Below, one piece after another: positions 1-64,000 of a stretch of 64,000 nt of DNA. The first letter of the stretch is position 1, and each line of letters begins with the position of its first letter. The translations under genes and the position numbers were made by a program. Below the pieces are notes generated by a model. It was not told the origin of the DNA and did no database searches. It saw nothing but the letters and a program-made list of their open reading frames with translations. Source of the stretch: Macrocystis pyrifera (taxonomy: Eukaryota > Sar > Phaeophyceae > Laminariales > Laminariaceae); NCBI GenBank assembly GCA_031763025.1, contig JASSKH010000030.1, positions 2,239,197 through 2,303,196 of the forward strand, written 5' to 3'.

Positions 1-724
1 TCTACCCCACACAATCTTCGATACCAATCCGTGTCCCCACGTACTCAATCTCCGATACCAATTTGTCTTTGTCGCCTTGCACCCGTTTATTGTTGTTGAT
101 GTTCGGCCAGCGGGGATAGCGGCGCCAGACCAACCCAACCTCGAATACGCAAGAAAGCGGCAAACACACTCGTATCTCCGGGGGGTGCGCGGATGTAGTG
201 AGGCCGATCAGCTCCTGATCATCCTTGCTCCTTGGATCCGTAGGATGAACCTGCGGGGCCCCGCTCGGACCAGCTCCTCCCGCCCCAGACGAGCTCGCTC
301 CAGCCGAGGCACCCTCAGCGTTCACCCCACCGGCGATTTCGACCGCCTCGGGCCGCACGTTCCATCCTCGGCGCAGCCTCCGCTCCGACCCCCGGCTGAA
401 GAGCTGCACCTTCCTCGTCCGCTCCGTTGAGCAGAACACAGTGCTCCGACTCCAGGAGGATACCTGAGGACCGCAGCAGGTCGACGACGTGTCCCACCAA
501 TAGCCTGGTGGCTTCCGCCTCACGGTACGCACGTTAGGTTCCCGCCCGAGCGGAGGTGGCCAACCTTTCCGCGGCCTCCAGTACTTGGGGCCATGTGTCA
601 GAGCCCGGGCGGGGGGGCACCTTGGAAAACAACCCGCCGAGCGCGCACACAACCTCGTGCCGCGAACCCGCCGCAGAGGGTCGGTGTTGAACGCGTGGTT
701 CGCGTCATCCTCCAATACTCTCAA
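1..724 (-). pseudogene. Gag-like retroelement ORF, decayed and cut by window edge
   Basis: Minus-strand reading gives a GC-rich coding-like stretch that changes frame at least twice. It opens around 724 with an Asn/Asp-rich helix-like segment. One frame over it continues through a segment with LLVGHVVDLLRSSGILLE (about 500-440) and then an Ala/Gly/Ser-rich low-complexity tail. The LL-rich helical block followed by a disordered tail is what retroelement Gag proteins look like, but I see no zinc knuckle and no family-defining motif here. The reading runs off the left edge of the window, so the C-terminus is missing. The frame changes indicate a dead copy. It could instead be a broken host gene; the retroelement reading is inference from composition and setting. 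Confidence 0.4.
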
Positions 725-1063
725 GACGTTCGCGACCGATTCGTAAAGCTTACGAGGTTTCGGGAGCGAAAGGAAGAAGTGACCTCGCTTCGATACAAAT
801 TCCGAGACATTTCGATATAATCAATGGTTCCATTATTTGTGCCAAACTTGAGTCCATAGATTGGATCTCCATTTTACCCTTGCGCCGGATTTCGGGCGAG
901 GTGCAAAACTCTCCCCTCTCCTTCGTGTCCGGCACGGCGACAAAAAACAAAACATCGTCGGGCACTCTCCGCCTGAACTATAATCAAGTGGCCCGTGTTA
1001 CGATAGAGATTAAATCTATTTGGCGAAACTATTTCTGGCCGACGGGAGCCTCCTTGACCCATC

Positions 1064-1142
1064 TAGTACTGCAGTCCCGATTTGGGGACACAAACCACTC
1101 TATTTTCAAGTAGTTTGTCCCCAAAACGGGACTGCAGTTTTG
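1064..1142. repeat. Foldback repeat (GGGACTGCAGT family), copy 1
   Basis: A near-perfect hairpin. ACTGCAGTCCCGATTTGGGG on the left arm pairs with CCCCAAAACGGGACTGCAGT on the right arm, around a loop of about 30 bases. A related single arm lies at about 1338-1378. The same arms recur at 2197-2312 and 24577-24672, so this is a dispersed palindromic element. Confidence 0.65.
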
Positions 1143-1145
1143 CCT

Positions 1146-1256
1146 TATTACGGAGGACCACAGCAAATAGGACATACGGTACACGCAAAAACCTGTATAT
1201 TTACCTATTAACTACTAGAAATATTTGGTCCTATTTACTATGGCCCCCCTGTAATA
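1146..1256 (+). mobile_element. MITE family 1 (TTACGGGGGACC termini), copy 1
   Basis: About 110 bp bounded by TA and inverted ends of the form TTACGGRGGACCA...TGGYCCCCCTGTAATA. The body reads ...AAATAGGAC..ACGGTACACGC and ends ...TTGGTCCTATTTACTATGG. At least seven further full or partial copies lie in the window. TA at both ends and the short non-coding body fit a Stowaway-like (Tc1/mariner-mobilised) miniature element. The superfamily is inferred. Confidence 0.75.
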
Positions 1257-1849
1257 AAAGGGTCAAGTCGAAACCCTTTTAATTAAACCTTTTCAGTACG
1301 GCACTTCCTCGTGGGGAAAAATCACTCAAATTGTAGGTAGTTTGCCCCCACATCGAGATTGCGGTCCTCAAAAAAGGTTACCTTGCTTGTATACCCACAG
1401 AGAGAGGCCATGGGGCTGTCCATCTTGATTCAGTGTTTGTCGGCTTGGGTGAGATGGAGAGCTCAGAGCTCCTGTGCTGTAGTCGACTGAGGAGTCTCAT
1501 ACAAGTTAGGAGCTGCCTCCGTAGGGAAAAAAAAAAAACGCGCCTGGCATTGATTTCAACTCGACTCCTGCTACATTTTTGGGGAAGTTTCAAACTCCAG
1601 CGTAGGGGTCGACAGGAATCGAGAAGGAGCAGGGGGGGGAAAGATGACAGAAACCCACACTGATGGCGTGGGGATGGGGCTTGGATGCGGATTAGGATTC
1701 AAGAATAGAACGTAAATAATACATATTGAGATAGGGGAAGGAGCAAAGACAACAAACAGAGTATCGTGGATAAAGCATAGATAAGAGAAAGTAGACATAG
1801 AAGGCAGATAGACCTCGTGCGTAGGTTTCCTTTGTTTCCGGAGATTTCT

Positions 1850-1926
1850 TCTTTCAGGAATGCTTTGAGTGATCAACGTTCAAGCTCATGCTGCACATTG
1901 TCGGATGGCAAGCATAATAATAAATA
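1850..1926 (+). repeat. Dispersed repeat, copy 1 of 2
   Basis: About 77 bp beginning CTTCTTTCAGGAATG and running through AGCTCATGCTGCACATTGTC to GGCAAGCATAATAATA. It recurs with few changes at 6432-6512. No ORF, no clear terminal repeat; family unknown. Confidence 0.6.
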
Positions 1927-2196
1927 TAGGGTAGCACTTATTTTAGACAAAACAAATACATTGTGACTGGTAGTACGTACGGTAAGGCGGTGGTGGTGTG
2001 ATGCCACAAGTTTTGCTGCCGCCGTGTTCGTTGTTTAGGTCAGTCGGAAGGAGAGTGAGCGGCTTTTGTATCTCACTTAAAAAAAAGAGGCTTGAAACGA
2101 ACTCGTTGGCACAGGCGGCGTAACTAAACAATAAAAAACGAAACGAAAACCATGGCGTGGTGTACATCGCGAAACCAAAAGAAGTAAAAACCCTGA

Positions 2197-2312
2197 CCCT
2201 TTTGGAACCGCAGTTCCGATTTAGGAGGAAACTACTTGGAATGTGAGTGGTTGGTCCCCGCGATGGGACTGCAGTCCCCGCGATGGGACTGCAGTCCTAA
2301 AAGGGTTTATAT
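2197..2312. repeat. Foldback repeat (GGGACTGCAGT family), copy 2
   Basis: Ends ACCCTTTTGGAACCGCAG... and ...GACTGCAGTCCTAAAAGGGT are inverted relative to each other. The right arm segment CCCCGCGATGGGACTGCAGT occurs twice in direct tandem (about 2258-2296), so one arm has been duplicated in this copy. Same family as 1064-1142 and 24577-24672. Confidence 0.6.
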
Positions 2313-2404
2313 TGCAAATTGATAGTTTAGTCACTCGGCCGAGCCAGTCTGAGGAGTTGGGAACCAAGGACCTTAAGGTGAAACCCTGGAAAGTGGCCAC
2401 ACCG

Positions 2405-2660
2405 GGAAGCAAATTACACCATTGGAGCTGTCATACATACACGAGAAAAGTCGCCTCAAAAGTGGTTCTTGGTAAGATGCAGCTCACCCTGCATGCGACT
2501 CGCCGAACACCTCACGACGCTCTGGTAGCGCTTGGTGCAAACAATGTCTGCCTGGTCGGTGAAAACCCAAGGCACTCCGTCCCGGCATTGTGGGGATGCG
2601 AGGGTCTATGGTCATACGACTACGACCATCATGAGGGAATTGAACTACTGTAGCACCAGC
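2405..2660 (+). mobile_element. Retroposon family B tail fragment
   Basis: About 250 bp that matches, on the opposite strand, the two blocks at 32941-33190 and 33275-33520. Shared landmarks are AAGATGCAGCTCACCCTGCA, GTCTGCCTGGTCGGTGAAAA and GAGGGTCTATGGTCATACGA. This copy ends near GACCATCATGAGGGAATTGA without the poly(C) seen at the other copies. Parts read open as protein in all three copies, so it may be the 3' end of a LINE-type element, but no RT motif is present. Confidence 0.55.
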
Positions 2661-2919
2661 GTTCTGGCTGACGAGGGGATCCTTAAGGGCCTCGAAGAAC
2701 TACCCTATATCGTCTGAAACCCAGTAGTAGTGTTCTTTGCAATAATATTCGCGGTAAACATATAGGCGAACTGGATACAAAGGGTTAAAAAAAAGACAGT
2801 TCATGAGTGACCTGTACTCGTAGAGCTTCTGAAGTGAGGAAACGCCGTGTAACACTCTCGGCAGGACCTCCATCATTAGTAGATAGTCCTACTACAGCAT
2901 GCGATGGCCGCGCGTTGAT

Positions 2920-3186
2920 GAGGCGTTCTACGATAGAGGTTCATCCTAATTGTTCGGAGGCTCCAATGTCCCCTCAAGGTATTCTGCGGAGTTCAACGGA
3001 GACATTAATACGAATAGGACTGGTGCTTGGGGGTGTATGGAGCGCGCATCTTCAATACTTAAATACAGATATCCCCACGAGTTGTGGTCCTGTATAACGC
3101 CTCCTTCAACTGGCGCCTGGCAAGGACGCCGTGGTGACTCAGAAGTGTTTTCCCTCCAACACGATACCTCTATCGTAGAACGCTTA
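2920..3186 (+). mobile_element. MITE family 2 (GAGGCGTTCTACGATAGAGGT termini), copy 1
   Basis: About 267 bp with inverted ends: GAGGCGTTCTACGATAGAGG at the left and CCTCTATCGTAGAACGCTT at the right. The body contains ATGTCCCCTCAAGGTATTCT and GTTCAACGGAGACATTAATA, both of which reappear in reverse in the copy at 10747-11014. No coding capacity, so a non-autonomous DNA transposon. Confidence 0.75.
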
Positions 3187-3303
3187 TGATGTACCAGGTA
3201 TGTCAGAACGCACGCCTCCTCCCATCTCTAACGGTCATCAACCGTGCCGATTTCCCCGACTCCGCTGGCAGCTCACGGAAACACGCCTCCCTCGCGCCGA
3301 CAG

Positions 3304-3876
3304 GAGGGGGGGGGGGGTGTTACCGGCGGCGTGGAGACGTGCGTGAAGCTGTTCAGCGACTGCGCCCCAAGCGGCATCAAGCTGCCGGTGGAGGCACGCA
3401 CGAGGCTGGAGTTGTCGACGGCCCAGCACAAGGAGAGCCGAAAGCCTGCACCCATCGAGGAGTCCAAGGTACGAGTACAACAGGGTTCCCGTGCACCACC
3501 AACTGTTTTGTGTGCTGGCCACATCGATGGCGTTTTTTCCTTGCTCAAAATGAAGGAAATGGCAAAGGTTATTGCTGTACATACATACATGGTGATCTTT
3601 TGGTTGGTTAACCGTATATCCCACACCCTCCTCCTCCCGAACTTCATCGGTTACAACTTTCCTCGCCCATGTGTGGCCGAAAAACGTTTGCCGATGCGCG
3701 GACAAATTGGAGAAGGTTTGCCTGCCTGACGGCAGGAAGGAGCAGAATCCATCGGATGTCAACGCGGAGGCCGTCGTCGTTGCCAAGATTAGGCCGAGAG
3801 GGGGCAATGAAACGACGGAGGACGCAAAGCGCGATGCATGGCGTCGCGGGCTTGGCGCCGAGGCCGACGCCAACAG
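3304..3876 (+). CDS. Possible host gene fragment, two exons
   Basis: Two open stretches can be joined by consensus splice sites. Exon A (3304-3468, 55 codons) follows a CGACAG acceptor, ends AAG|GTACGA, and encodes a Cys-containing, mixed-charge segment (GVETCVKLFSDCAPSGIKLP and onward). Exon B (3746-3876) follows GAGCAG, stays in phase, and ends ACAG|GTAGGT. It encodes a charged segment with VAKIRPRGGNETTEDAKRD. Both are GC-richer than their surroundings and have balanced composition. I found no start codon exon upstream and no following exon, and I recognise no family. A 13-G run lies at the start of exon A, which weakens it. An exon pair of a host gene is plausible; chance cannot be excluded. 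Confidence 0.3.
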
Positions 3877-4041
3877 GTAGGTTTTATCTCCGTACAAGAA
3901 GAGTTGAGAGACAGACAATAGTTTTACTACGTTTGCCACCAAACAATGTGCAGCAGATGTGCTTCAGCGTTGATCACTCAGAAACATCCACCGAAACAAA
4001 AAAAGAAAACCGAGAGGAAAGCCAAAAACAGGACGAAAACC

Positions 4042-4150
4042 TATTACGGGGGACCATAGTAAATAGAATCTACGGTGTACACAAAAATCTATACATTTCC
4101 CTATTTTTATTAACAATATTTGGTCCTATTTACTATGGTCCCCCGTAATA
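4042..4150 (+). mobile_element. MITE family 1, copy 2
   Basis: The best-preserved copy: TATTACGGGGGACCATAGTA at the left and TACTATGGTCCCCCGTAATA at the right, a perfect 20-bp inverted pair that includes the flanking TA. The 109-bp body matches copy 1 in the same orientation. Confidence 0.85.
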
Positions 4151-6000
4151 GTGCAGATTAAAAAGTCATCGTGGTAACATTCGTGGTCGACTGTATCGCC
4201 AAGCCTATCGCACCATACCCGCGATGCGCGTACATGCGGGTTCTTTGCGAACATAAATAACAGGCGTCTGTGATGGTCGCGGGGGTCTAGTGGTCTGTAC
4301 CAATATGTCTCTACATCCGCTATTGATATAACGCCGATTGCTTGTTCGGGCTGGCTACATAATTAAGGGCGAGCCACAGGCTTTGTTATCTCGGAAGGCT
4401 CTCGGGGTATGCATGTCCGGTGTCGGGCCTCGCTGGGGCCTCGCTTGTCGCTGAGCTGCGCGGGAAACGAGTATATGGGGCAAGCTCACCGCCGATACAA
4501 CGACTCTACCCAGAAAAACGCCGCATATAAAACAACAGATAGCCTCAAGGTTGGCATGGGCATATACATGCGCTATAGCAGCTACATATGAAATCAAAGG
4601 TTCGGTGAACTACTATCACGTACGTCGTGCGCGTTCGAAAACAAATAAAGAGATTCTCATTGCATTGACTTGAAAAGCAACACCTACAGCGTGGCCAAGT
4701 TCTCTGCATCTTGGTGATAAATAAAACCTGTCCATAACCTCGTGATCGGCTGACACATACACACATCGCTGTTGCTGTGCTCTCTATGAAAACCTCCTGT
4801 GCAAAAGCAGTCCGCGATCGCTTTACGTACACGCGTACCATGGTTGTGATCTGTGTGAAAGTCCGCAGGAAAACTGAGAGTCCGCGCTGCCTGTATTTTT
4901 AACGAGCGCAGCTACCACCTTGTTCCGAAATACCACCCTGTCCCGATATATTAGAAACTTTCGGATTCAATATTGCGGTACAAAAAGTACGTCTGGTTAG
5001 GGACAGATTGGCAGAGTACTGTAGAAATTACTTTTTCTGACGTAACGGTACGTCGTAGTTACTTTGTTTGCCTTTCGCGCGAACTTGGCGAACTTGAAAG
5101 CGGAGATATCTCGCGCGTTCATCGACCCGGGATTATTGGCAACGCCGCCACCAGGACAAGGGCTCTGTTTGCTTTTACTTTGCTGGCTTCCTATGGCCGT
5201 GGATCGTAAGAGGACGTGATACAAGTCAGTATCTTCCTCTATAAGTATGTACGCTGGCTGCCGCTACTATACCGCTGCTGCAGCTGCTGCTGTCTAAGAT
5301 TGTGTGTGTTGCGCTCGTCGAACTGAATTCTTAATCATGCGCATTGTACACATGCATACCAACCAGGCTCCACAGGAGTACTACCGGCAGTACGCTCGTA
5401 CAGTCTTTTCTTTGTGGTGTACACATTGTTGTTGTTCTCACACTGACTCTCAAAACAAGGAGTCCGTGGTCACACATTTTGTTGGGCGGGCTGACATTCG
5501 TTTCGCAGGGTCCAATGCCATCAAAATTGTATCCCCGTTGTGTTTGTAGTGGTATACCTGTAACCTGTTCTCGCTTTCTCGTGGCATCGCATCAACACTG
5601 GAAAAGAAAATAAATATACAACCGAACATATACCGGCATACTTCAGTGCCTCGAGGGGGCGGGGGGGGGGACCCCACATCCCCTCCCCATCCACCACTCA
5701 ACGCGGTCCAATATCGTTCACAGACATGCAGCAGCTCACGATTGCACAGTAACGACGATATTGTTTTTTGGTGCGAGCGATGAACTATTTGATGCATTAA
5801 TTAAATTGAGCCCACGTTGCTGCTTTGTCCATCGCTGCCCGATACCCGTGTCGCGTGCAACATTGCTGTCCATACAATCCTGAAGCGTGCAAAAATTGTT
5901 GCCTGATATCTTGAACCGTACAAGCTTCGATGTTACCGCCACCCCCACTCGCTCGGTGTTTTTTTCCCACCCCTCCCCGTTGTCGACCAGATCAGCTTAG
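4151..6000. other. Gene-free stretch
   Basis: Short overlapping open frames only, none with recognisable protein features or splice-supported continuation. A (CTG)-like patch lies at about 5273-5294 and a G-run at about 5659-5668. The motif GAGTCCGTGGTCACAC at about 5460 recurs near 30801 and 62058. Confidence 0.5.
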
Positions 6001-6010
6001 AAAAAATCGT

Positions 6011-6124
6011 TCTAGGGTGTGTGTTATCTTACCACCCGTGTGATAGTGTTATATACGGTAGTACACTACCAGTAGTGTTGTTCGCCCTAGGGGGTGTGTT
6101 CTATTATCACCCGTGTCATACGCC
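6011..6124. repeat. Pair of direct repeats
   Basis: CTAGGGTGTGTGTTATCTTA followed by CCACCCGTGTGATA (6011-6045) is repeated about 78 bp later as CTAGGGGGTGTGTTCTATTA with TCACCCGTGTCATA. Function unknown. Confidence 0.5.
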
Positions 6125-6431
6125 AGTATGATACGATTAGTGATGTTGTGTTTCCTTTTGTGTACAGTAGCACTCGTAGGTGAAGAGAAGTGGGCAAACG
6201 ACAAACTTTGTCCTCTATCGCCCAGGAGAAGCACAAATATACATTCATGCGCACTGCACTGCACAGGCACAGGAGACGTCAAACGACGAGCCAGAGACTT
6301 TGCATGGTCTTGTCGGGGCACGGCATGGCGGGAAGAGGCCATGCGGACGGCTCAGAGGGCAAAGAACGAAAAACAAACGAGAAATCAACGCATTGATAGT
6401 GATCAAGCTCTCGACCGAGATTGAATCTAAA

Positions 6432-6512
6432 TCTTCTCTTCTTTCAGGAATGTTTTGAGTGATCGTCGGTGAAGCTCATGCTGCACATTGTCAGATGGCA
6501 AGCACAATAATA
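6432..6512 (+). repeat. Dispersed repeat, copy 2 of 2
   Basis: Same sequence as 1850-1926: CTTTCAGGAATGTTTTGAGT, AGCTCATGCTGCACATTGTC, GATGGCAAGCACAATAATAA. Both copies are followed within a few tens to a few hundred bases by an A-run. Confidence 0.6.
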
Positions 6513-7149
6513 ACAAATCCCGAAAATACTCTTGAACTTCAGGAGACTGATTTAAAAAAAACGCATCTGCTTTGAATGAAAGATCAATTGAGTTGTTGGT
6601 AGAGACGCAACGCCAGTACCTATGTACAGCAGTGACAAAAGACTGCCGCTGCACGCAGTAGAATACCTTTATTTAGGTATCGACGTCTAAAATATTCGGC
6701 ATTTTCTTCACCCCCCCTCGCCCCCCGACCCTGCTTAGACCTGCTTCAACCTGCTTACTATCGTACTATACATTATAGCTAGGGTGTGGGCCGATTCTTA
6801 AGTGGACTTTACCTAGGGTTTCATGTAGTTGGGGCGTGCGAGAGAGATGAAGGGCACCGCAGGCAACCGTGTCCACGGTATGTAGGCTTATCTGTATCGA
6901 CTTCGATTATAGTTTTGTGTTCGGCTGGGATGAGCGACACACATCGACGATGGTCGCGCGTGTATTAATGTTCTACATTAGTATTGAAGTTATGGTCCCT
7001 CCGCCTCTGGGGCGGAGCGGCCGGCTCTACTCACTGTGTGTAGCCTGCTAATACTTCGTAAACCTGCCACTGTGACATGTCTCCGTTGTTTTGCGTGGCT
7101 CATGCGTCCAGGGTCATGGTGCGGAGCTCGAGCCAGAACCAGTGGGCAA

Positions 7150-7423
7150 TCACCCCCCCTCCTTCACAGCCTGGGCACAGCCGCAGCCGGTGTTCTGGCC
7201 ATCATCGCCACGACCTTCCTGACAGAATTTCTGCTCTGTATCGCCTTGAGCACCGGCCCGGTTGTAGTCGTAGTCCGCGGGATCGGCGCCTTCATGTGCT
7301 CGATAGGGCGTCGTGTCTCCGCTGGGGCCCAATTTGCGAAGCGAGTTGCAGTCGACGCGAGTCGCTCTCTGGCCGCGACGTCCAGTAGTGGAATGAAGTT
7401 CATCATAGCACTGGTGGTGTGCG

Positions 7424-7472
<49 letters not shown>

Positions 7473-7589
7473 TGCCGTGCTTACGGTCTGCACCACCTCA
7501 TCAGTGGGTGTGACTGTGTCGTAGTCCTTGGGTTGTCCGAGAAAGTTCCCATACCTGCGACGTACATATGGTGTTTCTCCGTTTGCCAT
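7150..7589 (-). CDS. Weak candidate exon with poly-alanine tract
   Basis: A GC-rich interval open on the minus strand from an ATG at 7589. It encodes a short N-terminal segment, a run of about 14 alanines from a CTG/CAG microsatellite, then a basic segment with RPIEHMKAPIPR and RNSVRKVVAMMAR. The plus strand is also open here and would encode a hydrophobic protein, which is the expected shadow of a charged reading, or the reverse. No domain is recognised and no splice partner was found. The high GC relative to both sides is the only positive sign. Confidence 0.2.
7427..7470. repeat. (CTG)n microsatellite
   Basis: About 14 uninterrupted CTG units. It makes homopolymeric Ala, Cys or Leu in the different frames, so ORFs across it should not be trusted on length alone. 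Confidence 0.9.
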
Positions 7590-8146
7590 AAAACACTTTA
7601 TTTCGTTGCTGACTGTGTCCGTGAGGCGATGCTTTGTGCTACCTGGTATTTTGTTTTTTTTTATTGGTGAGAAGTTTCAGGTTTCCTAAGTTTTTGAGTC
7701 GAAGCGTGTCTTACCTGGAATGTGTGGTACGCGATAACGGCGCGTCGCGCCCATTTGTTTGTACCTGGTGGTATCACATCATATCATACTTCGCAGTACC
7801 CTTCTGGACCTAAATATTAGGTTCGTTTTGTATTCATAGTAATGCCCAAACATTTCATATATTTCCTTCTCTAGTGGTATATGCCATGCGATTGCGCATG
7901 CTCTTTTATTTGCATCTTCTATGTGTAAAAATAGATGATGCCTGTGTTCTGCCGCGCTGATGGTGTGTTCATCGACGAGAAGGTTGTTGTCGCCTGCCAG
8001 CGTATATTCTTTTGGACGGTGGTGGTGCGGTATTCGGACGGTCGATCGTGACAACCAGCACAAACAAATAATGTTTCGGCTTCGCTCATCAAGACTTTAA
8101 GTCGCGTCATGCATGTCACGAAAAACAAACACATCACGATTCGGAA

Positions 8147-8180
8147 CGGACGGACGGACGGACGGACGGACGGACGGACG
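8147..8180. repeat. (GGAC)n tetranucleotide repeat
   Basis: Eight or so uninterrupted GGAC units between AACACATCACGATTCGGAA and TGTTTGTTTG. Confidence 0.9.
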
Positions 8181-8489
8181 TGTTTGTTTGTATACGCTAC
8201 GAGCCCAAGATAAAACAAAATGTGTCAGCCGGTTCAGGTTTATAGTATTACCAGCCACTTCACACCTCTAAGACTTGTATGTATATGTACGTGTTCGGTT
8301 TTTAGGTCCGAGATGGCACGACGTGCAGTCCACACCTCCGCGGATGTATGATTTTGTCTAACCCGAAGTTCTCTTGAAAACTGAAAGTCTCCTCCCATAT
8401 TTTCTATCTCTTAGCCCGCCTCGCTGAGGGTACGAAGTTTTGCATCTAATGCTTGATTTGCTTGCGGCCACGGGATTCATTGTCGTTCC

Positions 8490-8770
8490 AACAGTTGGGC
8501 TGGGGTGGGTTGGGTTGGGTTGCTGTTGTGGTTGATGTTGTTGTGGTTGTTGCTGCTGCTGTCGCCGGTGTTGTGCTAGTACTGTATTTGTTATTGTTGT
8601 TGCTGTAGTCATCTTGCTGTGGTTTCTTTTACTGTTGTTTAGTGCTGTTTAGTGCTGTTCAGTGCTGTTGAGGTGCTCGCTACTGAGCTGTTTATTGTTG
8701 GCTGTTTTATTGCCCTGTCGCTGCCGCTGCTGTTTTGTCGTAATTGCTGTTGTCATCGACGTCGTCTCGT
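8490..8770. repeat. GTT/GCT-rich low-complexity tract
   Basis: Interrupted GTT, GTTGT and GCTGTT units, including TTTAGTGCTG repeated three times near 8638-8666. It encodes Gln/Pro-rich peptide on the minus strand by composition alone; no gene is called. Confidence 0.6.
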
Positions 8771-8873
8771 CGTCGCTGTTGATAATCGTCGCACACGTCG
8801 AAAATATCGTGGGTCACCATCTACAGCAAACCCCATCTAGATCCTCATCTGCGGTTATGAGACGCAGAGGTGC

Positions 8874-9034
8874 GGGATCTGTACACAGGAGTATTGCGGG
8901 GGAACCTACCGTCGTGATCAGAACAAAATCTTGTGTGCAAACACAAGGATACACCTGTATTTAGGCCCCGCTGTGGGTTCTGATCACCACGTACTACTAC
9001 TAGTATGCACCTCCCCCGCAATACTGCAGATCCA
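8874..9034. repeat. Imperfect inverted-repeat element
   Basis: GGATCTGTACACAGGAGTATTGCGGGGG at the left pairs with CCCCCGCAATACTGCAGATCC at the right after a short internal insertion in the left arm. Inner arms GTGATCAGA (about 8914) and TCTGATCAC (about 8977) also pair. No second copy seen in the window, so it may be a MITE or a lone palindrome. Confidence 0.45.
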
Positions 9035-9589
9035 ATCCAGAAACATACTTCCTGGATCGCATGCAGAGTATACGGATCCCCACCCGCGGCAACAAGAAGA
9101 ACTAACCACTGTAGACCGTACGGATCAGGAATGTATCTATCTGCCCCGAGTCGTCTAAATAACTTATTTTGTGGAGATCGAGGACGTGTACGATGCGTGT
9201 AGCCGTGCCGTTGTTGGAGTGTTCATGTCGGTGTTGCTGTGCGGGTGGAGCACAGGACCTCTCCGTTTCTTGGAATAGCCTCGGGTACGCACAGCAAGTA
9301 CGTGCGTGTCGGTAATATTCTTCAACCAGACCGGCGACTGCCTCTGGTGTGTTGTAGACATTTAGTACTGCTCTGCTAGTCTTGAGCGCCCGCCCGCTAG
9401 CGCGCCCACCCGCCGGATCTAGAGCTTCAAGTATCCTCTAAGGAGATGTCGTGGAAACGCAGAAGGAGGGTGCGGTCAAACGGAGTGGATTCGGGTGCAC
9501 GCTGGGGATAGGGCGGAGATATGACGCACGCCCCGTGGTTATTAACGCTGGCGCACCTCAAGGGCTCATCCATGAACTATCCACGAAAT

Positions 9590-9715
9590 ATGCCATGAGT
9601 CGTTCCACGGCGGGTGTCCGCGATTTGTTCCATGGTTGACCATGGTGTGGGATTTGCGAGTTGTCTCCTCACATGGTATATACCATGGAAACCATGGGTT
9701 GGACCATGGACTGGT
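9590..9715. other. Cluster of CCATGG palindromes
   Basis: Within about 125 bp CCATGG or a close variant occurs repeatedly (GTTCCATGGTTGACCATGGT, TACCATGGAAACCATGGGTT, GGACCATGGACTGGTCCAGG), giving several overlapping short hairpins. No family known to me. Confidence 0.5.
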
Positions 9716-10185
9716 CCAGGGGCTGTCCGAGTAATAATACTATTGTAGTTATGACATCCTCCCTGTTGGGGAGACCCAAACCAAAATTGGATTCGGTAGT
9801 GTAGTTTTTAGCATCTACCCGGTTGTAACCTTACTGTTGGGACCTCTCTCAAAATGGCTACCGAAAAGAAACGTGAACTTTGTGATGGTCTTCATCAAAA
9901 AGCGTCTACGGGTACGTGGTGCGGGCGCATGACGCCAAAAAAGTGTCTACAGGTAGAGTGAATGCATGGCACGTTGCTACGACACCAGGTGACCGGGAGC
10001 CCCCGCCCCCCCCACCCCTGCAGAGTGTGGGCGCGAAAAAAACTTGTGGAATCATTGAACAGCACACGTTTAACGGCAAACTTCAGAAGGTGTGGACAAC
10101 CTCTCCATTCGATACGCGTATAGTAGTGGTGTGCTACATTGTTCGACGTCTCCCACAGGGATGTGTTGACGCCCACATTGTGCAA

Positions 10186-10540
10186 GGGGGGGTGGGGGGA
10201 GGGGGGGGGCTCATTTGTTGTTCGCCTTAGTCATTTGACCATTGATCACACATCCTTTTCGAGAAGGAACACCGTTCCTACTCCTAATAGAGACACCTCC
10301 GACAGTTGGGCGTTCAGTACTTTGTTTCCACACGTTACATAGAAACATTTTGCCAGTATTATCCCCTCCCTGTTTCGCCGCCTGCGGCCACCATCTATCC
10401 CCTGGGATAGCAATCGTTTTCTCGGTACTGGTACTACCTAGAGTATCAAACTCCTCCATGTCGCATTCGTCTACTTTCCTCATCTCTTGCTCTAACAGGG
10501 GAGGGGTCTGGCAACCTGTGGAGTGGGGGGTCATGCCACG
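10186..10540 (-). mobile_element. LINE family A 3' end fragment with poly(C) tail
   Basis: Minus-strand sequence matches the 3' end of the LINE at 34490-37518. It has the codons for KVDECDMEEFDT, then the block with AGGTGGCCACAGGCGGC-like text, TCTCTATTAGGAGTAGG, and AATGGTCAAATGACTAAGGC just before the end. Immediately after ACAAATGAG the minus strand runs into a broken C-run (10209-10186 on the plus strand as G). A 5'-truncated insertion, typical of target-primed reverse transcription. The open reading is the remnant of the C-terminus of ORF2 after the zinc knuckle. Confidence 0.75.
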
Positions 10541-10746
10541 TCCTTATCGTATGCACATCTCCTTGAGTAACAGCTGTATTGGTGTGGTATGTACGAAGAT
10601 CAAAGTTATCATCCTACGGGTCTATATTCGCGACCACTGTTTCCCCCTTGAAGCCATCTGAAAAGGGAACCTTGTACACATTGGGCACAGATAGATCAGA
10701 TAGCTCATAATCTACCTGTATGTAGACCATCTAGTTAATTTCCTTT

Positions 10747-11014
10747 GAGGCGTTCTACGATAGAGGTATCGCATTTGGGAAGGAAACTATGTGAGCCACA
10801 CCCAGGCGTCCTTACTGAGCGCCGGTTGAAGGATGGATGAGTATGTAACTTGTGCTCTACATTGTTAGGCATAGTGCGTACGTACGTACACGCACGAGAT
10901 GCGTGTAGCATCAGTCGCGTTGATATGTCTGTCTCCGTTGAGCCCCGCATTATACCTTGGGGGGACATAGGAACCCCAGAAAAACTAGGGCCAACCTCTA
11001 TCATAGAACGCCTC
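10747..11014 (-). mobile_element. MITE family 2, copy 2
   Basis: GAGGCGTTCTACGATAGAGG at the left and CCTCTATCATAGAACGCCTC at the right. The body is the reverse complement of the 2920-3186 copy: GTCTCCGTTGAGCCCCGCAT and ACCTTGGGGGGACATAGGAA match its GTTCAACGGAGAC and ATGTCCCCTCAAGG segments. Confidence 0.75.
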
Positions 11015-11316
11015 CTTCCGAAGTGAGATGCTGTACAGGATCTGCACAGTACAGGTCCAACACAGGAAACCTTACGTCCTACTGTAGATCAGTGCAGATT
11101 TTGTCGCCTCCCACCCGGCAACGTGATGGGCTATTAATAGATAGATCATAGAGAGCATATATATATATCTACCGTGGACGATCTAGATCATCATGTGGGA
11201 GTCGATGATCTGCAGATGATCTGTACATGGTCGGTCCCTGATACTTCTTAATACAACACTGCAACACTGAAAACTTATCCCACACTAATTCCAAATAGTT
11301 CCATCCCCAGAAAAAT

Positions 11317-11568
11317 ATGGGCGCCGAAAAAAAGAGGCAGTGGAAGAGTATGGTGGCTTCGGAGCGGAGGGTTGAGGCTGATGATGCCATCGCCGACGTC
11401 ATAATACAATCAATGCATCTGGAGGATGTATGCTCTCCAGCACCGTCGCCCCCCCCTCCCACCCCCAAACACACTCAACGCGTCATACCTCCCTATACCT
11501 CATCGTTCGTGCCAAAGGGGTATCACCAGTGGACGCGTTCTACGATAGAGGTAGTACATTTCCGCTAA
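11317..11568 (+). CDS. Small ORF of 83 codons, unrecognised
   Basis: Starts with an ATG and a charged, helix-like N-terminus (MGAEKKRQWKSMVASERRVE), then a Pro/Ser-rich segment. Its last codons run into a MITE family 2 terminal sequence (TTCTACGATAGAGG at about 11537), so the end of the frame is supplied by transposon sequence. The N-terminal half has coding-like composition but no family is recognised. It could be a truncated exon interrupted by the MITE end, or chance. Confidence 0.2.
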   Translation: MGAEKKRQWKSMVASERRVEADDAIADVIIQSMHLEDVCSPAPSPPPPTPKHTQRVIPPYTSSFVPKGYHQWTRSTIEVVHFR

Positions 11569-11759
11569 AATGGTTTCTGAATGACGGGGCTTCTTAACCC
11601 AAAATCGTCGCAATGCCAATCTTGTTTCGAAAAAAGACGTTTTTGTATACTTGGGGCCATGGGATTATTCATCGGGATGCATTTTGATTTTGGTTGAGAT
11701 CAGTTTTCGGGTGAGGTGTGGAGCTCCTTAAGTGAGGAGCCTCATAAAATTTAGGGTGA

Positions 11760-11917
11760 TGTTATGATGCTGCCTTGAATGAGGCTGAAAGCCCGGTAAT
11801 TACCTGGGTTCAAGTATTAGGATCGTATTTGTAGTACTTGGGAGGCGTATTGTAGAGGGAAAACCAGGGGTTTTCCCAGCGAAACACGAGCTCGGCTCTT
11901 GGTCTCCGCGTGCACCG
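11760..11917 (+). repeat. 5' LTR, first part only
   Basis: Closely matches the first ~155 bp of the 3' LTR at 22004: TGTTATGATGCTGCCTTGAA, CTGGGTTCAAGTATTAGGAT and GAAAACCAGGGGTTTTCCCA are shared. Similarity stops just after GTGTGCAC/GCGTGCAC, where the inverted segment begins. Confidence 0.85.
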
Positions 11918-12477
11918 GAGAGGGCTTCCGTCCTGTAGACCTGGTGGGGCAGGGGAACGATGTAGCTAATCTTGTCGACTCCTCCAAGAAAAAGGGTGGA
12001 GCGGCCACCGTTATTTCGAGGAAACGCCGAGTCGAGCTTCAACCGAGATCTCGGGGTTTCGGTGTTGGCCTTCCCGCACCTCAAACCGACCGCCATCGCA
12101 TGGCCGGGAGGTGAAGGAGGGAGACACCCTCGCTGAAAGAAACGACGCGACGGCGTGACACTCGAGATGCTGCTCGGTGCGTGGTTCGGGAGAGCGGCAT
12201 TTGACGCGCCTGCTCTCGTGCCCAGGTTGAGGGGAGTGGCGTTTGAGGCGCGGGCTCCGGACACCGGGGAAGACGCCCGGGGGCTCCCCGGTGAAATATG
12301 TGAGGCTGAGTGGCTGCGTCGGGCCGAAGTACGGGGCAACGCGCGGGGCGGGAGCGGAGCAGGTCGACGCTGAGCGCTGAGCGAGCCTGGGACGCGAACA
12401 TCTTGTGAAATCAACGTGTTTTCTCTCGGCAATGCTGGCGGCGGACGGGCAGGGCGGGCTGAACCGCCGTCGACCTG

Positions 12478-14702
12478 TCAGTTACCGGCGCGGAAGGTGC
12501 CTGGCTGGCGTCCGTTCGGGTTTCCGCTCGAGAAATGCGAAGCACCGAAGCGAATTCCCGAGGAGGGAGCTGGAGTGGAAGAAGCAGGGGCAGTCGAACC
12601 ACCACCGTGATGACCGGGGTTAGACTGTTGGTGTCCTCGTTCTGCGTGTGTATTGTAGTCGCAAAGTCTATTCTGTTGGCCCTGGCCGTGCTGCTGCCCA
12701 CGCGAGTGGCCGGAACGATGCTTTTTTTTCTTCTGGTTATGTTTGTTCGGTCGTGACTTGCACTCGCGGCGATGTCTGATCATGCGTTCTTGCCAACGGC
12801 GGAACGCCTCGCCGTCGTCGCCGAGGGTTCCGAGGTCGGGGTTCAAAATGGCGCTAAAATTTTGAAAGGGGTGTCTACACTGTCTAAGTAAGTGTGAGTC
12901 TTCGTGGCAGTTCAAGCAGTGACCTCGGTTTTCGCTGAGGGCGGCGGCGCGAGCGGAGGATGAAAGGAGGCCGCTCCAGAGGGGAGGGTCATCGGTCTGG
13001 ATGGACATGTAAACAGCGTGAACTTCAGCGTACTAGTGTTCTTCTAGGAGCCAGCAGTTGGAAGGGGTATCAAGCCACGGGTCGAGGCAGTCAGGGATGG
13101 ATGTGTTGACATTCATCACAAGGGGATTATTGCGCGATCCCGTCTGCCATGAAGGCGACTGGAGAAGCGTCCGGCCCTGGCCGTGACCATTGCTGGCGGG
13201 CCGGGGCCCCGACGGGGCGGATGACCGCACCCCCGTTGAAGAAGCAGGCAAAGAAACATATTTTTCGCCGTTGACGGCAGGTGTCTTATTATTCGCGAGA
13301 GTCTCAAACGGCAACCACATGGCGTCCAAAGCGCCGAACGGCCTCGATACCTAGCCAAAACTCCCGGGTACTGCGTGGGCATCAAGCTGGGGTACTGCTC
13401 GTTAACTGCCATCCAAACCACCTCCAGAACAACCTCCACCCCCGGTGGCAAAACACGCTCAGTCCCCGTCGCTGCCGACACCACCTCTCCAAATGCACGG
13501 CTAACTTCGCTTAAGGGGGTCCCGTTAGGCACGCCAAAATTATGCACCTTGGTGTAGCTGGCCCCCGTGTCGGTGCTGTCGAAGTGGTTTCTCAGTAACC
13601 TCAGGAGGAGCGTGAACACCTCCGGTCTCGTCGATCCGGCTGCGAGGGCGCGCAAAACCTGTCCAAAAAAATATCTTCCATCAAGGTAGTGAGGGGAGCG
13701 GTGGTGGGCTTGTCAGGCGTAATGACGCGCGAAGGATTTCAGGACGGGGTACACCCAACCGGGGATCCAATCGGTAGAACTAAGGCCCTTACGGCTGCCA
13801 TCATTGCACATCATGAGAATATCAGACGCGGAGGCCTGGACCGAACGAGTGAGTTGTTGCGCGGCATCGGAAGGGTTGATCGCAGAGGGAAAAGGTAGGA
13901 CAGAAATACGAGAGATGTCTTTGAGTCCTAGGTGTTTGTACGCCCGTTGAACATCGGCGGTGTGCTTTTTTCGCGGCGACTGCCGCGGCGGAGTCGATCG
14001 CCGATGTTCGGGCGTGAGCGAGGTTAGACGATACGGGCATGGCGCGGTCATCGGACATGGTCAAGCGACCAAGAAGCGCGGCGGATTAAACAACATCGGT
14101 CAGTGAGAGAACCACTTGCCTTTTTTTGCTGGCCGTGACCTCGGGGACGGGGTTTTTGCCGTTGCCGTCGGTGGAGGAGCTGGAAGAGACAGCAACTGGA
14201 AGAACTTGCATGAGAAGCGCCTCCTCGTGGGTGGTATCTCCTGGAGCGCCTGTCGCTCGAGCTCTCCTGCCCCTGGCCGCGGTTTCTCCGACGCCCAGCC
14301 CCGTTTCGCCGAGATGTGGCCGCGGTTCGATCTGTACCCTGCCCACGGCGGGACCTGCCGTTATGGCCGGCCGGGAGTCAAAGCTGCGATCCCCAAGGCC
14401 CGGCTGGTCACGCGCGTCACTCGCTTCACAGAGCGGGAGCGCCCAGTTGTCTTGGACGGCAGAACTCGCTCAGTCAAGCCAGAAGGCACGGAAGGGTTAT
14501 TGAACGAGGTCCGTCTGCCGGAGGCTGCTCGGGCTTCGTCTTGGGGCTCCGGCCGCGGCTCCTGCTCCTCTTGTTGGTATGTTGTACAAGGCGCTCGATC
14601 CCCATCGACGAGCCTTGGGCGGTGGGGCACTGAGGGGCCCTGGGCCTCAGTGGCTCGGTCACCGTGAGGGGAAACAGACCCTCCCCCCTCATGAGTCTCC
14701 AT
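12478..14702 (-). pseudogene. Gag polyprotein, inverted and frameshifted
   Basis: Reading the minus strand from an ATG at 14702, coding-like protein continues with several frame changes to about 12478. Pieces in order are an acidic/Pro-rich N-terminus (14702-14361) and an Ala/Ser-rich linker (14346-14086). Next comes a capsid-like helical region (14051-13713 and 13655-13116, with FTLLLRLLRNHFDSTDTGAS). The last piece (13008-12478) is nucleocapsid-like, with a CCHC zinc knuckle CLNCHEDSHLLRQC at about 12925-12880. A Lys/His/Arg-rich stretch and a Gly/Ser/Pro tail follow it. Cx2Cx4Hx4C is the hallmark of retroelement nucleocapsid and binds RNA in the virus-like particle. Gag is opposite to pol because of the inversion, so Gag-Pol cannot be expressed together from this copy. 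Confidence 0.75.
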
Positions 14703-14811
14703 CGTGCAGTGTGCGGAGCAAACTTACTCTAGGAAAGTGAAGTGAAAAGAAAGAGTGACCAAAGGCGAGCCACCAACAAAAGGCGAAAAATCCTAAGCCA
14801 AACATGCCACT

Positions 14812-14922
14812 TGTTAAGATAAGGGTCGGGGCACTTTGTATCCCTGGACAGCTTAGCATATTAAGTCGGTACTCGTTGGTACTCACGTGTGTTGTTTGCT
14901 TAGAGATTGAAGAAGAGAAGCC
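14812..14922 (-). repeat. Second half of the 5' LTR, inverted
   Basis: TGTTAAGATAAGGGTCGGGG, CACTTTGTATCCCTGGACAG, AAGTCGGTACTCGTTGGTAC and TGTGTTGTTTGCTTAGAGAT are the reverse complement of the last ~105 bp of the 3' LTR. Reading the minus strand, the LTR end CTTAACA is followed by AGTGGCATGTTTGG. The LTR element at 48055-49152 has TGGC at a similar place (AAGTGGCGTCGTCGG), so this is the probable primer binding site. The tRNA used cannot be named from these bases. Confidence 0.8.
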
Positions 14923-15123
14923 CCCTGCCCCCCTTGATCTAGGACGGAGACCGTCGGGCGCAGTAAGAGAACCTTCTGGCGAGTTTTTGCCTACAGGCAA
15001 TGGCGACACAGAGTCAGAATGGCGACACAGAGTCAGCACACGTGGAATCGAACCCGCCTCGTGCACCAGTAGCTCAGGGTTATCAAAGACGCACACTCCC
15101 CCCCCACACACACCGCAACTGTG

Positions 15124-15700
15124 GCCACTGACGACTCGGTAACGTCGGTCTTTGACCCTGCTCTCGAGTTTTCAACGGAGCGGGTGGGGCTGGTCTAGCA
15201 GATCCCCTCCTATTTTTCGCAGTGGTCACCCTCGTCTTTTGTCGTTGACGATGTGTCATATTCCTGCGCGGAGCAGTATATGATGGCTGAAAAGGCTCGC
15301 CTGATGGCTGAAAAGGCTCGCCTTTTTCAGGACCACGACGCAGCGGAGCGGATTATGGCCTCGGCAGACCCACACGAGCACAAACGCCTCGGTCGAGGCG
15401 TGCATAACTTCGACCGCCCTATCTGGGACTGCGTTCGGGAAGACGCCATCCTTGCTGGTACTTTTGCCAAACTCACGCAGAACGCGGTCATGAAGCAGCA
15501 CCTATTGAGCACTGGCAGCAACATTTTATCTGAAGTCAGCCCTTTCGACTCCGTGTGGGGCATCGGTCTCTGGGCAGACGACCCCGAGGCTCAAGGCCCT
15601 CTCGGTGACGTGGGAAAAATTTGCTCGGGGAAGCTCTTTCTGCCGTTCGCGACACCCTCCGCTCAAGTGAGGCCGGATTGGCACACCCCGCCTCCTCTCA
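15124..15700 (+). pseudogene. NADAR (YbiA-like) domain at the N-terminus of Pol, decayed
   Basis: The reading is YFSQWSPSSFVVDDVSYSCA then EQYMMAEKARL (15205-15305), FQDHDAAERIM, HKRLGRGVHNFDRPIWDCVR, FAKLTQNAVMKQHLLSTGSN, SEVSPFDSVWGIGL (about 15531-15575), then in another frame RGKNLLGEALSAVRDTLR (15609-15662). This order matches the NADAR family (formerly DUF1768; E. coli YbiA): the S-x-EQ helix with its catalytic glutamate, LGR..V..F, the QN..L...L..TG core, the SP.D..WGIGL signature and the closing GKNLLG..L..VR. Family members cleave N-glycosidic bonds of ribosylated or ADP-ribosylated nucleotide substrates. Damage: TAG at 15196, a 21-bp tandem duplication repeating MAEKARL (15280-15321), a frame change near 15600 and TGA at 15606 where the family has Trp. 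The domain runs into the protease region, so it was part of the polyprotein and not a neighbouring gene. Confidence 0.85.
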
Positions 15701-16468
15701 TCAATTTTGCACTCCGACCACGCCTGACAGAATTCGTGATATTTCACCATCGCCGCCCCGCCCTTTGGCCGTGGCCCGTGCATGCCCAGGTCCTTCCTTG
15801 GAGTTTTCGACCTGTTTTTCTGACGTGCCCGCAGATCAAAGCCCCGAGGTTTTGGCTGTCGCCCCTAGTATCGACCCCTCCCTCGTGCTGCCAGAATACC
15901 GCCCTTGCCTCGTCGAGGGCACCATTACTCTCAAAGACGCCTCTTCCACAACCAAAATCACGATTCACAGCGGAGCTGGCGTTCTTGCACCTTTTGGTTG
16001 CGTGGCGCTTCCAGACATTGGCTCCCCACATATTTTTTATTAGACGAGATGTTTTAGACCTCATGCTCTCGGTTGGTGCGGCATCCTTCGCGTGCGATCA
16101 CAAATGCGCCCCTGGGTTTTGGCGAATCGGCCCCTCTGAAGACTTCGACGGGTGTGCGCCTGAGCGTTCATTTCTTTCGAGAAAATGAGCCTACGTGCTC
16201 CCTCGCAGTTTGGGCCTGCGCGGTTCCCCCCTCAGTGATGCAGCATGCAGTACTGCAGGGGCGCGACAGCTGGGTGCGTTTTAATAGCCGCTCCTACCGC
16301 TCTCTGCTACCTCGGCCGTCAGACCAACGCGTTTTTGTCGAGCTGGAGTTAGTTCACCACGCCCCGACAGGCATGTCTGTGTACACCATCGACCCCGCCG
16401 CTTCGGGTAGAGGCTTCCATTTACGCTACGAGGGCGCTGCAGGCGTCACTCTGTCCGACGATCCCTAA
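15700..16468 (+). pseudogene. Retropepsin-like protease and linker region of Pol
   Basis: After the NADAR domain a Pro/Ser-rich linker leads to VEGTITLKDASSTTKITI followed by HSGAG (about 15916-15980). This is the place and context of the aspartic protease D-S/T-G-A motif; the catalytic Asp codon reads CAC (15966-15968), which abolishes activity. Downstream, after a frame change, comes GVRLSVHFFRENEPTCSLAV and DSWVRFNSRSYRSLLPRPSD (16162-16330), a segment between protease and RT that reads like the rest of the protease fold plus connection. An in-frame stop at 16466 separates it from the RT frame. The protease would process Gag-Pol in the particle. Confidence 0.65.
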
Positions 16469-16878
16469 CTGTTTGCTGTCAACTTGGTTCGCCGCGATGG
16501 CTCCCCGGCTCTCACTGAACACTACTTGGTCGACATGATGCCCCCGCCCGACCTACCCTCGGTCGAGGAGCACTTCGTCGCCTCAGGACGACAGGTTCTT
16601 CCCCTCGTTGGAGTGGCGGATTTCGAACGGGGAGACTTCCTCTGCATCGCCCACGCCCCACTGCTGAGCGTCCCGCTGGACGTTTTGCAGCCAAACAGCC
16701 GAGCCCCCAGCCCTCCCTCTGGACTATCTGAGGCGCCTCCGGTCTCGGCAATTGCAGCTTCCCCCCCCTCGCGCAGCTCCAGCCTCACTCTCGCCCGCAC
16801 TGCTTGAGCGTTTGAGCCCAGAACAGCGCGCTTCGTTCCTGCGCGTCTGGGTGCGTTTTTCCGTTACATCTACGAGCG

Positions 16879-17691
16879 GTGGCTTTTGACATTCACGGCA
16901 CGGACTGGACCTCTGAGACCATCGAACAACTTGGGGATGTTCGCTGCAAATTTCCTGACGTTTTCTCGAAGTCCACGTTGGATTTTGGTTCCTGCTCGTT
17001 GATGCCATTCGTGATTTCGGTCCCGGAAGGAAGCGCTCCTGTCACGTCCAGGCCGCACCGCATCAATCCCATCCTGGCCAAGGAAGTGGAAGCCACCTTG
17101 GACCAGTACCTCGCGGCAGGCCTGATCCAACATTCGACCTCTCCGTACTCGAGCCCCCTGGCGGTTATCCCGAAGAAGTCTGGAGGCGTTCGGACCACCG
17201 TGAACTACAAGAAACTCAACCAGATCAGCAGACTCAGCCAGATGCCTATTCCTCGCGTGGGCCAAGTCCTCGACTCCCTGGGGAAGGGACGGGTGTTTTC
17301 CCTCTTCGATTTGGTCTCCTCGTGCCACCAGATTACCGCGCACAAGGACACCGTCCCTCTCTCGGCGTTTTGCACTCCCACGGGCCTCTACGAGTGGCTC
17401 GTCATGCCCCAAGGTATCAGTGCTTCGCCCGGCTGGTTCGCCAAAGTGAATATCGAAGCCATTAAAGGTCTAGCACAGGTGGCGGCCTACCTCGATGACG
17501 TGATCGTTTACGACTCTGATCCGACAGCCCAGGTCAAGATGACACACGAGCCCTCTTCGAACGCCTGCGCAAACGCAACCTCAAGCTCTCCCCCTCGAAG
17601 GCTCGCCTCGGCGCCACGGACGCAAATTTTCTGGGCCACTCTATTTCGCCCGCGGGTACACGCCCAATTGCGGATGAGGTTTCCGCTTTGA
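16879..17691 (+). pseudogene. Gypsy reverse transcriptase
   Basis: A long, well-kept reading with the Ty3/gypsy RT landmarks in order: YSSPLAVIPKKSGGVRTTVN (about 17149-17205), FSLFDLVSSCHQ with the first catalytic Asp (about 17305), PQGISASPGWFAKV (about 17408-17450), and YLDDVIVY with the catalytic Asp pair (about 17491-17515). After VYDSDPTAQVKM the original frame is left by a frameshift near 17545. The expected continuation LSPSKARLGATDANFLGHSI is found in another frame at 17586-17645. The domain copies element RNA into DNA in the cytoplasmic particle. It is the most intact part of the element, with catalytic residues present, but the frameshift cuts off RNase H. Confidence 0.9.
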
Positions 17692-18320
17692 TGAAAATTC
17701 CCATGCCCAAGAACCTCAAGCAGGTCCGTGCGCTGATGAGCGGCGTGGGATATTATCGCAAATTCCTGCCTGACCTGTCTAAACGGATCCGCCCTCTCAC
17801 TGCCCTTCTTCAGAAGGGGGTTAAGTACGTATTTACGCCGGCTATGGAAGCTATCGTCAGCCAGATCCTCGCCGAGCTCGCTGCCCCACCGATTTTGGTC
17901 TTCCCTGACTGGGACGCCGTAGCCGACGGCTCCCGCCCCTTCTACGTGTACTGCGACGCCTGCATCGACGGTTTTGGCGCCGCGCTCGAACAAGAACAAC
18001 CTGACGGCTTGGTACGGCCCATTACTTATATCAGCCACGCTACCCTCGATTCCGAGAAGCACTAGACCCCGTTGGACCTGGAAACTGGCAGCATTGTCTA
18101 GGCCATCAAACGACTCCGAGGTTTCCTGTGGGGCGCGAAGTTTCACATATTTTCGGACCACAAAGCACTTGAGAGCATCGGCAAGATAGGGAGCCACAAC
18201 GCGTGAGTCCAGCGGTAGCTCGAGTTCCTCACCGCCTTTGACTACACCCTCGAGTACCGCAATGGCAGCGCCAACGGAAATGCTGATGTTCTGTCCCATT
18301 TGCCGGAACCCGCCACAGAA
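17692..18320 (+). pseudogene. RT connection and RNase H domain of gypsy Pol
   Basis: IPMPKNLKQVRALMSGVGYY is followed by FLPDLSKRIRPLTALLQKG (17697-17820), the classic gypsy RT thumb/connection. RNase H then shows YVYCDACIDGFGAALEQEQ (first Asp, about 17945-18000) and, past two stops (TAG at 18063 and near 18103), LRGFLWGAKFHIFSDHKALE (about 18115-18175), followed by a third stop TGA at 18203. The end of the domain shows DYTLEYRNGSANGNADVLSH at about 18238-18297. The final LP...G..N..AD.LS motif is typical. Several stops in an otherwise well-conserved sequence indicate recent decay by point mutation. Confidence 0.85.
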
Positions 18321-18649
18321 CACGACCGCAGTGGGTCTAATAGCCTCACCCCCGCCGAGGACGGTGGTATCTTCCTCATCCGAGCCTGCGGGCCTCGCAC
18401 TCGCTCTTGGCCGACCCCTGGTGTCGGTTTGAGTGGGCTGGTGCCCCACGCTAAAAGTGCCGTCTTGGGTAGGCTGCCTTTCATCTCTCCAGATTTCCGC
18501 GATTTTCGCGCACACGGGCCACGTAAGAGGATTGATGACTTCTCTGCTCCTTCAGGGACATTCGTCGCTCGTGTATCTTCTTCCGTCGCCACCGTCGATC
18601 GCAGTCCTGGCTTGAGGGTTTTTCACTCACCGCCAACTCCGCTTTCGCT

Positions 18650-19204
18650 TTGTTTTTTTTCGTGCCCTCCGGGGGCGATCAGGGCTCTGCAGAAGCCCCT
18701 GCTGCAGCGACGATTGTCGCCCAGCGCGCTCCTCCCCCGACAAGCACTCTGCAAGGAGAAGATTCCGCCGTGATCTCTGATTCGGCCGCGTCTGCCCCTT
18801 TGCCGCCTGGCAACTCGGTGCCTCTGAACATCTTGCCGCCTTCAGGCCGCATCTCCACTCGGGCGCGCCGACGAACAGCCGCTGCCGCTGGTACCTCGCC
18901 GCCTGCCGTTGATTTTGGCTTCCGGCCCGGCGGGGCGCCTAGTCCATCCGTCCGGCGTGCTATCACCCCGCTGCGAGCCCCACGGCCGCGACCGCCCGCA
19001 CTCGTCGTTATGGCCCCGGCTTCTGCCGCCTCGTCGGTCCCCACGGTACCCATCCCGTCCGACCGCGGCCGCGCCGAGCCCGTGGGAACTCCTCTTTTAC
19101 GGCTTCCACCGCCAGCTGACGCACCGCCCGTCACTACGACCGACTTGGACGCCCTCGGTGCAGCTGCCGAATTTCAGTTCGGTGATTCTGCAGCGCGCTA
19201 TTAG
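18650..19204 (+). pseudogene. Pro/Ala/Ser-rich linker between RNase H and integrase
   Basis: An open stretch of about 180 codons, extremely rich in Pro, Ala and Ser, with a basic patch STRARRRTAAAAG near 18855-18885. It lies where gypsy elements normally have only a short tether between RNase H and the integrase zinc finger. It may be a real insertion in this lineage's polyprotein, a nuclear-localisation or disordered tether, or simply GC-rich sequence open by composition. No domain recognised. Confidence 0.4.
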
Positions 19205-19329
19205 CACGCCGATTGGGCTCGGTAACAACAGGCCGAGCCCGCGTGCAACGCCGCTATGCGCTACATAGCCCTTGGCAGGCCGGAAGTTTTGCCCGCCGAC
19301 TTTTTGTCGTGTTTCCCTTCCCACTAGCG

Positions 19330-20500
19330 CCCTCCCTTTTCGGAGGTTCAGGAGCTGGCTAACAAAGGCCGCTTGCAGACCACCGACGCGGGCATCGTTC
19401 TACTCGTCCGACAGCCGCCCCCCCCCCCCCCTTGCGTCGGACACGCAACGACCGGTGGGTCGTACTGCCTGTTTATTGAACCACGAGCCTATTCGCCTTT
19501 ATGTGCTGCTGCTCATGCGCCCCTGGATCATGCAGGCTTGCCATTCCACAGCTTCCTGCCACCTAGGAACCGCGCGCACCCCACGTATGCTCAAACGTTT
19601 CTACTGGTGGGATCGGTATGAGCATCTGCACCCGGTGGTGGCTACGCAACTGCTTGAAGTGCCAAGCACGGAAAACGTCGCGGCAGACGGTCCGTGGCCC
19701 AGCATCACGTTGCCCTTGCCAGAAGGGCCCGGCATCGCCGTCAGCATCAACTATTTCAGCCCTCTCCCTATGCGAGGCCTCGAGGAAATAGTTACATCTT
19801 GATTTTCACTCATCGTTCCAGCCGCCGAGCCGACATGTACGCCGTCACAGCGGCAGAGTTCACCGCCGAAGGCACGGCTAACATTCTCATCAATCGGTAT
19901 ATTCCCCTCTGGAGGTGCCCGCGCATCATCCTCTTGGACAACGGCCTCCAGTTCTACTCCAATCTTTCGCACACCCATTTATCAACCTCTCGGGGTTCGG
20001 AAAATTGCCACCAGCTTCTTCCACCCAAACAGCAACGGTGGGGTGGAACGTGTAAACCACACGATGGCCCAGATGCTGGCAATGGTCGTCAACGAGCTCC
20101 AAAACAACTGGGATGAACAGCTCCCTCATGTCGAATTCGCGTATAACAACTACGCCTGCGCCGCCACGGGTTCGGCTCCCAACGAGGTGCATATGGATCG
20201 GCTGTCACGCCTGCCTCTCACGATTGTCGAGCCTGCTGGAGTCGCCGGCCACCAGAGTTTGGCCCGCGGCCACCTCGCCTACTGCGACTTGGCGACGGGC
20301 CGTCAGCAGCGCGCGTACGATATCGTTTGCGAACACCACACCCTCCCTGTTGCTCACGTGAACCGCCGCAACCCCACCCTTTCCGACTCTCTGCGTCTAG
20401 TCCCCAAATTTGACGTGGGCTGCTGGGCGTGGGTGTACAATACGGCGGCCACCATTTGCCAGGGCCTGAAGTCCGACACGGACGCCAAGGTCCTCTAGGC
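19330..20500 (+). pseudogene. Gypsy integrase (zinc finger and catalytic core)
   Basis: The zinc-binding region is present around 19480-19680 across frames (MLKRFYWW; a Cys-x-x-Cys readable as CLKCQ). The core follows with LPLPEGPGIAVSINYFSPLP (about 19714-19770); the first catalytic Asp of the DDE triad, expected before YF.PLP, reads Asn. The second Asp is present in LDNGLQFYSNL (19936-19968) and the Glu in NGGVERVNHTM (20035-20068). After it come EQLPHVEFAYNNYACAATGS and the C-terminal part with WVYNTAATICQG. At least two frame changes and a TAG at 20498 interrupt it. The domain would insert element cDNA into chromatin; this copy is inactive. Confidence 0.85.
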
Positions 20501-21380
20501 CAAACTCTCACTCAACTGGACGGGCCCCTACAAAGTCCTCACAGTTGGCCCCTGCTCCTCAGCGGACACCCCGGACGGATCTTCCCTCGGGGCAAAGCTC
20601 CTGTGTTTGGATCTTCCTTCCGATATGCCCGGCGCTGATGCTCGCCGGCGCGTATCAGTTCAACGCTGCAAGCCCTGTGCCAACCCCCACGACCGTGGCG
20701 ACATGCCAGAGTATTTTCCGGCGGGGTTGACTCCATACGTGCTCAGCAACTTCTCCAAGAAATCCCCCCCGTACCACGTCACCCAGGATGACGTTTCGAC
20801 CCCTCTTGAACGACTCGAAGTAGAAAAGATTACCGGACACCAACCGGTTAGAGGTCGACGTGGCGTCATCGCGGTGATGTACGATTCGCACTGGACAGAG
20901 CTATCCCGTCCATCCTGGGGACGGGAAATAGACCATCAGCTTTCTCGTCGTGAAATTCTGCGCTACTGGACCGGCACCCCGAACCAGTGCCGCCAAAGCA
21001 ACCGCCTGTACCGTCGGATGAGAATCGGCGCGGCACAACGGGAGCTTTCTCGGAGTAACGGCGGCCGGCTTCTGGCACCCGGCTATGGCTGCGTATCGCA
21101 CGCCGATTGGCTTCGTCGATACAACAACACTATGCTTGCCAACGGGGCCCACGTTTGGTACAAGGGCGACGACAGTCTGTGGTGGCTCGGGAAAATCAGC
21201 GCGACTACGCCAACGGATGGAGTTTAGTTGGTTCGATTTTAGGAAGACCCGGGACCGATCAAGCTTCCTATTTCTCCGGCGCGCTACACGACTTCCACGA
21301 GACCTGTACGAGGGTCTTGGTGTCCGCAAACTCACTTGGCTAGCGCGTTTGCAAGGGGGGTTCAGCGTAACGTAGATTAA
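20500..21380 (+). pseudogene. Integrase C-terminus with chromodomain-like and Tudor/SH3-like modules
   Basis: After KLSLNWTGPYKVLTVGPC (about 20502-20555), the usual SH3-like C-terminal fold of gypsy integrase, a long reading continues. VEKITGHQPVRGRRGVIAVM followed by YDSHWTELSRPSW and a charged helix (20818-20975) has the I-x-x-x-R...Y-x-x-W pattern of a chromodomain, which in chromoviruses reads histone marks to choose insertion sites. A further C-terminal module around 21140-21330 (ANGAHVWYKGDDSLWWLGKI, then LVRF, DPGPIKLPISPARY) looks like a Tudor/SH3-like barrel. TAG at 21226 and 21239 interrupts it. Domain assignments here rest on pattern only. Confidence 0.55.
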
Positions 21381-21389
21381 TCTCGAGGG

Positions 21390-22003
21390 ATCGCCGTGGA
21401 TAGCTGACTTACGCTTCTCGACTGGGCTCGATATTTTTTTTCTTGTCGTTTTCCTGGACTCTGGGGGGTGGTTTTTCTACCCCTTGACGTTTTCCGAGTT
21501 TTCGGGTCTGGGCTTTTTCTTCTCGGTGTGTTTCTGGTTTGCTTTTATTGGGCTGAGTTGGGGATGATTTTTGCGTATTTTGTCCTGCCTACCCCCCCCG
21601 CTCAGTGTCTGGGCTGGTCTGGGTAACCAGGTCACTCATTTGTGGCACAGGACACGTTTCCAGAGTTGTGGGCTGGGTTCAGGTGGTTCTTGGCGTATTC
21701 CGTGATATTTTTCTTTTCGTTTTCGGTGTTCATTTTTCGCTTTTCCACGAAACTTCCTCGCCCACCCCCCCGTTGCGGGTGGCATGGCGATCGCTTTCAT
21801 TGACGATTTATTCCTGCCCCTTACCGCAGGGCCTTCCTTTATTTCTTTCTTTTTTACGTACAGTGTCGGCTTCGTTGCCTCGCCGTTCAGAGGTGTGGGA
21901 GCGGGTTTCGAGGAGCCGCATCTTCGACTCATGTTCTAGTTCGGAATCGGGGTTTCCACAAGTTCCCATAATTCTGCCTATACGGCTCATCAGAGCGGGC
22001 TGA
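21390..22003 (+). other. Non-coding 3' region of the gypsy element
   Basis: About 610 bp, T-rich, without coding-like frames, between the end of pol and the 3' LTR. The same sequence in reverse makes up the internal part of the LTR-only element at 48346-48875 (shared CACTCATTTGTGGCACAGGA-like and TTCCCATAATTCTGC text). It is therefore a family feature and probably carries packaging or priming signals. Confidence 0.65.
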
Positions 22004-22281
22004 TGTTATGATACTGCCTTGAATGAGGCTGAAAGCCCGGCATTTTCCTGGGTTCAAGTATTAGGATCGTATTTGTAGTACTTGGGAGGCGTATCGTAGA
22101 TGGAAAACCAGGGGTTTTCCCGGCGAGGCACGAGCTCGGCTCTTAGTCTCCGTGTGCACGAAAGGAATAAAGCTGCTCTCCTTCTATCTATAAGCAAACA
22201 ACACACGTGAATACCAACGAGTACCGACTTAATTGGCTAAGCTGCCCAGAGATACAAAGTGTCCCGACCCTGATCTTAACA
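22004..22281 (+). repeat. 3' LTR of the gypsy element
   Basis: 278 bp, begins TGTTATGATACTGCC and ends CCTGATCTTAACA, with short inverted ends TGTTA...TAACA. It contains GGAATAAAGCTGCTCTCC, a possible polyadenylation region (AATAAA at about 22168). Two further full copies of this LTR lie at 48055-48345 and 48876-49152 in reverse. Confidence 0.9.
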
Positions 22282-22890
22282 GTGGACCTCTATCGTAGAA
22301 TGCCTCGGCTTCTTTCTGTTCTGGTCTAGTGTGTGTGAAATCGTTCTATCCGTTGGGCTCCTCCGGAGAATGCTGCTTTCAAGTATGACTTTGCTTGATG
22401 ATTTATTTCTGCGTGCGGCAAGATGCCAAGAAGGTGGTGCTAACTAGTGGTCAAGATGTCAAAATCGTCAGATGGTATGCACGTGTTTTATAATTATTGT
22501 CAGCTGCTCGCATGGGCGAGTCGTTTATTCTTGACAGGAACGAAGCAAGAAGGGGTTTACTCTCCTTTCCTTGAAAAGCCTGTCTGTGCTGCAGGGCCGA
22601 GGTGGTAAAGTCAAGTAAATTCAGCAATTCGTGGCCGTCAGCGTCGGTGTGAGCTGACGAGCCGTGTTATGGTGTCAGAAAAGTGGTTGAAGATTGGAGC
22701 CTAAGCGTTTTTTATTGACAAGGTTCCTCAACCGTTGCATGTGACGAGCCACCCAATACCTGTTACGTTACGTCATCCTGTGCCACCGATACGACCACTT
22801 AAATGGTCCTCGTTTGGGTATACGCCTAGAAGGGGGTTGTCATTCTGATGTTCGTCACTGCGAGTACCAACAGCCCGCCTGGGGTATCAA
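22282..22890. other. Gene-free stretch with a MITE family 2 end
   Basis: ACCTCTATCGTAGAATGCCTC (22286-22306) directly after the LTR is a MITE family 2 terminus without its partner. The remainder shows nothing recognisable. Confidence 0.5.
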
Positions 22891-22896
22891 AGCGTA

Positions 22897-24458
22897 GTGA
22901 TTCCCGTTGCATCGGCTACTTGCCCACGTTGTAGCACACTGCGTCCCAAGTCGAAAGCTCCGTCCAATCCCCCGCGGCGCTCAGTCTGCGTGACAATTGC
23001 TGTGACCCTCCCCTCCCTTCTTATAGGCGGAACCGGAGCAGAAAGAAACGTTGCCTGCACCCCCCGAGACAAGGGGTCCGTATCTGCATTTGGAGGTGGC
23101 GAGAGGCGGGTCAACCAGCGGTGAGGGATCTAACTTTGTGGAGGGAAACGTCGACGAAGCCTCGCGTGGTGTCGTTCCTGAGGCAGTACGTCCTCTGGTG
23201 AGGGTCTGTCTGCTGCGGGGGTTATACGACCGGGTTTTTTGCGGGGCCAAAGCTCGGGACGATCCACGCGCAGCTCGTCCGGCGGATAGCGTGCCTTTCT
23301 CTACAGCCCTATTCCCTCGACCGTGGCCAACGCACTCCCCACTTCAACTGCCCTTGTCCCTTCGAGTGGCCAAGGGACACGGAAGCGCAGACGGGCGTCA
23401 GCGTGCGGCAAAGATGCCTGCGGTCATTGGTCTTCGAAGGACGCTTGTCGAGCCTGTGACGGATCTCTTTCTCACACACAGGACAATTTTTTTACTACGC
23501 GTGCCATAATCGTCCTCTCGAGGCCAGCGGAAGGGTGCATTGGAGGCATTTCAAAGATGCCGATGATGTCAGGGAGGCTACAGCGACATGGAACGCGAAG
23601 ATAGGCGGCGGGGGGTTGAAACGATTGCGAAGCGGGGGGTTTCTCCGTCGTTGGATTGCTTCTGCTCGAGACCCGCATGTAGCACACGTTGTTGGCTAAA
23701 TGGCGCAAAGAGGAAGAGCATGAGCGCACGGTCAAGATTTTTTATGATCTGCGCAGTGAGAAGTCGAACAAATGGACGGTTCCGGGTGTTTATCTGGAAC
23801 TTTTGCAGCATCTCGCTTCACAGGGAGACCTGGCCGCTCCGGTTGAAGCTCTGTCAGGCAGTCCCTTGCAAGCCGACAGTGTTGTTTGCCATAAACGCTA
23901 CATAAAAGCTGTTGCTGACAACGTCCGCGGTCCGAATAAGCAAGGAGCGTTCGACGTGGCTCGTGCCCTCTTCAAGCACAAGAGGAGTCAACTACCACCA
24001 AAGTTGACGGTGCAATGGACCAAGCATACTGCGCGGGGAATATTTTTGACGACGCTGTCCGGTGATGAATTCGTATACCTCGAGGATGCGGTCGATATCT
24101 ATCTTGGTTTACATAAAGATGCAAAACTACAGGAAATAGGACGCACGTCGGTGACGGCCGAAGTCATCCAGATGACGAGCGATTTGTCGGAATCTGTCGT
24201 CGACCCGCCCTTCGTCTCGTTCAGCGCGGTGCGATGCGTTCGAACGACAATCGATGCAAAACGCGGTACCTTATGCCCCCAATTGCAACCCACTTGGAAC
24301 ACGCACGATTGTACCAACGGCTATTGGCGGCTGAAGAAGAACTTCGTGTGTTGAAGGCGCGAGGCCGCCAAGACACTACGCCAGCCGACGTCGGAGGCCC
24401 CACTCCACAACAGGGACCATCAGCGATCGTGGAGGAGGCAAGCAAAATTGTCAAGTAA
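22897..24458 (+). pseudogene. Decayed ORF of unknown family, GC-rich
   Basis: The core is an open reading from an ATG at 23689 to 24354, encoding an Arg/Lys/Glu-rich N-terminus (KWRKEEEHERTVKIFYDL), a helical middle (PGVYLELLQHLASQGDLAAP; FDVARALFKHKRSQLPPKLT) and FVYLEDAVDIYLGLHKDAKL. The frame changes near 24220. The continuation in another frame gives APIATHLEHARLYQRLLAAE and a coiled-coil-like segment to a stop at 24458. Upstream (about 23400-23700) broken frames carry a Cys/His-containing segment (CGKDACGHWSSKDACRACDG) that could be a small zinc finger. Composition is protein-like throughout, unlike the flanks. The family is not recognised; it may be a transposon-associated or a host DNA-binding protein relic. 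Confidence 0.45.
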
Positions 24459-24576
24459 AAACAGTGAGGCCGTAGAAGCCGTGCCCTCACTTCTTCCATG
24501 AAAATCAGGAGTCCGGACCCTTTGCTACGATGGAGGCAATCATATTGTAGCTAAGACTTTTCTAGCTGACGGCGGG

Positions 24577-24672
24577 CAACCCTTTTAGGACCGCAGTCCC
24601 GTTTGGGGACAAACTACTTAGAATTTGACTGGTTAGTCCCCCAAATGGGATGTCGGTTAGCCCTGAAATGGT
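24577..24672. repeat. Foldback repeat (GGGACTGCAGT family), copy 3
   Basis: ACCCTTTTAGGACCGCAGTC, CCGTTTGGGGACAAACTACT, then TTAGTCCCCCAAATGGGATG and TGAAATGGTTT. Same order of elements as 2197-2312. The right arm has diverged more than the left. Confidence 0.6.
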
Positions 24673-25155
24673 TTACTCTTAACCTATACCCAACATCGTT
24701 GGAATGATGTGCCATTATTCCAGTGATGTTTGAAATGTAGTACTCGTTGCGTACCTGCATACTCGTAGGACGTGGGTTCATCGTGCTTTTTTTGGCTGGT
24801 TGTGGGTCAGATAGAGGGCTCCTTGCGTGAACAGCCTCAGAAAATTCTCAGATAATTCAGGGGTTTCTTTGTTGTGGTGGTGGTCCAAGGATCCGAGGGG
24901 TTTCCAGAAGTGGACACGGCATGTAGGCAAAAGGGGAAAATGAGAATTGAACCTGGAGACTGGGGATGTGAGCAGACGGTCACAGCCCTTTTCCATCCCT
25001 TCAGCTTCTTATAGCTCATCCTGTTGCCGGCACTGTTCTCCTGCTCCAGACTAGGAGATGGCTCAGGTGTATGTTCCGCAGGCTGGATGGAACAACGGTA
25101 ATGCGAGATGACAGGGTCTTTTTTGCATGACTTCAACATAGCAATCACCTGGCGC

Positions 25156-26057
25156 CTACCAAAACAATGAACTCCTGCAAATTCGTAGTGCGATTGCCGA
25201 GCTAAGTGGGTTAGTTTTTCCAAAGTGCCGCTGGCCTATAACAACGCTCCCCAGCGGCATCCCGCTCATCTTCCCCCGCTTAGAACAAGCGCTTCCAGAA
25301 TCGCCACCCCGGAGCAATCGTGTAAGACTCTCCTCGTCCATCAACCCCCCCGAAGCTCCGAAGCCGACACCACCAAGACAGGTGAGCCGATGTTGCGCGC
25401 GGCTGTACTCGAAGATGGACCCCGGACGAGCTGCTCGATTTTCGGAACGGTGCGCCCGTGGCCCCACCCTCGCCTTCCCACTCCGAATCCCCTCATTTAT
25501 GATGCCGTCAGCTCTTCCCAAGCGTTGTCGGCGAAGCGGACGCGCGTATACGGCGAGTAAAGTCGTAGACCTGCCCGGGGGCCGCCCCGTGCGCCCCTTT
25601 CCGCCCTCGACCGGCTGGCGTTCGTGCCAATCGCGAACTTTCTCAGCGCCTCCTTTCTACTCAGCGCGCGGCGTCTTCTCGCCCCCTCGTCTCGGGCTGC
25701 GGGGCGGCTCCGCTCGCTGCTCGGATCGTACAAGTTCCACCACGCGTGAAACGTGTCCACCTGCAGCGAAGTGAAGCTTGTCCAGTGATTCCGCCTCCGA
25801 GACCCAGTGACGCCTCCCCGTCGAGGTACCCGCCGCGGTACCCCCATCTCGCGGCCCCGGTAGCGCTGATCACTCTCCCGTCCAGTAGCGTGTACATTGG
25901 TGCTGCTGTAGTCGAGTGCCCTCCGAGCCCCAGGTCCGCTCCCCACGCCATCCGCGCGAATTGGGGGGTCCAACCGAGCTACCCCAGGGTACTGCCGTGG
26001 CCATCCCACGACCCGTTGGCGACACCGCTGACGACGCCTGCTTCTCTGTACCGCCAC
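25156..26057 (-). pseudogene. Decayed minus-strand ORF, gag-like composition
   Basis: The GC-richest part of this region is open on the minus strand from 26057 to 25497 (Arg-rich, with TSFTSLQVDTFHAWWNLYDP and RRALSRKEALRKFAIGTNAS). It then continues, after a frame change, from 25521 to 25156 (GIINEGIRSGKARVGPRAHR, then Gly/Ser-rich). The plus strand is also open for about 200 codons (25746-26354) but would encode an implausibly Pro-rich peptide, so the minus strand is preferred. No zinc knuckle or enzyme motif seen. A retroelement Gag or an unknown host gene are both possible. Confidence 0.3.
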
Positions 26058-26272
26058 CTCCTCTTGGACGCTGCCCGTCCACCCCCGTCGACGGCGAACG
26101 CGCCGACGCCGTGCGAAAAAGAGGGGCCGGGGCCGCCGCCCGAGGTGCCCGCACCGCTCGAGTCACGTGGTCGGGGCCACACGGACGGCGCGGGCGCCCG
26201 TGCCGATCACCGAAGCTCCATCGCTGGCGTGGCCACCCCTACCGTGGCAAGCCCCGAGCATGACGGCAAGCC

Positions 26273-26418
26273 TGTCGTGAAACGCGAGGGTGCCCAGCTG
26301 TCTGTCAGTCAAGCCCCCTTCCCCAGATGTCTAACGGGAGACGGCGTGTCGTGAAACGCGAGGGTGCCCAGCTGTCTGTCAGGCAAGCCCCCTCCCCGAG
26401 ATGTCTGAAGGGAGACGG
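26273..26418. repeat. Tandem duplication, 74-bp unit
   Basis: TGTCGTGAAACGCGAGGGTG ... GAGACGGCG occurs at 26273 and again at 26347 with a few substitutions (GTCAGTCAAGCCCC versus GTCAGGCAAGCCCC). Confidence 0.85.
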
Positions 26419-26539
26419 CGCCGAGGGGAGTCTGAGGGATGCTGTCAACAATGGCTCCAAGCAGCGAGGGCGCAGGGGGCGGGCGTGGTTTCAGTACGTG
26501 TGATTTCTGCGAGCTTGTGGAGGCTCGATTCAAGGCCAT

Positions 26540-26815
26540 AACTATGTCCCCACAAGGCACAGACCCATCTCCACTAAAACCAAAACGCATGCCAGTTAGG
26601 TAGGGTAGGCGCAGACCTCGTGGAAGCTCGTGGTTTTCTCCCACGACTGAAAATACATCACTACCATTCCCACGAGGTACAGGCCCATCTCTTTTAATCC
26701 ATCATAATGCAAGCGCAGATAGGACTGGCACAGACCCTGTGTAAGCTTAGTTGACGAAATTATTCGCTTCCCACGAGGCACTGGCCTATCTCTCCTTTCT
26801 GACACCATGAGGGCA
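26540..26815. repeat. Three diverged tandem repeats, unit about 100-120 bp
   Basis: CCCACAAGGCACAGACCCAT (about 26549), CCCACGAGGTACAGGCCCAT (about 26669) and CCCACGAGGCACTGGCCTAT (about 26769) head three related blocks, each with a GCGCAGA..GACC..GT-like segment after it. Probably a decayed satellite-like array. Confidence 0.55.
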
Positions 26816-27136
26816 TAAAGGTATAACGCGAAAAACAAGAGGAAACAAAACACAACATAAAACGAACAGAACCCACAGCAACAAACAACAACACACGCCA
26901 GGTGCCGGGTATACATACTATTATTATTGAAGACGTACTTTCCGCGGAGCGCCTCATCTCGACGCAATTTCTTGGCGTCCCTAAAAACATGAGCCCCAAG
27001 TTGTGTCTGTCAGGTTCTTATTCATGTGGTGGGCCTATACCGCTGTAAATAATAATTAACAAGTACTTTATACCTCGGGTGCTCTCGTGTCCTGCGACCA
27101 CGGCGATGAGTTGAATGTGAGAACAACGAGGACCAC

Positions 27137-27245
27137 TATTACAGGGGTCCATAGTTAACGGGACCAAATTTTGTTAGTAAAAATAGTAAAATATATAGGT
27201 TTTTATGTACACCACAGGTCCTGTTAACTATGGACCCCCGTAATA
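27137..27245 (-). mobile_element. MITE family 1, copy 3 (reverse)
   Basis: TATTACAGGGGTCCATAGTT and AACTATGGACCCCCGTAATA inverted ends; the body is in reverse orientation relative to copies 1 and 2 (GGTTTTTATGTACACCACAG in place of the plus-strand ACACAAAAACC). It is inserted in a fragment (27090-27136) of the repeat also found at 54540-54860 and 58625-58990. Confidence 0.8.
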
Positions 27246-29030
27246 TTAATATTTTAATACTGCTGTAGTACAACAGCACAGCAGCAAGTATCGCATGCTA
27301 CTGCTGTACGTATCCTCGTGTGCATAAAACCCAGAGAGATCTCAGGGTCCCGCACAGTAAAAAAACTAAACAGAGTGGGATATGCGTAGAACGATCCCCA
27401 GCGCGTGCAAGCGCGTGTCTCGGACTAGATCGAACACGCGGCTAACAAGTTATCCATGCGCGAGTACATCGTTGAATTTCGTTAGCCGGTATATTGTTGC
27501 CGATGCAGTACGAGTACTACGTAGCCAGTGGTTGAAATTTCGTGCAACATGCCGGTGTATGTTAGATAAAACTGCAACACTGCACTGGACGTTGTTGCAA
27601 ATTGCGCTGCATGCCGGCAAATTTCTAACTAGACCGCACATGCGGCTAACGAGTTCTGACAACGCAAGTTGGTAAAACACGCCGAGTCCTAGTAATTCTA
27701 CTGCTATACAGTCGATGCGTACCCGGACGAACGCCGAGCATAACTGCCTGCGTATCTACATGACCGTCAAACATCGAATCACTAAAACGAGCAAGCGACA
27801 TCGACCCGTCCTTGCAGTAGTATGATACCTAAGTACCGAGATAGTAAGGTATCTCGCATGCGACGGGTTCCTGTAGGACTGCAAACGCTTCCGTACACGA
27901 GTGAGCATCAAGTATGGATACGAAATATGCAGCTTGTGGACGGGGTTAGCGACGTTCATGCGGTAGGTGGTGCTGTCAGCAGCGGATGTTATTCTTCTCC
28001 TCTCATCCCCCTGATTTTCTCTACGGGCCCTCTGGCGAGCAAACCGGCGGTACGGCCTTTCACCGACTCCTCTCACCTCCCTGCCCTATCCCCTCTGTCC
28101 CCCGCTGGCGTACGGAGGGGGCTGCTCTCATGCCTCGTGTGCGATGATTGTCTCGCGTTGTTGCTGGTTAGCGTAATAGGTATTTTTTGTATGAAGTGCT
28201 GTAGTATTTAATACGATGCCTGTATTATTGATGAGCGTGTGATTCACTGCTCGGGTGCTGTCTTCTCCTTGAGCTTCATCCCCGGTATATATGATTTAGT
28301 ATGATCCGTATGGAGGACATTATTTCATCTAGCGGGGCGTCGCGACTAGCCCCCCCTCCCTCGCCTGAGTTTGCATAGCCCACATGTGACGAGGGGGCGG
28401 CTGGGCGCTGCGCACTAAAAAGAGACTACGTGCCGCGGCAGACTGCAGGATACCTCCATCTACTAAACACACCTGCGTTGAACACATGAAAGGCGTGTGT
28501 GGGGCGACTACACTCACGCATACCGAAGCTCAGCAGAGGACGGACCCTGCTAAACGAGGCGTAAGCCACCCCCCCTCGCGGGGGGACGGAGTCAGCTCTC
28601 GTTCACTCACACTAAACCTCCCACGGCGTGCAGCCGCAAGACCCACGCGGTGTCCGCCCGCGGTCCCGCTTGGGGACCGTGGTGCGAACCGATCGTGACC
28701 TACCGAAGGTTCCTCTGAACGACGGACTCAGTCACGACCTCCCCGCTGGACGTACCGTCGAAATCTTCGCTCAAAGTCAGGGTTCACTGCTGCTGTTTAC
28801 GCTGTGGTTACTCTCCGCGTCTAGGAGCGTATTATTAGTCTAGGATTCGGCATAGGGAACCAAGAGCAACCTCGCCCCCGTCTGAATCAATCAGAGAGGG
28901 CTTGGTGCCGAAACACGGCGTAGATATATGATGCGACACACGGGATGCAGGATAAACCCATCGAACAGAACTACCCTACCGTAGCACGCGTTTCCGGTTT
29001 GTAGCTCGCACCGGGGCCGGACAGTTTCGC
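27246..29030. other. Gene-free stretch
   Basis: Short direct repeats with GCGGCTAACAAGTT (about 27438) and GCGGCTAACGAGTT (about 27642) bound a 200-bp block that may be a decayed element. From 28480 to 28780 GC rises and short frames open on the plus strand, but none has protein-like features or splice support. No gene is called. Confidence 0.45.
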
Positions 29031-29038
29031 AGTCTGAG

Positions 29039-29219
29039 AGCCCATCTTAACGGGGAACACTAAATTTCGTTCAATCAGATGTAAATTAAATTAGAAAAAA
29101 AAATCTAGTCAAATTGAAAGAACTGAGAGTCCTCGATAAGATGGGCCCTTAAATTAAACTGGGAAAAAAAATAGCAAGTCAAATTGAAAGAGCCGAAAGT
29201 CCCCGTTAAGATGGGCCCT
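29039..29219. mobile_element. MITE-like element (GCCCATCTTAACGGGG ends)
   Basis: AGCCCATCTTAACGGGGA at the left and TCCCCGTTAAGATGGGCCCT at the right are inverted repeats. Inside, AAATTAAATTAGAAAAAAAA and AGTCAAATTGAAAGAACTGA are partly duplicated (second copy from about 29150), so the right half has been tandemly duplicated, together with its end. Confidence 0.65.
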
Positions 29220-32200
29220 AATATGGACTCCTACTGCTGACCAGTACGGGATATATGACCCTATCATGTGGTACCGTGAACGGTTTGCTTGAAATCGTTC
29301 GAAGAGGGTTTTGTGTTTACACGTGTTGTTACAACCGGGCGTACTCTAAAGAATGGTATCGATTGAAGTTGTGGAGGCCTCGTACTCATTGCTTTGTGTG
29401 GTCTGTGTTCTGTGGTTTGTGGTATCGTACACCGTTGTTAATAATCAATTACGAACATCTCGCTTGAAACGAATAAGGCAGCCTATATGCATGCTTCAAA
29501 GGTACCCTGATACTCTAGGGAATGTGATGTGGATTGAAGTAGGAGGAGGAGGAGGAGAGAGAGGAGAAGCCGTGCCTTTACTTGGGGTCTTCCATGAAAA
29601 TGAGTCTGGTCTATCTATAGCTCCTATCGGAATCAGATATTTAATCTTTGTGCCGTATGTAGTCACTTACGAACAGTTTGCCTGATGTTCTTCGGGGAAT
29701 ATTTTAGTATTCATGGAGTGTAATACGTACTTACTGCTGCTCGAACTATTTCTGGAAACTTGTTAGTAACTGGATGTGGTCGCGAAACTGACGGATTCCG
29801 GTGGCATTGGTAGACCACCAGACTCTCTGACGAGAATGGCATTGGTAGACCACCAGATCAATATTATGTCTCGTTTGGGTTTACCATCCGACAATACACC
29901 GCACTACAAATGCACCACAGCAGTGTGTGTGCGTGTTTGTTTTTTTTTTGGTCCGTACAGTAGTGTTTTTCTGTAGTATCCTGTCTCGATGTTCTGGAAC
30001 TGGATCATTTAATGTTAGCAGTGGATTTTTGGATGAGGCCTCCCACACCGACTCGTGGTCTCGCCCATACTTCGTTGCGTCGTTGGGCAGTATTTTGTGC
30101 TCTTAATGGACCACTGGTCGGATACGTAGCTGTCGCACCCAAACTTCCTTATACTTGCCTAAACTCTCTCCCGCACACGCTGCGAAATATTTTTTCAAAC
30201 TCGGGCGACGGAGGAAGCCGGCCAGTGTTTTTGTTCCGTTCGTTGTGTTTTTCGATCCCATTTATTATTTTCGTCCTTCTTTTGACTCTCCCTCCTAGTT
30301 ACAGTAGTCGCAACTCAGATCCGAGATTTTATAGCAGACTCTCTCCTCCCCTCTCCCGTGTCTTGTGTTTTGTCGCGAGAAGACTTCAACCCTTTCTACT
30401 TGTGCAGAATGAATTCGAACGTTTTCCAGCCATGAACAGCAACAACAGACACAACAAGAAGAAAAAAAACGCAACGAAACCGAATGTGGAAGCCTGCTGC
30501 TGTATGTACCCGTCTGCAAATAAATATATATCGACCGGTATATTTTAGCTCCTTTCGTCAGTACCACGTAAATGTGATGCTGCTGTGGAACGAAAGAATG
30601 ATGCGTGTCAAGGCTCTCTCTGCGGCCATGAATCAACATTGAAAATGGTATTACTTCCAAGATACAACACCACCAACATCAACACAAAATGCCACAGCAA
30701 CAACAGCCAGCAATACGCCGCTGTAATCCCGTTTGCTATACACAGACTTGTTCGTGTTGTTGGCCTTACGTTATCCTATCAGCCGCCAACATAGTCTACA
30801 CAGAGTCCGTGGTCGCACGACAGGTTCCAACACTTCTGGAGTGAAAGAATACGTACCACGTGGTACGTACACGCGGTGCCAAACAATGAACGCTTAACAC
30901 AACACAAAATATTTCCCTAGCTTTACCTAGGGTAATCCGAAAGAGAAAGTCGAAACTTGTCGGCCTGATTCCCCTTACAAGGAAACTCAAATCCTGGAAA
31001 AAAAATGTGGTCCCCAACCGCTCCTCCCGGCGTTAACGTGTATACCGCGCGAATCGATAGCCGACGCACATACAAGCAGTCTGTGGGCCAAGGTTCTGAT
31101 TCAACGGAGCCCTGCGCCTTGAGCTACACGACCCAGCCCCACCCGGACAATCGCTTCTAGACAGTTGTTTGTGCCAGAGACGGTACGAACAAGCGAAGTA
31201 TTTCGCAAATTGGCTTCAGTGCATCGATCGTAACAAAAGTGAGGTCACCTCATAGAAACATGGCTCGCTCAGCGGGATTGGCTACCGGCGTTGATGAGGT
31301 CGTTGCCCGCCGAACGCATACGGCCGTGCAAGGTCGTTTCTGGCTGCAAGGTCTTGACCCCATGGGATTGCGATATACTCTTGTGGCGTTTTTATGGCAG
31401 GGTCACTTCCTGCTCTACAGCAAGTCGAAGTACATATCAAACAGACAATAACAGCAGCAGCACGGCAGACTCACGGCACCGGTCTTGAGGTTGTACAAAC
31501 TCCCAGAACAGTATCCGCCCACAGTATTCCCCCCACAGCAGCAGCAAACAACATCACACAGGCCACAGAAGAAAAGCGGTGTCGTTCGTCGTGTTCTTCC
31601 TACTCTCGTTATTACCGTGGCTATGGTGATCCACGACAATAATGGCGCCGAGCCCCCACCACCAGCACCAACTTCTCGTACAAGTACCGGGTTCACCGGC
31701 GTGTCGCGTACACCTACCGGCTTCTTCGGCGTCTCGCGGCCGGATGACGCCAGCAGCCACCATTCAGAAAATGTTTTAGCCAAAAATTGCTAGGCCGATC
31801 GTGGCACGACTTGTCTGCTGTGTAACACGCGTCCGCAGCAAGCGGGCGTCGTGAGCCCGGCCGGTGTTGTCCCGCATGCCACCGTGCTGCTGTCGGCACG
31901 GTAGCGGGCCCGCGAGGAATTCGAACCTTGACGTATTGGATTGGGAGGCTCTGCTTACGTTTACCACCACAACCACCTGCATGACATTTTTATCAGCGTC
32001 GGCATGGCGGAGATTTTGGTTGGGAATGCTTCGTATATCCATGCATGTGCGGCGTTCTTCAGGTTTGACCACACTGTACACTGCTGTCAGGGGTTGTGCC
32101 CTCTCTCCACAGCAAGAGTATCTCCAGCTTATTCTGGTGTGGTGGGCCGGGCCGGGATGGGTTCCTGGATGGCCACTCATGGTGACAGGACGGCAGGTGG

Positions 32201-32850
32201 AAGGGTACATGCAGGCATGGAGTAGCGTGTAGAACAAGAGAGTACTACGGTATTACTCTAAATTTTTGCGGAGAACCCCCCGATAATGTATCGACAGCCC
32301 CCCGGGAGAAACACGCATGTTGTGTCCACTTACCAGGTGTTCCTTGACCGTTACGTGCGACCACATATCGTACCATTACACCTCGTACACTCAAGACACG
32401 AGCTTTACAAAATTGAAATTGGCACCGACCCCGGAAATGCGGTTACCTTGTGCCTTCAAAGACGTATGCGAGCAATGCTCCTGGAGGGATGGCGCCATAC
32501 ATCACATGAGGAGCTCAATATCTCACCCGAAAACATGACACTTCGAAGGAGTTTGTTCGGGCAACCCGACCGAGTATATATATGCGCTAGTCCTAAAACT
32601 AATTATGGTAATACTAACCGATAGTTGCTCAACGTAGGGGTTCAACTGGTCGCAACACTTTGCGCCAAAAAACACGAATCCTCGCCGTGGGATGATCCAT
32701 TTGCCTACGCCGTCAGAAAATGTTTTATCTTTCTCGGGGCTATCGGCGTTTTCATAGCGGGGGGGGAGGGGCGGGGTTATCGATGGCTGGTGTCTTGCCC
32801 ATAGGTTTTGATGCATCCGCGGTGAATCGTGCCGTTGATATGTTTGGAGA
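29220..32850. other. Gene-free stretch of 3.6 kb
   Basis: No reading frame with recognisable protein features. A short direct repeat GGCATTGGTAGACCACCAGA occurs at about 29802 and 29845. A GGAGGAGGAGG tract lies at about 29541. ACCGGGTTCACCGGCGTGTC and ACCGGCTTCTTCGGCGTCTC repeat near 31687-31737. GC is somewhat higher at 31600-32240 and both strands are open there, without a recognisable product. Confidence 0.4.
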
Positions 32851-32852
32851 CC

Positions 32853-33520
32853 GGGGGGGGGGGGGGGGGGGGGGGGGCGTACTCATTTATTGCTTGCCTC
32901 GGTCATTTGACCATTGACTATGCACCCCTTTCGACACGCGGGGGGGGGGTGGGGTACTCATGCCATGGATGGGCGTAGTCGTATGACCATAGATCCTCGC
33001 ATCCCTGTTATTACCGGGATGGAGCGCTGACGTCGGGTTTCACCGACCAGGTAGACATTGCTTGCATCAAGCGCCAAGCGCCGCTAGGTGTGCGGTGAGG
33101 CGCATAAAAGGGTAAGCTGCATCCTTCTGAGCCGCTTGTGAAGCGAATGATCCTGATTGTGTGGAGGGTAGCGTCGAATGAATCGCTGAGGGGGGTGGGG
33201 CAAATGTGTTGGTGATCCCGTAGGTCGATGCATACGCAATGAATACTGCCGTTGAGATCGTTCGAGACAGGGGCGGGGGGGGGGGGGGGGGGGTACTCAA
33301 TATCATGCATGACCGTAGTCGTATGACCATAGACCCTCGCAGCCCTACAATGCCGGAACGGAGCACGTCGGGTTTTCACCGACCAGGCAGACATTTCGTG
33401 CACCAAGCGCGAAGCGCCGTGAGGTGTTGGGCGAGTCGCATGAAGGGTGAGCTGCATCCCACTAGAACCGCTTTTGAGAAGGATTTTCTTGCTTATGGGT
33501 GACAGCATCCATGAGTTGAT
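32853..33520 (-). mobile_element. Pile-up of three retroposon 3' ends, each starting at a G-run
   Basis: On the minus strand three insertions in the same orientation each end in a C-run. The first is a LINE family A tail (32940-32878, text AATGGTCAAATGACCGAGGC then GAGTACG) ending in 25 C (32877-32853). The second is a family B copy (33190-32951) ending GAGTACC with a broken C-run at 32950-32941. The third is a family B copy (33520-33294) ending TTGAGTACC and then 19 C (33293-33275). The two family B copies share the order GAGCTGCATCC..., GTTTCACCGACCAGG..., GTCGTATGACCATAGA on the plus strand. Confidence 0.7.
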
Positions 33521-34019
33521 TAAATTTCTGGTGTAGCCACTTGCAGAGGCAGCAATGGGTTTACTATGTAATTGCCTAGTGGGTGCCTCACCATATACAC
33601 ACCACGTGATACGATCATCCCCCTTGTGCGAAGCAAAGGCTCTCCCCGCACAAAAAAAAATATCTAACTTGACCGCCAGCCGTGGTAACCGCCAAAAAAA
33701 AAAACAGAACAAAAAAAAAAAAAACGGCACCGTGGCTGTCTTCTCTGACGCCGTAGCATTTCGGAGCCCTCCCCTCTCGATCACGATGTCCTTCGGACGT
33801 CTCTGTCGGCGATAAAGGGAGCTCCGCTTTCACCTGGTGGCGGATCGACATACGTTTAAACGTTCGGGAGAGCGCGTGTACCAGGGGCTGGTGCTAGTTG
33901 ACCTGCGCGCCCCGATCGATGGCATAACCGCGCATGCCACGTGCACGCCCGTTGCACCGCAGCAGAGACACCTCTTTCATCCCAAAAAAGCACCGTCCTG
34001 CGGACACGAACTCCGACGG

Positions 34020-34440
34020 CGGGATGACCCTTGATGAGTCGACAGGTCTCGCTCTCAAGAAGGCGGTGGCACCTGGTCCCGATTGGCTTCTTTACCGGAC
34101 CTTGGCGAAACCTCTGAACTCCTTCGCTTCGTGCAGGGGTCCCGTTCCTCAAGTTGGTGTCGTCTCGGGGAGTTGCATCGAAGAAGCGACGTATCTTTCA
34201 TAACGTACCCGATTCGCTTAGTTTCTCTATTCTGTACCGGGCTTTGCCGGAACACGTCGCTTCGGCGTCGTGTGCTGGCAGTACTTCCAGAATCGACTGC
34301 CCTGAGGCACCTTGCTCCCTCTCTCGGTACGCTCTGCCCTACCAGCTTTCCGGTGTGATGTTCGCCATGACTTTCTCCAAAGCCCCGTGCACGTCGCGGA
34401 GGTCCTTTATGATCCTCCAAATGCGGTGAATGAGGTCCGA
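34020..34440 (-). pseudogene. GC-rich retroelement remnant, unassigned
   Basis: Both strands open in pieces. The minus strand gives IIKDLRDVHGALEKVMANIT (about 34415-34355) and basic segments after frame changes. It ends on a C-rich tract next to the LINE. It reads like a shredded retroelement ORF, but I cannot name the domain; a host origin is possible. Confidence 0.25.
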
Positions 34441-34497
34441 GTCACCCCCCATCCCCCCCCCCCACTCTCGGTCCTTCTTAGGAAACATATATACACC

Positions 34498-34900
34498 CCC
34501 AGAGTCGAAGAACACGATAAAATATATAGAGAGGAAGTTCGGAGAAGTAGCAGTACAAGAAGCAAGCAGAAGTAGTACTAGTGGGAGATTTTATTAGAAG
34601 AATTGGGAAGGCAAGCAAACTGAATGAGAACATTGGACAATATGGAGAAGTTACAAATAATAGGAACGGGGAAGAGATGTTGAAGTTCCTCAAGCACAAC
34701 GAGATGAAAACGTTGAACGACAGAGTAAAGAATGTAGAACAAGAATGGACTATAGTAGGCAGTGCATACAAAAGGGAGAAATCTCTATCCTTGACTTCAT
34801 AGTAGTCGAAAATGGAAGTGGTAGGGAAACGGAACTACATGTATGCGCAGCGGACGTAGGAAGTACGGATCATTGTCTAATGAACAGCCAGTCAATAGAC
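34498..34900 (+). pseudogene. LINE endonuclease (EEP family), C-terminal part
   Basis: EVVLVGDFIRRIGKASKLNE (about 34570-34625) corresponds to the GDFNAR.G motif of AP-type endonucleases, with Ile for the usual Asn. Then come LNDRVKNVEQEWT and, after a frame change, LDFIVVENGSG and STDHCL (about 34861-34880), the S/T-D-H catalytic motif at the domain's end. The N-terminal catalytic half is missing through truncation. This nuclease nicks target DNA to prime reverse transcription. Confidence 0.8.
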
Positions 34901-34931
34901 GAGGGTTATCAAACATAGGCGAGGCAGGAAA

Positions 34932-36520
34932 TTGCACAGATGGAGAATAGATATACTAGAAGTAAACGAGAAACGAGAAGAGTTCCAAGAAGAGATAGCC
35001 GAAAATGAAGAGAAATTTTCCGAGCTGTTGGAAAGAATGAGTACAACAAGGAACGATATAAAGAGGGATGATGCACGAGCTAGGATAATAGAAGGATGGG
35101 AGCAGTTGGTCAAGACCACAGCAAGTGAAGTAATAGGGAAGAAGTTGATAGTATGCAACAGAGCAGTAAAGTGGTGGGATGAAGAAGTGAAAGAGGCTAT
35201 AAGAGCAAGGAGAAAGGCACACGCAAGGTATACATCGAGTAAAACCTCGACAGGGTGGGAGGAATATGCTATAGCTAGAAAGAAAGTAAAAGAGATGGTA
35301 GAGAAGAAGAAGAAAGGGATACGGAAAGACGTAGTACATAAAACGAATGAAGACTTTGAGGGCGGAATGGAGCAGATGTGGGTAAGGATAAAAGGGATAC
35401 TGGGCAAACAAGAGGCAGACACGGGGATAGCTACCTTGAGAGCGCAAACCGGTAAAATGGTTAGTAGTTCGAAGGGGAGAAGATAAGTACTAGTTGAGCA
35501 TTACCGTATGCTAGGAACATCCACAGCCAACGAAACGTTCGACGCAGAATTCGAGAAGGAAATCAACGCGTGGGCAGAGGTGAACGTAGATGTATCAGAA
35601 AGGAAAGGCAGTAGTTCGGAAGGGTACAGAGAGAGTTCACAACGGAAGAAGTAAATAAGTGCGTACGTGGATAAACTTAAGAATAGAAAGGCAGGAGGGG
35701 CAGACCAAACAATAAATGAAGCTATGAAGTACGAGGGAGAAGGAATGTTTACCATGATGGTTATGTTGTATAATTGGATGTGGAAAAAAAAAACGAGTAC
35801 ACACCTAGGAAGAGGAGAGAAGGAGTAGTAGTAAAACTTATTCAAGAAAGGGGAAAAGGCTGACCCGGGAAACTATAGAGGGATAACGCTACTAAGCATA
35901 GCAGACAATACACTTTGTAAGATTTTGAACGATAGAATTGGAACGATGATAAGGAAGAAAGACAAAATAAGCGAAGGGCAAGGGTCAAACCGTAGCTACG
36001 TAGACCATGTGTACACCTTAGGTAAAATAATCCAAGGTAGGAAAGACGCGGGACTACAAACGTACTGTTTCTTTCTAGATGTACAGAAAGCCTACGACAC
36101 AGTGTGGAGAAATGGATTGTGGAAAAAAAAAAAAACTGTGGGAAATAGGAATCACAGGAAACATGTGGAGAACGATGAAAAAGATGACGGAATGTGCGAA
36201 AAGTGCTGTGATGCTGGACGGGGAAATATCGAAGTATATTGATATTTTACAAGGAGTTGCACAGGGATGTGCGTTGTCATCTAACCTATTCAAGATTTGT
36301 ACTAACGACTTAATAGTAGCAATGGAAGCAGCAAGGCAGGGAGTCACAGTAGGGGAAGATACGGTGTCGGGATTGATGTTTGCGGGTGACTTCGTGGGGA
36401 TATAAGAAGCACCCGAAGGATTGCAGATACAAATAGAGAAGGCGCTGGAATACCCTAGGAAATGGAGGGTGACGGCGAACGTCAAGAAATGCGCAGTAGT
36501 TGTTTGAAACGAAAACAAGG
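34932..36520 (+). pseudogene. LINE reverse transcriptase, frameshifted, catalytic Asp lost
   Basis: A coiled-coil-like Glu/Lys-rich connection (34932-35486) leads to KLKNRKAGGADQTINEAMKY (about 35668-35728), then DPGNYRGITLLSIADNTLCK (about 35862-35920), ISEGQGSNRSYVDHVYTLGK (35968-36030), YCFFLDVQKAYDTVWRNGLW (36064-36123) with the first catalytic Asp, and LQGVAQGCALSSNLFKICTN (36247-36306). The F/Y-x-DD box reads FAGDFVG (about 36379-36400): the first Asp is Gly, so the enzyme is dead. A 13-A run at 36123 shifts the frame, and stops occur at 36404 and elsewhere. Motif style is that of Jockey/CR1/RTE-like LINEs; I cannot fix the clade. Confidence 0.85.
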
Positions 36521-37134
36521 TGAATCAGATAAATTTTAGTTGGAAGTGGGGAGACGATGTATTGCCGATCGTAGACCAGTATACATACCTTGGCGCGACA
36601 GCAGCTAAAAGAATCCTAAGATGCTCAAGTACGACTAGCAATACAATATTAAGAGCAGAACTGGGAATGTGCCCCACTTAAAACAAATAGAGACATGAGA
36701 AAGTTGAACTGGCAATATAGAGAAAGGAACATGCCAAAAAAGAGGTTGCCAGCCATAGTTGATAGAGCTGTATGGGAGAAAGTAGCAAAAGCGCGAGCTG
36801 GAATAAGGTGGGATGACGTAGTTAAGAAAGTATGAAAGGATATAGGGGGAAACCAAGAAGAGATTATGTCCGCCGGGAAGTTTGGGAGGTACAAGGCAGA
36901 AGTAGAAGAAATGAGAGAAAGAAGGGAAAGGCTAGCGCTAAGAAACAAGGTGGAATCGGAAAAACACTTAGAGATATACGGGGGATTGAGGGAAGGAATA
37001 GGAATGAAAACGTATTTGCATGGCCCAATGGACTTCGCGAAAAAGTTGAAACTGCGCTTTCGTGTAGGGGACCTGGACCTGCCAGAAAGAAGAAAGAGGT
37101 ACACCAGTAGCCGGGAGGAGGAGGAAGTAGACGC

Positions 37135-37275
37135 ACAGATGTGCTCGTGTGGCAAAGCAATATAGAGTAGAACTCACATAGTAGGATAATGTGAAATATA
37201 CAAGGAGGAACGGGACGTGTTAGAAGAGGAGATGAGGAAAATAGACGAATGTGATATGGAGGAGTTTGATACCAA
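37135..37275 (+). pseudogene. LINE ORF2 C-terminal zinc knuckle
   Basis: MCSCGKAI, a stop, SRTHIVG, a stop, then CEIYKEERDVLEEEMRKIDE. The spacing C-x-C-x8-H-x4-C is the C-terminal nucleic-acid-binding knuckle of many LINE ORF2 proteins. Two TAG/TAA codons interrupt it. The same C-terminal text (ECDMEEFDT) is seen at 10440-10490 in reverse. Confidence 0.65.
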
Positions 37276-37482
37276 ACGATCGCTATCCTAGGAGATAGAT
37301 GGTGACCACAGGAGGCCAAACAGGGAGGGGATAAGATTAGCAAAACAATTCTATGTAATATGTGGAAACAACGTAGTGAGCGCCCACTTGTTGGAGATGT
37401 CTCTATTAGGAGTAGGTGCTCCGTCTCGAAAGGGATGCGTGGTCAATGGTCAAATGACTAAGGCAAGCAACAAATGAGTACG

Positions 37483-37521
<39 letters not shown>

Positions 37522-37599
37522 CTGGTCTTTCTCCCCTATAGCGCCCGAGATATCGGCAAGAACCCCCGTTACGGTCCCCACCATGCTCCCGACGGACGC

Positions 37600-38345
37600 T
37601 GACATCATCTGTATTTTTTACAGCCTAAACCCTCCAGCCCCCGTAGACAGGCTCGCCTGCGCGAGTTGGTGGAGCAGCCACGTCAATGCACCCGTCGGGC
37701 AGCCATCCTCGAATAACAACGATTCTTCTGCTGTCCCCGGGAGATTAAGCAGGTTCTCCAACATCCACATCGCGCTGGTGTCTGCCTTTTGGCATACCGA
37801 TAGGGACAACTCTGGGCCCATCACCCGCTCGATTTATGCTACATGCCGAACCATGGAGCCGGTGGCAATCAGGTTCAGCTGTTTGTCTGGCATGCTTGGC
37901 AGCATCCCCGCGAATCTTTCCGCTCCACCCTCTTCGACGATCTTGATCGCGCTTTCCTTCGCGTATCTGTCGGTTCCCGATGGACACTCCACCCACCTTC
38001 ACCCCACCCCGGTCCGTGGTGTGGATGTCAATGCCTCCAAGAAGAGAAATTTCTTGCGACGTGGGGGTGTTCCCCTTCCGGGGTAAGGCGGATGTTTTAC
38101 CCGCGCTCATAGCGATGCCGACGTTAGCCAGCTCTCGCCGGCGGAAAGACATAGACCCCACAGTGTCGGCCGTAAATTCCATGATACCCATGCTGATGTC
38201 GTCCAGGTAGGCGAACGCCTCGGCACCTCCTGGCTCCAACTCCCCTCGGGTCCGCTCCAGCACCGGCTAGAGCGGCCTGCAGGACAACGCCGGTCCCATG
38301 ACATCCTTCGCCTCCAGAAGGTCTCTACACCAGTGCCAAACTTCT
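37600..38345 (-). pseudogene. Reverse transcriptase fragment with YLDD box
   Basis: Minus strand: KDVMGPALSCRPL (about 38315-38275), then FAYLDDISMGI (about 38210-38175) with both Asp of the catalytic box intact. FRRRELANVGIAMSAGKTSA and TSQEISLLGGIDIHTTDRGG follow, the usual G-K and L-G segments after the box, then a helical C-terminus with MWMLENLLNLPGTAEESLLF (about 37790-37730). Frame changes near 38260, 37990 and 37830. The RT N-terminal half is not seen next to it. Confidence 0.65.
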
Positions 38346-39679
38346 CGCGCCCAAAGCCAGTCCTAATGACTAACTGAGAGTGTGAAAGCGCAAGCCGTCG
38401 CTGTTAGCATGTGGACGTTGAGATCCATACGCATCTGTTTTGATGTGCAGTCACTACGCACGGATGCAAGAACACGAGTATCTTAGTTTGGATATTTGGG
38501 TAAATGCAATGAGCGGATATTTTACGAGTCTGTGTTACTCGTAGTACGAGCTATTGTATATCCAACGCATCGCCGTCGATAGTGATGCTGAGAACGTTTC
38601 TGGAACGTTTTGGATGGCCTTACAGGAAACAGTACGGGTTACGATAGAATACACCTGCCCGTAGTATGAGAATTGTCTCGAGATGACCAAGTGTCAACCA
38701 CGCCCAAATATTCACTCATCTCCTCTCCTCTTAACTTCTTCCTTTTCTCCTCACCTTTTCTCTCACCTTCTCTTCTTCTTCTCTTGACCTCTCTGAGATT
38801 TATCGTCCTTCGGCATTGGCCACATACGAGCCCATTTCAAATTTCAAGCCATCTTATATCTTCTTGTTCGCAAGTGATCTTCACAGACCCTTCGGTGGCA
38901 CCTCTGCCATCTCTCTACACAGAGTCAGAGCCTCGGCACATGCATCATTCTTCCAGTCGCTTCCGGCACCAGACAGCGCGTTCCGAGGGTCCATCCCCTC
39001 GAGGACAACCTCCGGGTCACACTCTTCTTCTGGGCGCCATTTGAGGCCGCTCCCTTCCTCCACATCGGAGGTGCTTGCTGCTACCGCTGCCGTTACTGCC
39101 TGGGAGACAGAAGTCGGATCTTCGTCGGGGAGTTTCGCCTTTCACCCGCTCCCACGTTGCCTCGCTGCCGGGCGCTCGCGGTTTCATGAGGAGACTGCGT
39201 GCTGCCACACTCACGCCCGCTGAGTGTCGGCATGCTGACGATGCTCTCTTGGACTTCGCGTCGTCCGTCGCTCCGTGGCCTGGATTACTCGTACGCTTTG
39301 TCGATGCCCGACAGGTGTATCCCATCAGCCCCGGGAGTAAAAGGGTAATTTCACCACGTTCAACAGACGTGAGCCTCTCGCGCCGCTTCACTCGTGCGTC
39401 CTGTGGGCGCAGCAGAGCCGACAGGATATACCATAACTGAACGGCCCTCAGGAGCTAGTTCGGTGTCTCCTATTCTCTATTCTGACGATGCTGTCCCAGG
39501 GCGTAGTTGAGGAGGCCAAGAACGTAGGTGAGCAGCTTAGCACGGGCAGAAGCCAGCGATAGCTGCATTTTTACCACTGGGACGAATATTGCTCGAGGTC
39601 CTCAAGAAGAACGTCATCGAGTGAACCTGCTATCCCCAACGTATCTTGGTCCCAGGGATAGCAGAGCCCATGAAGCCGG

Positions 39680-39952
39680 TCATCCTCGCCAATGTCGGGG
39701 GCCCCCCCTAGTCCCACTGTTGCAGTACGCAGCGCAGGGTCGCAGCCCAGGGTCGGCCATAAATGCCGCCCCTAGTGCTTCCCGCTTCCCATGGCGGACT
39801 GTGCAAGTTCTGGCACCGCAGAGAAGCGGCGCTTGCGCCCCCGTTCTCCTGACTGCATTTACCACGCAACGCGCATGCATAACGTTCCGGTGTCCACACG
39901 GTAGCCTCACCACTCGTGTCCTCGGGCCACTGTCGCTCGACAACCCCCGCAC
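39680..39952 (-). pseudogene. RING-like Cys/His block inside a retroelement
   Basis: The minus strand reads VVRLPCGHRNVMHARCVVNA (about 39915-39855), then LLCGARTC (about 39833-39810). C-x-H-x5-H-x2-C followed by C-x4-C matches the second half of a RING finger (C3HC4/C3H2C3). The first Cys pair is not in frame. RING fingers act as ubiquitin E3 ligases; whether this one did is unknown. It is flanked by retroelement sequence in the same orientation, which is why I assign it to the element and not to a host gene. Confidence 0.4.
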
Positions 39953-41149
39953 GTCGCGCCTTCTTGATTGCCGCCGATTGATGCGCGAAGTCGCCCTTCG
40001 CTCCCTGATGCCGCACTTTCTCCCTTGCTCCCTCCCCCTTCCCTGCTTAGTTCTCGCTCTCCATCGTTTCCCTCCCTCTGGCCAAGGGCCGATGGCGGCT
40101 CGCTCCCCCCGAGTCGAGGAATTCGCCCCCAGCTCGCGGTGAGCCCTCTTCCAGTACTGGTCGCTCGTGACCTCCTCCCAGATCCGCGTGGTCAGCCTCG
40201 TCTGCCCCTTGAAGCCGGTGCCCCCCCTTCCGCGTCAGTAGGCATAGACGGGGTCGCTCCAGGTATTGCTGAGGCGGCGCCGAGCTGTGTCAGGGAAACT
40301 CCCGAGCGTCTCAGTAGCATAACATCCCTGCCTTCGGTGATCTTGGAGACTCTCCGTGCCTAGACCCGCTGGTCGCTCTCCGACGCCGCAGCTTTTCCTT
40401 CCGGTGGTGCCACTCCTTCTGCCGCAAACGAAAGCAGCGCGGAGCCTGTACGCAACGCGCCTTGGACCCGGAGGGCCCATCTCGTCCAAAGGTGTTCCTC
40501 CCGCTCAGAATCGAGGCCCAAAACCAGGTACTCCTGGACGTGCGGCCTAATGTAGAGCCTGCGGTTGGGTGACCGAAGCAAGGCGTCTCTGCGGTCGGAT
40601 ATCGAACACCGTGAACAACGCACGGCAACGGTCGACCGCTACTTCCCATTCCCTTGAGCGGGGGAAATCGAGGTACGCCGGCGGCGGCAGATCCAGAGGG
40701 TCCCTGAACAGCGAGCACAAGAGGAAGGAGCAGGCTGGACTTCCCCCGTTGGGCTCCACCATCAGCTCGAACGTGTTGTGAGAGCCAGCCGCAACGTAAT
40801 TGGCTGGGTCCAGCCGGGGGACACCTTCCTCAAAAAGTTCGGCCAACTGCAGGGTGCTCCCGACTGCTGGCCACGTCTCCCCGGGCTGGGACCTGGGCAA
40901 CACCTGAGCCAGCTCCCCGACAGATGGGGAGGTCGGCTTCTTGCCGGCCACTCAGAGCGGCACGTGACGCAGGGCTGCGGATCAACCCTACCGTTCGCTT
41001 GGCGTTCTGCGCGGTCCGACATGCAGCGGGCGCGCACAAATCCTCCGTGGGAGCACATAGCGGGTATAGGGCCCCGGAGATATCTAGATCGTGACCACAG
41101 TATGTACAAGAAGCTCCGGTTTCCGCCACGCTTCCGCCTTGGCCGCTCT

Positions 41150-42077
41150 CGAACGAGGGGGACTCGTTGTACCCTGGCCTAGGGTATCGCCTCCTGCTCG
41201 TGCCGTCTCCTCTTCCCTCAAACTACTGGTATCTAAATCAGACGGCATATATACACTGTATGAATCTTCTGCCAGTTGATGTAGCTAATAATGGCGGCAA
41301 TGTACCTATACTGAGTGAAAGGCGGGCCCATACACAGCAGTGTTTTTTTTGGCTGTCACGCGATATTTACTGCCATCGCGCACGGAGTAGTGCTACCAGC
41401 AGTATTTTCATGTTTTACTACTGCTGTCTTGGCCCATACGTGACATACGGGGCACTACTGTCAGTAGTCTATATATACCTGGTACCAGGTATACTTTTTC
41501 ACAGTTGTGTTTGATAATACGTACCGGTACGTCCCAGACACACGCATCTAATATACGTAGTACTTTGTAGTTATAAGATGGAAATGAAGGTGGTACTATT
41601 ATTATTTATATTAATACTAACTAACGGGAGGAGATAGTAATAGCTTGGAGGAGAGAAAGAGAAAGAAGGAGAGAACGGGGGATACCGCGGACCATGACGG
41701 ACGGGGCGATTCTATTAAAAAAATACCGGAAATCATGAAGAAGTTAACACGAAAAAGAGTGTAACATGAAGTTAACACGAATAAGAGCGTGACATGATGA
41801 ATGGTCCTGCCACACGAACATGCATGAATGTGACGAAGCGGCGACCGACGGCACACACACCACTGAACCATTAGAATGTCGGGCGCTTGCTTGCTCCGTG
41901 TTGATATGGCTCGGCAGTCGACATTCGACAGTCGACAAATCAAATGGAGAGTGAGTGGGTGTTTCATTACGCTCTCGGTTGCGCGCAACACACACACAAA
42001 AAAAAAAGGAAAATGAAGACGCTTCCATCTCATTACCTCGTACCAGGTATATATCGTAGCTGTATGGACTACGCACA
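41150..42077. other. Gene-free stretch
   Basis: AT-rich, with no supported ORF. It contains TACCTGGTACCAGGTATAC at about 41476, one of many TACC-N-GGTA palindromes in the window. Confidence 0.5.
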
Positions 42078-42419
42078 TTTTTTTTTTTTTTTTTTTTTTG
42101 TTTAATCATCACTTTTACTTTCCAGCCCACTCATACGAGGTTTTACCCTCGACGATCTTCTGGACAAGCCGTGGTCACAGGTGTCGTCCCTTGTCCCCCC
42201 CGGTACGTGCCTTTAGTTTTTATCGCGCATAGGGTCCAGCATTCCCACTGCTCGTCGATTTTCATCGAATGTAGCCAACTCACGCTTTCGCGCTTTCCGC
42301 TTATCAATTTTTTATGCAAGAAAAAGCCCCTACGTACGAGCATGCACTCGGTGAGACTCGAACTCACGAAATTGATCTTGACAGGCTCGCGGACCACCTA
42401 CCAAGCTACCGGGGACGCC
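42078..42419 (-). mobile_element. tRNA-derived SINE family T, copy 1
   Basis: Reverse complement starts GGCGTCCCCGGTAGCTTGGT (A-box-like TAGCTTGGTAGG) and has a B box GGGTTCGAGTCTCACC-like sequence about 50 bp in. It continues through a conserved body (TTGCATAAAAAATTGATAAG; CACCTGTGACCACGGCTTGT) and ends in a poly(A) tail (T-run at 42078-42099). Length about 340 bp. Internal Pol III promoter boxes plus the A-tail define a SINE. Confidence 0.85.
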
Positions 42420-42523
42420 TAATATGTACCAGACGTATGACAGCAGTAGCATTCACTACGTACTACAGCAAACTGCTGTTGTAACATGTTGCGGTTGCCA
42501 TAGAACCCACACGCGCATGCTGC

Positions 42524-42642
42524 TATCACGGGGGACCATAGTCAATAGGATGTATATACGGTGGAGACAAAAGCCTATATATTTCCCAATCTTTACTAAC
42601 ATTATTAATTTGGTCCTATTTACTATGGTGGTCCCCCGTACC
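42524..42642 (+). mobile_element. MITE family 1, copy 4
   Basis: TATCACGGGGGACCATAGTC ... TACTATGGTGGTCCCCCGTA, with an extra GTG in the right end. Body as in copies 1 and 2, same orientation. Confidence 0.8.
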
Positions 42643-42785
42643 ATTCGCTATTTATTGATGATTCGTATTGATTGATGGGATTGAAAAAACAACAGCTGCT
42701 GTGAGATCGAGGACTTGGTCGAAACGCGTATTTGCTATAAATACGATATACATAGGTGTGTGGTTGTGCTTCGATCGCGCGTAAT

Positions 42786-42793
42786 GCTGTTGA

Positions 42794-42834
<41 letters not shown>

Positions 42835-43836
42835 TTTCTTCACATTAAACCGTTCTTTCTACCCGTCGACATCCAGCACAACCAGTGTCCGTGCCGATTC
42901 TTCAATCCTAGAGAGATACACGTTCTGTGGTCACAAAGCTACGCCACAGAGATACTATGTTGCCACGTACGCAATGCAATGCTATGCCATCATACTGCAT
43001 ACGACAGGCACGACGTACCCATTCCATGACCTAAAGAAACGAAACGAAACAAAGAGAAAAAAAAAAAAAAAAAAAAACGAAGACAATTCGAAAGAGAAAA
43101 AGAAACAAGAGAAAAGAAACAAATATATACCTGGTATATATAACAACAAGCCATCGTGCCCCCCCCGCAGGGGATCTGGCAGACACTTGAAAAGAACGAG
43201 CTGGAAAAAAAAAAGAAAAAAGAAGAAAACACCACTATTAATAGTCGTCAACAGAGTAAGACTAAGAACCAAGGGAAATTAACAGGGAAACCAAACAAAG
43301 CACAAAGCATCCTCCAGGTAGCGGCAGCAGTTTATGGTACGAGTAGCGCAGCCAGGGTCTCCCTGCTGGCCCGCCTGGTACCTTGTTACCTTGTCTGCCA
43401 CCATCGTCCAGCGTTCGTCAACTATGCCCGGCCCCTCGGCGTCAGACAATACGAAACAAGAAAAGCAGGCTCGTCATCCACCCACGCCATACGACTCCAT
43501 CAATAAGGCCTATCAATCGGAGAAAGGAAGAGAAATAAAATAAAATGAAAATCACATAGGGTCAGCGCAAAAGAAGAAAATAAAATGAAACAAAAATAAA
43601 CAAAAACAACAGAGGAAGCCAAAGGAAAGACCACGTTCGAACCAGCTGCACCAGTTGGTGGTACGAGTAGTATAGGCATGTTCTACTTCTTAGTCTGCCA
43701 GGTACCTGGCTACCCTATCCGCCATCTCCTTCCTACTTTCGTCCACTGCAGTTTCCCTTCTACTCCTCTTCCCCCCCCCCCTCCGCATTCCCTTGGTCGG
43801 GTTTTCTGCTACTCCTCTTGTTGCCCCTCCTCCCCC
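42786..43836 (+). repeat. 1-kb dispersed repeat R, copy 1
   Basis: Starts with (GTT)n (42791-42830), then the core TTCTTCACATTAAACCGTTC ... CGTCGACATCCAGCACAACC ... CTACGCCACAGAGATA. It continues through an A-run, ATACCTGGTATA, GGGATCTGGCAGACACTTGA, GGTACGAGTAGCGCAGCCAG and a CT-rich end at GTTGCCCCTCCTCCCC. About 95% of its blocks reappear in the same order at 54946-55938. Lys- or Phe-rich frames across it come from homopurine tracts and are not genes. A run around 43326-43500 (TCTCCCTGCTGGCCCGCCTG) is coding-like in both copies but short. Confidence 0.8.
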
Positions 43837-43898
43837 CATTCCCTTGGACACCACACCCACGGCGGATGCGCGGCGCTGCCTACTCAGCTCACACAGCC

Positions 43899-44412
43899 TC
43901 AGCCTCGTGCCACCTCACCATGAACCGTTCGGCTACTTCGAGGATTCCCCGCCTTTTTTGCAGCAGTGGGCCACAGCGCGGTCTCAACTCCAAACACCAA
44001 GGGAGCAAGTTCCATTGACCCTTCGGTGGCTCGGAACTCCCTAAGGCCTTCGACTATGCATCTATGCCAAGTCTTAACCTGTCCGCCAGGTCTCGAGTTC
44101 TCCCCACCAGCAATCGTCCCGAACATTACCCGACTGGGTAATCGATCCTTGCTTTGCCGTGCCACCCCCCCCCCCGCGAAGAAGAGACGCCGTTTGCGGA
44201 TGATCGTTTCGATGCTCTCGTAACGTGTCACAACTTGAGGGCCTTCGCGTACGAGAGGGTGGCATGGTCAGTACGAAGTCGGCGCTGGAAGCCAAATGAC
44301 TCGCAACAGGGCTTGGTGGTGAGCCGTTCGAAGCTTTGGCAAAGTGTTCCGCTCTGAGGGTCCACGTCACACACCCGTACAGCAGGGTCTCAATCACCTC
44401 GGCCTTCAGCAT
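43899..44412 (-). pseudogene. LINE ORF2 C-terminal remnant
   Basis: The minus strand starts at 44412 with LKAEVIETLLYGCVTWTLRA (44409-44350), a signature of the C-terminal region of RTE/Jockey-type LINE RT proteins. After a frame change comes YESIETIIRKRRLFFAG (about 44222-44172), then QSKDRLPSRVMFGTIAGGEN and QVKTWHRCIVEGLREFRATE (44150-44040). A C-run (44165-44177) marks the frame-change site. The RT catalytic region is absent. It is a GC-rich LINE family different from family A. Confidence 0.8.
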
Positions 44413-44470
44413 TCAGACTTTCAGGCTGAGGGGGGCGGTCGTCCTATCATACAGCTCCGGACCGAACCGA

Positions 44471-44923
44471 CAGTTTGTTTCTTATATTTTTTTCTTGATT
44501 CTTTTTCTCTTTCGATTTGTCTTCTTTGTTCTTGTTTTTTTCCTTGTTTCGTTTCGTTTCTCTCTATCATGGAATGTGTATGTCGTCCCTGTCGTATCCA
44601 GTATGTATGATGAACATGGCATTGCATTGCCCACTGTGATTACTGCATACGTGGCAACGTCGTATCTCTGTTGTTGTTGTTGTTGTTGTTGTCGTTGTTG
44701 TTTTCTTCACATTAAACCGTTCTTGCTACCCGTCGACATCCAGCGCAACCAGTCAGTGTCCGTGCCGATTCTTTTTCACGCAGAACTTGTACGAGTATCT
44801 CTATGTTTGTTTGTGACCACACAGAATTTGTACCTCGCTACCAGGTAGTATTGAAGAATCGGCACGGACACCGGTCGTGCTGGATGTCGACGGGTAGAAA
44901 TAACGGTTTAATGTGAAGAACAC
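44471..44923. repeat. Rearranged, partly palindromic copies of repeat R core
   Basis: 44480-44660 is reverse-orientation repeat R (GTTTCGTTTCGTTTCTCTCT; ATGGAATGTGTATGTCGTCC). 44670-44823 is a forward (GTT)n plus core (TTCTTCACATTAAACCGTTC; CGTCGACATCCAGCGCAACC). 44812-44923 is the core again in reverse, ending GGTTTAATGTGAAGAACACA. The last two make a long palindrome. Confidence 0.7.
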
Positions 44924-45600
44924 ACACAAGACGGGTTTTATATGGACACATGGAGGAAATACAAGCAGTCGGTTTATGAGAAACACAATCTGAAGCTGCA
45001 GAATTCAAGGAGTATAAGCGTGTCTATATTGGGGAAACAATAAAAAAAAAATCGAGGTTGCAGGCATTTAATCAGTAATAGCTTGTCACGAGTGGGAAAA
45101 TTTATGCGGTGTATATATTTCATACCCGGTATAACTCTGTTTCATAAATATACGTATATATATACCCCGTGTCACTGACAGGGTAAAACGTATATATATC
45201 TGTCGTAGACCTCGGGACACGCATGCAAGGAAAGATATCTCTCAAAGTCATGCATGAAAGATCCCACCGGACTAGATCTCGGGTTGTTGATGTGTGTGTA
45301 TTCTTCACATTAAACCGTTTTTCTACTCGTCGACATCCAGCAAGCCCAGTGTCCGTGCTGATTATTCACCCTAGAAAGATACGAGCTCTGTGGTCACAGA
45401 CTACGACACAGAGACAACACAACGTAATGCATTAATAGCCCACGCATTACCATGCCTTCGCACTAGGTGCAGCCGCGACACAACATACATGCTTGCGCCA
45501 GCAACCAAAATACACCATAAAGAAAGAGAAGCAACGAAGAAACCAAACCGAAAAAGAAAAGGAGAATAATCCCAAATAAATAAATAAAAAGGAGGTTCCC
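44924..45600. repeat. Gene-free stretch with a further repeat R core at 45301-45415
   Basis: TTCTTCACATTAAACCGTTT ... CGTCGACATCCAGCAAGCCC ... CTACGACACAGAGA, preceded by GTGTGTGTA. Apart from this core nothing recognisable is seen; the frames here are A/T composition artefacts. Confidence 0.65.
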
Positions 45601-45960
45601 AGCATGCCTCGCCCCTCAAGCATACTATTAATCCCACGGTAACCGGTAACTCCAGAGTCGACCCGATCAGGTCCGGTCCTTTTGTGACCCCCTGAGGGCG
45701 GTGTCATTCTAAGAGCCTTGACTTGCTTGGGTCTGGCGATTCCTGATCCCTTGCAAAATACACAAAGGAACTCTGCTCGGCTCACGTCGGCCGGAACGAC
45801 CGCTACAAGGGACCCTCTCGCTTCGGGACCTCTCCACGGCGACTTATCCGCGACTATATCGACTCTAACGGCGAGCATATAGGCTTGTAACATTGGTGAC
45901 CACCGTGGGATTCGAACCCACGACTACGAAAACATGACGACCTGGAATCTCTGGCATTTG
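45600..45960 (-). pseudogene. Short GC-rich coding-like remnant with a tRNA-like T-arm
   Basis: The minus strand has GTGGGTTCGAATCCCACGGT (45923-45904), a perfect T-stem and loop of a tRNA, but the acceptor and D-arm partners are not in place. Downstream on the same strand an open stretch from 45893 (VAVVPADVSRAEFLCVFCKG, then TPPSGGHKRTGPDRVDSGVT) looks protein-like for about 90 codons. A tRNA-like start followed by a coding-like segment resembles a primer-binding or retroposon head, but no family is recognised. Confidence 0.3.
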
Positions 45961-46241
45961 GATACCAGTATCATCACTATATTGCTACATATAGAGATTA
46001 AATAATAAGGATATACGTCTATATTTTAGAGAGCAGAAAATCAACGGGGCGTGCGAGGACCAACATTCCATTAAGTAAGTAAGTCGTCATCAGTCGAGGC
46101 AGGTGGAGACACGTAATTATTGTTCATTTATTCGCGACCTTGAATTAATGTGCATTACATTTTCGGCGAATAGCGCGGACACGATATGATAAACAATACC
46201 AAGGTGCGAGTTACTGTATGTACTTAAGTTTGTTGTAAGGA

Positions 46242-46570
46242 TTTTTTTTTTTTTGTTAGTCACTTTTACTTGCCAGCCTAACTCGTATGAGGGGTTTACC
46301 CTCAGCGATCTTCTGGACAAGCCGTGGTCATAGGTGTCGTCCCTTCTCCCCCCCGGTATATGTGCCTTTATTTTTTTATCGCGTATAGGGTTCAGCATTC
46401 TCACTGCTCGTCGATTTTCATCGAATGTAGCTATTAATAGCTCACCACTCTCTCCTCGCGCTTTCTGCTAATCCTTTGTTTATGCAAGAAAAAGTCCCTA
46501 CTCGTACGAGCATGCACTCGGTGAGACTCGAACCCACGAAATTGATCTTGATAGGGACGCGGACCACCTA
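46242..46570 (-). mobile_element. tRNA-derived SINE family T, copy 2 (head replaced)
   Basis: Poly(A) as a T-run at 46242-46254, then the conserved SINE body and the B box (CGGTGAGACTCGAACCCACG on the plus strand). The head is cut at GGACCACCTA (46570), where the second tRNA-like family begins, so the two families are fused here. Confidence 0.75.
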
Positions 46571-47188
46571 TGTTAAGGTCTTAGTCCGTTGGGCTAAAGG
46601 TAAAATGCTAACCGATCGCCTACCCAATCTAAGCCTCATAACGCTGTCCCCCCCTGGAACGGACCGGATATACGGGTCGACGCGTGTGGCACCAACACGC
46701 GGTTCCAATTTCTGGGGATCCAGAAGTATTTTTTCAGATTCTTGACATGAGGAAATTTTCACTTTTCTTTTAAAAGTGATTTCAAGGTGGACGTGAGATT
46801 CGAACTCACGACCAACTACCCATGTTCTGCCGTCGTCGCCATTTGTTAAGGTCTTAGTCCGTTGGGCTAAAGGCAAAAGGTTGACCAATCGCCTACCCAA
46901 TCTAAGCCTCGTAACACCTACCTAGCCACCGGGGACGCCGACGCGTGACACCAACAACACGCGGTTCCAATTTCTGGGGATCCAGAAGTATTTTTTCAGA
47001 TTCTCCACATGAGGAAATTCACTTCATGGTGGACGTGAGATTCGAACTCACGACCAACTACCCATTCCATGTTCTGCCGTCTCGCCGTTTGTTAAGGTCT
47101 TCGTCCGTTGGGCTAAAGGTCAAAGGTTAACCAATCGCCTACCCAATATAAGCCTCATAACACCTACCTAGCCACCGGGGACGCCGGC
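46571..47188 (-). repeat. Tandem tRNA-headed units, family U
   Basis: Reverse complement of each unit starts GGCGTCCCCGGTGGCTAGGT, has GCCCAACGGACTAAGACCTT in the middle and GTGAGTTCGAATCTCACGTC as a perfect T-arm/B box. It then has a tail with TCTGAAAAAATACTTCTGGA and CAGAAATTGGAACCGCGTGT. One complete unit (about 47188-46941) is followed directly by a second (46940-46680) and a partial head. The first bases are shared with SINE family T, but the body is unrelated. Confidence 0.75.
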
Positions 47189-47457
47189 TATCAAATCATC
47201 CTGGGGTGGATAATCGATCGGTATCTTACCCCTCCTATTGGTAGCTCAGGTTCCCCAGGTATTGATTGGAGCGAGGCGGGTAGGTCAGCGTACGGCCGTA
47301 TACGGTACCGACGCCCCAAAGATCCCGCCGTTCAGAGGGGGGGGGGGTGTTAAAAGGATTACTCTGCTGGGTATTCGATTGGTCTCTTGCCCCTATACTG
47401 TATAGCTCAGTAGGTAATCACGATATTGATGAATACGCCGGATCAGCTGCTGTGAAC

Positions 47458-47841
47458 ATCGAATCTCATTTTTTTTTTTTTTTTTATCACTTTTACTTTT
47501 ACCGGTACTTTCCAACCTTAACTCGTACGAGGTTTTACCCTCAGCAATCTTCCAGACAAGCCGTGGTCACAAGTGTCGTCTGGTGTCGTCTCTTCTCCCC
47601 CCGGGTACGTGCCTTTAGTTTTTATCGCGCATAGGGTTCAGCATTCCCTCTGCTCGTCGATTCTCATCGAATGTACAGCTAACTCACTCTCTCGCGCTTT
47701 CCGCTAATAATCAATTTTATGCAAGAAAGAGTCCCTACGAGCATCCACTCGGTGAGACTCGAACCCACGAAGAAATTGATCTTGACAGGCTCGCGTTCCA
47801 CCTACCTACCAAGCCACCGGGGACACCGATCGAATCTCATT
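47458..47841 (-). mobile_element. tRNA-derived SINE family T, copy 3, with 13-bp target duplication
   Basis: SINE 47471-47828 on the minus strand: A-box head GGTGTCCCCGGTGGCTTGGT, B box, body as in the other copies, and a poly(A) tail (T-run 47469-47486). It is flanked by ATCGAATCTCATT at 47458-47470 and again at 47829-47841, an exact 13-bp duplication. This shows integration by target-primed reverse transcription and fixes the element's ends. Small duplications such as TGGTGTCGTC (about 47571-47588) are inside. Confidence 0.92.
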
Positions 47842-47891
47842 GTTTGAAATTAATTGTGTAAAAATATATGTAGTATGGTACTCGTAGTAGG

Positions 47892-48009
47892 TATTACGGG
47901 GGATCATATAGTATAAATAGGACCTACGGTATACACAAAAACCTACATATATTTAGCTATTTTACTAACAACGATATTTGGTCCCATTTAATATGCCCCC
48001 CCGCAATAT
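47892..48009 (+). mobile_element. MITE family 1, copy 5
   Basis: TATTACGGGGGATCATATAG ... AATATGCCCCCCCGCAATAT. The ends have several substitutions, the body is typical. Confidence 0.75.
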
Positions 48010-48054
48010 AGGACTTCAACCTACATTTTCTGATGCTCCTCGTCCTGAACCGCA

Positions 48055-49152
48055 TGTTAAGATCAAGGTCGGGACACTTTGTAGCGCTGGACAGCTTCGC
48101 CTATTAAGCCGGTACTCGTTGGTACTCACGTACGTGTGTTGTTTGCTTAGAGATAGATAAGTCTTAGAGCAGCTGTATTCCTTGAGTGCACGGGGAGACT
48201 GAGACCCAAGCTCGTGACTCGCTGGGAAAACCCCTGGTTTGCCACATAAAATACGCCCCCCAAGTACTACAGATACGATCCCAATACCTGAACCCAGGTC
48301 ATTTTACCGGGCTCTTTCAGTCTCATGCAAGACAGTATCATAACACTGGCCCATTCTGATGAGCCGTTTACGCAGAATTATAGGAAATTCATGGGAAACC
48401 CCAATTCCACGAATAGAACATGAGTGAAAGATGTGGCTCCTCAAAACCCACTCCCACACTTCTGAACAGCGAGGTAAAACGAAGCCGGCAAGGTACGTCA
48501 AAAAAATTGAGAAAGGAAGGCCTATTGACTGTAAAGGACTGGAAGAATTCGTCAACGAAAGCCATCGCCATGCCACGCAACGGGGGGGGGGCGAGAATGT
48601 GTCTATGGCAAAGCGAAAAGTGAACTCCAAGAACGAGAAGAAAGATAACACGGATTGATCCACGAACCGCCTTAACCCAGCCCACAACTCCGGAAACATG
48701 TCCTGTCTCACAAAATGAGTTACCCGATTACCCAGACCCGCGCCGATACTGAGCGGGGAGGTAGGCAGGACAAAATACGCAAAGCCCATCCCCAACCTAG
48801 GCCAAGAAAAACAAACCAGGAACATACCGAGCAGTAAAAATAAACCTGACTGTCCTGCCGACGACGCCACTTACTTGTTAAGATCAAGGTAGGGATATAG
48901 ATACACAGGTTTGCCTACTACGCCGGTACTCGTTGGTATTCACGTGCGTTGTTTGCTTAGAGATAGAAGAAGAGTAGCTTTATTCCTTGAGTGGCACGCG
49001 AAGACTGAGACCCAAGCTCGTGGCTCGCTGGGAAAACCCCTGGTTTTTCATCAAAGGTATGCCCCCCAAGTTCTACAAATACGATCCCAATACCTGAACC
49101 CAGGTAATTACCGGGCTTTCAGCCTCATTCTAGACGGCAGTACGTCATAACA
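48055..49152 (-). mobile_element. LTR element reduced to two LTRs and a short interior
   Basis: Left LTR 48055-48345 and right LTR 48876-49152, both reverse orientation, begin TGTTAAGATCAAGG and end TAACA, and are clearly related to the LTR of the gypsy element at 11760-22281. The interior (48346-48875) is only 530 bp and non-coding. It matches the 3' non-coding region of the gypsy element in reverse, so gag and pol are entirely missing. Reading the minus strand, the right LTR is followed by AGTAAGTGGCGTCGTCGG (probable primer binding site). This is a non-autonomous deletion derivative of the same family. No clean target duplication: right flank is a C-run. Confidence 0.85.
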
Positions 49153-50157
49153 CCCCCCCCCCCCCCCAAATATGACCTTCGAGCATAACTATATACCACA
49201 ACACCAATCGCAGAGCCTGCCAAAATAAATACCAGGCATGTACCTGGTAGTAGGTGATGTATTACGACTGAAATTGAAAAAACACAAACAGCGTTCCAAC
49301 TATATCGGAAGTTTCCTCGTGTACTTCTTTCATTGACAGAGGCGTCATCGTTCAGGAAACAAATGCCTCAGGTAATGGCCAAAAAGTGTTACTGGGAATA
49401 TGCCCGTATCGTAGCACGTGCCTTCCCATGCATGGCATATCATACTACTACTAGCTGTTACAGTTGGTACGTGGGCTTTGTATATCTCTGGTAGCTATAT
49501 GGGCTCCGTACGCATGCCAGTAACAGTCAATGTCCGTGTCTGTCTGTCTCTAGAGCTCTCTGTCTCTCTGTCTGTATTTAGAACCCATAGACACCTACCT
49601 GTACAGCGCAGCAACACACGCGATCGTTCTAATAAATTACGGTGTGTCTTTGGGTGTGCGCAACATCGAGACAACAATGAAGACCGCTCGCGGCTCATCA
49701 TCGCCGCAAGTTCGATACTACTACTACCATACTGCTGATGATGCATGCTGCTGTACCACAGATACACATACATACCAAGATACCATACACGATATATTGC
49801 AATATTCATTGTGCTACGTTTTTTCCTCCGCTCTCTCAGAGAGTGTTGTGTGCAGATACGTGCACATAATATATATATATCCACAATCAACCGCCTGGTC
49901 AGCACGATGACAAGTAGCAATCATTTTGAGCCACACGAGTGATTGTGACGGGAAATGTGAAGCAAAAAACGATTTGGAAGAAAATAACACGTAGTTTTCT
50001 GCCTCCGGCGGCGCCTCCACCAGCAGCCCCCCTCCCCCGGCCACCACAGCCACAGGGAGGGATGACGGTTGGCCTTGCTACAGGCATATGACTCGCTCCG
50101 CTCGAACCCAGTACGATGCATCGTCATAAGTTTCAAGTGTGTATATGTATATACCAA
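49153..50157. other. Gene-free stretch
   Basis: A C-run at 49153-49167, CTGTCTGT tracts near 49534-49570, and overlapping AT-rich frames without protein character. Confidence 0.5.
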
Positions 50158-50329
50158 AGATGTCAGGAGACAACAGCACTTTCACCCCTGGACGAAGAGC
50201 AACTTTGTCTTGACGTATGCCTTGACTAACACCACACCATTATTATTAGGTTTTGGTACTGAATACTCGGCCCTATTATACGCCGTTGACAGCGCACGTT
50301 CTGCCTTGCTTTTGACATGTGTCTCCTGA
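50158..50329. mobile_element. MITE family 5 (AAGATGTCAGGAGAC ends), copy 1
   Basis: AAGATGTCAGGAGACAACAG at the left and TGTCTCCTGACCTCTTTGT at the right form the inverted ends. The left half (CAGCACTTTCACCCCTGGAC; ATGCCTTGACTAACACCA) matches the element at 55949-56059. Confidence 0.6.
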
Positions 50330-50442
50330 CCTCTTTGTGATGCGTATATACTACATACAGTACTGTGACGGTCGATGTCAACGGCGAGCAACATTATTAT
50401 TATGTATACTCGTATAACGTACGTGATGTTCGTATAGTAGCC

Positions 50443-50777
50443 GGCGTCCCCGGTGGCTTGGTAGGTGGTCCGCGTGCCTGTCAAGATCAATTTCGTGGGT
50501 TCAAGTCCCCCCGAGTTCATGTTCATAGGGACTTTTTCTTGCATAAAAAATTGATAAGCGGAAAGCGCGGAAGCGTGAGTTGGCTACATTCGATGAAAAT
50601 CGACGAGCAGTGGGAATGCTGAACCCTATGCGCGATAAAAACTAAAGGCACGTACCGGGGGGGAGAAGGGACGACACCTGTGACCACGGCTTGTCCAGAA
50701 GACCGTCGAGGGTAAAACCTCCTACGAGTGGGCTGGGAAGTAAAAGTGATGGATAAAAAAAAAAAAAAAGAAAAAAA
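50443..50777 (+). mobile_element. tRNA-derived SINE family T, copy 4
   Basis: The only plus-strand copy: GGCGTCCCCGGTGGCTTGGT (A-box-like TGGCTTGGTAGG), TGGGTTCAAGTCCCCCCGAG (B box), body with GCATAAAAAATTGATAAGCG and TGACCACGGCTTGTCCAGAA. It ends in an A-run broken by one G (50755-50777). No clear target duplication. Confidence 0.85.
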
Positions 50778-50929
50778 GTAGTAGTACGTACTGAAACTGT
50801 GCCGACTGGAACCGGTTACCGTGGTTCGATCCCTTGGCTTCTACCGTTCCCCCCTATGATACCCCCCCCTCCCATGTATACCCAAAAGAAACGCCTCGCC
50901 GCGCCAAAAATGACCGGTCACATTTGCAT

Positions 50930-51035
50930 TATAATGAGGCGCGCGAAGCGCGCAAAAAGCGGGCGAGCCATTTTTTCTTGGAATTTTCCAAGAAAAACAT
51001 TTTTTTTCTATTCCAAGAAAAAAAAAGCCTCTTCA
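50930..51035. other. Cluster of short hairpins
   Basis: GGCGCGCGAAGCGCGC (50938-50952), TTCTTGGAATTTTCCAAGAA (50976-50995) and a third arm TTCCAAGAAAAAAAAAGCC (51011) follow each other. The arms of the second and third hairpins are related. Unknown role. Confidence 0.45.
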
Positions 51036-51049
51036 TAGCGGCTCGGATA

Positions 51050-52200
51050 CGAGCGTGGGGTAGGTGACAGCAGCAGCAGCAGTAGATGTTCGTTCGTGTT
51101 GGTTCAGCACAAAAGTTGTGCATGATGCATCGCAGATATGACTACTGCAGGTATTGCTGAGGTCGCGCCTCATTACCACCAATTACTAGTAAGGCCACAT
51201 ATAATCGTGGCCGTCGCGTGCTGAACATTGCGGACGATCCGGAAGCGGTCAGGATCGAGCCATCTATATATTATAGTATACGATATAAACCCAGCATATT
51301 TTGCTGGTGGCTTCACATGTTTTCCAAACAAGAACAGGGAAACTCGCCCAGCTACACACTACACACAGACAGAGCCGAGACAGAGTCGAGAATACATTTC
51401 GTAGACCAGTCTGAGAGTCGAGGTCGAGATCCCTCTGCCTTGTACATTGAGCCGGTTATGACAAGTGACACGTAAAAAAAATGTATTTTCCAGGACTGGA
51501 GATATTTAGGTCGAAGGGTTAACCATTTTTTTAGAACAAATATTACCAGAGGCGCCAGAGGGCCGAAGTAGTATTTTATTATTAAAATGGGGATAAAAAA
51601 ACTCCTACCTGGTATGTATTATGATTAAAATACTACTATTAATACTACTGCTGTACTGGCTGGTGGTAATATGCGGCTCAACTGCTGCTGCTGTCTGCGC
51701 TATGCTGCTGTTCTGTATCGAGCGCGCTCGTATCGTACCGGTACAAAACTCTCTGTGTGTGTCGCACGCAACATACTGCTCGCTGCTGGGTGGTGCTGTG
51801 TGCATACGAGTGGTTGGTATCATACAGCACAGCAGTAGTAGAAGTAGGGCCGTCGTCGTGATGACAAGAACTTCGTACAAATATCAATATTCATGCATAT
51901 AGAGTCGGTAGATTGGTTGATTCTCGACGAAAATTCAGGCGGGTTCTTGGTCGTTAGGTGTGGTGATTTGTGCCGTTCGTTTTCCCTCCAGACCAAGAAT
52001 TAATTTGTTTTTCCCATTATTTTTTTCCCTGCTCTTTCGCAGCACCCGTTCAAAACACAAGTACTGCTGTATCACTATTATTATATTAATGATTTCCAAA
52101 CTCCGGAGAAGGTTCCCAAGAAATCTCCAGTTCTACGTGCAAGCCATCACTGATCAGCAACATCAGATTCTACGTGTGTATGATGCGAAATGAAAAATCC
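51050..52200. other. Gene-free stretch upstream of the secreted-protein gene
   Basis: (CAG)n at 51070-51082; AT-rich, with overlapping frames only. No TATA element that I would trust before 52404. Confidence 0.4.
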
Positions 52201-52403
52201 CGTTTCATCAGGCAATCTTTTTCCCTTATTTGCCCACCACTTTGGCCCTGTTCTGATTACTCTTCGACCGCCACCACCACCACACTCGTCACTCTACCTC
52301 CCCACAGCACAGCAGCAGCAACAGCAACAGAGAGCCCTTGCACCTCTGCTCTCCCTCCAACTTATCCGGCAGGCCAATCTCTACTACACGACAGACTCTC
52401 ACC

Positions 52404-55400
52404 ATGATGAAGGGCTCCGCGCTGTTCGCCGTCGCGCTGGGCGTGCTCGCGGTCGCTGACGCTCGAAGCGGAGGGCTTCGTCCTGGACAGGCCAGGAACC
52501 TCCAGTCCAACAACCAGAACTACCAGGTGCACTATTATACTATTCTGCTGCTGCTGTTGCTGCTGCTGCTGTATAAACGTACCGAAGTTTGGCTGCTGCC
52601 GCTAGCTGTAGATGCCAGTGGTGGCATGTCCTTGTCGAGGAGGTACGGGTAGAGGTGTAGCTGTTGTTGCTGCGGCGGCTGCTGCTGCTGCTGCTGGCTC
52701 TCGTTCTTGGTTCTTGCGGTTCTACGAGTCATTTCTAGGCGTTTCGGGTTATTGTGTTGTCTTGCACATACGTAGTTAAAAAAATCTATCATCGTGAACG
52801 TGTTCTTCTAATCGCAGCAGATAATGCAGGTACGTGTAGATCTCAGCAGTCAGTCAGCACCAGTGTGTGCATGCGCCGTCCCTCGACTTCCACGTTTCAC
52901 CGCGGCACCTGCGCCCTTGTATCCCCTGTGGTTGATGCTGACGGTAGTTATTTTATTTAGGCGCTGCCAGGTTGTCTCGTTGTTGTGTTGTTGCCCCCCC
53001 CCCCCTCGGACTCATTTTGTAGTTTTTTTTTTTTTTTTTGTTTTAGATGCCTCTGTTTTCTCTGCAACTTCAATCATGCCCATTGCCCAAATATGTGTAC
53101 CTGCGAGGTGTCATGCGTGTACGTATTTTCCCCAATCTGTCCTGAGATATGGCAGATACGTACGGGTAACCGGGTATGTATGTATCTACGCACACCTCGG
53201 TATGACATTCGGAGTAGCTCCCAAAGCGTTTCCGATTGCTGGGTCATGTCACATTTGGTCGGGCGTACCACATTTTCGAGTAGGCGCGACCCAACGTGCC
53301 TGGTGCATACGTGCACACTCCCTGGTGCTGTCTGTTGATCACCGTAAAAATGTCCCTCGTTGTACTCTGTAAATAATGATTTTCATATACCCCGAAAAAA
53401 GACGTTTCGTCTGGGTGTACGTGCCGAGCTTAGGAGCAGCAGTGGAAACGGATTTTTCTTTATTACAGTTGGTAGTACAAGTGTGTGTGTGTGTGTGTGT
53501 TCTTCACATTAAACCGTTCTTCTACTCGTCGACATCCAGCAAGCCCAGTGTCCGTGCTGGTTCTCCACCCTAGAAAGATACGAGCTCTGTCGTCACAGAC
53601 TACGCCACAGAGATAACACGCCGTAATGCAAGTAGAACCGTAAAAAAGAAATAAATAATGATAATAATAATAATAGATGTAGGTACTGTACGTACATAAA
53701 ATACCGTAAAACATGAGGTGTGAAAAAGGGTACTGCTGTACAGCATAATTGCCCGTGTGTTCTCTATAGAGTCGGAGCCGTTTGTGTACTCTCATGGTAC
53801 GAAGCTTTTGAAGTCGGCAGTCACTTGTTTGCTCGTCAAAAGCAGAGCGCGCTCCACGCACGAGGTATTCGCGAGTAGTAAACAGTAAACAGTGAAGGTG
53901 CACAGATGTGCAGCAGGGAAAGAGATACAGCAGTAGGTATATCGAGAAGCCGCGAATCGGCGTTCGTTGGCTTGTGGTCGTGTCGAAATAAAATGGAAAC
54001 GGAAACAACAATAACAACGTCCCGGACAAGTACAAGAGTCAGGAGTAGATGAATATTGGGACAAGCAAGGGCATCAACTTCAGCGGCTATTCAGGTGTTC
54101 GAGCGGACGGACTTCTCGTACGAGTTATACTCGTTGATCTTTTTTTTTGCATTTCACATGTCACACGTGTGCGTGTTTTTTCCCTGTATTTGACCTACTG
54201 CTGTAATCTGTGATTTGTCAGGCTTTTATTAGCCCTCCATCCGGCCCATACGGCCCTACTTTATTTATAACTGGACCGCGACTGCACATATGCTCCATTC
54301 ATTCATTCGCCCGCGGGCAAACAAACGGCTTTGCTTGGTCTGCATTGCCGCTTTTTATCATTCACGTTTCATGACATTACCGGTACTCTTGTCGCTGTTC
54401 TGTGTGTTTTTGGTTCTTATTTCTGTTCTACACCTCGCGTAGCTTGCGAACCTACAATCTGCAAAAATATGCGCACTCTTCGTGTGTTTCCTTTCTTGCT
54501 TTCATGATTGAATTGGTTGCTTTTCTTCCAGTTTTTATTTTTGATGTTTTTCGACTTGGCGTCCGATTTTTGGACGTCGAGTTGTCTTTTTCATCCTTTC
54601 TATTCTTGGGTAGTATGCAGTCTCTTCTCGATGGCGACCTGTACAGCGTACCGCCATGTACCTGATACGTACGTGCACGGGCCTCACTTTGTTATTTTTA
54701 TCTGATACCAGGTATTCAGTATCATGTGTATTATTATCTGCTTGTTTTTCATTTCTATCGAGGTATTCTTGCACTCCAGAGTTATTGGAGCTACGACCAC
54801 AGAATGGGTTGTGTATTGTGGCGATGGGTTAATGTGTGAGAACAACAACATTGCCGCATTTCAGCGCCTACGCTACAGGTACGTACGATCGTATCTCATT
54901 ACACATGATTCGTACCGTACCTACCAGTATCTCTTTTTTAGTCGTGTTGTTGTTGTTGTTGTTGTTGTTTTTTGTTCACGTTAGACCGTTCTTTCTACCC
55001 GTCGACATCCAGCACAGCCAGTGTCCGTGCCGATTCTTCAATCCCAGAGAGATACTAGTACAAGTTCTGTGGTCACAAAGCTACGCCACAGATACTACGT
55101 TGCCAAGTATGCAAAGCAATGCAATGCCATGTCATCATACTGCGTACGACAGGCACGACATACCCATTCCATGACCTAGAGAAACTAAAACGAAACAAAG
55201 GGAAAAAAAAAAAAAAACGAAGACTATTCGAAAGAGAAAAAGAAACAAATATATACCTGGTATATAACAACAAGCCATCGTGCCCCCCCGGTAGGGGATC
55301 TGGCAGACACTTGAAAAGATTGAGCTGGAAAGAAAAGGAAAAAGAAGAAAACACCACTATTAATAGTCGTCAACAGAGTAAGGCTAAGAACCAAGGGAAA

Positions 55401-58400
55401 ATAACAGGGAAACCAAACAAAGCACAAGGCATGCTCCAGGTAGCGGCAGCTGTTTATGGTACGAGTAGCACAGCCAGGGTCTCCCTGCTGGCCCGCCTGG
55501 TACCTTGCTACCTTGTCTGCCACCATCGTCCAGCGTTCGTCAACTATGCCCGACCCCTCGGCGTCAGACAATAGGAAACAAGCAAAGCAGGCTCGTTATC
55601 CACCCACGCCACACGACTCCTTCAATAAGGCTTATCAATCGGAGAAAGAAAATGAAATGAAAATCACATAGGGTCAGCGCAAAGAAGAAAATAAAATGAA
55701 ACAAAAATAAACAAAAACAACAGGAAGACAAAGGAAGACCACGTTCGAACCAGTTGGCGGTACGAGTAGTATAGGCATGTTCTACTTCTTAGTCTGCCAG
55801 GTACCTGGCTACCCTACGATATGCCATCTCCTTCCTTGACTTTCGTCCACTGCAGTTTCCCTTCTACTCCTCTTCCCCTCCCTCTCCGCATTCCCTTGGT
55901 CGGGTTTTCTGCTACTCCTCTTGTTGCCCCTCCTCCCCGTCGTGGGGAAAGATGTCAGGGGACTGCACTTTCACCCCTTGACAGACAGCATCTAACTTTG
56001 CCTCGACATGCCTTGACTGACACCGAGGTCTTTTGATCGTGATGTCTCCTGACATCTTCAGATCTTTGGTCGTGTTTTTTTTTTTTTTTGGTCACCCGTC
56101 TGTTCCGTGGAACACCAGCGTTGTCTTGTCGCTTCATACTGCGGTCGTGCCCTGCATCAACTCAAAGCCAACCAGCCTGTATTTGTTATGCTGTATGTCA
56201 CCTCTGGTACCGGTACTACTTCTTTGTTCTGCAGCGACTACTCGTACGACTATTTCCCTGAGAAAAATGGGAAACAGACAACAGCGAAAAATCGTCAGCC
56301 AAGCAAGCTGTCGAGGCAGGCAGGTCGACGTAAACGAACACGCACACATACTTGCTTTCTTTCGTGGAAGTACGTGTTGCTGACCTCGACTCGCCGCGAG
56401 TCGCCAAGGGAAGTGAGGGCCCAAATCCTCTACCAGTATTATTTATGGGGGACCATAGCAATGTTTTCGAAATGAGAAGACTAGAACTGCGGCTATGGAG
56501 GGCCTATATAACACACGCCCAATATTGTTGGGAGAGTTCGTGGTTGTTGCACACACAAACAACAGCGGACCATGCAATTTATTATTGATAGCTATGTACT
56601 ATTAATATTACGGCACAGCAGTAATCGATACAAGTGAAATATTTATTTATTTTCCAAAATCGGGGAGACGAAATATTCAGGCCGTTTCCTGTGCGGTTCG
56701 ATTTCGAGTTTCAGATTTGTATTTTTCGATCTCAAAAATGAATGACCCTGCTTAAGCAGTCCAGAAATATGCAATATCCGACCGGAAATTTTTCGATTTG
56801 AGAATCCGATGACCCAAGTCGTCGGATTTTGGGCTCGTCGGATTTTGGCCCAAAATCCGACGACCTGGGTCATCAGATTTTCAAATAAAAAAATGGCATG
56901 CTCTTTAAATTCAAGATGTTATCCACGACCAGCAAACAGCAGCAGAACGATCGATGAGTTGGATGGTGATACGGCTGCTGTATAGCGACGTTACTTCGCG
57001 CCCGACGCGCGGACGGCGCGTCCCTCCGTGGCCAGACTAGGGTCGGCTGGCGCGGGCTGGGGCCTAGAGACCAAGAGAAGCGCACTCGGCTCGCGCCTCT
57101 CCGTGGATACGTAACCGTAGACTACACTGCTGTACAGCAGCAGCAGCAGTCGGTTACAAAATGAAACACAAAATACCAAGACAAGTTGCCTCTAGCGCAC
57201 TCGCCACGTCTCTTCGCTGCCAGACCAGAGGCAGTCAGCGTGGGCTTGGACGCTTGGGTCCTTGGACGCTTGGGTCCTACGCGCAGGGCAGCGCACCCAG
57301 CGCGTCTCTTCGCGGCGCCAAACCACAATAACAGCAGTTGGTCTCGGCGTTTGCTGGAATCTCTACACGCACAATAAAAATCTGATTTTTCCGCACCCTT
57401 TCGATTTGCCAAGCTCGTATCTGAAAATGCCATCGGGTCAAAATCTGAAGCTCAAAAATGGAACCGCATAGGAAACGGCCTCATAGGACCGAATATTGTT
57501 AGGAAAAGTAGGAACATCTATAGGTTTTTACAGGACGACCCTGGCCAAGAAACCTCTGGGATTTTTTTTTTTCCGGCTCTTTCCATTTATTATCCTCGCC
57601 TTTCTGTGCGCACCGTAGCTCCTATTTTATATGGTTCCCCGAAATAATAGCGATAAAAAGTAAGGCACGAAGCGCAGCAGTGGGAAGGGGGGAGGAGAAC
57701 CTGCTATTAATACTATTCTGTATGTGTTACCCCGGATCTAGGTCATGACTAGTATAATATTAATAGGAAGGAGAAAGAAAGGCAAGGATAATAAATGGGA
57801 AGAGCCCGAAAAAAAATCCCAGAAGTTTCTTGGCCAGGGCTGTCCTGTAGTATCTCGTATCCTTCGTGGTCCTACACACAGCTGGCTTAGTTCTCGCCTG
57901 ACAGGGAGGCACCGAACAGCAGTGAACACACGGGGAGACACTTCGATATACCCCCTGTTATTATTACCGCAACTGTGTTTGCCCTTCGACAACCCTTTTT
58001 TGCATGAGTTGATCGCTCGTAAACATTCCCCCCAAAATAGGAATGTCAAATGTCGATGCTTATTTTGGTGCACGTGGCAGTAGTTCTCGAGTACGAATGA
58101 ATGAATGCAATCGTTGTCGCCAGCCAAGCTTTCCCTTGACTATTGTCGTCTAGTTTCTTGTGCGTTGTCGCCACCTACTTGGTATTCCTGCTGCTACTGC
58201 TGCTACGAGTACTGCGGTGGCTGCTCTGCCTCCACATCTCTTGCTGTATCTCTCGAGGTACTTATGTGCCACAATACTATGAATATGTACCCGTTGAGTA
58301 CACAATAGAGCCTACTGGGTATATCGATATGGACGGCATTGCAAATGTTGTCTTACCTACTCGTACTAATAATAATAAGTCTCGTACTTCCTGGTAAGTA

Positions 58401-61400
58401 CGGCTTTTGCAACAATGCGTTTTCCCTGTGTCGTATTAATAGTTTTGTGACCACAGCAGTTAGAGGATGAATTCCTGGTACGCACGGTTTTTGCGATGCA
58501 TTTTCCGTGTGTCGTAGTTTTGGGGCCATAGAGGATGAAGAAATGAGCACGGCCAACTGGGTTTCGCTGGATGTGGACGGGTCTTTGCTTGAGTTGAACT
58601 TTTTTTCTCTCTTCCCTTTTTAGATTTTTGATCTGTTCGATTTCGATTTCGATTTTTCGACGTCGAGTTGTTTTTTTGTTTTCATCTATGTGTCTTCTGG
58701 GTAGTATGCAGTCCATTCTCGGTTTCTGTGGCGACTTGCACAGCGTGCCGCATGTACCTGACCCAGTACGTACGTGCGCGGACCTCACTTTTTTATTTCT
58801 GGCTTGAGGTGTAGACGTGCTTCAGTTGTCAAGTGTACTATTATATTATCTGCTTGTTTTTTATTTTTACCGGGATATTCTTCCAGTCCAGAGTTATTGG
58901 AGCCTGTCCTGCGACCACGGACTGCATTGTATTGTTGTGGTGATGAGTTATTAATAGTATACCCCCGTAATAGTGTGAGAACAACAACATAGAACTAACA
59001 TCTTGATGTGCACAACACGCTCGTCTGTAGTACGTATAATGTCCTGACTACTGCTTATCATACCTGGCCACAACCCAAAAAACCACACCCTTGAAACAAA
59101 CAGGAAGTCTACTTCTCTGAGATGATGGCGGAGGGCCAGAGCGTGGTGATCCTCGACGACGGGCCCATCATGTTCACCGCCTCGTGCAAGACCGTCACGT
59201 ACGACTACGACTACTACTACTCGTCCTCGTCCTTCTCGAACACCCCGTCCTCCTACTCCAGCTCCTACGGGGGCTTGAACTCCACGTTCTACTCGAGCTC
59301 CTCGTCCTCCTCGCACACGACGCGTTCTTACTCCTCTTCGCACTACTACCCCTCAACGAGCTGCTACGACCCCTGCGGGACGATGTCCTCCAGCTCCGGC
59401 TCGTACTCGTACCATTACGACGACTACACGACGGACGACTACATGAGCGACGACTACTACTCCTACGACTACAGCTACACCGAGAGCATCGTGAGTATGT
59501 GTGTGGGTGGGTTGGTCTCTTTTGTCGATGGGCATGTGTCTTTCTTGGTGGGGCTGTGTTACTGACCAATGATGGGCGCTCCACCCCCTCCCCCCCCCCC
59601 CCCCCCCCCCCCCAACGATTTCTGGCAGTGCCTTTTTATTGCCCCAGTTGATGGTGGCCCTACTGTTGCTGCTGCTATACGAGTACGTAGCGTAGACTAT
59701 GGGACAGGTAGGTGCACAGCAGAGTGTGGGCTGTGTTTTTTTTGTTTATTTTGTGTGTTGGCGTCGTTTTCCTCTCGCTCGCTGGTCCCTTTTTTTTTCG
59801 AGAGAAAGAAGAGAAGCGCACCGAACGCGTACACCTGTTATCACCCAAAGATTTCAGGATAGCACACCTCCGGGTATGATTTTCAGCGCCGATCTTTGCC
59901 AAACCCGAGGGGAGGCACACACGGCAAAAAAATTGCGGCTTTGGAAACATTATTCTGAACTCTGATTATTCTGAACTCTGAATCGCTAGACCAGTCTTGA
60001 AAATGATTGTTGTATTTGTCATTGACTGAAACGTTTTTCGAACCTGTGTGCTTGTTTTGTCGCGTTTGTCGTTTGGCAGGCCGCGCTTGAGCTGACCTAC
60101 ACGGCCATGGACGCTGACTACCTTTACGGCAGCCCTTCTTGTGAGTGCCGGTGCCGTTGATGGCCTCGTGCTCGTTCGTCCACGAAGCGCGCACTCAGCG
60201 AGCGGCTTTTGCCGAACTTCGTTGACTTCTACGCTCTCTTGGCTCTCTCTCTCACTTTCTCTTGTCTCCATTTCGTTGTCAAGCGCGCCCGCAAGCGAAC
60301 TTTAGTAAGTGCCACCTGGTACTCGTGTAGATGGTACTGGCGTTTTGTGTTACCTATAGGTGCATTGTACAATTAATTGTTGGGAGCTTTAAAAGTTTTT
60401 ACGTCGTTGTACCTGACATGATATCAGACTACACCAGCGGTCGGCGTTATTCTACTGCAAAGAGAGGCCAGCTCTGATGTTCCAAGTGCTTCGTCCCCCC
60501 AAAAAAGAGCACTTCGCAGTTCAGTTTTTTTTTTTTGGTCGATGGAGTGTTCGTATCCCCCCAAAAAAGAGCAACTCGCAGTTCAGTTTTTTTTTGGTCG
60601 ATGGAGTTCGTATCGTATGGCACTTTTCACTCCTTCTTTTATTTCCCTTTGTTTTTTTTTTGGCGATTATTTGGGGCGTTCGTTCTTCCACTGGTCTTTC
60701 TTGGCGTTCGTGTGTGGATATGTATCAGGTATGTATTACGTGCAGGAGGGGAGAGCGCTGAGCCCTTGCCGGCCTCTCTACTACTGTACTATGAATAGAA
60801 GTTGACAGGTAGTGTCGCGTAAAACTGGTTGCGGTTGTGCTGACTATTATATTAATAAATGACCTCACCCGTACGTTCGTACGGTGCGAATTTTTTTGTG
60901 TGTTGGGACTCACCGCCGCCCCCTCCCGCCGATCGTTTGTCTGTACCTTGTCTGGAATGCCGTATCTATGCGATACGATATGCTGTATGTATCGCAATGT
61001 CGTATCGATGGGTGGTATGATCAGACGCGAACTACCCCAACGAGACCGTTCTAGTCGGTGGCTACGAGGCCGGCGAGAGCCGCACGCAGACCGTCTTCGC
61101 CGGACGAGACGGGGGATACGGCGACATGTCCACGCTGCAGTCCATGTCTGGGTGAGTGTCAGCTACGAGTACGTACTCGGTACTCGTTTAGATGAGTGTT
61201 GAAAAAACTAAACGAAACAAAACAAACAAACGAACGAATAAACAAAGCTGTGAGGTCGAACATTTCCTCCCTCTGGGCAGGCTCGTGTTTGCAACCTTGG
61301 GGTCATACTTCCGTCGCGCGTCATCTACGGGATGTTTCAAGACGAAACTCCAGTGTTACGTCTACTCACTTACATTTATTATTTGTCTCCGTTATTTATC

Positions 61401-63131
61401 TCCTTTTGGTTAATATCTTACGTATTTTAGTTGTATAGGTATCACATCATGGTTCCTTAGGAGTATCAAATAGGTGACACATCATTTCCAGGGAAAAACC
61501 GAAACCTTGAGGTGGTCGTCTTTACGTCGACGGCTGTCGGTAAGCTTGTTTCATGAGCCTACATATGCTGCTCCCTCCCCCTCGCAACGCGTTCTGCGTC
61601 CCCCACCCACCATTATTTCACGCTATAATACCAATAGTTGTTGTACTTAACGTTGGGGTTGCCTCCGTCGTTGTCTGGTAATATGATACAAAGGGTGACT
61701 GCTCTGAGCTCTACAAAACCGCAGTTGAAGCAATATCGTTGGAGGACATGTTTGGGCGTCGGATGAGGAGAGAGGGGTTGAGAGGTATATACGTGCTGGA
61801 GTTGAATATTGTTTTTTAATTATATTACGGGGGGTATATAAGACCAAATATTGTTGTTGAAAATCGGTAAATATATAGGTTTTTATGTAGACCATAGGTC
61901 ATTAACTATGGACCCCCCGTCACAAAGGTTTTTATGTAGACCATAGGTCATTAACTATGGACCCCCGTCACAAAGGTTTTTATGTAGACCATAGGTCATT
62001 AACTATGGACCCCCGTAATATAATAGTGTTTTTGTTGATTGTTCTCCCATCAACCCTCAAGGAGTCTGTGGTCACACCCAGGCGCTGGGGTCGTATTAAA
62101 AAATAATAAGAACATCCGAAAGACCACATGCACATGAAATGTCCAGCCATTCGTTAGTGTTGCTGCATTGTACCAGGTACCAGGTATTTGAAAACAGAAC
62201 ACTCCACCAAAAGCATCACGACCCGGTGTTCGATGCTAATATACTTGTCGTTATGTCGTATGAGGGTAGTATAGAGCGTGACGAAAAAAGTACAGGTTAC
62301 TTCGATTAATGTGTAGCGGGACCTCTTGACGTCAAGGTTATTGGATCGCCTGGTATGTATTGAATGGAGCCTTTCACGATCAGGTGCTGCGCTTCTGTGC
62401 GTGGTCGTATTTCGGGTGGTGTGCAATGTCGTTTTTGCAAGCTTGGCGTGATACCATTGTCCCTGAATGTGAGGACCGTTTATATACCAGTAATATTACC
62501 GCGGTCCATAGTTAATAGGACCTTTGATATACATAAAAAAACCTATATACGTATTTTTACTCGCAATATTTGGTCCTATTTAATATGGTCCTCCGTAGTA
62601 GTGTACCAACGACCCTTACAAGGTAGTTATAGACAAGACTGGTAAGATCTTTTGCAAAATAGATACAATCCGGGCCCATTTTTTTTTTTTTTTTTCATCC
62701 CATTCCCTGTTTTTACATCCGGTTTATTTTTACTGCAGTAGATAGGTGTTTGTTTTATTCAAACTACAACCCACCCCTCCCATTTTTTTTGCTTTATGCC
62801 AACCCCTGTTTTTTTTGTTGTTTTTTGTTGTTTTTTGATTTTCTTTTTCTTTTTTGTTTTGTGTTGTTTTTACAACCCTTCCCACCGTGTATATGTATAT
62901 ATATATATGTTTGTTGATGCCAACCAACCCCTGTTTCACTTTGCTTTGTTTTGACTTGCTGTTGTATTCCTCCTCCGTTTCAGGTACTACGTGAGCATCA
63001 ACGGGGACAGCACCATCGGCATCCACAAGGAGTGGACCGAGTACCTTCCCGGCGGAAGCGAGAACTTCCCAGAGGGCATCGAGTGCATGATGGCCGGCTT
63101 CATCACCTACGTCACGCCCGATAACTCGTAA
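52404..63131 (+). CDS. Secreted Ser/Tyr/Asp-rich protein, five exons, 281 codons
   Basis: Exons 52404-52526, 59104-59490, 60080-60140, 61025-61151 and 62984-63131 join in phase (123, 387, 61, 127 and 148 nt) to 281 codons and a TAA. Donors are CAG|GTGCAC, ATC|GTGAGT, CTT|GTGAGT and TGG|GTGAGT; each acceptor is a CAG. The start follows CTCACC, a good initiation context. Exon 1 encodes MMKGSALFAVALGVLAVADA, a textbook signal peptide, then a short Arg/Gln/Asn segment. Exon 2 has EVYFSEMMAEGQSVVILDDG, then about 95 residues made almost only of Ser, Tyr, Asp and Thr. Exons 3-5 give a folded-looking part (LELTYTAMDADYLYGSP; VLVGGYEAGESRTQTVFAGR; YYVSINGDSTIGIHKEWTEY) ending ITYVTPDNS. The family is not recognised; a wall, matrix or adhesive protein is conceivable. 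Intron 1 (6.6 kb) is packed with repeats, and further small exons within it cannot be excluded. Confidence 0.82.
52540..52700. repeat. (CTG)n/(TGC)n microsatellites at the start of intron 1
   Basis: CTGCTGCTGCTGTTGCTGCT (52542 on) and CTGCTGCTGCTGCTGCTGG (52679 on) lie 14 and about 150 bp after the exon 1 donor. Confidence 0.85.
53481..53615 (+). repeat. (GT)n-anchored repeat R core
   Basis: (GT)10 at 53481-53500 directly followed by TTCTTCACATTAAACCGTTC, CGTCGACATCCAGCAAGCCC and CTACGCCACAGAGATAACAC. Lies in intron 1. Confidence 0.75.
54540..54860 (+). repeat. Dispersed repeat D, copy 1 (intron 1)
   Basis: Shared blocks with 58625-58990 in the same order: GGACGTCGAGTTGTCTTTTT, GGGTAGTATGCAGTCTCTTC, ACCTGATACGTACGTGCACG, TATCTGCTTGTTTTTCATTT, CCAGAGTTATTGGAGC and TGTGAGAACAACAACAT. 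The end of the repeat is also present at 27090-27136. Confidence 0.7.
54946..55938 (+). repeat. 1-kb dispersed repeat R, copy 2 (intron 1)
   Basis: (GTT)n at 54946-54970, core GTTCACGTTAGACCGTTCTT, then the same order of blocks as 42786-43836 up to CTTGTTGCCCCTCCTCCCC. Differences are mainly small indels in A-runs. Beyond this point the two copies are unrelated. Confidence 0.8.
55949..56059. mobile_element. MITE family 5, copy 2 (intron 1)
   Basis: AAGATGTCAGGGGACTGCAC at the left and GTGATGTCTCCTGACATCTT at the right are inverted. The body matches the left half of 50158-50329 (CACTTTCACCCCTTGACAGA; CATGCCTTGACTGACACC). It begins 10 bp after the end of repeat R copy 2. Confidence 0.7.
56438..56470 (+). 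mobile_element. MITE family 1, left-end fragment (intron 1)
   Basis: TATTATTTATGGGGGACCAT AGCAAT: the left end only, with no partner downstream. Confidence 0.45.
56671..57496. mobile_element. Non-autonomous element with long inverted ends (intron 1)
   Basis: AATATTCAGGCCGTTTCCTG then TGCGGTTCGATTTCGAGTTT at the left is the inverse of AAATGGAACCGCATAGGAAA then CGGCCTCATAGGACCGAATATT at the right. Just inside the left end lie further hairpins (TCGTCGGATTTTGG / CCAAAATCCGACGA at about 56818-56862). The centre (56990-57320) is GC-rich, with GGACGCTTGGGTCCT repeated in tandem (57247-57279) and no ORF. About 825 bp; a large MITE or a foldback element. Confidence 0.65.
57500..58620. other. Intron 1 sequence without recognised features
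   Basis: A short tandem pair at 58390-58510 (GTACGGCTTTTGCAACAATG with TTCCCTGTGTCGTATTA, then GTACGCACGGTTTTTGCGAT with TTCCGTGTGTCGTAG). Otherwise no ORF or repeat I can support. Confidence 0.45.
58625..58990 (+). repeat. Dispersed repeat D, copy 2 (intron 1)
   Basis: Same order of blocks as 54540-54860. It contains ATACCCCCGTAATAGTG at about 58961, which matches only the right end of MITE family 1. That looks like an incomplete excision or truncated insertion at the point where copy 27090-27136 carries a full MITE. Confidence 0.65.
59591..59613. repeat. Poly(C) run in intron 2
   Basis: An uninterrupted C-run of 23, 100 bp after the exon 2 donor. No retroposon tail sequence (GAGTAC) precedes it. 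Confidence 0.9.
60494..60615. repeat. Tandem duplication in intron 3
   Basis: CCCCCCAAAAAAGAGCACTT CGCAGTTCAG, a T-run, GGTCGATGGAG and TTCGTATC occur at about 60495 and again at about 60557 with a shorter T-run; the unit is about 62 bp. Confidence 0.8.
61823..62020 (-). mobile_element. MITE family 1, copy with its terminal half triplicated (intron 4)
   Basis: TATTACGGGGGGTATATAAG at the left. At the right the terminal segment (GGTTTTTATGTAGACCATAG through ACTATGGACCCCCGT) is present three times at 61878, 61927 and 61975 (49- and 48-bp spacing). The spacers are CACAAA, and the last copy ends CCCCCGTAATATA. Confidence 0.8.
62494..62600 (+). mobile_element. MITE family 1, copy 8 (intron 4)
   Basis: TATTACCGCGGTCCATAGTT ... 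TAATATGGTCCTCCGTAGTA; body as in copy 2, same orientation. Confidence 0.8.
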
Positions 63132-63357
63132 AAAGATACTCCCTCGACAATGTAGCGTGCGAAGACGCTACCTACCGCCTCCTCGCACACACCATGGAAG
63201 GACGCCCCCCCCGCCCGAGGGGGCCGAGGGCCCCCCACCCGCTCAGCACTGGACGGCATCCCCCACGTTTCGACATGACCACCCTTGGGCGTGGCGCAAT
63301 TACGAGTAGTATATGTAGCGTTGCCGAATTTTTCTTTCGATCTTGATTTTGGAGGGG

Positions 63358-63393
<36 letters not shown>

Positions 63394-64000
63394 TTGCTTG
63401 TCGTGTTTTGTAGTTACAGGTGATAAAGTGAACACTTTTGGACGGGAACGTGAGGAGCGGTGTGGTGCTACCAAGCAACAAAACAAAACGGCCCTTGCGT
63501 TTCCGTCGGAGAGTGGTACGGGTATAGGTATTACCAGGTAGTCTGTACCCGGAGTCGTGTCATGCCACCTTTGCCGGATGATACAAAATAGTGTTCTGTT
63601 GCTTTTGCTTTTTTTTTGTGCCATGTTGTATACGTCAGTTCAAAATAGGCGCTGGTTCTTTTGGGAGAAATAAAACTCTTCGATGGCGAGGGGTTTCCTC
63701 CCGGTGGGGGTGGGGGGCATGTCTTGCAGTATGCCCTGAGTATACTGTACCATATTACCGTACCATGTATTATATACGTAAATAGTGTTTTTTGTTTTTG
63801 TTTTTTGTTCTCCGGGGCCTCGTTCAACCTTCAACCGTGTCCCGTAGGAAAACGTAACGTGGCTTCGCTTTGCTCTGACGGTGCATGGGATACGACAGCA
63901 TCGGCATCACCCTCCCGAGGCGGGTGCTTGTTGCGTAGCTTGAGGGTAACAATAAGGGTTGACAAATGTTGTGTACACAACTGGCCGTTCCTTTCCCGGC
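63132..64000 (+). other. 3' flank of the secreted-protein gene with a 32-nt G-run
   Basis: Directly after the stop the sequence is GC-rich for about 200 bp. G-run at 63360-63391. AATAAA at about 63669 is a possible but unproven polyadenylation signal. No second gene begins before the window ends. Confidence 0.5.

What the first reader, a model, noticed from the sequence alone, without database searches (positions are those of the whole stretch)
15124..15700. NADAR (YbiA-like) N-glycosidase domain built into a Ty3/gypsy Pol polyprotein
Seen: the NADAR landmarks (FSQWSPS.F, S-x-x-EQYMMAEKA, LGRGV..F, QN..M..HLL.TG, SEVSP.D..WGIGL, GKNLLGEAL..VR) lie directly ahead of the protease and RT of a gypsy element and run into it without a gene boundary. 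Known: NADAR proteins such as E. coli YbiA hydrolyse N-glycosidic bonds, and relatives are reported to remove ADP-ribose from guanine bases. Inference: the retroelement may carry an enzyme that reverses host nucleic-acid ADP-ribosylation or alters NAD-derived signals, that is, an anti-defence or repair function for its own RNA/cDNA. I know of no standard gypsy architecture with this domain. The domain decays in step with the rest of Pol, which argues it was a genuine module and not a later host insertion.
Basis: partly seen in the sequence, partly recalled or inferred. Interest (0 to 1): 0.88.

Follow-up and report, generated by a model that had tools for sequence, protein, structure and literature searches.

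The report
NADAR enzyme inside kelp Gypsy retrotransposon
A family of jumping genes in a kelp genome carries, inside its replication polyprotein, an enzyme domain of the kind that removes ADP-ribose from nucleic acids; the arrangement was already published for another brown alga, and what the enzyme does for the element is still unknown.

Summary
Window 15208-15588 (+) matches Pfam NADAR at E 3.7e-34 and keeps the three active-site positions of the solved Phytophthora NADAR. It precedes protease, RT, RNase H and integrase in a decayed Ty3/Gypsy copy; Gag lies on the minus strand because about 3 kb is inverted here. The genome's size and contig count fit Macrocystis pyrifera. The 46 other copies examined fall in two families. 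Protease follows NADAR in 20 of 20 long NADAR-picked loci. Of 133 RT-picked places, 42 have a listed NADAR upstream, and so do 10 of 12 sampled from the other 91. Not in the passages I read: two NADAR families in one slot, kinship of one to brown-algal proteins and Myxococcota, an RT-deleted derivative whose junction occurs 125 times, and a conserved UGA at the Gag end. Purifying selection is supported in one family only. Function is inferred.

The parts
11754..11915 (+). first part of the 5' LTR, cut off by the inversion
   Evidence: 93% to 21998-22159
11913..14921 (-). segment inverted in this copy: rest of the 5' LTR, leader, Gag and part of the stretch between Gag and NADAR
   Evidence: 11913-14183 matches four of four siblings compared on the minus strand (to 14124 in L010), 14919 onwards on the plus strand; LTR remainder inverted at 14807-14921; about 245 sibling bases have no counterpart at the right junction
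14807..14921 (-). remainder of the 5' LTR, inverted
   Evidence: 89.6% to 22172-22285 reversed
12478..14060 (-). Gag, in several frames; zinc-knuckle-like stretch in 12478-13032
   Evidence: its pieces match Gag upstream of NADAR, same strand as NADAR, in 9 of 20 long sibling loci; no Pfam match; zinc-knuckle label is by eye
12478..12480 (-). UGA that ends Gag, followed by CAG
   Evidence: AAC-TGA-CAR also in sibling copies of both families
15208..15588 (+). NADAR domain, main part
   Evidence: PF08719 E 3.7e-34; E, K, E kept
15609..15662 (+). NADAR C-terminal end in another frame
   Evidence: PF08719 profile 146-163, E 0.093 alone
15729..16043 (+). protease region (decayed)
   Evidence: matches the same place in 20 of 20 long sibling loci; LLDTGS in the L012 piece printed, read as the protease motif from recall; no Pfam match in the window
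16816..17691 (+). reverse transcriptase
   Evidence: PF00078 E 1.1e-12
17520..18065 (+). end of RT and RNase H
   Evidence: PF17919 6.7e-11, PF17917 1.6e-7
19269..21227 (+). integrase region in three frames
   Evidence: PF17921 6.2e-5, under its cut-off; at least one of its pieces matches in 18 of 20 long sibling loci
21998..22285 (+). 3' LTR
   Evidence: pairs with 11754-11915 and, inverted, 14807-14921

Best explanation
A decayed copy of a copy-rich brown-algal Ty3/Gypsy lineage whose Pol begins with a YbiA-type NADAR domain. Shown: NADAR identity and kept active-site residues; its place between Gag and protease; the same architecture in Ectocarpus; a conserved UGA-CAR at the end of Gag. Inferred: Pol, and so NADAR, is made in small amount by read-through of that UGA (or another recoding), is packaged with RT, and there hydrolyses N-glycosidic ADP-ribose bonds on element RNA or cDNA (guanine ADP-ribose or a related adduct), keeping the template copyable against host modification.
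For: NADAR match. The model of P0005, an unnamed database protein of the fam1 NADAR clade (pLDDT 92.6), best matches Phytophthora NADAR with ADP-ribose, 8bau, TM 0.85 by query length. Active-site positions in fam1: E 29/29, K 27/29, E 29/29; in fam2: E 14/17, K 17/17, E 17/17; window all three. Guanine-ADP-ribose hydrolysis by the Phytophthora NADAR, with mutants made in the E. coli C7 NADAR: PMC11543638 (passages). Activity of other NADARs including a myxobacterial YbiA: PMC11125620 (passages). Fam1 pN/pS 0.52 (0.40-0.61), below all 60 neutral simulations (0.60-1.04). Five Ectocarpus polyproteins with NADAR and RT. UGA-CAR in 11 of the 14 sequences where the junction motif was found, of 21 looked at; frame open from the UGA into NADAR in L013 and L022.
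Against: No biochemical or expression data. The DarT profile found nothing in the genome. Fam2 pN/pS 0.59 lies inside its neutral range 0.47-1.32. Copies for the selection test were picked by NADAR score, which favours conserved ones; 6 of 29 fam1 copies have a stop inside NADAR. The Gag end is in the NADAR frame in only 5 of 13 loci with the motif (1 of 5 in fam1), and of four linkers translated two have stops, so read-through is not shown for fam1. Some element pieces show no NADAR at the place looked at: L077 and L082 (RT-picked), L092, L094, L095 and L096 (integrase-picked). In the E. coli C7 NADAR, changing the residue that matches the first E to alanine had only a minor effect in vitro.
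Confidence: 0.42

Rival explanations
1. NADAR acts on soluble NAD-derived signals or ADP-ribose metabolites of the host cell, as proposed for phage NADARs: anti-defence in trans, not template repair.
For: PMC9503650 (passages) argues that phage NADARs mostly target small ADP-ribose derivatives; NADARs are common in phage records (683 of 50,697 match fam1 NADAR, all under 60% identity).
Against: Placement inside Pol suggests low amount and particle-bound delivery (inference); the same paper argues that polyprotein NADARs of eukaryotic RNA viruses target macromolecules.
Confidence: 0.22
2. NADAR processes RNA ends or repair by-products needed for priming or finishing reverse transcription (the RNA-processing role suggested in the Ectocarpus paper).
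For: Suggested in PMC12477816 (passages); NADAR is tied to RNA repair in PMC9503650 (passages).
Against: No RNA-repair partner domain among the 18 window frames scanned by Pfam; siblings were not scanned by Pfam.
Confidence: 0.2
3. NADAR has a binding or structural role only, or is a passenger no longer selected.
For: Fam2 pN/pS not below neutral; NADAR less constrained than RT in fam1 (0.52 against 0.36); 6 of 29 fam1 copies with a stop in NADAR; some element pieces without NADAR at the place looked at.
Against: Active-site residues kept in nearly all copies examined; domain shared with Ectocarpus elements.
Confidence: 0.16

Closest known systems
NADAR-bearing Gypsy lineage of Ectocarpus (e.g. 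Gypsy-12_Ec32; PMC12477816, passages)
   Same: [quoted passage not shown] five Ectocarpus proteins found here carry NADAR and RT by Pfam, one of them also integrase.
   Different: Another host; two NADAR families; an RT-deleted derivative; inverted 5' part in the window copy. The paper reports almost only bacterial blast hits outside Ectocarpus; here brown-algal proteins without recognised Gypsy domains group with fam1. It reports a C-terminal chromodomain for Gypsy-12; the last window frame (20499-21227) gave no chromodomain in Pfam at E up to 1.
Phytophthora nicotianae NADAR (8bau) and E. coli YbiA (2b3w)
   Same: Sequence profile and fold, E/K/E of 8bau.
   Different: Solved as separate proteins; here the domain is part of Pol.
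NADAR in ORF1 of Tx1 LINEs of the Pacific oyster (reported in PMC12477816)
   Same: Retroelement-borne NADAR.
   Different: Non-LTR element and another position; sequences not compared here.
NADAR in polyproteins of nidoviruses and other RNA viruses (PMC9503650, passages)
   Same: NADAR embedded in a replication polyprotein.
   Different: RNA viruses of animals, not an LTR element; not compared here.

Membership tests
NADAR superfamily (PF08719) | profile match over the curated cut-off | tested here: met
   118.8 bits against 35.1
NADAR superfamily (PF08719) | residues matching E43, K50, E125 of Phytophthora NADAR | tested here: met
   mapping uses a numbering offset of 2 between chain and paper, worked out by hand and the same for all three
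NADAR superfamily (PF08719) | N-glycosidase or ADP-ribosyl hydrolase activity | not testable with these tools
   needs a bench assay
Ty3/Gypsy (Metaviridae) | order protease, RT, RNase H, integrase, with LTRs | tested here: met
   protease by likeness to siblings only, integrase Pfam match under its cut-off
Ty3/Gypsy (Metaviridae) | RT groups with Gypsy RTs in a tree | not tested
   no RT tree was made
Ty3/Gypsy (Metaviridae) | target-site duplication | tested here: inconclusive
   none evident by eye at the LTR flanks (letters printed); LTR ends not sharply placed
NADAR-Gypsy lineage of brown algae | NADAR at the N-terminal end of Pol, shared by copies of the lineage | tested here: met
   that it is the same lineage as in the paper rests on 74-75% RT identity to Ectocarpus P0215, not on a tree
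DarT-linked NADAR antitoxins | a DarT gene in the genome | tested here: not met
   0 PF14487 hits in G000, six frames; the control search rang in 1 of 14 genomes

The most novel reading that the evidence does not exclude
The same Pol slot holds NADARs of two origins: fam1 sharing a source with a brown-algal cellular gene, fam2 from another, bacterial-like source. Element lineages, including a derivative without RT, keep the enzyme because brown algae restrict retroelements by ADP-ribosylating their nucleic acids.
Probability: 0.13. Interest if true: 0.78.

Novelty: new member of a known kind. Interest (0 to 1): 0.42.

Why it matters
It shows that the published Ectocarpus architecture is not confined to that genus: it is present in many copies in what is most likely giant kelp, with active-site residues kept in most copies examined. 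If the enzyme acts on nucleic acids, this points to ADP-ribosylation as a force acting on retroelements in a group where I know of no work on it (recalled, not searched). Two NADAR families in one slot and many RT-less copies give material for testing what the domain is kept for.

Tried and rejected
Rejected: a chance match (E 3.7e-34); an insertion private to this copy (siblings have NADAR at the same place); a DarT-linked antitoxin (no DarT hit).

Unresolved: one or two NADAR captures. Both careful trees place fam1 and fam2 apart. Of 115,710 quartets, 74.9% join fam1 (with Ectocarpus elements) to its near bacteria and fam2 to the far set, 12.0% join the elements, and 31.6% of all are in the unresolved centre; but the near and far sets came from the fam1 and fam2 searches, which leans the result. 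AU tests do not reject one element clade: p 0.167 and 0.179 (fast trees). Unresolved: whether the brown-algal proteins gave rise to fam1 NADAR or the reverse. A search of this genome with the Pylaiella protein listed 150 of 1403 candidates, none above 59% identity, the best at known element places.

The third of three likelihood-mapping runs did not finish. The search with fam2 NADAR alone did not complete.

Full report
WHAT IS THERE. The window frame 15199-16188 (+) matches Pfam NADAR at E 3.7e-34 and NCBIfam TIGR02464 at 5.1e-32. The end of the domain continues in another frame from 15609. RT, RNase H and a below-cut-off integrase zinc-binding match follow on the same strand. The window is G000:C212:2239197-2303196 in a genome of 537,376,219 bases and 223 contigs, with a contig of 26.5 Mb. 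These figures fit the Macrocystis pyrifera assembly table in PMC10498591 (passages); the species is therefore an inference.

ANATOMY OF THIS COPY. LTR pieces 11754-11915 and 21998-22159 are 93% alike; the rest of the 3' LTR (22172-22285) has its partner inverted at 14807-14921. In all four siblings compared, 11913 to 14124 or 14183 matches on the minus strand and 14919 onwards on the plus strand. So about 3 kb holding Gag is inverted in this copy. The copy is decayed: in-frame stop, frame changes, a short tandem duplication in NADAR.

OTHER COPIES. The NADAR profile gave 1264 candidates; 150 were scored and all 150 matched, so counts are lower bounds. From that list I fetched 20 places at 10 kb and 20 at 2.8 kb, chosen by eye for spread, besides eight short loci of the best hits, two of which repeat long ones. 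That gives 46 distinct copies: 29 fam1, 17 fam2. In the 20 long loci the protease piece follows NADAR on the same strand in 20, at least part of RT in 19, at least one integrase piece in 18; Gag is found upstream on the same strand in 9. Of the 11 without a Gag match, nine are fam2 loci sharing a deletion of the Gag core; L011 and L019 are not explained. Fam1 has NADAR about 75% and RT mostly 86-90% identical to the window, fam2 about 39% and, where RT is whole, about 73%.

COPIES NOT PICKED BY NADAR. RT-picked: of 133 hits besides the window (134 scored of 3448 candidates), 42 have a NADAR of the list 1.6-2.0 kb upstream; of 12 sampled at random from the other 91, 10 have NADAR there, L077 and L082 do not. 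Integrase-picked with the fam2 piece (150 scored of 3380): 59 of 150 have a listed NADAR within 9 kb upstream. Of 8 sampled at random from the other 91, and looked at only where an RT-less copy would have NADAR, 1 had it, 3 held the stretch between protease and RT (so the look was in the wrong place), and 4 (L092, L094, L095, L096) showed none. So element pieces without NADAR exist; how many are transposed derivatives and how many truncations is not known.

DERIVATIVES. Among 17 fam2 copies, 12 lack most of RT and all of RNase H by coverage while keeping NADAR and protease; one of them, L028, shows no element match after the protease. Eight of eight aligned share one deletion junction. The junction occurs 125 times in the genome against 0 for the reversed control. 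Of the 100 places listed, 58 have a NADAR of the list upstream (57 of them at about 1.8-1.9 kb) and 64 an integrase hit of the list downstream; both lists stop at 150, so these are lower bounds. The one junction copy looked at directly, L095, had no NADAR there.

EXPRESSION. In both families a stretch ending QPGTFR(A/T)GN or QPGTFRTN is followed by UGA and then CAR-GYC-GAY-GGY-GG. The motif was found in 14 of 21 sequences (20 loci and the window): UGA in 11, GGA in 3 (L020, L021, L024). It is in the NADAR frame in 5 of the 13 loci (L009, L012, L013, L022, L024), out of frame in the other 8, of which 4 are fam1. Of four linkers translated, L013 and L022 are open from the UGA into NADAR, L009 has 2 stops and L012 has 4. 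Between the families only the first 29 and last 12 linker residues align, at E about 0.01. That UGA followed by C is a leaky context is recalled. Read-through is thus a fair guess for fam2 and open for fam1, where frames disagree among decayed copies.

SELECTION. Active-site positions: fam1 E 29/29, K 27/29 (one M, one T), E 29/29; fam2 E 14/17, K 17/17, E 17/17; window all kept. pN/pS: NADAR fam1 0.52 (copy bootstrap 0.40-0.61, n 29, 6 with a stop), fam2 0.59 (0.41-0.91, n 17, none with a stop), RT-less subset 0.55 (0.37-0.80, n 12); protease 0.65 (n 25) and 0.60 (n 17); RT 0.36 (n 17) and 0.38 (n 4); RNase H 0.49 (n 8) and 0.25 (n 3); integrase 0.29 (n 5) and 0.35 (n 9). An earlier, smaller set gave NADAR 0.44 and 0.56. 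Under the observed substitution spectrum the neutral value is about 0.81 (0.60-1.04 in 60 simulations) for fam1 and 0.76 (0.47-1.32) for fam2. Purifying selection on NADAR is supported for fam1 and not shown for fam2; the RT-less subset was not simulated on its own. Copies were picked by NADAR score, which leans towards conservation, and the simulation ignores shared ancestry.

ORIGIN. Search with fam1 NADAR gave 2081 proteins, 120 listed: the top are unnamed ENA proteins at 63-84%, which I take for element copies in other assemblies without seeing their context; then, near 58-63%, proteins of Ectocarpus (two species), Pylaiella and Scytosiphon, one EukProt protein of unshown species, and Nannocystis and other bacteria. 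Search with fam2 NADAR gave 94, only one of them (P0024) in the fam1 listing. The five algal or EukProt proteins are 209-252 aa with NADAR as the only Pfam family reaching its cut-off; their gene context was not seen. In the 90-row tree they are sister to fam1 (97/77) and fam2 stands elsewhere. With seven proteins added, fam1, six of those (five Ectocarpus, one unnamed) and the five form one weak group (83/75), with Chrysoparadoxa outside (81/95); P0220, which has no RT, falls among bacteria. In quartets, 74.9% of 96,425 join fam1 (with Ectocarpus elements) to the five. AU tests do not reject a single element clade. Against Ectocarpus P0215, fam1 and fam2 are alike in RT (74 and 75%), differ little in RNase H (67 and 72%), more in integrase (73 and 64%, not the same stretch) and most in NADAR (61 and 49%). 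This hints at replacement or faster change of NADAR in fam2 and does not decide.

WHAT IS KNOWN. [quoted passage not shown] Here 5 of 18 long proteins with NADAR are Ectocarpus proteins that also carry RT. PMC11543638 and PMC11125620 (passages) show guanine-ADP-ribose hydrolysis by several NADARs. PMC7922944 (passages and listing) describes a stress-induced Ectocarpus NADAR protein; its sequence was not compared here. In the Ectocarpus paper I read only the matching passages, so some of what I call new may be in its figures or supplements.

MECHANISM. Most likely a particle-associated hydrolase of ADP-ribose adducts on element nucleic acid; rivals are action on small NAD-derived signals, RNA-end processing, or a non-catalytic role. 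The main gap is the absence of a known host modifying enzyme: the DarT profile found nothing (it rang in 1 of 14 control genomes) and other transferase families were not searched.

VERDICT. Real and wider than the window shows, but the architecture is already in print: a new member of a known kind.

Noticed in passing
G000, 125 places; e.g. L014, L015, L020, L021, L022, L024, L026, L027: A fam2 derivative with one shared deletion of most of RT and all of RNase H; the eight aligned copies keep NADAR, protease and integrase.
   Followed up: partly
L013, L014, L015, L021, L022, L025, L026, L027, L028, upstream of NADAR: Fam2 copies sharing a deletion of the Gag core.
   Followed up: partly
window 12478-12480 (-) and siblings: Conserved UGA-CAR at the end of Gag, changed to GGA in L020, L021 and L024.
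   Followed up: partly
window 48055-49158: Minus-strand pieces about 81-84% like the 3' end and LTR of this element: remains of another copy.
   Followed up: no
window 37748-38266 (-): A frame with a YLDD stretch resembling a reverse transcriptase by eye; no Pfam match.
   Followed up: no
P0011, P0034, P0040, P0069 (named brown algae) and P0028 (EukProt, species not shown): Short NADAR proteins, some with a cysteine-bearing N-terminal stretch by eye, grouping beside fam1 element NADAR.
   Followed up: partly
L049-L075: 27 viral contig loci encode NADARs 42-56% identical to fam1 NADAR.
   Followed up: no
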